From assembly GCA_905479265.1 (NCBI GenBank), contig CAJQLX010000017.1, positions 1-38,338 on the forward strand: a stretch of DNA of 38,338 nt. The letters are read 5' to 3'. The stretch comes from an uncultured Alphaproteobacteria bacterium. Lineage in GTDB: Bacteria; Pseudomonadota; Alphaproteobacteria; UBA7985. The notes beneath the pieces were generated by a model. The model was not told the DNA's origin. It was given only the letters and a program-made list of their open reading frames with translations, and searched no databases. Of the stretch, positions 1 through 38,338 are shown piece by piece. The stretch's first letter is position 1; each line of letters starts with the position of its first letter. The position numbers and the translations under genes are program-made.

Positions 1-34
1 GAGTTTGACGCGGCACCCCAGACAAACCTTCCCA

Positions 35-58
35 TGACAGTCTGCTTACAGGCTGTCA
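35..58. repeat. Inverted repeat upstream of aatA
   Basis: TGACAG at 35-40 is mirrored by CTGTCA at 53-58 around a 12-nt loop. A second, wider pair, GTTTGAC at 3-9 and GTCAAAC at 55-61, overlaps it. There is no T-run, so it is not an obvious terminator. It may end the gene upstream of the window or be an operator. Nothing else was recognised in bases 1-204, and no gene is supported there on either strand. Confidence 0.3.
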
Positions 59-126
59 AACCTCTAGTGCGGTGCAGGGGTCTCAAAAACTTGCAAGGCT
101 GGACCCGATTTCCTAAGCCTTGCTGA

Positions 127-1407
<1,281 letters not shown>

Positions 1408-1516
1408 CCCGGTTAGCAGACTTATTCTGGGTTTAGCGTAGATTTCAGGCCAAGCGCAGGCGGGCGGCTTAAAGGGCCAAGCGGGTTTGCGTTAAGAGCT
1501 CTGCTAACGAATAAGC

Positions 1517-1545
1517 AAAAAGGCCACGTCTGCGTGGCCTTTTTT
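1517..1545 (+). terminator. Rho-independent terminator of aatA
   Basis: Perfect 7-bp stem GGCCACG (1522-1528) and CGTGGCC (1533-1539) with loop TCTG, followed by six T and preceded by five A. The A-run lets it act on the minus strand too, so it may also stop transcripts of the convergent MarR gene ending at 1592. Confidence 0.9.
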
Positions 1546-1591
1546 CATTTTGGTCAGGCGCCCTTGCATCCGGGCTTTGCCGCTTAGGGGC

Positions 1592-2107
1592 TTAAGCAGC
1601 GCGACTGGCTAACGCGCTCAGTGTGGCTTGGAAGCGCTGACGGTCTTCTTCGGTCATGATCGACAGCATCACTCCGCGAAACCCCGACAAACTGTCTGGA
1701 TCCGCGCCTTCAAACGCCCGGACGAGCAAAGCGCGCTGGGCGTCTATGAGTTCTTCAAGCAGCGCTTCGCCTTCCTTGGATACCAGCAGCAGTCGTTGCC
1801 TGCGATCGCTGGACCCTACCTTTTGGTCGACCAAACCGTTGTCGATCAGGCGTCGGAGGACTCGAGCGAGACTTTGCTTGGTGATCTTGAGCGTTTCCAG
1901 CAAATGACCAACGGTGATGCCGCCGTTGGTGCCAATGAAATACAGCGCACGGTGGTGGGCGCGACCCAAGTCGTGCTCTTCGAGAATTCGATCGGCTACA
2001 TCCGTGAAGTCTCGATAAGCAAAGAACATCAACTCGATGGCTTCGCGGGCCGCCGTATCTAAGGCAGCAGGCGACAAAGGCGGGGCTGGGGTTGGCGAAT
2101 CAGACAC
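1592..2107 (-). CDS. MarR-family transcriptional regulator
   Basis: Small DNA-binding protein of about 171 residues with the MarR winged helix. The pattern is a recognition-helix segment GHLLETLKITKQSLARVLRRL followed by the wing DQKVGSSDRRQRLLLVSKEGEALL, including the DRR/RL signature. Flanking helices would form the dimer interface. It is divergent from ilvE, and a palindrome lies in the 120-bp promoter gap, so auto-regulation and control of ilvE are plausible. The target and any ligand are unknown. The start is uncertain: GTG at 2107 has a purine-rich GGATGG upstream; a TTG at 2119 gives four more residues without a visible ribosome-binding site. Confidence 0.85.
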   Translation of the reverse strand: MSDSPTPAPPLSPAALDTAAREAIELMFFAYRDFTDVADRILEEHDLGRAHHRALYFIGTNGGITVGHLLETLKITKQSLARVLRRLIDNGLVDQKVGSSDRRQRLLLVSKEGEALLEELIDAQRALLVRAFEGADPDSLSGFRGVMLSIMTEEDRQRFQATLSALASRAA

Positions 2108-2140
2108 GGGGCCATCCAACTGGTCAAGAACAGCAGAAAA

Positions 2141-2161
2141 TATGTCAGGACTGTTGACATA
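2141..2161. promoter_or_regulatory. Palindromic operator candidate between marR-type gene and ilvE
   Basis: TATGTCA (2141-2147) and TGACATA (2155-2161) form a perfect 7-bp inverted repeat around a 7-bp spacer. The half-site spacing suits a MarR dimer. The right arm overlaps the possible -35 box TTGACA of the ilvE promoter, so binding would be expected to repress. The link to the MarR protein is inferred from position only. Confidence 0.55.
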
Positions 2162-2180
2162 AATCCAGCCCCCCTATAGG
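2154..2180 (+). promoter_or_regulatory. Possible sigma-70 promoter of ilvE
   Basis: TTGACA at 2154-2159 matches the -35 consensus. TATAGG at 2175-2180 is a fair -10 box with a short 15-bp spacer. The A/T-rich leader and ribosome-binding site of ilvE follow. Confidence 0.4.
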
Positions 2181-2229
2181 TGCGAAGTGTGGGATTTTTC
2201 CAAATATTGCGTGTTGTGGAGGCTTCGGT

Positions 2230-3105
2230 ATGGCAATGGTTCCGTTTGATAAGCTAGGCGGAAAACTTTGGTACAACGGTGAACTGATTGATTGGGATGC
2301 AGGCCGCCTGCACATCCTGTCGCACGGTCTGCACTATGGTTCCTGTGTTTTCGAAGGTGAGCGCGCCTATGGTGGCGAGATATTTAAGCACCAAGAGCAT
2401 ACGGATCGCCTGTTTAAGTCTGCCGAGATCCTCGGGATGGAGATCCCGTATTCCCAAAAAGAATTGTACGATGCGGGCTATGATTCTCTGCAGGCGCAGG
2501 GCTTCAAAGACGCCTACGTTCGCGCCGTTGCCTGGCGTGGATCAGAGATGATGGCGATTTCTGCGCAACAGACAACGACACACGTGGCCGTTGTGTGCTG
2601 GGATATGGGCTCGTACTTTGATCCCGAAGCGCGGATGGCTGGCATCAAGTTGCAGTGGGCAAAGTACAAGCGTCCCTCACCCGAATGTGCGCCTGTCCAC
2701 GCCAAGGCGGCTGGGCTTTACATGATTTGTACGGTTTCCAAGCACGAAGCCGAGGCCAATGGGTTCAACGACGCGCTAATGGTTGATTGGCGCGGTTATG
2801 TTGCCGAATGCACCGGGGCAAACATCTTTTTTGTCAAAGACGGTGCCCTGCATACGCCAACACCGGATTGTTTTCTGGATGGCATCACCCGGCAAACCGT
2901 GATTGCCCTGGCAAAGGAACGCGGGATTGAGGTGATTGAACGCCACATCATGCCTGAAGAACTGCTGGAAATGCAGGAAGTGTTCATTGTGGGTACAGCG
3001 GCAGAAGTGACGCCGATCAACCAGATTGGTGATGTTAATTACCAAGTGGGTGACGTCACCCGCGACTTGCTGACGCTTTACCACAATCACGTTCGCGGCC
3101 AGTAG
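2230..3105 (+). CDS. ilvE: Branched-chain amino acid aminotransferase
   Basis: Class IV PLP aminotransferase that carries out the last step of leucine, isoleucine and valine synthesis (2-oxo acid plus glutamate) and their first breakdown step. The 291-residue product has the fold-type IV pattern: early WYNGELIDWDAGRLHILSHGLHYGSCVFEG, a PLP-lysine region VHAKAAGLYMICTVSK, the NGFNDALMVDWRGYVAECTGANIFFV block, and the C-terminal VFIVGTAAEVTPINQI. GGAGG at 2218-2222 supports the ATG at 2230; a second ATG at 2236 is possible. It is divergent from the MarR regulator. A D-amino acid transaminase is the main alternative, but the N-terminal half is typical of IlvE. Confidence 0.92.
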   Translation: MAMVPFDKLGGKLWYNGELIDWDAGRLHILSHGLHYGSCVFEGERAYGGEIFKHQEHTDRLFKSAEILGMEIPYSQKELYDAGYDSLQAQGFKDAYVRAVAWRGSEMMAISAQQTTTHVAVVCWDMGSYFDPEARMAGIKLQWAKYKRPSPECAPVHAKAAGLYMICTVSKHEAEANGFNDALMVDWRGYVAECTGANIFFVKDGALHTPTPDCFLDGITRQTVIALAKERGIEVIERHIMPEELLEMQEVFIVGTAAEVTPINQIGDVNYQVGDVTRDLLTLYHNHVRGQ

Positions 3106-3130
3106 AGCGCCTTGGGACTGACCAAATAGA

Positions 3131-3149
3131 CGGAGCGCTCTGCGCTCCG
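3131..3149 (+). terminator. Strong hairpin downstream of ilvE
   Basis: CGGAGCGC (3131-3138) and GCGCTCCG (3142-3149) form a perfect 8-bp stem with a 3-nt loop, 25 bases after the ilvE stop. Only a weak T-containing stretch follows, so it may be a poor terminator or a transcript-stabilising 3' end. Confidence 0.5.
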
Positions 3150-3233
3150 ACTTCTTGCTGGCCTCGGTTGGCCAAGGCCAAACACTCGGCCTTCGTTGCG
3201 CCTGTATTGTGGGTTGAGGCACTGACACAATGA

Positions 3234-3260
3234 CCGCTCAAAACGCTTCGCTTTGAGCGG
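3234..3260 (-). terminator. Hairpin after pgsA, between convergent genes
   Basis: CCGCTCAAA (3234-3242) and TTTGAGCGG (3252-3260) form a perfect 9-bp stem with a 9-nt loop, directly after the pgsA stop on the minus strand. There is no clear T-run on either side. It probably marks the transcript end between ilvE and pgsA. Confidence 0.4.
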
Positions 3261-3263
3261 ATT

Positions 3264-3851
3264 CTACGGCTTTCTGAGGAACACGCGCAGGTAATCAGCC
3301 GCGCTGAACCAACTCGCCGCTGCTGCCAGCCACAGGGCGATCACCACCAAAGCGCTGGCCAATGTTGTCGGGGCCGGTCGCAGTCCCAGCGCGACGAAGC
3401 TGATATCTGCCAAAGCAATGGCGATGGCCAGGCACTGCGCCACGGTCTTGAATTTCCCCAAACCCCGGACTTCCATCCGCCAGTTTTGTGTGAGCGCTGC
3501 CTCGCGCAGTCCGCCGACGAGCAAATCGCGGGAAAGCATGAGCGCGATGGGCGCAACCACGCTTACCTCAGGCACCAACACGGCCAAACCCAAGCCGGCG
3601 AACAGCATCAACAGCTTGTCGGCGACGGGGTCCAAGACAGCCCCCAGCAGGGTTTCTTGCCCCATCCGACGCGCCAATATGCCATCAAAAACATCGCTCA
3701 AACAGGCCATGGCAAACAACGCCAGCGCCACGGGCAGACCCTGCTCAGCATTCAGCGCTCCTGTGGCCGACAGCACCAGCAGCAGCCCGACAGCGGGGGC
3801 TGCGATCACACGGAACAGCGTCAGGATGTTGGGCAAATGCTGGATCAACAT
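3264..3851 (-). CDS. pgsA: CDP-diacylglycerol--glycerol-3-phosphate 3-phosphatidyltransferase
   Basis: Integral inner-membrane enzyme that makes phosphatidylglycerol phosphate from CDP-diacylglycerol and glycerol-3-phosphate, the committed step to phosphatidylglycerol and cardiolipin. The CDP-alcohol phosphatidyltransferase signature D-x2-D-G-x2-A-R-x8-G-x3-D-x3-D is complete, from SDVFDGILARR to LDPVADK. The opening LPNILTLFRV is typical of PgsA, and several hydrophobic segments follow. The ATG at 3851 (195 residues) is preferred: AGGAG sits 8 bases upstream. A GTG at 3858-3860 overlaps that ribosome-binding site and is unlikely. It starts 5 bases after the uvrC stop, so the two are co-transcribed, an arrangement common in proteobacteria. 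Confidence 0.94.
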   Translation of the reverse strand: MLIQHLPNILTLFRVIAAPAVGLLLVLSATGALNAEQGLPVALALFAMACLSDVFDGILARRMGQETLLGAVLDPVADKLLMLFAGLGLAVLVPEVSVVAPIALMLSRDLLVGGLREAALTQNWRMEVRGLGKFKTVAQCLAIAIALADISFVALGLRPAPTTLASALVVIALWLAAAASWFSAADYLRVFLRKP

Positions 3852-3856
3852 GGGGC

Positions 3857-5875
3857 TCACTCCTGATGAAAATGGTCGTAGATTTTCTGGGCGACGGTCT
3901 CTGAAATACCCTCGACGCCCAACAAGTCAGCCACACTGGCGCGGGATACCGATCGTGCCGAACCAAAATGCATCAAGAGCGCCTTTTTGCGCCGAGGACC
4001 GATTCCCGGCACGTCATCCAGGGGGTTCTTCTTGATCGCAGCGGAGCGCTTGGCGCGGTGCGTCCCGATGGCAAAGCGGTGAACTTCGTCGCGTAGGCGC
4101 TGGAGGTAGTACAGGACAGGGTCGCGTTCCGGCATTTGAAACGGCGCGGTATCGGGCAAAAAGAACTGCTCGCGGCCTGCATTTCGGTCCGGACCTTTTG
4201 CAATCGCGACCAAGGGGACATCGTCGATGCCCAGCTCATTCAGCGTTTCGACAACCGCAGAGAGCTGTCCCTTGCCGCCATCGATCAGGACCAAGTCGGG
4301 CCATTGGCCCTGATCCCGGTCCGGGTCTTCCTTCAAAGCGCGCGAGAACCGGCGGTGGAAGACCTCGCGCATCATGGCGTAGTCGTCACCGGGCGCGGTG
4401 TCGGATTTGATGTTGAACTTGCGATAGCTGTTCTTGACGAAGCCTTCTGGCCCAGCGACCACCATCGCACCAACGGCATTGGCGCCTTGGATGTGGGAGT
4501 TGTCATAGACTTCAATCCGCTCTGGCGGGCCAGCCAGCCCAAAGGCATCGGCAACGCCGTCGAGTAATTTTCGCTGTGTGGAGGATTCGGCCTGCCGTCG
4601 CTCCAACGCTTCGCGGGCGTTGCGGACGGCGTTGGCCATCACGTCGCGCTTAACCCCACGTTGCGGGCGCAGGATCTGCACTTTGCGTTCAGCTTTGGTG
4701 GTGAGGGCTTCGCCCAGCAGTGCGAGCTCGACCGGATCATGACTGACCAAAACCAGTTTCGGTATGGGTTTATCGGCGTAAAATTGCCCAATAAAGCTGC
4801 CAAGGACATCCGCGATTTCGTCGCTGCGATCGTGGCGCGGGAAGTAGGCTCGGTTGCCGTAGTTTCGGCCCGCGCGGTAGAAAAACACCTGCACGCAGAT
4901 TTGACCGCCGCTGCTGTGCGCGGCAATGACGTCAGCGTCTTCGATTTCGCCCTGCAAGTTCACGTCCTGATGCGCTTGGACGGCACTGAGCGCACGCAGT
5001 CGGTCACGCAGCATGGCAGCGCGCTCGAACTGCAGGTTTTCTGCGGCTTCTTGCATGGATACGGCCAGCTCGTCCTGGATGCGGCGGCTTTCGCCAAAGA
5101 GAAAACCTTTCGCCTCGTCCACCAGCGCGTCGTACCCGGCCTGATCGATCTTGCCCACACAGGGGGCAGAGCACCGTTTGATTTGATACAGCAAGCAAGG
5201 GCGGGTGCGGTTTTCGAAAACGCTGTCCGAACAGGACCGCAGCAAGAACGCCTTTTCCAGCGCTGTCACGGTTCGATTGACGGACTTGGCGCTGGCGAAG
5301 GGGCCAAAGTAGTCACCTTTGCGTCGATGCGCGCCGCGATGCTTGGTCACTTGGGCGAAGTCATGATCCGCCGTCAGCAGAATGTAGGGAAACGACTTAT
5401 CATCACGCAGAAGGACGTTGTACCGGGGTTGGAACCGTTTGATCAGGTTGGATTCCAGCAGCAGGGCTTCAACCTCGCTGTTGGTGACCACGATTTCCAA
5501 GCCCTTGGTCTCCGCAACCATGCGCCGCAAGCGATTGGGCAGGCGGTCCAGCTGGGTGTAATTGGTCACGCGCCGGCGCAGGTTGCGCGCTTTGCCGACA
5601 TAAATCGGATCACCTTTTCGATCCAGCATCCGATAGACGCCCGGCGAACTGCTGAGCGTCTTGACGCCATCCCTCAGCGTTTGCAGGCCAAAGGCGAGGT
5701 CAGTGCTGGCAAGATCAGGTGAGGTTGGCTGCGCGCCGGGTGAAGCCGCGGAACCGTCATCGTAATCGGCGGCCTCGTCATTGAGGGTCAGCGCGACCGA
5801 TTCGTGCGCTGGCATGGCCGCTCGCTTGCCGCCTGCACTGCTGTCCCGTTCCTGATGAGTCTTTCCGCGTCGCAT
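3857..5875 (-). CDS. uvrC: Excinuclease ABC subunit C
   Basis: Nuclease subunit of UvrABC nucleotide excision repair; cuts the damaged strand on both sides of a lesion held by UvrB. From the ATG at 5875 it is 672 residues. In order: N-terminal low-complexity extension of about 65 residues; GIY-YIG nuclease ([23 protein letters not shown]); four cysteines near 215, 227, 235 and 239, matching the iron-sulfur-binding positions of UvrC; UVR motif ([24 protein letters not shown]) that contacts UvrB; RNase H-like nuclease domain ([19 protein letters not shown], then [12 protein letters not shown]); and C-terminal helix-hairpin-helix pair ([13 protein letters not shown] and [12 protein letters not shown]). 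The start is uncertain: ATG at 5815 or TTG at 5911 are alternatives, and none has a strong ribosome-binding site. pgsA follows by 5 bases. Confidence 0.95.
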
Positions 5876-6225
5876 AATACCAATTCTTAGCTTGCTTTTT
5901 TTGGTTTCCAAAGGAACGAATGCAAACAGGTCTCAGTCTGTGGATAACCCTGTCAGTAAAGTTACAGCAGAATACCAGTTTGTCGTGTTTTCAGTACCTT
6001 GGCCCTGACAATCGAAATATTGAACCTTCTTTCCTTCATGCGAAATAAGGCATTGATATTAAACGTCTTTTTAGCATCGCGATATAGATGCGCACTGAAA
6101 ACGTTGGATTTTTTCGCCCGATCTCGAGTCGCAAAATGTAAGAGAGAGACATGTAGACAAGCGTCGCCTGACCAGCGTGATTCTAACCTCAGAGCGGCAT
6201 TTGCACGGGATTTAATGCAAAAATC
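5876..6225. other. AT-rich intergenic stretch between folB and uvrC, with a DnaA box
   Basis: About 350 bases without a convincing gene. Both flanking genes are on the minus strand, so it should hold the uvrC promoter. It is visibly richer in A and T than its neighbours. A perfect 9-mer DnaA box (TGTGGATAA, reverse of TTATCCACA) lies at 5939-5947. No GAAC-N7-GAAC SOS box was seen. A 76-codon plus-strand frame starting at a TTG near 5999 has no ribosome-binding site and is probably chance. Confidence 0.5.
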
Positions 6226-6588
6226 TTAAGCGCGGCGTAACCGTACTGTCACAGAAGCGCACTCGGCGTCTTCGAACACGTCCAGCTTTTCCCCGCGCAC
6301 TTCGAGATTGATCATCCGTTCATCCGCAAACAGCCGATTTGCCAGTTGATCGACAAGGGTTTCGAGCAGATTGAAGTGCCCTTCTGTCACCATGCGTCGG
6401 GCGGTCTGGACAAAGATTTCGTAGCTCAACACCTTGCTAAAATCGTCAGAGAGGCGTTCGGGCAAGTCCACGTCAGCACGAAACGACAGGCGCACACGCT
6501 GGGGTGCCTCGTGTTCGTGCGGGTAGATGCCAATGTTGGCCGACACCAGCAGGTTGTCGACGGAAATACTGCGTTCGCGAATGATCAT
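6226..6588 (-). CDS. folB: Dihydroneopterin aldolase
   Basis: Cleaves 7,8-dihydroneopterin to 6-hydroxymethyl-dihydropterin and glycolaldehyde in folate synthesis; FolB enzymes usually form octamers in the cytoplasm. The 120-residue size is right for the family. Visible signatures are NLLVSANIGIYPHEHEAPQ near the start, with the Glu of the active-site region, and NLLETLVDQLANRL, the helix carrying the pterin-binding Glu. The C-terminal strand VTVRLRR is usual. The ATG at 6588 follows the upstream SDR stop by 9 bases. The two are co-transcribed, supporting a shared pterin role. Confidence 0.9.
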   Translation of the reverse strand: MIIRERSISVDNLLVSANIGIYPHEHEAPQRVRLSFRADVDLPERLSDDFSKVLSYEIFVQTARRMVTEGHFNLLETLVDQLANRLFADERMINLEVRGEKLDVFEDAECASVTVRLRRA

Positions 6589-6597
6589 CCGATCAGC

Positions 6598-7371
6598 CTA
6601 TTCGATGGGAGCAGGTCGGTCTGGCGCAGGCGCGGCCCAGTTTAAGTGCTGACCGCCATCCAGAGCGATCATTTGGCCCGTCATCGATGGCGCTGCAAGG
6701 ATGAAATCAACAGCGTGACAAATGTCTGCCAGCGGCGTTGCAATTTTCAAGGGCGTGTCTTGTACCTGCTCGTCGAAGTGCTCTTGGCTTTGCCGGGGCG
6801 AGGGCAGCGTAGGGCCGGGGCCGATGCCGTTGACGCGGATGGCCTTGGGCGCCAACGCTAGGGCCAACTGCTTCGTCATGCCCCACAGAGCATATTTTGA
6901 TGCGGTGTAGGAGATAAAGTGCTCGGTCAGGTTCCAAACACGCTGGTCGATCATATTGATAATCGCCCCGCCACTGGCTGGCGCTTGAGCCGCGAGTGCC
7001 TGCGAGAGGACAAGTGGCGCGCGGAGATTGGGCTCCATGTGCGCATCCCAACTTTCGCGGTCGGCGGTTTCAGCGGAGTCGTACTGAAAGGCGGAGGCAT
7101 TGTTGATCAGAGCCGTCAGCGGCAGGCCCAGCCCGTCGCTGGCCTGTGCCAATAGCCCTTGAACGTCTTCCTCGCGCGCAAGGTCCGCTTGCACCAGGCA
7201 GGCCGTGCCTCCTGCAGCTCGTATGGCCCCAGCGGTCGCCTCTGCGCCCGCGGCGCTGGAACGATAGTGCAGGGCGACAGCCCAGCCCTGTTGCCCGAGG
7301 TGATGGGCCAGAGCCGCACCAATCCGGTGCGCTGCGCCTGTTATGAGAACGGTTTTGGGGGAGAGAGACAC
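6598..7371 (-). CDS. Short-chain dehydrogenase, pteridine reductase-like (FolM type)
   Basis: NAD(P)H-dependent Rossmann-fold reductase of 257 residues. The dinucleotide motif is TGAAHRIG, the T-G-x3-R-x-G form seen in pteridine reductases and FolM and linked to NADPH. It also has NNASAF, the strand IINMIDQRVWN, and the catalytic Tyr-x3-Lys in ISYTASKYAL. The C-terminal half has GPGPTLPSP and TGQMIALDGGQHL. It lies 9 bases upstream of folB, so reduction of dihydromonapterin, dihydrobiopterin or dihydrofolate is a reasonable inference; another carbonyl substrate cannot be excluded. The start is GTG at 7371 with GAGGA 7 bases upstream, overlapping the end of the transporter gene. Confidence 0.85.
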   Translation of the reverse strand: MSLSPKTVLITGAAHRIGAALAHHLGQQGWAVALHYRSSAAGAEATAGAIRAAGGTACLVQADLAREEDVQGLLAQASDGLGLPLTALINNASAFQYDSAETADRESWDAHMEPNLRAPLVLSQALAAQAPASGGAIINMIDQRVWNLTEHFISYTASKYALWGMTKQLALALAPKAIRVNGIGPGPTLPSPRQSQEHFDEQVQDTPLKIATPLADICHAVDFILAAPSMTGQMIALDGGQHLNWAAPAPDRPAPIE

Positions 7372-7381
7372 GGTAACGTCC

Positions 7382-8317
7382 TCAGATCAGCAGGCTGAAG
7401 TAGAGATAAGCGGCGAAAGCAAGCAGGAAGCCAATACCGATCCACCGTCCGATGCTCTTACCGGCGACAAGAATACCGACCAGCAGAATCGACGTGACGC
7501 CAAACAGCAAAAGGCTGGAATGGTAAAGCTCGTCCGCAACGGGCAGCGGTGAGATAAACGCGACCAAACCCAGCACCAGCATGATGTTGGTCAGGTTTGA
7601 GCCAATGATGTTGCCGATCACAACGTCTCGATGACCTTGGCGGGCCGCCGCAAGCGAAGCAAAGAGCTCGGGCAAGCTGGTTCCGATGGCGACGACCGTT
7701 GCGCCAATGACCGCTTCTGGAACGCGGATCGCTTCGGCCAATTCAACAGCGCCGTAGATAAACGCTTGCCCGCCGACAACCAGGATCGCTAAGCCGCCGA
7801 ACAGTGAAATGCTGGCCAACCCCCAGCCCCACGCAACGTCGGGCGCGTCTTCGACCGCTTCTTCATTGCCGAAGCGAAAGATCACAATGGTATGGACGAC
7901 CATGGCAAGCAGCAGCAAACCACCGGCCCAGCGTGGCAAGAAGCCGCCAATATAGGCCAGAGCCAGCACAAAAAGTGTGGCAACGACCAAGATCGCACCA
8001 TCACGGCGCACGGTCGCCGGGGCGCAGCACAAAGGAAGCACCAGCGCGGTCAAGCCGCCAATCAGCAGAACGTTGGTGATGTTGGACCCGATGACGTTAC
8101 CAACGGCAACATCCGGCACGCCGCCCAGCGCCGCGCCGACGGTCACAACAACCTCTGGCGCGCTGGTGCCCCACGCGACGACCGTGAGGCCGATGATAAA
8201 CGGTGAAATCCCAATCAGCCGAGAAGCAGATACAGCGCCCCGAATAAGGAAGTCTGCCCCATAACTCAAACCGGCCAAGCCGACGATAAGCAAAAGCGAT
8301 GGGATCAGAAGGTCCAA
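7382..8317 (-). CDS. Na+/Ca2+ exchanger-family (CaCA) transporter, YrbG-like
   Basis: Inner-membrane cation antiporter of 311 residues with about ten hydrophobic segments. The two inverted alpha-repeats of the CaCA superfamily are clear. Repeat 1 has VVAWGTSAPEVVVTVGAA and GNVIGSNITNVLLIGG. Repeat 2 has VVAIGTSLPELFASLAAA and GNIIGSNLTNIMLVLG. The acidic residue after each GTS-x-P binds the cation in the family. The only plausible start is TTG at 8317, supported by GGAGAG upstream. The SDR gene starts 10 bases after its stop, so it leads a three-gene operon with SDR and folB; no functional link to pterins is obvious. Calcium versus other cations cannot be decided here. Confidence 0.9.
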   Translation of the reverse strand: MDLLIPSLLLIVGLAGLSYGADFLIRGAVSASRLIGISPFIIGLTVVAWGTSAPEVVVTVGAALGGVPDVAVGNVIGSNITNVLLIGGLTALVLPLCCAPATVRRDGAILVVATLFVLALAYIGGFLPRWAGGLLLLAMVVHTIVIFRFGNEEAVEDAPDVAWGWGLASISLFGGLAILVVGGQAFIYGAVELAEAIRVPEAVIGATVVAIGTSLPELFASLAAARQGHRDVVIGNIIGSNLTNIMLVLGLVAFISPLPVADELYHSSLLLFGVTSILLVGILVAGKSIGRWIGIGFLLAFAAYLYFSLLI

Positions 8318-8504
8318 GCGAAAATCTCTCCGGGCGTCGACGGCGGTAACGATTACCGAGCGTTCTTATACTCATGAAATCTTGGCTTGCACGGCTTTGG
8401 TTCAAGTGGTCATACCAAAAAATCACATAGGGAACCTGCGTTGCGTCTGGGCAAATTAGCCCTAAGTAACAACTGACCCCTTCAAAGCAACCAGAGGCCG
8501 CTCC

Positions 8505-10763
8505 GTGACCGTTCAAATTGATCCCGAAACCCTTCTGCAGGCGGCACGGGATTCTGTCAGGCTCCACCCTGTCGATGGCATGCCAATCGAACAGGACGCG
8601 CCGCTGGAAATTGTCTCTGAATACGAGCCAGCGGGTGACCAGCCTCAGGCGATCAAAGACCTGCTCGACGGGCTGGGTACGGGCGAGCGAGACAACGTTT
8701 TGTTGGGTGTTACGGGGTCGGGCAAGACCTTTACCATGGCGCACGTCATACAAAAGCTGCAGCGCCCGACGCTGATCATGGCGCACAACAAAACGCTGGC
8801 CGCACAGTTGTATGGGGAGATGCGAGACTTCTTCCCCAACAATGCGGTCGAGTACTTCGTGTCCTACTACGACTACTATCAGCCAGAAGCCTACGTGCCG
8901 CGCTCGGATACCTACGTGGACAAGGAAGCCACGATCAACGAGCAGATCGACCGCATGCGCCACTCCGCGACCCGCGCCCTGTTCGAACGGCGCGATGTTA
9001 TCATCGTGGCGTCGGTGTCGTGCATTTACGGGATGGGCGCGCCTGAGACCTATGCTTCGATGACCATGATGCTCGAAGTCGGGGCTGAGGTCCCGCAAAA
9101 GGAAATCCTGCGTCGGTTCGTGGAGCTGCAGTACAAGCGCAACGACATTGCTTTTCAGCGCGGGATGTTTCGGGTTCGGGGTGATTCAATCGAGGTCTTT
9201 CCGGCCCACCTCGAAGACCGCGCTTGGCGCTTGTCGCTGTTTGGTGACGAGATTGAAGGGATTTGGGAATTCGACCCTTTGACGGGTGAAAAGACCGGTG
9301 AGCTGCAAAAAGTCCGGCTCTACGCCAACTCTCACCACGTCACACCCAAGCCCACGATCATACAGGCGATCCAGAAAATCAAAACCGAACTGGGGCTTCG
9401 GTTGGAAGAGCTTGAAGGCGAAGGCAAGCTGTTGGAAGCGCAGCGCTTGCAGCAGCGGTGCACCTTTGATCTGGAAATGATGGAAGCGACGGGCGTTTGT
9501 GCGGGCATCGAGAACTACAGCCGCTATCTGACGGGACGCGCGCCGGGTGAGCCGCCGCCAACGCTGTTTGAATATCTGCCCGAAGACGCCTTGCTGATGG
9601 TCGACGAAAGCCATGTTTCCGTTCCGCAGATTGGCGCCATGTTCAAAGGCGACCGGGCGCGGAAAGTCACGCTGAGCGACTATGGCTTTCGCCTGCCGTC
9701 CTGTCAGGACAATCGCCCGCTGAAGTTTGAGGAATGGGACGCCATGCGCCCCCAGACCGTCTATGTTTCAGCAACACCGAACGCGTGGGAGCTTGAGCGC
9801 ACCGGCGGTGTCTTTGCCGAGCAAGTGATCCGGCCAACGGGTCTGCTTGATCCGCCGTGCATCATCCGACCAACAGAGAATCAAGTCGATGATCTGATCG
9901 CCGAATGTCAGGAGACGGTAAAAGCGGGTTATCGCGTGCTGGTTACAACGCTGACCAAGCGGATGGCTGAGGATCTCACGGATTACCTGAACGAAGCGGG
10001 TTTGCGGGTTCGATACATTCACGCTGACGTGGAAACGCTCGAACGCATCGAAATCATCCGAGACTTGCGCTTGGGCGTCTACGACGTGCTTGTTGGCATT
10101 AACTTGCTGCGTGAGGGCTTGGATATTCCCGAATGTGCGCTTGTTGGTATTCTGGATGCGGACAAGGAAGGGTACTTGCGATCGACAACATCGCTGATCC
10201 AGACCATTGGACGCGCCGCGCGTAACGTCGATGGGCGCGTGATCCTTTACGCCGACAAAATCACCAAATCCATGCAAGCGGCCTTGGACGAGACAGACCG
10301 CCGTCGCGTCAAGCAAGTGGCCTATAACGAAGAACACGGTATCACGCCGGCAACCATCAAAAAGCAGATCGGTGAAATCATCGACTCGGTTTACGAGAAG
10401 GACCGCGTGACCATTGGAACGGGGGATGAGGATCTCATCACCACCGGCGGCAAAGACCTCAAAGAGGTTATGGCCGACATTGAAACCCGGATGAAAGACG
10501 CGGCCGCTAACCTGGAATTCGAGGAAGCAGCCCGACTGCGGGACGAGCTCAAGCGGCTGGAGGCAGCGGACCTTGGTTTGGGCGGTGCCGTCTCCGTTAA
10601 GGCCGCAGCCGCCGAGAAAGCGGGCAAGACTGAGGGTAAAACCGCAGGACGGAATCGGGCGCGCCGGGCGGCGGAAAAGGATCTGACAAAAACAAAGGGG
10701 GCCGCACTCGACCCCCTGGCTAAAGTCGCTGGTCCTCGAAAGTCACCGCGACGTCGATCTTGA
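8505..10763 (+). CDS. uvrB: Excinuclease ABC subunit B
   Basis: ATP-dependent damage-verification subunit of nucleotide excision repair; loaded by UvrA, then recruits UvrC. The 752 residues show Walker A GVTGSGKT (68-75), the beta-hairpin [16 protein letters not shown] that clamps DNA, the Walker B-like DESHVS near 366, helicase motif [16 protein letters not shown], the arginine-finger motif TIGRAARN, and the C-terminal UVR motif ([17 protein letters not shown]) that contacts UvrC. About 70 residues of basic, Ala-rich tail follow, longer than the enterobacterial protein. The start is GTG at 8505 with AGAGG upstream. It is monocistronic and divergent from the transporter operon; no SOS box was seen in the 187-base gap. 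Confidence 0.97.
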
Positions 10764-10786
10764 TCGATGGCCGGAACGGCTCTGGT

Positions 10787-11950
10787 TTAGAGCAGTTCTG
10801 GCCAGCCCAGCTTATTATTGTTGTTCCGATCGAGGAAATCGAACGTTTCATCCAGCCGGTCTGACAGCTCTTTGAGCGTGAGGCCTTCAGCGGGGAAACC
10901 ACGGCCCAACAACTTGATCCGCAGCAACAGGGTTGGCGCCTCGTCGCGGGTGACAACATCATCGTAATCAGCATCGAAAGCCGCGTGCATGATGCTGAAG
11001 TAGGCCAGCATCTCTTCCCGCGTCAGCGCACCGTCGTTGCTGCGATCCATTCTGGCAAAGTGCCCAAGGAAGGACCGCTTTTCGTACTGATGACGCAGGC
11101 GTGCCTTGTCTTCGGGCGTCATGCTGCGCACCCGATCGAGGCCGCTTTTCTCGCTTTCCAGCTGGACCAGCAGGATATCAATCTCTTCATCCGTCATCGA
11201 CAGAATCTCAGACTCCAAACCCGTCTCTGGCGCCCCAGCTTGCGGGCCAGTGGTCTCGTCTGGCACCGTGACGGTCAGGTCGTTCAGCGCGCCGGATAAG
11301 CCCGTCGGCGCATCGCCGGGCAGCAGGGCGGTCGACTCAGTCTGGCGGGTGGCGTCAAGCAGCGCCAAGCCTGCGGCTGGATCTGCGGTGCCGGTATCGG
11401 GCTGGAAAGCCACGGTGCGGACGGTCGGCTCTAACGCACGGAGCGTGGCGCTGGGCAGCACAACGGCCTCTGAGCTCTGCACCAGCAGGTCATCAATCCG
11501 AGGCGTCGGCGCAGGGATGGGCGTCACGCTGGCTGTTTCCTGCAGCGTTGCGGCTGCTGCGATGGCGGCGAGTGTCGGCTCGGTCAGCACGGCAATATTC
11601 GGCTTGGTCTCTTCAACCACGCCATAGTCCATCTTTGGGTCGATGGCCGGACGAATCAGGGGGATGGGCAGCGTATCCAGCCGCGCGGCAAGCTCAATCG
11701 GCGCGTCAGAACTCGAAAAAATCTCCATGGGCAGGTCTTCTCGATCCACCAATGGACCCGACACAGCGACCAAACGGCCACCACGGTCATACGTTTCAAG
11801 TCCACCCGCCGAGGCGTTCAACATAATTTGGTGGTAGTCCTGTTGTGCTATGCCACTGTTGAAGCCGGGAAAAGGCGATATACTCTGGCCACAGGCCGTC
11901 AATCCGAGAGTGAGCACAGCCGGTAGAAGACCAATGCGAAGAGAGATCAT
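10787..11950 (-). CDS. Putative lipoprotein with three C-terminal EF-hands
   Basis: Protein of 387 residues, not assigned to a named family. The N-terminus MISLRIGLLPAVLTLGLTAC is a signal peptide ending in a lipobox (L-T-A-C), so it is probably lipid-anchored in the envelope. Residues about 60-280 are low-complexity, rich in Ala, Thr, Pro and acidic residues. The C-terminus has three calcium-loop matches: DRSNDGALTREE (302-313), DADYDDVVTRDE (326-337) and DRNNNNKLGWPE (374-385). The first two have the full D-x-(D/S)-x-D spacing and terminal Glu; the third lacks the central Gly. It converges on uvrB with 23 bases between stops. A periplasmic calcium-binding or calcium-sensing role is inferred from the loops alone. 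Confidence 0.75.
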   Translation of the reverse strand: MISLRIGLLPAVLTLGLTACGQSISPFPGFNSGIAQQDYHQIMLNASAGGLETYDRGGRLVAVSGPLVDREDLPMEIFSSSDAPIELAARLDTLPIPLIRPAIDPKMDYGVVEETKPNIAVLTEPTLAAIAAAATLQETASVTPIPAPTPRIDDLLVQSSEAVVLPSATLRALEPTVRTVAFQPDTGTADPAAGLALLDATRQTESTALLPGDAPTGLSGALNDLTVTVPDETTGPQAGAPETGLESEILSMTDEEIDILLVQLESEKSGLDRVRSMTPEDKARLRHQYEKRSFLGHFARMDRSNDGALTREEMLAYFSIMHAAFDADYDDVVTRDEAPTLLLRIKLLGRGFPAEGLTLKELSDRLDETFDFLDRNNNNKLGWPELL

Positions 11951-12011
11951 TATGGGATTATCCGTTTTTCAAGCCACAAGTCCCGCGTCTCCACGGGCTT
12001 AGTTGGACGGG

Positions 12012-12033
12012 TTTCTCATAATCTATTGAGAAA
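12012..12033. repeat. Inverted repeat in the divergent promoter region
   Basis: TTTCTCA (12012-12018) and TGAGAAA (12027-12033) flank an 8-bp AT-rich spacer, midway between the divergent EF-hand lipoprotein and GNAT genes. It could be an operator for either side. There is no adjoining T-run in the direction of a gene end, so it is not a terminator. Confidence 0.35.
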
Positions 12034-12075
12034 GTAAAGTTATCAGACACTTGTAAACTGTAGCTGAAGTTAAAT

Positions 12076-12714
12076 GTGATTAATTTGTGGTTTTTTCCGC
12101 TCCCTGCCTCTCCAGTCGGAACCTTAAGAAACGGCGCTGTCTCCTTGCGACCATTCGAAAAATTCGATGCGCATACGATTCAAAGTCAAGGAAGTGATCC
12201 TTCTGTGGCGCACTGGATGATCAGTTTTCCCGTGCCGTGGCCGCGTTGGTTGGCGCGCCATCGGATCATGCAAGCTCGGCAGGACATGGCGCGCAGCGAA
12301 GGGTTTCATTTCGCGATCATCGCAGAGGATTTGCCGGGCCGTCCCATGGTCGGCGCGTGCTCGGCGGCCTTTATCGGGGATCCCAGCCGCCCGCCGGAGC
12401 TGGCCTACTGGATTGCGCCTGATTATCAACGCCAAGGCAGAGCGAAGCAGGCTTTGACGATCTTGCTCGCTTTTCTGTTCCAGCGAGACGACCATTTGCG
12501 CGCCATTGAAGCCGCCGTGATTGAAGGCAACGAGCCCTCAACCCAATTGCTGCTGAGTCTGGGTTTTCGCTATCATGAAGACGAGCGAGCCTCTGCGCCG
12601 CTGAGTTGGAACCGGCCAAGAGACGAGCAAGTGCTGCTGCATCGTCACAGGTTGTGGCGAACGGATTGGCTTAGCGGCGAATGGGCCCATATTGATATCG
12701 AACCGTCACTGTAA
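12076..12714 (+). CDS. GNAT-family N-acetyltransferase (RimJ/RimL-like)
   Basis: Acetyl-CoA-dependent acyltransferase of 212 residues; substrate unknown. The GNAT core is visible: N-terminal strand GAVSLRPFEKFDA, acceptor-side helices, strand ELAYWIAPDYQRQGRAKQAL containing the acetyl-CoA-binding Q-x-x-G-x-(A/G) turn (here RQGRAK), and the late EGNEPSTQLLLSLGFRYHED block, in which N and LGF are typical of RimJ/RimL. The annotated start is GTG at 12076 with GAAG six bases upstream. It is not strong; the domain itself starts about 18 residues in. msrB follows after 15 bases and is probably co-transcribed. Confidence 0.8.
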   Translation: MINLWFFPLPASPVGTLRNGAVSLRPFEKFDAHTIQSQGSDPSVAHWMISFPVPWPRWLARHRIMQARQDMARSEGFHFAIIAEDLPGRPMVGACSAAFIGDPSRPPELAYWIAPDYQRQGRAKQALTILLAFLFQRDDHLRAIEAAVIEGNEPSTQLLLSLGFRYHEDERASAPLSWNRPRDEQVLLHRHRLWRTDWLSGEWAHIDIEPSL

Positions 12715-12729
12715 TAGGCCTTTCAACCC

Positions 12730-13134
12730 ATGACCGATTTCAAAGCCATCCCGGATTCCGAATGGAAGCAACGCATGACCGACGAGCAATTTCGCGTCGC
12801 TCGAAAGCATGGGACCGAGCGCGCCTTTACCTCGCCGCTGAACGATGTGAAGGGGCCGGGGACGTTCAGTTGCGTGGGCTGTGGTCAGCCGTTGTTCGAT
12901 GCTGAGGACAAATTTGAGTCTGGCACCGGTTGGCCGTCCTTTACCCAACCCATCGCCGAAGGCGCGCTGGGAGAAAAAGTCGATCGTAGCTTTTTCATGA
13001 AGCGCACCGAAGTCCACTGCGCCCGCTGTGAATCGCATTTGGGTCACGTCTTTCCTGACGGACCAGCCCCAACGGGCTTGCGCTATTGTATGAACGGCGT
13101 GGTGATGACCTTCGATCAGGATGAGGCGGAGTAG
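12730..13134 (+). CDS. msrB: Peptide-methionine (R)-S-oxide reductase
   Basis: Reduces the R-epimer of methionine sulfoxide in proteins, repairing oxidative damage in the cytoplasm. The 134-residue product has both zinc-binding CxxC pairs (CVGC near 48-51 and CARC near 97-100), the [10 protein letters not shown] substrate block, [10 protein letters not shown], and the catalytic cysteine in LRYCMNGV near residue 119. The CMNG form rather than CINS marks a subgroup; a second, resolving cysteine is not evident at the usual place. No signal peptide is seen. It is probably in one transcript with the upstream acetyltransferase. Confidence 0.95.
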
Positions 13135-13143
13135 CGCGCTGGG

Positions 13144-13482
13144 TTAAGCCAAGCGTGCGCCATTGGGGACTGGCTTATCGGGGGCAACCAGCACCACGTG
13201 GCCGTCGTCATCATGCAGACCCAAGGTCAGAAATTCGCTCATGAAGGGGCCGATCTGCTTGGTGGGGAAGTTCACCACCGCAATCACCTGTCGGCCTACG
13301 AGGTCTTCGGGTTGGTAGTGCTGGGTGATCTGCGCGCTTGATTTGCGCTCTCCAATCTCCCCGCCAAAGTCCACCCACAGCTTGATCGCGGGCCGGCGGG
13401 CTTCGGGGAACGGTTCGGACCGCACAACGGTCCCAACACGAATTTCTACGTTCAAAAAGTCATCGAAGCTGATCAGATCCAT
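13144..13482 (-). CDS. csaA: CsaA-like tRNA-binding-domain protein
   Basis: Stand-alone OB-fold tRNA-binding domain of 112 residues, the size and layout of CsaA, a chaperone-like protein described as assisting secretion in Bacillus. Visible features are the first strand FLNVEIRVGTVVRSEPFPEARRPAIKLWVDFG, then SSAQITQHYQPEDLVGRQVIAVVNFP, and the C-terminal MSEFLTLGLHDDDGHVVLVAPD. The ATG at 13482 is preferred because GAAGG lies just upstream and homologues begin here; the longer reading to 13533 lacks support. It converges on msrB with 9 bases between stops and is divergent from plsY. The biological role in proteobacteria is poorly defined. Confidence 0.88.
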   Translation of the reverse strand: MDLISFDDFLNVEIRVGTVVRSEPFPEARRPAIKLWVDFGGEIGERKSSAQITQHYQPEDLVGRQVIAVVNFPTKQIGPFMSEFLTLGLHDDDGHVVLVAPDKPVPNGARLA

Positions 13483-13561
13483 GATGCCTTCACCTATTGG
13501 CTTTGGTTTGCTTGGGTCACGGTCTAAAACCATTTGGTGAAAAAAAGCGAGGGTTAAGCGC

Positions 13562-14212
13562 GTGATGATTTTGACTTGGGTTCTGGTTGCCTTGGGCGGC
13601 TACGTTTTGGGTTCCATCCCTTTTGGTTTGGTCCTGGCCCGTCTCGCCGGCTATGGCGACATCCGCAATATCGGCTCCGGCAACATTGGCGCGACCAACG
13701 TCCTGCGCACCGGCAACAAGCCGTTGGCGCTGGCGGTTCTGATCCTCGATGCAGGCAAGGGCGCGATTGCGGCGGCCTTGGCGTGGATGCTGATCGGCTG
13801 GGAATTTGGCGTGATCGCAGGCGTCGCTGCCTTTGTGGGGCACCTTTATCCTGTCTGGCTTGGCTTCAAGGGCGGCAAGGGTGTCGCGACAGGGTTGGGA
13901 ACATTTCTCGCCATTTCGTGGCCGATCTTCATCGGCATGGCGCTGGCGTGGCTGGTGGGGGCTTTTGTGTTTCGGCGCTCTTCGATGGGGGCTTTAACGG
14001 CCTTTGCGGTCCTGCCTCTGCTCACCGGCATTTTTAACAGCCGGGCCGACGCGTCCAGCCTGCCCATTCCCTATTGGTTCACGATATTGGGTTTCGCGTT
14101 GGCCGCGATCGTATTCTACAAGCACCGCGCCAACATCTCGCGGATCATCGACGGCACCGAGCCAAAAATCAGCTTTGGCAGCGGAAAGAAATCAGGTGAT
14201 CCGGAGGGCTAA
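13562..14212 (+). CDS. plsY: Acyl-phosphate:glycerol-3-phosphate acyltransferase
   Basis: Inner-membrane enzyme that transfers an acyl chain from acyl phosphate to glycerol-3-phosphate, the first step of phospholipid synthesis. The 216 residues have five to six hydrophobic segments and the three PlsY motifs: GSIPFGLVLARL, GSGNIGATNVLR, and GHLYPVWLGFKGGKGVATGLG. A charged cytoplasmic tail ends the protein. GAGGG at 13549-13553 suits the GTG at 13562; ATG at 13565 is nearly equivalent. The divergent 79-base gap to csaA must hold its promoter. It converges on proC. Confidence 0.95.
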   Translation: MMILTWVLVALGGYVLGSIPFGLVLARLAGYGDIRNIGSGNIGATNVLRTGNKPLALAVLILDAGKGAIAAALAWMLIGWEFGVIAGVAAFVGHLYPVWLGFKGGKGVATGLGTFLAISWPIFIGMALAWLVGAFVFRRSSMGALTAFAVLPLLTGIFNSRADASSLPIPYWFTILGFALAAIVFYKHRANISRIIDGTEPKISFGSGKKSGDPEG

Positions 14213-14239
14213 TTCAGCCTCTCGGATACCCCGCATCGC

Positions 14240-15085
14240 CTAGGTTTTGCCCGATAATTCAGCGTTCCGACGTTCCCCAGCGTCCATGGCTTCGGGAAAC
14301 AAATCGGGCAAACCGCGCCCTTCCGCCATCAGCACGTCGAGCGCTGCTTGCGTGACGCCGCCCGGACTGGTCACACGTCGGCGGAGTTCGGCTGGGTCAA
14401 CATCCGGCTGCTGATCGGCCAGCAGCGCCGCGCCGAATACCGTTTGGCGCGCCGCCAGCTTTGCCTGCTCAGCGCTGAGGCCTGTTTTCTGGGCCGCAGC
14501 GGCAATGCATTCAATGAGCAAAAAGACGTAAGCCGGACCGCTGCCTGTAACGCCGACCAGCGCATCAATCTGGTCCTCTGTTGCGACCCAAATGCTCTCG
14601 CCAACGGTGTGGAGCATGATTTCACTCAGCTTGGCCAATTCATCGCTAACGGCATCATTTTTCAGCAGCAAACTCATGCCCGCGCCAACAGCCGCCGGGG
14701 TGTTGGGCATCACGCGGATCAGCGGTGTTTCAGCGCCAAACCAAGCTTCATAGGATGCCATACCAACGCCCGCAGCGATGGAGATAACAGCGGCGCCCGA
14801 GGCTTTGACCCAATCAATATAGCCCGCCGCCACGGTTTCCATGATCTGTGGTTTGACAGCCAGCATCACCATTGCGGGGGCGCAGTCGGGCAGATCGCCA
14901 ACCTGTGCCACACACGCGATCCCCGCGGGGGCCGTTCCGGCCTCGGTCATCACCGGGTCAACAATCATGACCGCGTCGCGGGACAGGCCAGATTTCAGCC
15001 AACCATCAAGAAGGGCGCCGCCCATGTTCCCGCACCCGGCAAGGATCAAAGGCTTTTCAGTGCTAAAAGCAGATAAATCAGTCAT
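14240..15085 (-). CDS. proC: Pyrroline-5-carboxylate reductase
   Basis: Last step of proline synthesis: NAD(P)H-dependent reduction of 1-pyrroline-5-carboxylate. The 281-residue product opens with the Rossmann motif LILAGCGNMGGALLDGWL, then has MLAVKPQIM, IRVMPNTPAAVGAGMSLL and the family signature GVTGSGPAYVFLLIECIAAAA, and ends with RRRVTSPGGVTQAALDVL, the C-terminal dimer domain. The ATG at 15085 is used. It lies 39 bases downstream of the YbjN-family gene on the same strand, an order common in alphaproteobacteria. No terminator is evident between it and convergent plsY. Confidence 0.96.
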   Translation of the reverse strand: MTDLSAFSTEKPLILAGCGNMGGALLDGWLKSGLSRDAVMIVDPVMTEAGTAPAGIACVAQVGDLPDCAPAMVMLAVKPQIMETVAAGYIDWVKASGAAVISIAAGVGMASYEAWFGAETPLIRVMPNTPAAVGAGMSLLLKNDAVSDELAKLSEIMLHTVGESIWVATEDQIDALVGVTGSGPAYVFLLIECIAAAAQKTGLSAEQAKLAARQTVFGAALLADQQPDVDPAELRRRVTSPGGVTQAALDVLMAEGRGLPDLFPEAMDAGERRNAELSGKT

Positions 15086-15124
15086 GCATCAGGACATGCC
15101 AGACGAATGACAGTGGGAAAAGCC

Positions 15125-15634
15125 CTAAGCTTCGCCCTGGGTTTCGAGCAAGGACGCAGCCAGCGCGTCTTGCGGGTTGCGACCGCCCCAAATGACGAAT
15201 TGGAACGCCGGGTAAAACCGGTCACATTCACCCACGGCCACATCAACCAAATCTTCGATTTGCTCGTGACTGACGCCACCAATGCCACGCAACAACAGGG
15301 TATGGCGGAACATCAACGAAGATTCTTCGCGCGACAATTCAAAATGGCCGACCCAAAGACGCGAGTTCATCTCGGCCAGCAGCGTGTTGATTTCTTGATT
15401 CAGCCGCGCCGGTGCGCGCATTTCGAGCATGCATGTGGTGTGCAAAGCCTGAACTTCGCCCTGCCAGAAGCAATGCAGCTGATAGGTCGCCCACTGTCCC
15501 GGGCAGGCGATAACGAGCTCGGATTCGCTGGGGCGCGCAATCGACCAGTCGCTCTCTCCCGAGAGCATGTCTTCGAGTGCGTCAATCGGGTTCAGGATTT
15601 CTTCGCGTGCGAAATCCATGCGTGAAAACGCCAT
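15125..15634 (-). CDS. YbjN-domain protein
   Basis: Cytoplasmic protein of 169 residues of the YbjN family, with no known biochemical activity; the family shares the fold of type III secretion chaperones. Visible features are the start FAREEILNPIDALEDMLS, then the strand-rich centre, the helix LNQEINTLLAEMNSRLWVGHFEL, and MFRHTLLLRGIGGVSHEQIEDLV, the usual family blocks. The ATG at 15634 is preferred, with a G-rich TTGGGGA about 9 bases before it; an in-frame GTG at 15688 has no ribosome-binding site. Co-transcribed with proC. Confidence 0.82.
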   Translation of the reverse strand: MAFSRMDFAREEILNPIDALEDMLSGESDWSIARPSESELVIACPGQWATYQLHCFWQGEVQALHTTCMLEMRAPARLNQEINTLLAEMNSRLWVGHFELSREESSLMFRHTLLLRGIGGVSHEQIEDLVDVAVGECDRFYPAFQFVIWGGRNPQDALAASLLETQGEA

Positions 15635-15680
15635 CGATTTAGGTCCCCAACAACTCTGGTTCGTTTCTTGCCCGAAGGCT

Positions 15681-15918
15681 TTTTCCACACATGTGGATAA
15701 CAGCGGTGCTTGGCGCTACTCTTGCTGAAAATCCACAAACACAAGTCGCCGAGCAACCCGCATTATGCGTTTAATGACTCCACTTGTATCTCAAATCGTC
15801 GAGTCGAAGTCCAGAGCACAGGAGGAAATAATTTCAGCGCTGTGCTGTGGAGGGATCCTAAAATATTGAATGATTTCAAACAGGGGCTGGGGATAAGCTG
15901 AAAATTAGCCGTGGAAAA
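15681..15918. promoter_or_regulatory. Cluster of DnaA-box-like sites in the ybjN-ubiK gap
   Basis: The 312-base gap 15635-15946 has no convincing gene. It contains TTTTCCACA (15681-15689, one mismatch to TTATCCACA) facing a perfect TGTGGATAA (15692-15700) two bases away, then AAATCCACA (15729-15737, two mismatches), TGGGGATAA (15888-15896, one mismatch) and CGTGGAAAA (15910-15918, two mismatches). The stretch is richer in A/T than its surroundings. DnaA titration, DnaA-regulated transcription or an origin-like element are possibilities; only the sites are seen. A 63-codon plus-strand frame (15710-15901, TTG start) was judged chance. Confidence 0.4.
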
Positions 15919-15946
15919 ACCCAATCAGAGGCGAGCCCGCGCTGCC

Positions 15947-16198
15947 TTATTTTTCGTTGAGTTTTGCTTCTAGCGTTTCGAGGCGTTTTTTCAGCGCATC
16001 GTTCTCTTCACGCGCTGTTCGGGCCATCTCCCGCACCACTTCAAACTCTTCCCGTGGCACGACGTCCATATCCGCAAGAACCGATTCCATGCGTTGCTTA
16101 ACCAAGGTCTCAACTTCACTGCGTGCGCCGGCCAAAGTGCCTGCGGCTCCGTTAGCGAGACGGGCGATGTCATCGAAAAAGCGGTATTGGGTCTGCAT
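15947..16198 (-). CDS. ubiK: UbiK-like ubiquinone-biosynthesis accessory factor (BMFP family)
   Basis: Small protein of 83 residues. UbiK is needed for efficient aerobic ubiquinone synthesis and binds lipid and UbiJ in E. coli. The N-terminal helix QTQYRFFDDIARLANGAAGTL is followed by ARSEVETLVKQRMESVLADMDVVPREEFEVVREMA and a C-terminal coiled coil ENDALKKRLETLEAKL that ends the protein, exactly the BMFP layout. The ATG at 16198 is chosen because GAGGA lies 8 bases upstream; the longer frame to 16237 is unsupported. It is divergent from lgt. Confidence 0.88.
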   Translation of the reverse strand: MQTQYRFFDDIARLANGAAGTLAGARSEVETLVKQRMESVLADMDVVPREEFEVVREMARTAREENDALKKRLETLEAKLNEK

Positions 16199-16314
16199 GG
16201 CGGCTGTCCTCGTAAAAGTGCGCTCTGTACACATCATATAGCATGATGCCTTTCACTCGCCACAGCCTCGACATAGAAAGGAGGCAACGCGCATTTCAGC
16301 CCTGAGAGAAATTA

Positions 16315-17214
16315 ATGGAATTCATGTCTGGCTGGGTCTTGCCCCTATTGGCCGAGATACCCTTCCCACAGATTGACCCGGTCCTTGTCAGCATCGGCCC
16401 GATCCCCATCCGCTGGTACTCCTTGTCTTATATTGCCGGGCTCATTTTGGGCTATGTCTGGGTGCGGGCCAACCTCAAGCATACGCGGACCGTTGAGATG
16501 CGGGCCATGGACGACTTGTTCCTGTGGATCATCATCGGTGTGGTCTTTGGCGGGCGGATTGGATCGGTGCTGTTTTATGGGTTTCAGCAAGATTCGCAGC
16601 GGTATTTCTCGGACCCCATGGCATGGCTTGCTGTGTGGGACGGCGGCATGTCATTCCACGGGGGGTTTCTGGGCGTCTTGCTGGCGGTGGTGATTTGGTC
16701 GCGGTTCAATCCCAAGACGCGGTTTTGGGAAGTCACGGACCTGCTGGCCATCTCAGCCCCCATCGGCCTGTTCTTTGGCAGGATTGCAAACTTCATCAAC
16801 GGCGAGTTGTACGGGCGCCCGACGGACGTGCCATGGGCAATGCGGTTTCCAACCTTTGGCCCTAACGGTGTGAAGGACCAGTGGACCGAACCCCGCCACC
16901 CCAGCCAACTGTATGAAAGTTTCCTCGAAGGCCTCGTGCTGCTGATTGTCTTAAACGTCATGTGGCGGAACCCGGCGATCCGGGACCGAGCCGGCATCGT
17001 CACCGGGGGCTTTATGGCTGGATACGGCTTTTTCCGCTTTTTGGTCGAGTTCGTGCGCAAGCCGGACAATGGCATTGAAGCGGGTTTCTTCAAATTCGCA
17101 GGCCTCGGAACCTTTACCACGGGGCAGGAGTTGTCATTTCCAATGATCATTGCGGGCGTCGCGCTGATGCTGTGGCGACGGAATCAAACCCCTGCGGGGA
17201 CACTGGCGCCATGA
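16315..17214 (+). CDS. lgt: Prolipoprotein diacylglyceryl transferase
   Basis: Inner-membrane enzyme that attaches diacylglycerol from phosphatidylglycerol to the lipobox cysteine of prolipoproteins. The 299 residues have about seven membrane segments. Signatures are IPIRWYSLSYIAGLILGY, GRIGSVLFYG, MSFHGGFLGVLLAVV (the catalytic-region His), FFGRIANFINGELYGRPTD (Lgt signature with conserved Asn and Glu), RHPSQLYESFLEG, and FRFLVEFVRKPDN. The ATG at 16315 is near an in-frame stop upstream; GAGA lies before it. A stronger AAAGGAGG at 16277-16284 has no start codon at usable spacing. The downstream methyltransferase overlaps by ATGA. Confidence 0.96.
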   Translation: MEFMSGWVLPLLAEIPFPQIDPVLVSIGPIPIRWYSLSYIAGLILGYVWVRANLKHTRTVEMRAMDDLFLWIIIGVVFGGRIGSVLFYGFQQDSQRYFSDPMAWLAVWDGGMSFHGGFLGVLLAVVIWSRFNPKTRFWEVTDLLAISAPIGLFFGRIANFINGELYGRPTDVPWAMRFPTFGPNGVKDQWTEPRHPSQLYESFLEGLVLLIVLNVMWRNPAIRDRAGIVTGGFMAGYGFFRFLVEFVRKPDNGIEAGFFKFAGLGTFTTGQELSFPMIIAGVALMLWRRNQTPAGTLAP

Positions 17215-18335
17215 CTGAGCAGACACCCCTGACGTCGTTGCTGAAAAGTCAAATTCAAGCCACCGGCCCGCTGACGGTGCCGGAGTTCATGACCTTGGCG
17301 TTGCAGCACCCCGAACATGGGTATTACCGCCAGCGAGAGGCGATCGGTGCCGCAGCCGATTTCGTTACGGCCCCTGAGATCAGCCAAGTGTTTGGCGAGT
17401 TGGTCGGGCTTTGGTTGGTTCAGCGTTGGATTGATTTGGGTCAACCCAGCCGGGTTCTGCTGTTGGAGTTCGGGCCGGGCAAGGGAACCTTGATGGCCGA
17501 TGCTCTGCGCGCTGCAAGCGCGATGCCCGGTTTTTTGACGGCTGTTGAGCTGGTTTTGGTTGAGACCAATCAGACGCTTCGCCGGGTGCAAGCGGACACG
17601 CTGTCAGCCTATTCCCCGCGATGGATCGAGAGCTTGAGCGCGTTTGAGGCTGATGCACCGGTGCTGGTGATTGGGAACGAGTTCATTGATGTTCTGCCAA
17701 CCGCACAATTTGCCGTGGCCAACGGGCAGTGGTTCGAGCGATTGGTGGCTTTGGATGAAGCGGGCGGGTTGGCCTTTGTGCTTGGTCAGCCAAAGACGCC
17801 GGTGTTGCCGTTGTTGCCCAAGCCGGAAGACGGCCTGTTCTACGAAATCATGCCCTCGCTGCCCGGGTTCCTAAAGGATTTAAGCAGTATCTTGAGCGCG
17901 CACGCGGGTGCGGCGCTGTTTATTGATTACGCCCACGATGGTGCCGCGGCGGGTTGGAGCCTGCAGGCCATCCAAAACCATGAAAAAGTGGACCCGCTTG
18001 CCGCTGTGGGTGAGGCGGATTTGACGACGTTGGTGGATTTTGAGGCAGCAGGGACATTTGCAGCTGAGGTTGGTTTGACCGCACCGGCACCGGTGACGCA
18101 GCGCGATTTCCTGTTGGTACTGGGCGCGTGGCAGCGGTTTGAGATGCTGGCCGAAAGCGCGCCCGATGATGCGCCCGCGCTGCTGCAGTCGCTGCAACGG
18201 TTGGTAGGCAAGGCGCAGATGGGCAATCGGTTCAAGGCGTGGACGTGCCATTTCCCCGCGACCTTACCCGCGCCTGCGGGCTTCCCCACCGACACCGAAT
18301 CTGGAACCGGCACCAGCGGGGCAAGCAATGCCTGA
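17211..18335 (+). CDS. SAM-dependent methyltransferase, MidA/NDUFAF7 family
   Basis: Class I methyltransferase of 374 residues. The mitochondrial relative NDUFAF7 dimethylates an arginine of a complex I subunit; the bacterial substrate is not established. Visible blocks are the N-terminal GPLTVPEFMTLALQHPEHGYYRQ, ADFVTAPEISQVFGELVG, the SAM-binding LLEFGPGKGTLMADALR, and VLVIGNEFIDVLPTAQF, all typical. FIDYAHD near residue 240 is also conserved. It starts within the lgt stop codon (ATGA) and overlaps pgeF by 8 bases, so translation is coupled. The order lgt-midA-pgeF is common in alphaproteobacteria. Confidence 0.92.
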   Translation: MTEQTPLTSLLKSQIQATGPLTVPEFMTLALQHPEHGYYRQREAIGAAADFVTAPEISQVFGELVGLWLVQRWIDLGQPSRVLLLEFGPGKGTLMADALRAASAMPGFLTAVELVLVETNQTLRRVQADTLSAYSPRWIESLSAFEADAPVLVIGNEFIDVLPTAQFAVANGQWFERLVALDEAGGLAFVLGQPKTPVLPLLPKPEDGLFYEIMPSLPGFLKDLSSILSAHAGAALFIDYAHDGAAAGWSLQAIQNHEKVDPLAAVGEADLTTLVDFEAAGTFAAEVGLTAPAPVTQRDFLLVLGAWQRFEMLAESAPDDAPALLQSLQRLVGKAQMGNRFKAWTCHFPATLPAPAGFPTDTESGTGTSGASNA

Positions 18336-19113
18336 ACACTCGACCACCCTGCCGCCCTTTCTTACGGCATCGTCGCTTGAGCTGCATGGCCTGAAGCATG
18401 GCTTTTTCACGCGAAACGGGGGTGTGAGCTGGGGCCGAAAAGACCTCAATTGCGGATTGGGTGCTGATGATGACCCGGCACACGTGGCCGAGAACCGCCG
18501 GCGTGTGGCGCTGGCGATCGACGCGGAACGGCTCGTGTCGCTCTACCAAGTCCACTCGGCGGATGTCGTCACCCTGACAGCCAAGCCGGATTGGGACCGA
18601 GGGCCAAAGGCGGATGCGCTGGTGACGAACGTACCGGGTTTAGGCGTGGGGGCTTTGTCTGCCGATTGCGGGGCCGTGCTGGCCGCTGACCCGGCCGCAG
18701 GTGTCATCGCAAGCGCGCATTCAGGGTGGAAGGGAACCTCCCTGAACATCGTGCGAACCACGATCGCAGCGATGGAGCGCTTGGGCGCGCAACGGGATCG
18801 GATCGTGGTCGCGCTGGGTCCAATGATCCGCCAACAAAGCTATGAAGTCGGCCCGGACTTCCCGGACCACTTTACCAATTCGGTTGACGATCATTGGCGT
18901 TTCTTCAGGCCCGCAACCAAGCCCGGGCACTTCATGGGCGATATTGCGGGCATCATCGCCGCGCAGGTTGAGGCCGAAGGGATCGGCTCGTTTCAAGACA
19001 TTGGCGGTGACACCTATGCCGCCGAAGACCGCTTTTTCTCAGCACGGCGCGGGTTTCACCGCCAAGAACCAGACTATGGACGGCTGATTTCGTGTATCGC
19101 GATCCCGGCCTGA
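18328..19113 (+). CDS. pgeF: Peptidoglycan editing factor, laccase-domain (YfiH) family
   Basis: PgeF in E. coli prevents wrong peptidoglycan precursors (serine in place of alanine) from being used; other members show purine nucleoside or polyphenol activity. The 261 residues carry HGFFTRNGGVS near the start and the metal-site residues of the family: His in YQVHSADV, Cys in SADCGAVL, and His in SAHSGWKG. The C-terminal part has VALGPMIRQQSYEVGPDF, where the family usually has CIGPCI, so the paired cysteine there is missing. Its ATG lies 8 bases inside the end of the methyltransferase gene. Confidence 0.92.
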   Translation: MPEHSTTLPPFLTASSLELHGLKHGFFTRNGGVSWGRKDLNCGLGADDDPAHVAENRRRVALAIDAERLVSLYQVHSADVVTLTAKPDWDRGPKADALVTNVPGLGVGALSADCGAVLAADPAAGVIASAHSGWKGTSLNIVRTTIAAMERLGAQRDRIVVALGPMIRQQSYEVGPDFPDHFTNSVDDHWRFFRPATKPGHFMGDIAGIIAAQVEAEGIGSFQDIGGDTYAAEDRFFSARRGFHRQEPDYGRLISCIAIPA

Positions 19114-19180
19114 GCAAGGTTACGCGGCTGAACGTGCAGGAATCGCATGACCGCATCTTGGCTTTAGACGGGGGGTTGCG

Positions 19181-19210
19181 TTGACCGTCGCGCGGACTCT
19201 GGGCTAAAAC
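19181..19210 (+). promoter_or_regulatory. Possible sigma-70 promoter of prs
   Basis: TTGACC (19181-19186), 18-bp spacer, TAAAAC (19205-19210), about 80 bases before the prs start, in the 176-base gap after pgeF. It fits a separate transcription unit for prs. Confidence 0.4.
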
Positions 19211-19289
19211 GCGGGCAACTGATCCCTTTCTTGGTGCCAGATGTCGTCGCAACCCTGTGGCGAGCATTCTCGGAGCCGGAGCAAAAAAT

Positions 19290-20231
19290 ATGCGTATTTT
19301 GAGCGCCAATGCCAACCGTCCGTTGGCCGAAGCGATTTCGCACTATCTTGATGTCCGCCTGACGCAAGCCGAAGTGCGCCGTTTCAATGACAAAGAAATC
19401 TACGTTGAGATTCAAGAAAACGTCCGCGGTGAGGACGTGTTTCTGATCCAGCCGACCAGCTATCCAGCGAACGATCACTTGATGGAGTTGCTGGTGGCGA
19501 TTGATGCGCTGCGTCGGGGCTCTGCGGGCCGGATTACGGCTGTTATTCCCTACTACGGCTACGCGCGGCAGGACCGGAAAAGCTCGCCGCGCTCGCCGAT
19601 TTCTGCGCGCTTGGTTGCCAACCTGATTGAAACCGCTGGCGCAGACCGTGTGCTGACCATGGACCTTCATGCCGGTCAGATTCAGGGCTTTTTCGATATC
19701 CCCACAGATAACCTGTTCGCCGCGCCAATGTTTGCGCAGGAAATCCGTCGCTTGCACCGCGATGATTGTTCGAACGTGATGATTGTTTCCCCAGATGTTG
19801 GCGGCGTGGTTCGCGCCCGTGCAGTGGCAAAGGCCATCGAAGTTGATCTGGCCATCATCGATAAGCGTCGCCCCAAGGCGGGCGTGGCTGAGGTGATGAA
19901 CGTCATCGGTGAGGTTGAAGGCAAGCACTGTGTGCTGATTGACGATATTGTGGACACCGCTGGAACGCTGTGTAAGGCCGCCGATGCGCTGGTCAAAAAC
20001 GGCGCTCTGTCCGTCTCTGCTTTCGCGACCCACGGCGTTCTCTCTGGTCCGGCTGTTGCCAATATCGACGCCTCGACCATCAGCGAAGTCGTTGTGACAG
20101 ACTCCATCCAGCCCTCTGAAGCCGTCGTAGCGTGCGAAAAGATCCGCGCCATGACAACGGCTGAATTGCTGGGTGAAGCCATTCGCCGCGTATCAAACGA
20201 AGAGTCCGTCTCGACCCTCTTCAACATGTAA
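19290..20231 (+). CDS. prs: Ribose-phosphate pyrophosphokinase
   Basis: Makes 5-phosphoribosyl-1-diphosphate from ribose-5-phosphate and ATP, the precursor of nucleotides, histidine and NAD. From the ATG at 19290 it has 313 residues, the family length. GGAG lies 8 bases upstream; an in-frame GTG at 19257 adds 11 unneeded residues. Signatures are [20 protein letters not shown], the flexible catalytic loop region [18 protein letters not shown], the divalent-metal stretch [16 protein letters not shown], and the PRPP-binding [18 protein letters not shown]. It sits between pgeF and rplY, all on the same strand. Confidence 0.97.
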
Positions 20232-20311
20232 GCCAGCCACGCCCCCGCGCGCGACTTGCTTCCCCCACAAAGAACAATTCTGAATTTTTTGAGTTTGAAG
20301 GAGAATCCATC

Positions 20312-20932
20312 ATGGAAATCGCAATGACCATCCCTGCAAAGGCCAAGACCGGCGCTGGTAAAACTGCTGCGAAAGCGGCGCGCTACGAAGGCCTCGTTCC
20401 TGCTGTCATTTACGGCGGTGATGCAGAGCCTGAAATGGTATCAATCGACCCGCGTCCCATCTGGAAAGGCCTCGCTGAGCGCGGTTTCTTTGCCAAGGTT
20501 ATGGCGCTGGACGTTGACGGCAAGACCGTGAACGTGCTGCCGCGCGACATTCAGTTTGACCGCGTAACGGATCAGCCGATCCACGTTGACTTCATGCGCG
20601 TGGATGCCGACTCCGTTGTTAAGGTGAAGATCCCTGTTGATTTCATCAATGATATGGAATCCCCCGGTTTGAAGCGCGGTGCTGTTTTGAACGTGGTTCG
20701 TCACTCTGTTGAAGTGCGCTGCAAGGCGGGTGAAATTCCGACAAAGTTTGATGCCGATCTGACCGGTCTGCAGATTAACGATGCCGTGAAGTACTCCATG
20801 GTTCAGGTTTCTGGCAACGTAACCCCGACCATTATTGGCCGTGACTTCGTGATTGCAACCGTGACCGCACCATCGGCTCTGAAGCGTCAGATGATGGATG
20901 CAGCCGCAGCAGGCACCGAAGAAGCCGCGTAA
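20312..20932 (+). CDS. rplY: 50S ribosomal protein L25 (Ctc/TL5 long form)
   Basis: Binds 5S rRNA in the large ribosomal subunit. The 206 residues correspond to the long form: an N-terminal L25 domain (GLVPAVIYGGDAEP, then DVDGKTVNVLPRDIQFDRVTDQPIHVDFMRV) plus a C-terminal beta-domain (VKIPVDFINDMESPGLKRGAVLNVVRHSVEVRC), with an Ala-rich acidic tail. AAGGAG upstream supports the ATG at 20312. pth follows after 36 bases, the usual rplY-pth pairing, so both are probably co-transcribed. Confidence 0.96.
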   Translation: MEIAMTIPAKAKTGAGKTAAKAARYEGLVPAVIYGGDAEPEMVSIDPRPIWKGLAERGFFAKVMALDVDGKTVNVLPRDIQFDRVTDQPIHVDFMRVDADSVVKVKIPVDFINDMESPGLKRGAVLNVVRHSVEVRCKAGEIPTKFDADLTGLQINDAVKYSMVQVSGNVTPTIIGRDFVIATVTAPSALKRQMMDAAAAGTEEAA

Positions 20933-20968
20933 GTCTTTCTCGGGCGGCTTTGCCCAGGAGCATAGCGC

Positions 20969-21712
20969 ATGCAGGTTCTGGTTGGACTGGGAAACCCCGG
21001 TCGGCAGTACGAGGGCCATCGCCACAATGTTGGCTTTATGGCCCTCGACCTCATTGCGGCGCGTTACAACGCGCCCAAGTGGAAAGAGCGTGCCAACGCG
21101 ATGGTGACCGAGTGCCGGATTGACGGTGACAAAGTCGTTCTGGTCAAGCCGCAGAGCTTTATGAACAAGTCGGGGCAGCCGCTGCGACACGTTCTGGATT
21201 TCTGGAAGCTCAAAGCGGAGGCCGTTACGGTCTTTTACGACGAACTCGATTTGCAGCCCTCAAAGGTGCGGATCAAGCGCGGCGGGGGATCAGGCGGCCA
21301 TAATGGCATCAAGTCGTTGGATGCCCACATCGGCCAAAACTACCGGCGCGTTCGCATCGGTATCGGGCATCCCGGTCATAAAGATCGGGTTGCTGGCTAT
21401 GTCTTGCATGACTTTGGCAAGGATGAACGGGCTCAACTCGACGTGCTGCTCTCGGCGATGGCAGACAATCTCCAGCGATTGTTGGATGGGGACGAGTCTG
21501 GTTTCATGAGTTTGTCGATGCAGGCGCTTGCGCCTGATCGTGGTGCGCAACGGCGTGAGAAGCCCAGTGTTTCTCCCGGCGCTTCTGCCGGTGCTTCTTC
21601 TGAGGCGCCCGCGCAGCCAACGACCATTGGAAAAGGCCCGCCCACGGCTTTGGGTGCGGCGCTCTCTCGGCTGTTGAATCGCAACGCCGATAAAAAGACG
21701 GACAAGGAATAG
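20969..21712 (+). CDS. pth: Peptidyl-tRNA hydrolase
   Basis: Releases tRNA from prematurely dropped peptidyl-tRNA. The catalytic elements of Pth are all present: VGLGNPG with the tRNA-sensing Asn, HRHNVGFMALD with the catalytic His, KPQSFMNKSG, YDELDLQPSKVRIKRGGGSGGHNGIKS, and YRRVRIGIGHPG. The core ends near residue 185. A further 55 or so residues, rich in Ala, Pro and Ser, form a probably disordered tail, common in alphaproteobacteria. AGGAG lies 8 bases before the ATG at 20969. ychF starts 5 bases after its stop. Confidence 0.97.
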   Translation: MQVLVGLGNPGRQYEGHRHNVGFMALDLIAARYNAPKWKERANAMVTECRIDGDKVVLVKPQSFMNKSGQPLRHVLDFWKLKAEAVTVFYDELDLQPSKVRIKRGGGSGGHNGIKSLDAHIGQNYRRVRIGIGHPGHKDRVAGYVLHDFGKDERAQLDVLLSAMADNLQRLLDGDESGFMSLSMQALAPDRGAQRREKPSVSPGASAGASSEAPAQPTTIGKGPPTALGAALSRLLNRNADKKTDKE

Positions 21713-21717
21713 AACCC

Positions 21718-22815
21718 ATGGGTTTTAACTGTGGCATCGTTGGTCTTCCCAACGTCGGAAAATCGACCCTTTTCAACGCGTTGACCGAGACGGCAGCGGC
21801 GGAAGCGGCGAACTATCCTTTCTGTACCATCGAACCAAATACTGGCCGGGTGGCGGTGCCGGATCCGCGCTTGGATCTGATCGCTGAAATCGCCCAAAGC
21901 GCCAAAGTGCTGCCGACGCAATTGGAAATCGTGGATATCGCGGGTCTGGTGCGGGGCGCATCCAAGGGTGAAGGCTTGGGCAACCAGTTTCTGGCCAATA
22001 TCCGGGAAACAGACGCGATTCTGCATGTTTTGCGCTGTTTCGACGGTGAGGTTACGCACGTTGATGGGTCCGTGGACCCGGTCCGTGATGCTGAAACCGT
22101 AACCACCGAGTTGATGATTGCGGACTTGGATGCTGTTGAAAAGCGAATGGCCAAGGAATCCAAGCGCGCCCAAGGTGGCGACAAGGAAGCCCGGCTGTTG
22201 ATGGCGGTGTTAGAGCCCTTGGCCGCAGCGCTGACAGAGGGCCGAACAGCCCGCACGGTCGAGTTCGCACCAGAAGATATGCGCCTTGTTCGGCAGTTGC
22301 AGTTGCTGACATCCAAACCCGTTTTGTACGTCTGCAACGTGGGTGAGGAAGACGCCGCCGAGGGCAATCACCACTCGCAGGCTGTCGAAGAGTTGGCCAA
22401 GCACGAAGGGGCCAGCTCAATTTTGATTTCCGCAGCAATCGAAGCGGAAATTGCCGCCTTGCCAACCGAAGACGACAAGCAGGAGTTTTTGGAGACCTTG
22501 GGTCTGGAAGAAACAGGCTTGGCGCGGTTGATCCGTCAGGGCTACGGCCTGTTGGACCTGCTGACCTTCTTCACAGCGGGACCAAAGGAAGCCCGCGCGT
22601 GGACCGTGCGTACGGGATCGACAGCACCGCAAGCCGCTGGCGCGATCCACACGGACTTTGAGCGCGGCTTTATCCGCGCTGAGACCATTGCCTATGACGA
22701 CTTTATCGCCAGTGGCGGTGAAGCTGGTGCTAAGGATGCTGGAAAGTTGCGGGTCGAGGGCAAGGATTACATCACCAAAGACGGCGACATCTACCACTTC
22801 CGCTTTAACGTCTAA
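21718..22815 (+). CDS. ychF: Redox-regulated ATPase of the Obg family
   Basis: Translation-associated P-loop NTPase that binds ribosomes; family members hydrolyse ATP and take part in oxidative-stress response. The 365 residues contain Walker A GLPNVGKST (9-17), the switch region LEIVDIAGLVRGASKGEGLGN, the coiled-coil arm, and NVGE in place of the GTP-specific NKxD, which fits the ATP preference of YchF. The TGS domain ends the protein (LLTFFTAGPKEARAWTVR to KDGDIYHFRFNV). It is the last gene of rplY-pth-ychF, and its stop overlaps the stop of the opposing DUF2147 gene by 3 bases. Confidence 0.97.
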   Translation: MGFNCGIVGLPNVGKSTLFNALTETAAAEAANYPFCTIEPNTGRVAVPDPRLDLIAEIAQSAKVLPTQLEIVDIAGLVRGASKGEGLGNQFLANIRETDAILHVLRCFDGEVTHVDGSVDPVRDAETVTTELMIADLDAVEKRMAKESKRAQGGDKEARLLMAVLEPLAAALTEGRTARTVEFAPEDMRLVRQLQLLTSKPVLYVCNVGEEDAAEGNHHSQAVEELAKHEGASSILISAAIEAEIAALPTEDDKQEFLETLGLEETGLARLIRQGYGLLDLLTFFTAGPKEARAWTVRTGSTAPQAAGAIHTDFERGFIRAETIAYDDFIASGGEAGAKDAGKLRVEGKDYITKDGDIYHFRFNV

Positions 22816-23216
22816 TATAATCGAGACAGGGTGCCTGAGCGGCACTGGCCTAAAAAGCACGCCTTGAAGCTCAGGGAGTCATCGTCTTTTGGCTCGACCG
22901 TGGTGTTGAGGGCCGGCATCCGGCCCTTTGGCATCTTCAGCTTGCCTTTGAAGGTTCCATCGCGTTGGGGCTTGAGGTCGCGCAGGAGTTCGCTGTTCAG
23001 TATTGAATGGCGGTCTATATCCGGTCCAACCACCGCAGAAATCTTGGCGCAAAACGTATCCCCGCCCTGACAGCTGTAAACCTCCAGCACCGCCTGCATG
23101 CCCTCTAGCGGGTTATCCATACGCCAGTAGCCCGTCAGACTGTTGGCCGAGGCGAAAGAAAGAGGGGCGAACAGGGCACAGCAGACGCTGATCAAACTGA
23201 GAGATAAGTGGCGCAT
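22812..23216 (-). CDS. Secreted DUF2147-family protein (copy 1)
   Basis: Small exported protein of 134 residues. A signal peptide of about 24 residues (LSLISVCCALFAPLSFASA) precedes a beta-rich domain: LTGYWRMDNPLEGMQAVLEVYSC, then FCAKISAVV, LKPQRDGTFKGKL and FKACFLGQCRSGTL. Four cysteines in two pairs (C-x6-C and C-x4-C) suggest disulfides in the periplasm. The architecture matches DUF2147, of unknown function. It is related to the next gene on the same strand. Its stop overlaps the ychF stop. The start ATG at 23216 has only a weak ribosome-binding site. Confidence 0.78.
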   Translation of the reverse strand: MRHLSLSLISVCCALFAPLSFASANSLTGYWRMDNPLEGMQAVLEVYSCQGGDTFCAKISAVVGPDIDRHSILNSELLRDLKPQRDGTFKGKLKMPKGRMPALNTTVEPKDDDSLSFKACFLGQCRSGTLSRLY

Positions 23217-23270
23217 AACGCGACGGTCCCAAACTTTATAGTACTTTCGATGAATCAGAACCTGAGACGC

Positions 23271-23302
23271 AAAAACCGGGCCTTTATTGCTAAAAGCCCG
23301 GT
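23271..23302 (-). terminator. Terminator of DUF2147 copy 2
   Basis: ACCGGGC (23275-23281) and GCCCGGT (23296-23302) pair, and the stem extends inward by four or five more pairs with one mismatch. On the minus strand the stem is followed by five T. It ends the transcript of the gene finishing at 23397, so the two DUF2147 copies are separate units or only partly read through. Confidence 0.75.
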
Positions 23303-23396
23303 CCAGAATTCGCCCTATTCAGTAAAAACCACTGAAAAACAGGGGAAACATTCATTAAGCGTACAACATGCATAATATTGTACGCGGGCTGTATTG

Positions 23397-23780
23397 CTAC
23401 AGCTTGGTCATTGTTCCCTTACAGAACGGCAGAAAGCACGAGCTGTAAGACAGGTTGCGCTCGTCGATCAGCTTAATGTCCACGGTTGAGTCGCCAACAA
23501 AGCTCACTGGGGGATTGATGATGCCCTTGAAGCTGCCGTTCCGCTGTGGCTGCAGATTGCGAATGAGCAGGTAGTTCTGCTGTCCCGCGACCAGCTCGCC
23601 CTTGTAAGCGCGAACAATCCGCGCGCACAGACCGACGCCATCTTCGCAGTCATACATCTGAACAACGGCCTGAACGCCGTCCCAGTCTTTGTTGTCGAGC
23701 CACAAACCGCGCATATCCACGGCAGAGGCGGAGGTTGCTGTCGTGATGGTGGCAATCAGGGAAATCAAAAAGGCGCGCAT
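23397..23780 (-). CDS. Secreted DUF2147-family protein (copy 2)
   Basis: Exported protein of 127 residues with signal peptide MRAFLISLIATITTATSASA. The mature part, MRGLWLDNKDWDGVQAVVQMYDC then LCARIVRA, LQPQRNGSFKGII and SSCFLPFCKGTMTKL, aligns with copy 1 along its length and keeps the same four cysteines (C-x6-C, C-x4-C). The ATG at 23780 is chosen: GAGGA lies 5 bases upstream and the signal peptide starts there; the frame to 23816 adds an implausible extension. No function is known. Confidence 0.78.
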   Translation of the reverse strand: MRAFLISLIATITTATSASAVDMRGLWLDNKDWDGVQAVVQMYDCEDGVGLCARIVRAYKGELVAGQQNYLLIRNLQPQRNGSFKGIINPPVSFVGDSTVDIKLIDERNLSYSSCFLPFCKGTMTKL

Positions 23781-23868
23781 GTTGTCCTCGGCTAAGTAAA
23801 TGACACTGTTGATCAATGACTTAGTGCGACATCTTCGCCGGGCAATGACACAGGCGCGTGAGGGTCAA

Positions 23869-24744
23869 TCAGCTGCCGTCTGTGAAAACCATATAGACGC
23901 CGCTGGCGTCCTGTGGGCTGACAATATAGCCGCGCTTGCCCTGTTCCGCTTTCCGGTAGTTGAGTCCGGATTGATCGAGAAACTCGCCGGTTTTGTTGAG
24001 ATCCGCCACGCGGTAGACCACGGCTTCGGACGCTTCGGCCTCACCATAAATGCGAGACCAGCTTTCCACGGAATAGAACTCCAAGTCACCACCGATTGGT
24101 CCGGCAGCATCCTCGCTAAACGCGCCAGAGATGAGGGCTTCGTAGCCACTGCCGATGTTCTGATCATGGCTCATCATGATCTGAATGGCCTGAATGCCAA
24201 TCGCACCATTGGCGTGTGTCAGGAAGCGGTCTGCCCAAACGATGCCGGGGTTCAGGTGCTCGCAGACAAAAGCCGGAACGGGGGAGAAGGGGCCGCGCTG
24301 GGGCCGAACCAGCCGGAACGACGCACGCTGTGAGCGGCCCGGGGTCACTTGCACGTCACGGTGCAGGGCTTCGATGCCAAAGTGGTTGATGCCTTGGGCG
24401 TCAAAAACGGTGGTCGCCTTGTCTGCGATTCCTTTGAGGGCGATGGACAGCATGCCTTCGCCTTGCTCGTCCAAATGTTCCGCCAGACCATTGGTCCCAA
24501 TGTTGGGGTCGCGGATCCCTAGGATTTCCACGTAGTCGCCCTGACCATCCAAGCCGGGGAACATGATGCACGTGTTGGCCGTGCCCCAGCCCACGTGCGG
24601 GGTAATTTCCGTCGTGGTAAAGCCGAGCTTGGCCGCGCGAGCGTGCTCGGCATCGAGGTCTTTGACCGCGATGATAACGTGATCCACGCCAGAAATCGGC
24701 GCGTCGCTGGCGATGTCGGTTGTGTCTTTACTGGTCGAAAACAT
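23869..24744 (-). CDS. Glyoxalase/VOC-superfamily protein (Glyoxalase_3 type)
   Basis: Protein of 291 residues in the vicinal-oxygen-chelate superfamily. The N-terminal module ISGVDHVIIAVKDLDAEHARAAKLGFTTTEITPHVGWGTANTCIMF has the metal-type His of GVDHV, and is followed by DYVEILGI; this is the layout of Glyoxalase_3 proteins. A second half (VVYRVADLNKTGEFLDQSGL, then GYIVSPQDASGVYMVFTD) forms the other module. Substrate unknown; it is not a classical lactoylglutathione lyase. The ATG at 24744 has GAGAGA upstream. It lies downstream of petC but behind a strong terminator, so it is probably a separate unit. Confidence 0.8.
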   Translation of the reverse strand: MFSTSKDTTDIASDAPISGVDHVIIAVKDLDAEHARAAKLGFTTTEITPHVGWGTANTCIMFPGLDGQGDYVEILGIRDPNIGTNGLAEHLDEQGEGMLSIALKGIADKATTVFDAQGINHFGIEALHRDVQVTPGRSQRASFRLVRPQRGPFSPVPAFVCEHLNPGIVWADRFLTHANGAIGIQAIQIMMSHDQNIGSGYEALISGAFSEDAAGPIGGDLEFYSVESWSRIYGEAEASEAVVYRVADLNKTGEFLDQSGLNYRKAEQGKRGYIVSPQDASGVYMVFTDGS

Positions 24745-24839
24745 GCTGATTTATCTCTCGCATACCCAAACGCACTTTTGCCGCATATTAGAGCAAAGTC
24801 GGACAAAATAGAAACAGCAGGACGCAGAGACTTGGGGAC

Positions 24840-24867
24840 AAAAAAAGGCCGAAGCGATGCTCCGGCC
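24840..24867 (-). terminator. Terminator of the petABC operon
   Basis: On the minus strand, a GGCCGGAGC / GCTTCGGCC stem with one mismatch and a short loop is followed by seven T. It lies about 30 bases after the cytochrome c1 stop, so it ends the pet transcript. Confidence 0.88.
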
Positions 24868-24897
24868 TTTTTGTATGATCCATGATCGTTCCAAAAC

Positions 24898-25692
24898 CTA
24901 GTGTTCTGGATCTGGCCCGCCTTCAGCGTCGAGCTTTGCGTAAACCTTCGCCGCAACAACGCGGTACGCAAGGAAGGAGATGACCGTCAGCGCCAGCATA
25001 TACAGAACCACGATAATGCCCCACTGGTGGCGCTCTTCAAGGTACGGATCAGCGGCCCAGTTCAAAAACGCCGTCACGTCGCGCGCTTGCTGCTCCAGGC
25101 TTGGGCGCGTGCCGTTGGGGTATTCAAAGTCAGACATATCAGCAGGCCAAGGGTTTGGCATCGAGATGACCTTCATGACCTTGTTGTAATACGCGCCTTC
25201 TGGCTGCTCATGGGCGTCATCATAGCCGGTCAGCAGGGCGTAGACGTAATCTGCGCCACCGATGCGGGAACGGGCCATGGTGGACAAATCTGGCGGCGCT
25301 TTGCCGTAGGTGGCGATGGCGCGCTTTGGGTTGCCCAACGCCCACGGGAAGGTGTCGTTCAGCACGCCCGGACGCACATCTCTGTCGCCGTCATCGTTGA
25401 TATAGGGAATCTCGTACGTGGATGCCAACGCCTTCACAGCGTCTTCGCTCACGTCCAGACCGGTCAGCGAGGAAAAGCGGACCAAGCCCAGTGAGTGACA
25501 GGCCTGACAGCGGGTTTGGTAAACGTACAAACCATGCTGAAGCTGCCCTTCATCGTAGTAACCCAAGGGGCCCGTGAAGGACCACGTCTGGGAATCGATA
25601 GGGCCAGCGGCTTCAGAGATGGCAGGAGCAGCGGCAACCGTTGAGAGAGCGGCAGCAGCGCTGAGTGTTTTCAAAAGAGTTCCGAAACGCAT
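24898..25692 (-). CDS. petC: Cytochrome c1 of the bc1 complex
   Basis: Haem-c subunit of ubiquinol:cytochrome c oxidoreductase, passing electrons from the Rieske centre to a periplasmic c-type cytochrome. The 264 residues have a cleavable-looking signal peptide (1-28), the haem attachment CQACH (62-66), an aromatic stretch VRFSSLTGLD, the PPDLSTMARSR block, probable axial Met178 in VISMPNPWP, and one C-terminal membrane anchor (about 223-245). The order petA-petB-petC and the shared strand show one operon. A hairpin separates it from petB. Confidence 0.96.
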   Translation of the reverse strand: MRFGTLLKTLSAAAALSTVAAAPAISEAAGPIDSQTWSFTGPLGYYDEGQLQHGLYVYQTRCQACHSLGLVRFSSLTGLDVSEDAVKALASTYEIPYINDDGDRDVRPGVLNDTFPWALGNPKRAIATYGKAPPDLSTMARSRIGGADYVYALLTGYDDAHEQPEGAYYNKVMKVISMPNPWPADMSDFEYPNGTRPSLEQQARDVTAFLNWAADPYLEERHQWGIIVVLYMLALTVISFLAYRVVAAKVYAKLDAEGGPDPEH

Positions 25693-25731
25693 GAAGGATG
25701 CTTTCTTTAAAAGAGACTATCTGCGGCGGAT

Positions 25732-25753
25732 GAGAGGGCAGTAACGCCCTCTC
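25732..25753 (-). repeat. Intercistronic hairpin between petB and petC
   Basis: GAGAGGGC (25732-25739) and GCCCTCTC (25746-25753) form a perfect 8-bp stem with a 6-nt loop; a further GCG/CGC pairs outside a small bulge. It lies within the 73-base petB-petC gap and has no T-run after it on the minus strand, so it looks like an mRNA-stabilising or expression-balancing element rather than a terminator. Confidence 0.55.
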
Positions 25754-25765
25754 CGCGAAAAGCTG

Positions 25766-27103
25766 TTAGGCCAGAACGGGCTCGCTGATGGAGGCGGGCA
25801 GCTGCTTTGGTTTCTCGAACAAGCCAAGAACCGGCAGAATGACGATGAAGTAGGCGAAGTAGTACCCGGTAAAGAGTACGCCCCACTGCTGCGTCGAGCC
25901 CCAGACAAATCCATTGCCAGCGTCAATACCCAAAGGCAGACGACCAAACGGTGTTGGGATGAAGAAGGCTTCACCCGACGTTTGCGCGCCGACCAGTGCG
26001 AGGATCAAGCAACACAAGACAAAGCCCCAGAAGAAGAACTTGAAGACCGGGCGGAAACGACCGGACCGGACTGGGGATGTATCAAGCCATGGCATCATGA
26101 ACAGAACGCCAAGCGAGCCTGCCATTGCCAACGCGCCCAACTGCTTACCCGTGATGACCAAACCAAAGAGGTTCAGATCCCACGTGAAGACTTTGAGGAT
26201 CGCGTAGAATGGCAGCAAGTACCACTCTGGCACAATGTGAGACGGCAGGTTGTAGTCTGTCGGCTGGTTGTTGATCGCCTCTGCCAAGCGCTCGGGCGCC
26301 CAAGCGACCACAGCGAGATAGATGGTGAAGAACAGCGCTAGGCCGAAAATGTCCTTGAACGTGTAGTACGGGTGGAAGGACACCGTGTCTTTCTTGGACT
26401 TCAGATCAATGCCGAGCGGGTTGTTTGAACCCACAGTCTGCAGCGTCAGAATGTGCAGAATGACCACGCCAGCCAACACAAACGGCAGCAAGAAGTGCAG
26501 CGCGAAGAAGCGGTTCAGCAACGCGTCATCCACGTCCTCACCACCACGCAGCAGGATCAGGATGTCATCGCCCAAGATCGGAATGGCCGTGAAGACCTGC
26601 GTAATCACCTCAGCAGCAGCAAAGGACATAACGCCCCAAACCAGCGAGTAACCCAAGAACGCGATACCCATCATCAGGATGAGAATGACACAGCCCAAGA
26701 TCCATAGCACTTCACGAGGCGCTTTGTATGAGCCGTAGTACAAGCCACGGAACATGTGGAAAATCACGGCGATAAAGAAGAATGATGCCCCAACAGAGTG
26801 CATATATCGCAGGAACATGCCGCCCTTAACGTCGCGCATGATGTGCTCAACCGAGCGGAATGCCTGGTTGATGCCGTACGTGTCTTCTTGCACCGACGGC
26901 TTGTAGTGCATCGCCAGGAACAGGCCCGTGACGATCATCACCAACAGCATGATGCCGGCGATGGAACCGAAGTTCCACCAGTAGTTCAGGTTTTTAGGGT
27001 AGGCGTGGGCCGTCATCGAGTGATGTACAGCACGCAAAATAGGGAGACGTTCGTCGAAGCCCTTGAGGAAGGGGTTCTTGAACGGTGAACGAGAGCCAGC
27101 CAT
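25766..27103 (-). CDS. petB: Cytochrome b of the bc1 complex
   Basis: Membrane core of the bc1 complex, carrying haems bL and bH and the quinol-oxidising (Qo) and quinone-reducing (Qi) sites. The 445 residues have eight or nine membrane helices. The four haem ligands are present with the canonical 14-residue spacing: His102/His116 and His203/His217. The Qo motif PEWY is at 292-295, followed by LLPFYAILKV. The usual GYVLPWGQMSFWGATVITN block of helix C/cd reads GYSLVWGVMSFAAAEVITQ (151-169), several substitutions from the common form. AAGGAGG at the end of petA supports the ATG at 27103, and 5 bases separate the genes. Confidence 0.96.
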   Translation of the reverse strand: MAGSRSPFKNPFLKGFDERLPILRAVHHSMTAHAYPKNLNYWWNFGSIAGIMLLVMIVTGLFLAMHYKPSVQEDTYGINQAFRSVEHIMRDVKGGMFLRYMHSVGASFFFIAVIFHMFRGLYYGSYKAPREVLWILGCVILILMMGIAFLGYSLVWGVMSFAAAEVITQVFTAIPILGDDILILLRGGEDVDDALLNRFFALHFLLPFVLAGVVILHILTLQTVGSNNPLGIDLKSKKDTVSFHPYYTFKDIFGLALFFTIYLAVVAWAPERLAEAINNQPTDYNLPSHIVPEWYLLPFYAILKVFTWDLNLFGLVITGKQLGALAMAGSLGVLFMMPWLDTSPVRSGRFRPVFKFFFWGFVLCCLILALVGAQTSGEAFFIPTPFGRLPLGIDAGNGFVWGSTQQWGVLFTGYYFAYFIVILPVLGLFEKPKQLPASISEPVLA

Positions 27104-27108
27104 CGGCC

Positions 27109-27657
27109 TTAGGCCTCCTTACCAATCACAATCATTTCGTCAGAAGCGAAGAAGTACTTCGGCACAGGTAGGTTCGCAGGCGACGGGCCCTTACGGATCC
27201 GGCCCGACGTGTCGAACTGCGAGTTGTGGCACGGACAGAAAAAGCCACCAAACTCACCGCGTTTCTCACCGGAAGCCGTGCCTTGCGGCGGGCAGCCCAA
27301 GTGTGGGCACTGCAACCGCAGCACCAGCCACTCAGGACGCTGAACGCGCTCGGCGTCCGTCTGCTGATCACGCAACTTTTCAGAGTCACCTGCAACAGCG
27401 GCTTCAATCTCAGCGGCGGTCCGGCGGCGCACGGAGTATTTCTTCCGGCCAGCGGATGCGACGATGCCTGAGCCTTCGGCGATACCTTCCAAAGATACTT
27501 CGATCACCCCGCCGCCCGCGACATCACGGGTAGGGGTCATTGTGCGTACCAGCGCCACGCCAGCAGAGGCGGCACCAATGCCTGCCATTGCCATTGTGGA
27601 CAATACGATGAAGTTCCGGCGATCCGGGTTTGCGACGTCGGTCGGCGTTCCAGCCAT
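27109..27657 (-). CDS. petA: Rieske iron-sulfur subunit of the bc1 complex
   Basis: Periplasmic [2Fe-2S] protein anchored by an N-terminal helix. The 182 residues begin with twin-arginine NPDRRNFIVLSTMAMAGIG, consistent with Tat export, then a membrane anchor (about 15-38) and the Rieske domain. The cluster ligands are Cys117 and His119 (CPHLGC) and Cys141 and His144 (CPCHNS); Cys122 and Cys143 should form the stabilising disulfide. Compared with the common CTHLGC and CPCHGSHYD, the second motif reads CPCHNSQFD, so the Tyr that hydrogen-bonds the cluster is Phe148, while Ser146 is kept. It is the first gene of the pet operon. Confidence 0.96.
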   Translation of the reverse strand: MAGTPTDVANPDRRNFIVLSTMAMAGIGAASAGVALVRTMTPTRDVAGGGVIEVSLEGIAEGSGIVASAGRKKYSVRRRTAAEIEAAVAGDSEKLRDQQTDAERVQRPEWLVLRLQCPHLGCPPQGTASGEKRGEFGGFFCPCHNSQFDTSGRIRKGPSPANLPVPKYFFASDEMIVIGKEA

Positions 27658-27957
27658 TGGCGAAGTCCTTCTACATTAATACTGAGCAGTGCCCGTCAGA
27701 GATGACGGACCCTGCCGCGAACAGAGGCGAAATACGCATCATGTCGTCCAAGATTCATCTCGGACAGTTACCCTGTTTGACATGTGTTCAAACTCAGGCC
27801 GATATGACGCAACGACGCCCCATTAATCCTGTTGTGTGACGGCTCTACCAAAGCCCCTGTTGAGGGTCTAGTCCCGCTATTCGATAAGCTGTTATTCGAG
27901 TTTACTCATTAATCACCTGACGCGCCCGGTTTGCGCCCCTGTTGTGGACCATTTTTG
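27658..27957. other. Divergent promoter region petA / trmL
   Basis: Three hundred bases with no supported gene between the divergent pet operon and trmL, so both promoters should lie here. A small hairpin, CCGTCA (27693-27698) and TGACGG (27703-27708) around loop GAGA, lies 36 bases before the petA start and would be in its leader RNA. No clear consensus promoter or riboswitch was recognised. Confidence 0.5.
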
Positions 27958-28443
27958 ATGCTGATTCAGCCCTCTATCGCCTTGTTTGAACCCGATATTC
28001 CGCAGAATGCGGGATCAATCATGCGACTTTGCGCCTGCCTGAATTTACCGCTGCATATCATCGAGCCCTGCGGCTTTTTGCTTAATGACCGCAAGTTGCG
28101 CCGTGCTGGGATGGATTATCTTGCCGGAGTGTCGCTCAGCCGACACATAGACTGGTCTGCGTTTGAGGAATCCTCTGGCGGACACCGGCGGGTGCTGGCG
28201 TCTGCGCATGCCGACACGCTGTTGCCCGATTTTGCTTTTGAGCCCGGAGACATCATTATCATGGGGCGCGAAAGCGCCGGGGCGCCGGACTATGTGCATC
28301 AGGCGTGTCAGCATCGCGTGCGCTTGCCTCTGGTTCCGGGCCAAAGATCCATAAATGTAGCGCAGGCCGCGAGCATCTTTGCGTTCGAAGCCTGCCGCCA
28401 GTTGAATTGGTTTACCCACTTGGGAGACGAGCACCGTGACTAA
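27958..28443 (+). CDS. trmL: tRNA (cytidine/uridine-34-2'-O)-methyltransferase
   Basis: SPOUT-class methyltransferase that 2'-O-methylates the wobble nucleotide of certain leucine tRNAs in E. coli. From the ATG at 27958 it has 161 residues, the family length. Visible features are [21 protein letters not shown] at the start, [14 protein letters not shown], and the SAM-binding trefoil-knot segments [15 protein letters not shown] and [25 protein letters not shown]. An in-frame start at 27931 would add nine unlikely residues. It overlaps hemF by 8 bases. Confidence 0.92.
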
Positions 28444-29359
28444 GCCTGCAAGCAGTTCCGAGGATAAACACTGGTGGCAGGGCGCATCGCCGCTGCCGGA
28501 TGACGTGACGTTGAGCCAGCGCAAGCAGCAGGCAGAAGATTGGTTTCGCGGGTTGCGCGACCGGATTTGCGGCGACTTCGAAGCACTGGAGCGCTCGTGC
28601 ACGCTGGCGCACCCCCAGACGGACGGCATCGAACCGGGCACGTTCACGCGCACGGCTTGGGACAGACCCCAAGGTGGGGGCGGTGTCATGTCCGTGATGA
28701 AGGGGCGTGTGTTTGAAAAGGTTGGGGTGAACATCTCCGTCGTTTCCGGTGAGTTCAGTCCAGAGTTTGCCAAGACCATTCCCGGCGCGGACGAAAACCC
28801 GTCCTTCTATGCCGCTGGGATCAGTCTTGTGGCGCACATGCAGTCTCCGCTTGTGCCCGCTGTGCACATGAACACGCGCATGATTGTTACGACCAAGGGG
28901 TGGTTTGGCGGCGGGGCCGACCTGACCCCCATGCGCCCGCGCGACGAGGATACTCAGCACTTCCACAGCACATTGAAGCAGACGTGCGACAGCCACCACA
29001 CCGACTTTTACCCCGCCTTCAAACCGTGGTGTGATCGTTACTTCTACCTGCCCCATCGCAACGAGCCGCGCGGTGTCGGCGGTATCTTTTACGATTATGT
29101 CGATACCGGTGACTGGGACGCTGATTTTGCCTTGACCCGTGATGTGGGTGAGGGGTTCCGGCGGGCTTACGTGCCGCTGGTCGAGCAGCACTACAACACG
29201 CCGTGGACCGACGAAGACCGCCAGCACCAGTTGTTCCGGCGGGGGCGCTACGTTGAATTCAACCTTCTACACGACCGAGGAACGCTGTTTGGGCTGAAAA
29301 CGGGCGGCAATGTTGAGGCTATTCTCATGTCCTTGCCGCCAGCGGTGGGCTGGGACTGA
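28436..29359 (+). CDS. hemF: Oxygen-dependent coproporphyrinogen-III oxidase
   Basis: Oxidative decarboxylation of coproporphyrinogen III to protoporphyrinogen IX with molecular oxygen, in haem synthesis. The 307 residues carry the HemF blocks: [63 protein letters not shown], and [21 protein letters not shown], ending [12 protein letters not shown]. The start is GTG at 28436 with GGAGACGA upstream, inside the end of trmL, so the pair is translationally coupled. Its presence indicates aerobic life and fits the neighbouring bc1 genes. Confidence 0.96.
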
Positions 29360-29373
29360 CCGGACAAAGAAAG

Positions 29374-29399
29374 AGGCGGCCTCCTGATGGAGACCGCCT
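29374..29399. terminator. Hairpin between convergent hemF and lysR-type gene
   Basis: AGGCGG (29374-29379) pairs with CCGCCT (29394-29399); inside, CTCC pairs with GGAG around loop TGAT with one mismatch between. It lies 15 bases after the hemF stop. Short A/T on both sides is weak, but the position suits a bidirectional terminator. Confidence 0.7.
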
Positions 29400-29429
29400 T
29401 ACTCAGAAAAAACAGTGCTGCGGGTCGCC

Positions 29430-30317
29430 TTAAAACTGCGACGCGCGGACTTTTTCCAGCAAGAAATCGCGGAAGACATTCACCCGCTGTGTGGAGCGAA
29501 GTTCCTCAGGATAGACGAAGAATGCTTGGAACGATGGGCCTTCGATGTCGGGAAGCACGCGAATCAGACGATCACGGCCTTCGACCATGTAGTCTGGGAT
29601 CGCCGCGATGCCTGCGCCTTCTTCAACAACATTCCGAATGGCGAAAATGTTGTTCAAAGACATGGCCGGACGACGCTTGCCGGTTTCACGACCAGCGGTT
29701 TCCAACCAGTTCAGATCCGGCACGGGTGGCCGTGTGTCGGTCCCGAAAATAACAATCCGGTGCTGATCAAGGTCATGCAGGGTCGAGGGCGTGCCGTATT
29801 CGTCGAGGTATTCTGGTGACGCATAGATGTGGCTGTGCGCCTCAAACAGCGGACGCTGGATCAGGTCCGGCTGGTGCGGTGGGTACAGACGAATTGCGAT
29901 ATCGGCCTGACGCATGGACAGGTCGAGTTCCTTGTCTTCAAGGATCAGGTGCAATTCGATTTCTGGGTATTTGGCCATAAACTCTGCCATCAGCGGAGCC
30001 AGCCACGTGCTGCCCAGAGCGACAGTCGCCGTGACGCGCAGGTCACCCGATGGTGAATCTTTAGAGTCGCGAAGGCGCGCCTCAACCAAAGACAGTTTGC
30101 CGAACACTTCGTGTGCAGTGTTGTAAAGCAACTCACCCTGTTCGGTGAGGATCAATCCACGCGCGTGGCGGTGGAAAAGAGTGGTCGAAAGACTTTCTTC
30201 CAAAGCGGAAATCTGACGGCTAACCGCAGACTGGCTTAGGTTCAGGTCTTCGCCGGCATGTGTGAAGCTGCCCGCTTCAGCAACAGCGTGAAAAACACGG
30301 AGTTTGTCCCAATCCAT
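29430..30317 (-). CDS. LysR-family transcriptional regulator
   Basis: DNA-binding regulator of 295 residues. The N-terminal winged helix-turn-helix is canonical: LRVFHAVAEAGSFTHAGEDLNLSQSAVSRQISALEESLSTTLFHR. A linker helix and the periplasmic-binding-protein-like ligand domain follow (LRVTATVALGSTWLAPLM, then the second lobe FGTDTRP and NNIFAIRNVVEEGAGIAAIPDYM). The ATG at 30317 has AAGGA 7 bases upstream. It converges on hemF, and no divergent target gene adjoins it, so its regulon cannot be inferred from position. Ligand unknown. Confidence 0.93.
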   Translation of the reverse strand: MDWDKLRVFHAVAEAGSFTHAGEDLNLSQSAVSRQISALEESLSTTLFHRHARGLILTEQGELLYNTAHEVFGKLSLVEARLRDSKDSPSGDLRVTATVALGSTWLAPLMAEFMAKYPEIELHLILEDKELDLSMRQADIAIRLYPPHQPDLIQRPLFEAHSHIYASPEYLDEYGTPSTLHDLDQHRIVIFGTDTRPPVPDLNWLETAGRETGKRRPAMSLNNIFAIRNVVEEGAGIAAIPDYMVEGRDRLIRVLPDIEGPSFQAFFVYPEELRSTQRVNVFRDFLLEKVRASQF

Positions 30318-30577
30318 GGGGATTCCTTCAAAACGCAGTACATTTGTATAGGCGAAAGCATTAAGCTCTGCCTTTTTTGCATGGCTTCATGCCTTGAAGT
30401 CAAACGTAAAACATCGTTTTGCACGCAAAGTGTCGCGTTTTTGTCAAGAAAGGCGGCATTAGGCGGCGCGTTGCCTAGAATCGGTAGGACTTTTGCTGCG
30501 TTTTGGCAAAAACCGTTTATGTTGAGCGTATTATAAGCCCTTGCTCACAAAGGCATTTCAAGCGCTGTCCTTGGCCA
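30318..30577. other. Intergenic stretch upstream of the lysR-type gene
   Basis: Together with the terminator that follows, about 316 bases separate the LysR start from the XRE stop. It should hold the LysR promoter on the minus strand. No gene, RNA gene or strong repeat was recognised; small plus-strand frames lack ribosome-binding sites. Confidence 0.5.
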
Positions 30578-30612
30578 CAAAAAAGGGCCGAAAGACACCC
30601 CTTCGACCCTTT
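30578..30612 (-). terminator. Terminator of the XRE regulator
   Basis: AAAGGG (30582-30587) and CCCTTT (30607-30612) with inner CGAA/TTCG form a hairpin; on the minus strand it is followed by a run of T. It begins 22 bases after the stop of the XRE gene. Confidence 0.8.
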
Positions 30613-30633
30613 GAATTTCCGTGCGTGTGCGTC

Positions 30634-31107
30634 TTAGACGTTCAAGGATTCCAGCGTCTGTTCCGCCTCTTCACCTTCATTGCCAGAGAGGGATTTCACC
30701 AAAGCGTAAACCCGACGCCGAACGATGGGATGGCTGATTTTGTAATACGAGCGAACCAGCTCCAACGTCTCGCGCTTGGCGAAGGGATCTTGGCCGTCTG
30801 GCGTATCGTGGTTGTGTTCATTTTCGTCTGGACGCTTGCCGCCGATGACATCGTCGGTCATGCCTTCGTAGAAATACGAAACAGGCACGTCCAAAATGCG
30901 GCCCAATTCATAAAGGCGACTGGCGGAAATGCGGTTGGTGCCGCGCTCATATTTCTGAACTTGCTGGAAGGACAAGTTTAACTCATCTCCCAAAGCTTCT
31001 TGAGACATGCCAAGCAACGTCCGGCGAAGTCGCAGACGCTCGCCAACGTATGCGTCAATGGCATGCGGGGACCGGGCGGAGACGCCCTTTCTAGCTGCTT
31101 CGTTCAT
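30634..31107 (-). CDS. XRE-family helix-turn-helix regulator
   Basis: Regulator of 157 residues of a type widespread in alphaproteobacteria (some members, such as PraR of rhizobia, control surface or quorum-related genes). The N-terminal HTH is clear at about 20-75: GERLRLRRTLLGMSQEALGDELNLSFQQVQKYERGTNRISASRLYELGRIL, with DVPVSYFYEG closing it. A charged linker and a C-terminal helical segment (KRETLELVRSYYKISHPIVRRRVYALVKSL) follow and may mediate dimerisation. The ATG at 31107 has GGAAAA upstream. It is divergent from the imu cassette across 431 bases. Its targets are unknown. Confidence 0.88.
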   Translation of the reverse strand: MNEAARKGVSARSPHAIDAYVGERLRLRRTLLGMSQEALGDELNLSFQQVQKYERGTNRISASRLYELGRILDVPVSYFYEGMTDDVIGGKRPDENEHNHDTPDGQDPFAKRETLELVRSYYKISHPIVRRRVYALVKSLSGNEGEEAEQTLESLNV

Positions 31108-31320
31108 AAAGTACTTTTCCGTTCTGCTGGTGCGCTGAGCCGAATACGAGGCAATGTTCAGGTCTCATTACACGCGTCCACAATAAAATTTGTTTACCTA
31201 TGGGTGCGGTGGTTGCCAAATCGCTCGCGCAAGTCTTAGTCGTGCGACGTGTTAGCCTTTGCACCCAAGAGCCGCAACAGCATAGTTATATAAATTTGGA
31301 ACGCGCTATAAAATTTTTTT

Positions 31321-31349
31321 ACTAAAAGTATCTCAAATGAGACTTTAGT
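31321..31349. repeat. Imperfect palindrome upstream of the XRE gene
   Basis: ACTAAA (31321-31326) mirrors TTTAGT (31344-31349), and within it TCTCA (31331-31335) mirrors TGAGA (31338-31342); the left arm has three extra bases. It lies in the AT-rich divergent region between the XRE and imuA genes and may be an operator. The rest of 31108-31400 shows AT-rich sequence but no gene. Confidence 0.4.
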
Positions 31350-31412
31350 TTCAAATCAACGTCGTAAATGGTGTCTTTCAAACGAAACGCGTTGCTCCCA
31401 TTTCAAAAAATA

Positions 31413-31427
31413 GAACAAAGAAAGAAC
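31413..31427 (+). promoter_or_regulatory. LexA (SOS) box upstream of imuA
   Basis: GAACAAAGAAAGAAC is a perfect GAAC-N7-GAAC direct repeat, the LexA-binding form established for alphaproteobacteria. It lies 7 bases before a possible -35 box and 111 bases before the imuA start, so the cassette is expected to be repressed by LexA and induced by DNA damage. Confidence 0.85.
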
Positions 31428-31434
31428 TTTTATG

Positions 31435-31464
31435 TTGACCAGAATCCGAATCACTCCCTAACAC
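31435..31464 (+). promoter_or_regulatory. Possible imuA promoter
   Basis: TTGACC (31435-31440), 18-bp spacer, TAACAC (31459-31464). It lies between the perfect SOS box and the degenerate second box at 31472-31486. Confidence 0.45.
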
Positions 31465-31471
31465 AGAGAGA

Positions 31472-31486
31472 GAACAAAGAGGGATC
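31472..31486 (+). promoter_or_regulatory. Degenerate second LexA box
   Basis: GAAC, seven bases, then GATC: one mismatch to GAAC-N7-GAAC, and the first eleven positions resemble the perfect box upstream. It lies 45 bases after the -35 position, just after the possible -10, where bound repressor would also block transcription. Confidence 0.4.
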
Positions 31487-31538
31487 AAAAAATCTGCCCT
31501 CTTCAAACCAATCATGACCCGAGAGTTTTGAGCACCCC

Positions 31539-32564
31539 ATGTCAACTCCTCCGTCTGGTGCGCCAGATCACACACTAGAGTCGTTGCGCGCTTTAATCGC
31601 TCAGGTAGAGCGCCGCCCAGCACCCAAATTATCTCGACCCGTTGCCGAGCAACAAGATCACCAGCGGGCTTTACCCTTTGAGGTGGCAGATATTGACGCT
31701 GCGCTGCAGGGGGGCATGGAGTACGATGTGCTGCAGGAGGTTTTGCCGGCCAGAACAGAATGGGATGATGGTCTGACAACGGCTTTCAGTGCCAGTTTGC
31801 TCGCACGCCGGCAGCAAGAGGACCAGCGCCTTAACCCTGGCCAAAACCAGCCCGCGCCCCTGTTTTGGATCGCCCAGCACGACACCGCAGGTGCGGGACT
31901 GTCCGCCCAAGGGTTGGTGAGCCTTGGTTTGGATCCGCAGGCGCTGTGGTTGGTCAACGTTCGAAATGACGCCGAAGCCCTTTGGGCGTTTGAGGAGGTT
32001 TTGGATCATCCTGACGCCTTGGGTGTGGTGTGTGAGGTTTGTCATCTGGAGCTGGCGCAGTCCCATCGCCTGAACCTCAAGGCGGCTCATACTGCGCGGG
32101 AAGATCGGGGACGGTTGCTCTTAGCTTTGCGGCGGCACAAAGGTGCACGCCGACCGCAGGCAAACCCAACCGCTGCGGCAACGCGGTGGCGTCTGGCGTC
32201 CATTCCCCCGCACCTGCTGGCGCCCAATGGACGGGGAAAGGGGCGCGCTGGGACGCCGGAACTGCGCCGCCCCGCCCGAGATGCGGCCGCACTGAGCCTT
32301 GGTCCGCAAGACGCTGGAGCCGCCATTCATCCATCCTTGCAAGAAGCCAGTGCAGACTTTGCTGCTGGCGGCCCTGCGCCATCCGCTCACGCCCTGACGC
32401 CCCCACCGGCGCATCACCCCATGCGACAGGTTCGCTGGCGCGCTGAGATGTTTCGTCAACGTGGGGGTTCCCCCGCATCCTGGCTTCTGGAGTGGTCTTA
32501 TGAGACGCATCGTTTCCGTCGTTTGTCCGAGCTTTGCGCTGTGGGCTCAGCCACACCCGAATGA
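31539..32564 (+). CDS. imuA: ImuA, RecA-like mutasome protein
   Basis: First gene of the damage-inducible imuA-imuB-dnaE2 cassette, which carries out error-prone lesion bypass. ImuA is a RecA/SulA-like protein that works with ImuB and DnaE2. The 341 residues show FEVADIDAALQGGMEYDVLQEVLPA and GLTTAFSASLLARRQQ near the start, PLFWIAQHDTA, LGLDPQALWLVNVRNDAEALWAFEEVL, and the C-terminal RQVRWRAEMFRQRGGSPASWLLEW. No Walker A motif is visible where RecA has one. A Pro/Ala-rich stretch occupies about 205-300. The ATG at 31539 is used; its last 65 bases overlap imuB. Confidence 0.88.
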   Translation: MSTPPSGAPDHTLESLRALIAQVERRPAPKLSRPVAEQQDHQRALPFEVADIDAALQGGMEYDVLQEVLPARTEWDDGLTTAFSASLLARRQQEDQRLNPGQNQPAPLFWIAQHDTAGAGLSAQGLVSLGLDPQALWLVNVRNDAEALWAFEEVLDHPDALGVVCEVCHLELAQSHRLNLKAAHTAREDRGRLLLALRRHKGARRPQANPTAAATRWRLASIPPHLLAPNGRGKGRAGTPELRRPARDAAALSLGPQDAGAAIHPSLQEASADFAAGGPAPSAHALTPPPAHHPMRQVRWRAEMFRQRGGSPASWLLEWSYETHRFRRLSELCAVGSATPE

Positions 32565-34239
32565 CGCCGCGCAAGCCCAGCCTTGGGCATTGACGGTTGA
32601 GCGGCGCAATCTGGTCATTGTCCACGACGCCAATCCGGTTGCGCGTGCCGCTGGCGCCCAGCCGGGGCAACCGCTGACCGACGCACGGGCTCTCGTGCCC
32701 GGGCTGCGGTCAGTGAGCGTTGATCCAGCACGCATCGAGCGCGCCTGGCAAGCCACCGCACATTGGCTGACGCGCTACACCCCTTTGGTCGCGCTGGATC
32801 CGGCCAGCCCGCCCACGGACGTTGGCGGGGCTGCTGGCTTTGTGCTCGATGTCTCTGGGTGCTCGCACCTGTTTGGGGGGGAGCAAGGTTTGTTGCGCGA
32901 TTTGGTCGAGCGGATGCATGCTTGGGGCTTGCCGGTGCGAGCGGCTATGGCTGATACGCCGCTGGCGGCCTGGGGGCTGGCCCGCTGTGGGGATGCGCCT
33001 GTGCAGTGCGTGCCTGCTGGTGAAACCTTGCCTGCGCTGCGGCCTCTGCCAGTGACAGCGCTGAATTTACCGGATGCAACCGTTGAAGCGTTGGACCGTC
33101 TGGGTCTGCGTCGCATTGGTGACATTGTCGCGTTGGATCGTCAGGCCTTGGGGCAGCGGTTTTCTGAGAAACTGACACGCAAGCAAGCAGAGCAAGCCCG
33201 AACCACATCGGAACGCCTGCTCGAAGCCCTCGATCGCGCCTTGGGAAAGCGACCAGATGCGATAACGCCATTATTGCCTGCGGCGTCCTATGCGGCGCGC
33301 AAGCTGTTTCACGAACCCATCGGAACAGCCGCCAGCATCGAGCAAACATTGGTGGACCTGATGGCGGCTGTTCTCCCCATGGTTCGGCGTGCCGGTCAGG
33401 GTGTGCGCCAAGCGACGGTGTCGCTGTACCGCGTCGACGGCGCGCGCCAAGACATCCGGCTGCGCTTTCATCGTCCGACGTTGGAGCCGGGGTTGCTGTT
33501 GCGGCTGTTCAGTGAGCAGACCGAGACGTTGGACGTGGGTTTTGGGCTGGATGCGGTGGGACTGTCGGTCCAGCGCGCAGAAACCATGCAAGAAAGCCAA
33601 GACAGTTTGCTCTCGCACAGCGTTCCAGGCCGCCATCATCCTGTGCTGGATCGCCTGACCAACCGCTTGGGCGCCGAAGCGGTTGCACAGCCGACGCTGC
33701 GTCCGCGCCACGATCCGCGTGAAGCGGAGCTGCGGCAATCGGTTGAGAACGCCTTGGCGACCCCACTCACTGCGGTGGTGGGCGTGAGTCAGCAACGCAG
33801 TGCAGCGGCTTTGGATCAGGATTTGGGTGACCCCGAAATCGCGGCGCAAGCTGGCTTACGCCGTCAGGCCCAACCCCGCCCGGTTATTCTGCTCGCTGAA
33901 CCTCAGCCCGTGCAAATCGACGACGCCCAACCATTGACCAGCGGCTTGCGACCGCCCCATCAGTTCCACTGGCGACGCCAGCACCATCGATTGGTGCGGT
34001 GGAGCGGGCCAGAGCGCTTGACCCCCGCGTGGTGGGACTGTCCCAACGGGCACTTAGGCACCTACGCGTCTTCCCCCCGAAGCCTGCCGGTGACGAAAGA
34101 TTACTTCCATGTCGAGGATGAGGAGGGGCGCCAGTTCTGGATGGCCCGCACATGCAGCAGTCCCACAGCCCCTTTTGGTGACAGGACGGGACAAGCAGCC
34201 GGTCGGCCACATTGGACGGTTGAAGGGCTGTTTGCATGA
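32500..34239 (+). CDS. imuB: ImuB, Y-family polymerase-like mutasome protein
   Basis: Catalytically inactive Y-family DNA polymerase homologue that bridges DnaE2 and the beta clamp. The 579 residues open with MRRIVSVVCPSFALWAQ, where active Y-family enzymes carry the metal-binding D-x-D; no acidic residue is present, as expected for ImuB. Then come VLDVSGCSHLFGG, the helix-hairpin-helix-like LNLPDATVEALDRLGLRRIGDIVAL, the little-finger-like region, and a C-terminal tail with RLVRWSGPERLTPAWWD and KDYFHVEDEEGRQFWMAR, typical of ImuB. GGAG 7 bases before the ATG at 32500 supports this start, which overlaps imuA by 65 bases. Its stop overlaps the dnaE2 start (ATGA). Confidence 0.92.
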   Translation: MRRIVSVVCPSFALWAQPHPNDAAQAQPWALTVERRNLVIVHDANPVARAAGAQPGQPLTDARALVPGLRSVSVDPARIERAWQATAHWLTRYTPLVALDPASPPTDVGGAAGFVLDVSGCSHLFGGEQGLLRDLVERMHAWGLPVRAAMADTPLAAWGLARCGDAPVQCVPAGETLPALRPLPVTALNLPDATVEALDRLGLRRIGDIVALDRQALGQRFSEKLTRKQAEQARTTSERLLEALDRALGKRPDAITPLLPAASYAARKLFHEPIGTAASIEQTLVDLMAAVLPMVRRAGQGVRQATVSLYRVDGARQDIRLRFHRPTLEPGLLLRLFSEQTETLDVGFGLDAVGLSVQRAETMQESQDSLLSHSVPGRHHPVLDRLTNRLGAEAVAQPTLRPRHDPREAELRQSVENALATPLTAVVGVSQQRSAAALDQDLGDPEIAAQAGLRRQAQPRPVILLAEPQPVQIDDAQPLTSGLRPPHQFHWRRQHHRLVRWSGPERLTPAWWDCPNGHLGTYASSPRSLPVTKDYFHVEDEEGRQFWMARTCSSPTAPFGDRTGQAAGRPHWTVEGLFA

Positions 34240-37200
34240 CCCGCGACCCGGCTTCAGATTCCAGTGATCGCGTTTTGCTGCCCAGCCGCCGATTGGCCTA
34301 TGTCGAGCTGCAGGTGAGCTCGAATTTCTCCTTCCTGCGCGGCGCGAGCCACCCCGACGAGTTGGCGTTGGCGGCGGGAGCGCTCGGGGTCAAAGGCTTT
34401 GCTGTGACCGATCGCAACAGCATGGCGGGCGTGGTGCGGGCTCATATGGCGTGCAAGGACGCGGGCTTGCCGTTCATCGTTGGATGCCGGCTCGACCTTA
34501 TCCGCGACGCGCGCCCCGAAGCTCAAGGACAGCGCCGCCTGACACGGGTGGCCCGAACCCAAGCCCGCAAGCCGTCAGGAACAGAGCGCACCGCAACACA
34601 AGCGCTGGTTGAGCCACAGGATGCACGACCCGGTGGATCGTTTTTGGCCTACCCCACCGACCGGGCAGCCTATGGCCGCTTGTGCCGATTGTTGACGCTG
34701 GGCCGCCGTCGCGCGCCCAAGGGCGATTGTTTCATTGATCTCGAAGACCTGCGCGCCCACGCCGAAGGCATGATCCTGATCGCCCTGCCACCGCCAACGA
34801 TCGAGGCGGATTTCATGATGCGGCTGATTGATCTGGGGCGGCAATGGCAGGGGCGGCTGTATTTGGGCGCGCACCACCATCTCAGCGGGGACGACGAGGT
34901 ACGCTTGAGCCAACTTGCGGCGGTTGCGGATCGCACAGGTGTGCCGATGGTCGCGCTCAATGACGTGCATTTTCACAGCCGCAGTCGAAAGCCGCTGCAA
35001 GACGTGCTGACCTGCATCCGGCACGGCTGCACGGTTGATACCGCAGGAACGCGATTGTTCCCCAATGCGGAGCGGTGCTTGAAGACCGCCGAAGAAATGG
35101 CGCTGCTGTTCTCTGATCATCCTGACGCCCTCGCGCGCACGGTCGAAATCGCCCGGCGGTGCACCTTTTCGCTGGACGAGCTGCGCTATGAATACCCGGA
35201 CGAGCTGACACAGAACGGCCGAAACACCGCCGAAGAACTGCGCCATCTGGCCTATGAGGGCGCGCATCAGCGCTATGGCGCGGTGGTTCCCGAGCGGGTG
35301 GTCGCAAGCATCGAGCATGAGTTGGCCCTCATTGGCGAACTCAAATACGAGCCCTATTTTCTGACCGTCTATGACATCGTTCGATTCGCCCGGTCGCAGG
35401 GGATTTTATGCCAAGGGCGCGGATCGGCGGCGAACTCGACCGTCTGCTTTTGCTTGGGCATCACAGCTGTGGACCCCGCGCGTGTCGATTTGCTGTTCGA
35501 GCGCTTCATTTCCGCAGCCCGTGATGAGCCGCCGGACATCGATGTTGATTTCGAGCACGAGCGGCGCGAAGAGGTCATTCAGTACATTTACACCAAATAT
35601 GGCCGAGACCGCGCCGGATTGGCGGCGACCGTGATCAGCTACCGCACGCGCGGTGCTGTGCGGGATGTGGGGAAGGCGCTGGGTCTGTCTGAGGACGCCA
35701 TTGCCGCCATCAGCTCGAATATCTCCGGCTGGAATGAAAGCCGCAGCGCCGCCGCGCCAGCGGATGAGGCGGAGGCGCAGACCACGCTGCCCGCGCGCAC
35801 GGGCCGCGTTCTGGCCCACGAGCGCTTGAGCGAGATGGGGCTGGACATCACCTCTCCACGACTGGCGATGGCTTTGGATCTGGTCCAGCAAATCCGCGGA
35901 TTCCCCCGCCATTTGTCTCAGCATGTCGGCGGCTTTGTCCTCACCCGTGGGCCCCTATCCGAATACGTTCCGATCGCCAACGCCGCCATGCAGGACCGCA
36001 CGGTGATCGAATGGGACAAAGACGATCTAGAGGCGCTTGGGCTGATGAAAGTCGATGTGCTCTCGCTGGGCATGCTGTCGTGCATGCGGCGGTGCTTCGA
36101 ACTGCTGGAGCATCACTACGGCGCGGTTCATTCGCTGGCGAGCATCCCTTCGGAAGACCCTGCGGTCTATGACATGCTTTCGCGCGGGGACTCCCTTGGC
36201 GTGTTTCAGGTGGAAAGCCGCGCCCAGATGAACATGCTGCCGCGCCTCAAGCCGGCGACCTTTTATGATTTGGTGGTGCAAGTCGCCATTGTCCGGCCCG
36301 GACCGATCCAAGGCGACATGGTCCACCCCTACTTGCGCCGCCGCAATGGGGAGGAGCCGGTGGATTACCCCTCAGAGGAGCTGGAAAAGGTTCTCGGTAA
36401 AACCCTCGGCGTGCCGTTGTTTCAAGAGCAAGCCATGAAAATCGCCATTGTCGCGGCTGGCTTCACCCCGACGGAGGCGGACCAACTGCGTCGGGCGATG
36501 GCGACATTCAAGAAAGACGGAATGCTGCACCAATTCGGCGATAAGCTGCGATTGGGTATGGCGGCGCGCGGCTATGATCCAGAGTTCGCCGACCGGTGTT
36601 TCAAGCAGATCGAGGGCTTTGGCAGCTATGGGTTTCCGGAGAGTCACGCCGCGTCGTTTGCTTTGCTGGTTTACACCAGTTCGTGGATGAAAAAGCATTA
36701 CCCCGAGGTCTTCGCCTGCGCCTTGCTCAACTCCCAACCCATGGGGTTTTATGCGCCAGCACAGATCATCCGTGACGCCCGCGAACATGGGGTCGAGGTG
36801 CTGCCCCCTGATGTGAATGCATCGGACTGGGACAACACGCTGGCCTTTCCAACCGGTCGACCGGTTGGCTTGCCCTCGTCGCGCTGGCCCGACACCCACC
36901 CGCGCGCCTATGCCATCCGGCTTGGCTTGCGACAGGTGAAGGGGTTGAAAGAAGAGGATGCAGAGAAAATCGTCCTTGCGCGGAATAATGGCTACCCGGA
37001 TATGCTCAGTTTGTGGCGGCGGTCCGGCGCATCGGTTGCTGCGTTGGAGACCTTGGCGCGTGGGGATGGTTACAGCTCGCTTGGCTTGGGCCGTCGAGAG
37101 GCGTTTTGGGCGATCAAGGCGTTGCCCGCTGACCCCCTTCCGCTGTTTGCCGCAGCTGCGGCCGAAGAGTGGTCCGATGTGGCCCAAGGCGCAGAAAATC

Positions 37201-38171
37201 TGCCAGCCATGACCGTGGGTGAGGAGGTTGCGGACGACTACCGCGCCCTGCGCCTTTCGCTCAAGGCGCACCCCATGGCCTTGCTCCGGGACCAACTCGC
37301 CGCAGAAGGACGGCTCCCGTCCAAGGCGCTTTGGACGCTCAAGGATGGCGCTTTGGTCAAGCTCGCTGGCGTGGTTTTGGTTCGCCAGCGACCGGGGTCG
37401 GCCAAGGGCGTCATCTTCATCACGCTGGAAGACGAAACCGGCGTCGCCAATCTCGTGATCTGGTCCGATCGTTTTGAGGCTTACCGCCGCGAAGTCCTGT
37501 CCGCGTCACTGCTGGAAGTATGGGGACGCGTGCAAAAGAGCGGTGAGGGCGATCATCAGGTGATCCATATCACCGCGCAACATTTGGTTGATCGCTCCGC
37601 CTTGTTGGCTGAAATGCAGGTGGGCGAGGGCGAGCCGGACATGCTCGACAGCCCGGTAACGCCGCCGCTGGCCCATGCGGATGAAATCGTCCGCGGCATG
37701 CCGGACGATCCTCGACAAGCAGACATCGCAGGCCGTCATGACGACGCTCAACCCCTGCGCGCTATGGGGCAGCGGGGACATTGGGGGACCGGGCAAGGGG
37801 CGTCGCGCTCCGTAGAACGGCAGCTCAATGCGCCAGGCGGCAGGGGCCCCAAACCCAAAACGTACCAAGAGCGCGAGGCGGCCATCACGGCTGCGCGACA
37901 GGCCAAGAAACTGCGCCGGCGCCGTGGTGAGCCAGCCACACCCGGCCCGGCATCAGACCCGGTTCACGGCGCCCGGGCTTCAAGTTTGCCCAACCCGCTC
38001 ACAAACGTCGGCCAGCCCAAAACCAGCCGCCACCCTCGTGATATCGCCTTGGACGTCCCGACCTCGCCCAACCGAGTCAAAGTCACCGTCGCTGCGCAAA
38101 CGCCCCATACAGGCCACGGCGCACCCAATCCCTTTGACGCAAAGCCGCCGCGCTCTCGACGAGGGCGATAA
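34236..38171 (+). CDS. dnaE2: Error-prone DNA polymerase DnaE2 (ImuC)
   Basis: Alternative alpha subunit of the C-family polymerases, the catalytic enzyme of the ImuABC mutasome. The 1311 residues contain the PHP domain (YVELQVSSNFSFLRGASHPDEL and AVTDRNSMAGVVR), the palm region with RGSAANSTVCFCLGIT and the catalytic PPDIDVDFEHERREEVIQYI (near 431), the KVDVLSLGMLSCMRR and HVGGFVLTRGPLSEYVPI blocks, finger motifs (LFQEQAMKIAIVAAGFTPTEADQLRRAMATFKK), and an OB domain (LAGVVLVRQRPGSAKGVIFITLEDETG). After about residue 1120 comes a tail of about 190 residues rich in Pro, Arg, Gly and His. Members are usually 1000-1150 residues. It is coupled to imuB by ATGA. Confidence 0.96.
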   Translation: MTRDPASDSSDRVLLPSRRLAYVELQVSSNFSFLRGASHPDELALAAGALGVKGFAVTDRNSMAGVVRAHMACKDAGLPFIVGCRLDLIRDARPEAQGQRRLTRVARTQARKPSGTERTATQALVEPQDARPGGSFLAYPTDRAAYGRLCRLLTLGRRRAPKGDCFIDLEDLRAHAEGMILIALPPPTIEADFMMRLIDLGRQWQGRLYLGAHHHLSGDDEVRLSQLAAVADRTGVPMVALNDVHFHSRSRKPLQDVLTCIRHGCTVDTAGTRLFPNAERCLKTAEEMALLFSDHPDALARTVEIARRCTFSLDELRYEYPDELTQNGRNTAEELRHLAYEGAHQRYGAVVPERVVASIEHELALIGELKYEPYFLTVYDIVRFARSQGILCQGRGSAANSTVCFCLGITAVDPARVDLLFERFISAARDEPPDIDVDFEHERREEVIQYIYTKYGRDRAGLAATVISYRTRGAVRDVGKALGLSEDAIAAISSNISGWNESRSAAAPADEAEAQTTLPARTGRVLAHERLSEMGLDITSPRLAMALDLVQQIRGFPRHLSQHVGGFVLTRGPLSEYVPIANAAMQDRTVIEWDKDDLEALGLMKVDVLSLGMLSCMRRCFELLEHHYGAVHSLASIPSEDPAVYDMLSRGDSLGVFQVESRAQMNMLPRLKPATFYDLVVQVAIVRPGPIQGDMVHPYLRRRNGEEPVDYPSEELEKVLGKTLGVPLFQEQAMKIAIVAAGFTPTEADQLRRAMATFKKDGMLHQFGDKLRLGMAARGYDPEFADRCFKQIEGFGSYGFPESHAASFALLVYTSSWMKKHYPEVFACALLNSQPMGFYAPAQIIRDAREHGVEVLPPDVNASDWDNTLAFPTGRPVGLPSSRWPDTHPRAYAIRLGLRQVKGLKEEDAEKIVLARNNGYPDMLSLWRRSGASVAALETLARGDGYSSLGLGRREAFWAIKALPADPLPLFAAAAAEEWSDVAQGAENLPAMTVGEEVADDYRALRLSLKAHPMALLRDQLAAEGRLPSKALWTLKDGALVKLAGVVLVRQRPGSAKGVIFITLEDETGVANLVIWSDRFEAYRREVLSASLLEVWGRVQKSGEGDHQVIHITAQHLVDRSALLAEMQVGEGEPDMLDSPVTPPLAHADEIVRGMPDDPRQADIAGRHDDAQPLRAMGQRGHWGTGQGASRSVERQLNAPGGRGPKPKTYQEREAAITAARQAKKLRRRRGEPATPGPASDPVHGARASSLPNPLTNVGQPKTSRHPRDIALDVPTSPNRVKVTVAAQTPHTGHGAPNPFDAKPPRSRRGR

Positions 38172-38213
38172 GGTGCTTGCAGGATTGGGCGAACACAGTC
38201 AGATTAGCCGAAT

Positions 38214-38288
38214 GCGGGTGTAGCTCAGTGGTAGAGCAGTAGCTTCCCAAGCTACGTGTCGAGGGTTCGATTCCCTTCACCCGCTCCA
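38214..38288 (+). tRNA. tRNA-Gly (CCC)
   Basis: The complete cloverleaf can be drawn: acceptor stem GCGGGTG with CACCCGC (38278-38284), D-arm GCTC-AGTGGTA-GAGC, anticodon stem GTAGC/GCTAC with loop TTCCCAA giving anticodon CCC, variable loop GTGTC, T-arm with TTCGATT, discriminator T, and encoded CCA (38286-38288). It reads GGG glycine codons. It follows dnaE2 by 42 bases. A weak AAACCC/GGGTTT pair (38301-38306 and 38326-38331) after it could help end transcription. Confidence 0.97.
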
Positions 38289-38338
38289 AGACCTCCCAAA
38301 AAACCCAATGAAAACAATGATAGCGGGGTTTCAGTAGC

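Follow-up and report, generated by a model that had tools for sequence, protein, structure and literature searches.

Is a mutagenesis cassette that stands behind two LexA-type boxes controlled by one of them or by both, and is a degenerate second box a working operator or only a resemblance? This question is raised by the promoter of an imuA-imuB-dnaE2 cassette in an uncultured alphaproteobacterium, where a perfect SOS box and an imperfect copy of it stand on either side of a putative promoter. The window, i.e., the whole stretch of DNA that was analysed (38,338 nucleotides), is a single contig of a genome of 2.89 Mb that is 96% complete. It was compared with its own family, which in our sample consists of six genomes of one genus, with two genomes of a sister family (G006 and G007), with two genomes of a third family (L163 and L165), and with imuA loci from other alphaproteobacteria.

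The cassette and its neighbours

Three genes, imuA, imuB and dnaE2, lie adjacent in that order and span 31539 to 38171. The assignment of dnaE2 (34236-38171, + strand), encoding an error-prone DNA polymerase, is clear (NF004225, 1390 bits against a cut-off of 939), and imuB (32461-34239, +), whose start codon is uncertain, encodes a Y-family polymerase-like protein with the IMS domain (PF00817). The open reading frame of 341 aa at 31539-32564 (+) is putatively named imuA from the gene order, its neighbours and a weak match to NF033429 in a profile search (28.6 bits, cut-off 150); Pfam gave no match. Among the six genomes of the genus, imuA is present in four, our own included, and was not found in G003 (82% complete) or G005 (79% complete). 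Close relatives of imuA occur in the alphaproteobacterial MAGs MED834, MED755 and SP156. A tRNA-Gly gene (anticodon CCC) directly follows dnaE2 at 38214-38288.

The intergenic region before imuA is common to a divergent gene (30634-31107, -) for a helix-turn-helix regulator of the XRE type (PF01381). A divergently encoded co-regulator has a precedent in DdiA of Myxococcus (PMC12288472), and the XRE gene was considered for a similar role at imuA; nothing beyond its neighbourhood supports this, and the idea was dropped. Between the two genes a block at 31221-31290 is kept across the four aligned genomes of the genus, with CCTTTGCACCCAAG (31256-31269) inside it invariant in all four; the XRE gene may have its promoter and self-operator in this block.

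The perfect box before imuA

The SOS motif taken alone proves nothing here, because the window holds 27 sites with at most one mismatch and 31.8 are expected by shuffling. Four of its boxes are perfect, and only one stands outside a gene; those at 18744 and 33200 both fall within genes, and the one at 25817 was rejected as a promoter box because it sits within the gene that precedes the next one. The whole genome gives the same picture, as counting boxes yields no enrichment when the 80 perfect boxes fall below the 149 of the reversed-pattern control. With a home-made gene caller, 16 of the 77 classified boxes (the 80 minus three within the window) were placed outside called genes, two of these at the lexA promoter and two in another gap.

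The case for the intergenic box is made by its rank and its conservation. Box 1, GAACAAAGAAAGAAC (31413-31427, +), matches GAACN7GAAC (GTTCN7GTTC) fully and starts 126 nt before the ATG of imuA. It ranks first among 76,648 window positions by a 15-mer matrix built from 20 distinct boxes, 10 of them lexA, recA and ssb boxes of the genus and the other 10 taken from imuA loci elsewhere, and a site as good arises with P 0.001 in shuffles of the 234-base promoter region. None of the four imuA-bearing genomes of the genus, our own included, has a mismatch in it. A perfect box in the same orientation also precedes imuA in each of 12 alphaproteobacterial loci outside the genus (L036-L042, L045-L048 and L147, the last from the same order), 11 of which came from the search for imuA relatives and one from G007, and no box was seen at the two Bacteroidetes imuA loci examined. 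Box 1 is thus a probable high-affinity LexA operator.

A regulator for such boxes is encoded in the genome. We found lexA at G000:C14:99591-100427, with DNA-binding and self-cleaving domains, so that the absence of lexA, which the initial annotation had named as fatal to its reading, is excluded. The Ala-Gly site and the Ser and Lys residues, which we take to be the cleavage site and the catalytic pair, align to solved LexA proteins, and this suggests normal self-cleavage. Perfect boxes precede lexA in all five genomes in which it was found (it was not found in G001, 63% complete), recA in five of five (that of G002 is cut by the contig end) and ssb in six of six. With lexA present and the box conserved, the LexA-type control of imuA that had been proposed earlier is supported as a prediction from comparative data. 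In the lexA promoter of our genome (L026:1501-1549, G000:C14:99468-99516), GAAC-N7-GAAC-N7-GATC forms a run of three in-register half-sites, and the opposite strand has another perfect box.

Position of the strong box relative to the promoter

The hexamer TTGACC at 31435-31440 (+) is taken as the putative -35 because it is invariant: each of the four imuA-bearing genomes of the genus has it 22 nt downstream of the point where box 1 begins. A perfect GAAC-N7-GAAC repeat before a plausible -35, as noted at the outset, is confirmed. The putative -10 is weak and was placed within 31458-31464 (+) from spacing only, as CTAACA (31458-31463, spacing 17) or TAACAC (31459-31464, spacing 18). The imuA promoter was not among the results of a consensus scan over 31100-31620, whose sole match lies on the - strand and is at chance level.

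The 12 loci outside the genus resemble ours in having one perfect box in the same orientation, but there TTGAC lies 12-34 nt upstream of that box, whereas in the genus the perfect box comes first, TTGACC follows and box 2 stands after it (4/4). Since the order is reversed in this way, the strong box appears to hold a different position at the promoter, and the weak box would stand near the usual place. Loci L034 and L035 have an additional TTGAC at -56. A separate second box of the form GAACAAA-N4-GATC or GAACAAA-N4-GTAC was not found in the scanned stretch of the 12 outside loci; in L037 and L042 the imuA box is abutted by a third half-site, and one-mismatch sites of other kinds occur before imuA in L036, L038 and L048.

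The degenerate box before imuA

Box 2, GAACAAAGAGGGATC followed by AAA (31472-31489, +), is a probable low-affinity LexA operator near the predicted transcription start. Its core at 31472-31486 differs from GAACN7GAAC by one mismatch in the second half, so that the one-mismatch copy GAAC-N7-GATC reported after the -10 is borne out and, moreover, is kept in all four genomes. The counterparts are GAACAAAACATGATC in MED834, GAACAAAAGAAGTAC in MED755 and GAACAAAAAAAGTAC in SP156; across the four, GAACAAA-N4 is followed by GATC in two and by GTAC in the other two. In our genome, MED834, MED755 and SP156, the distance from box 1 to box 2 is 59, 58, 57 and 57 nt, and that from TTGACC to box 2 is 37, 36, 35 and 35.

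By score, box 2 is less secure than box 1. It ranks 6th of the 76,648 window positions with the 15-mer matrix and had ranked 182nd with an earlier 21-mer matrix, which was built from 12 unique lexA, recA and ssb sites and was replaced after this result, being judged to over-penalise spacer bases. When the 234 bases of the promoter region are shuffled, a match equal to our box 2 has P 0.18 anywhere on either strand and P 0.003 if it must keep the strand of box 2 and lie no more than 3 nt from its position; the boxes 2 of the relatives score better (P 0.04 to 0.0005 anywhere). Because P 0.18 is no more than chance would give in a promoter this long, the case for box 2 rests on conservation. Invariant columns number 12 of 18 in box 2 plus AAA and 1 of 37 in the flanks among the four genomes, in an ungapped count anchored on box 2, which favours that box, and among species whose common ancestry means that they cannot count as separate trials.

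The same element before recA

A further argument comes from recA, where GAACAAA-N4-GNNC-AAA stands at -68 in all six genomes of the genus, that of G002 missing its first base at a contig end. A pattern composed after both promoters had been seen, GAACAAANNNNGNNCAAA (GAACAAAN4GNNCAAA), has 15 matches in the six genomes against none for its reversed control. Nine of these are recA (5) or imuA (4) promoters, and in our own genome the only two matches are exactly those before recA and imuA. The remaining six comprise three copies of one site in an FtsQ-like coding region, two other coding sites and one site between called genes, the last in a 3 kb stretch where no perfect box was seen. The FtsQ-like site, GAACAAATCAAGATCAAA, is conserved in G001, G004 and G005 and was considered as a new regulon member, but it was rejected for its position inside the coding region. 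The element was not found at the ssb promoters. Between the second box and the start codon of recA, a near-palindrome, GCATAATTATTGC (L074:1244-1256), is kept in all six genomes together with the leader.

The second half-site is degenerate before recA as well, reading GTCC and GTTC in our own genome and in G001, with matrix scores of 5.7 and 7.4 bits. Taking imuA (4) and recA (6, one cut by the contig end) together, the element is imperfect at all ten sites, and only the G and the C of its second half are common to all of them. That GAAC never occurs there and yet G and C are kept suggests that selection holds the half-site weak, although ten related sites are few.

Degenerate boxes also stand at recA promoters outside the genus. 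In G006 one 15-mer occurs twice in inverted orientation, as GTACCTATTTTGTTC and GAACAAAATAGGTAC, around TTGACA (L164:1346-1393), and no perfect box was seen within the 260 nt examined; G007 follows the same plan with one copy worse (two mismatches), again without a perfect box in 260 nt. Because boxes ending in GTAC stand at these promoters where a perfect box is missing, such degenerate boxes are likely true operators. In L163 and L165, recA has other, adjoining half-sites and lacks the inverted-pair plan of G006.

One operator or two

The reading that we consider probable is that LexA represses imuA-imuB-dnaE2 through two operators, a strong one upstream and one downstream that is kept weak. 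LexA would have a high affinity for box 1, the perfect site upstream of the -35, and a low one for box 2, the degenerate site near the transcription start, and the two boxes together would bar RNA polymerase from TTGACC. Upon DNA damage, RecA would trigger the self-cleavage of LexA, and the weak downstream site would be vacated first. Binding of LexA to either box, the transcription start, the cooperation of the boxes and the order of release are what we infer from the arrangement of sites, as is any tight repression or graded induction that two boxes might provide.

A simpler account would have box 1 as the only LexA operator, with box 2 kept for another factor or as the first transcribed bases of recA and imuA. 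The constant imperfection of the element at all ten sites, with nothing but G and C kept in its second half, would be natural under such an account, as would its absence from ssb. Its first half, however, is an exact extended SOS half-site, GAACAAA, and boxes ending in GTAC stand not only at the recA promoters of G006 and G007, where the 260 nt hold no perfect box, but also beside a perfect box at the lexA promoters of G004 and G005 (GAACN7GTAC). These observations make a single operator unlikely in our judgement, if still a serious competitor to control by a strong and a weak operator.

Two other accounts concern the unusual position of box 1 and the origin of box 2. LexA has a double role at recA of Rhodobacter sphaeroides, and it can be imagined that box 1, upstream of the -35, likewise helps RNA polymerase at rest while box 2 represses. 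The weak -10 would fit with this, and so would the 22 nt by which box 1 begins ahead of TTGACC in 4/4, unlike in the 12 other loci; against it, help from LexA at rest would not be expected for a mutagenic polymerase, and imuA of Caulobacter is upregulated on SOS induction (PMC9578287), and we regard it as very improbable. Alternatively, box 2 might be a functionless, decaying remnant of an ancestral operator that box 1 replaced, and its place 35-37 nt after the start of TTGAC is indeed near that of the single box elsewhere (30-34 nt in 5 of the 12). A site in decay should hardly have retained 12 invariant columns of 18 when its flanks have 1 of 37, nor should the same G..C pattern recur before recA, so that we regard a remnant as the least credible of these explanations, and repression through two unequal operators as the one to carry forward.

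Relation to known SOS systems

Two LexA sites per promoter are known from lexA and the colicin genes of Escherichia coli, where the boxes are palindromic and of another sequence. The promoters studied here share the two sites with them and differ in that the boxes are direct repeats, one of which is kept degenerate. Closer is Caulobacter crescentus, which has the same imuA-imuB-dnaE2 cassette, the same direct-repeat box (GTTCN7GTTC), LexA and RecA, and whose imuABC is SOS-induced (PMC9578287, PMC12700426). About 97% of Caulobacter SOS promoters have a single box (PMC12700426), whereas lexA, recA and imuA each have a second site here and the perfect imuA box lies upstream of the putative -35. 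The cassette and the SOS box are therefore already known, and the two-site layout looks like a variant of a known system. In the open-licence literature searched, we did not find a description of a strong and weak pair at imuA and recA or of a displaced strong box, which is no claim that these are unpublished.

It can be speculated more broadly that the core SOS genes of this group (lexA, recA and imuA) run from two-site promoters, each pairing a strong box with a close neighbour held weak by selection, which at recA and imuA has the form GAACAAA-N4-GNNC. The pair would bracket the imuA promoter, the weak site would determine how far LexA must fall before mutagenesis begins, and LexA at the moved strong box could do more than block the polymerase. 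As a whole we put this forward tentatively, as a generalisation that is conceivable and open to considerable doubt. Its interest lies in the contrast with Caulobacter, in which, according to a 2025 study, imuABC is induced early and uvrA late and the properties of the LexA box fail to predict the timing of induction (PMC12700426). Promoters with one strong and one weak site, as at recA and imuA here, thus form a natural contrast to an organism with nearly all single-box promoters, where box strength leaves timing unexplained (PMC12700426), and the group makes it testable whether the onset of mutagenesis is set by the number and strength of operators.

Excision repair genes and other boxes

The initial annotation saw no matching box before uvrB or uvrC, and the comparison agrees, as no conserved box was found before either gene. 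The best upstream scores with the 15-mer matrix, 7.4 bits for uvrB and 6.8 bits for uvrC, are at background level. Within 400 nt upstream, a site with at most one mismatch was found in none of four congeners for uvrB and in none of four genomes, our own included, for uvrC. The uvrB gene of our genome does have a one-mismatch site across its start codon (8500-8514, -), which was rejected as a conserved box on account of its absence from all four congeners.

Outside the window, uvrA (L100 = G000:C36, with L099 and L101-L104) has a perfect box in none of the six genomes, and a one-mismatch site lies at -72 to -75 from the profile match in four of them, our own not being among these. Erill and colleagues are reported to have proposed uvrA for a common LexA gene set (PMC3091678), so that its lack of a perfect box is a departure. 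Excision repair may be constitutive in this organism, as the initial annotation proposed. The 16 perfect boxes of our genome that were placed outside called genes include, besides those of lexA, recA and ssb, boxes upstream of a parE-type gene, of a gene for a CcrM-type methylase and of one for a Peptidase_S24 protein (L080, L098 and L070, each at 1501-1515).
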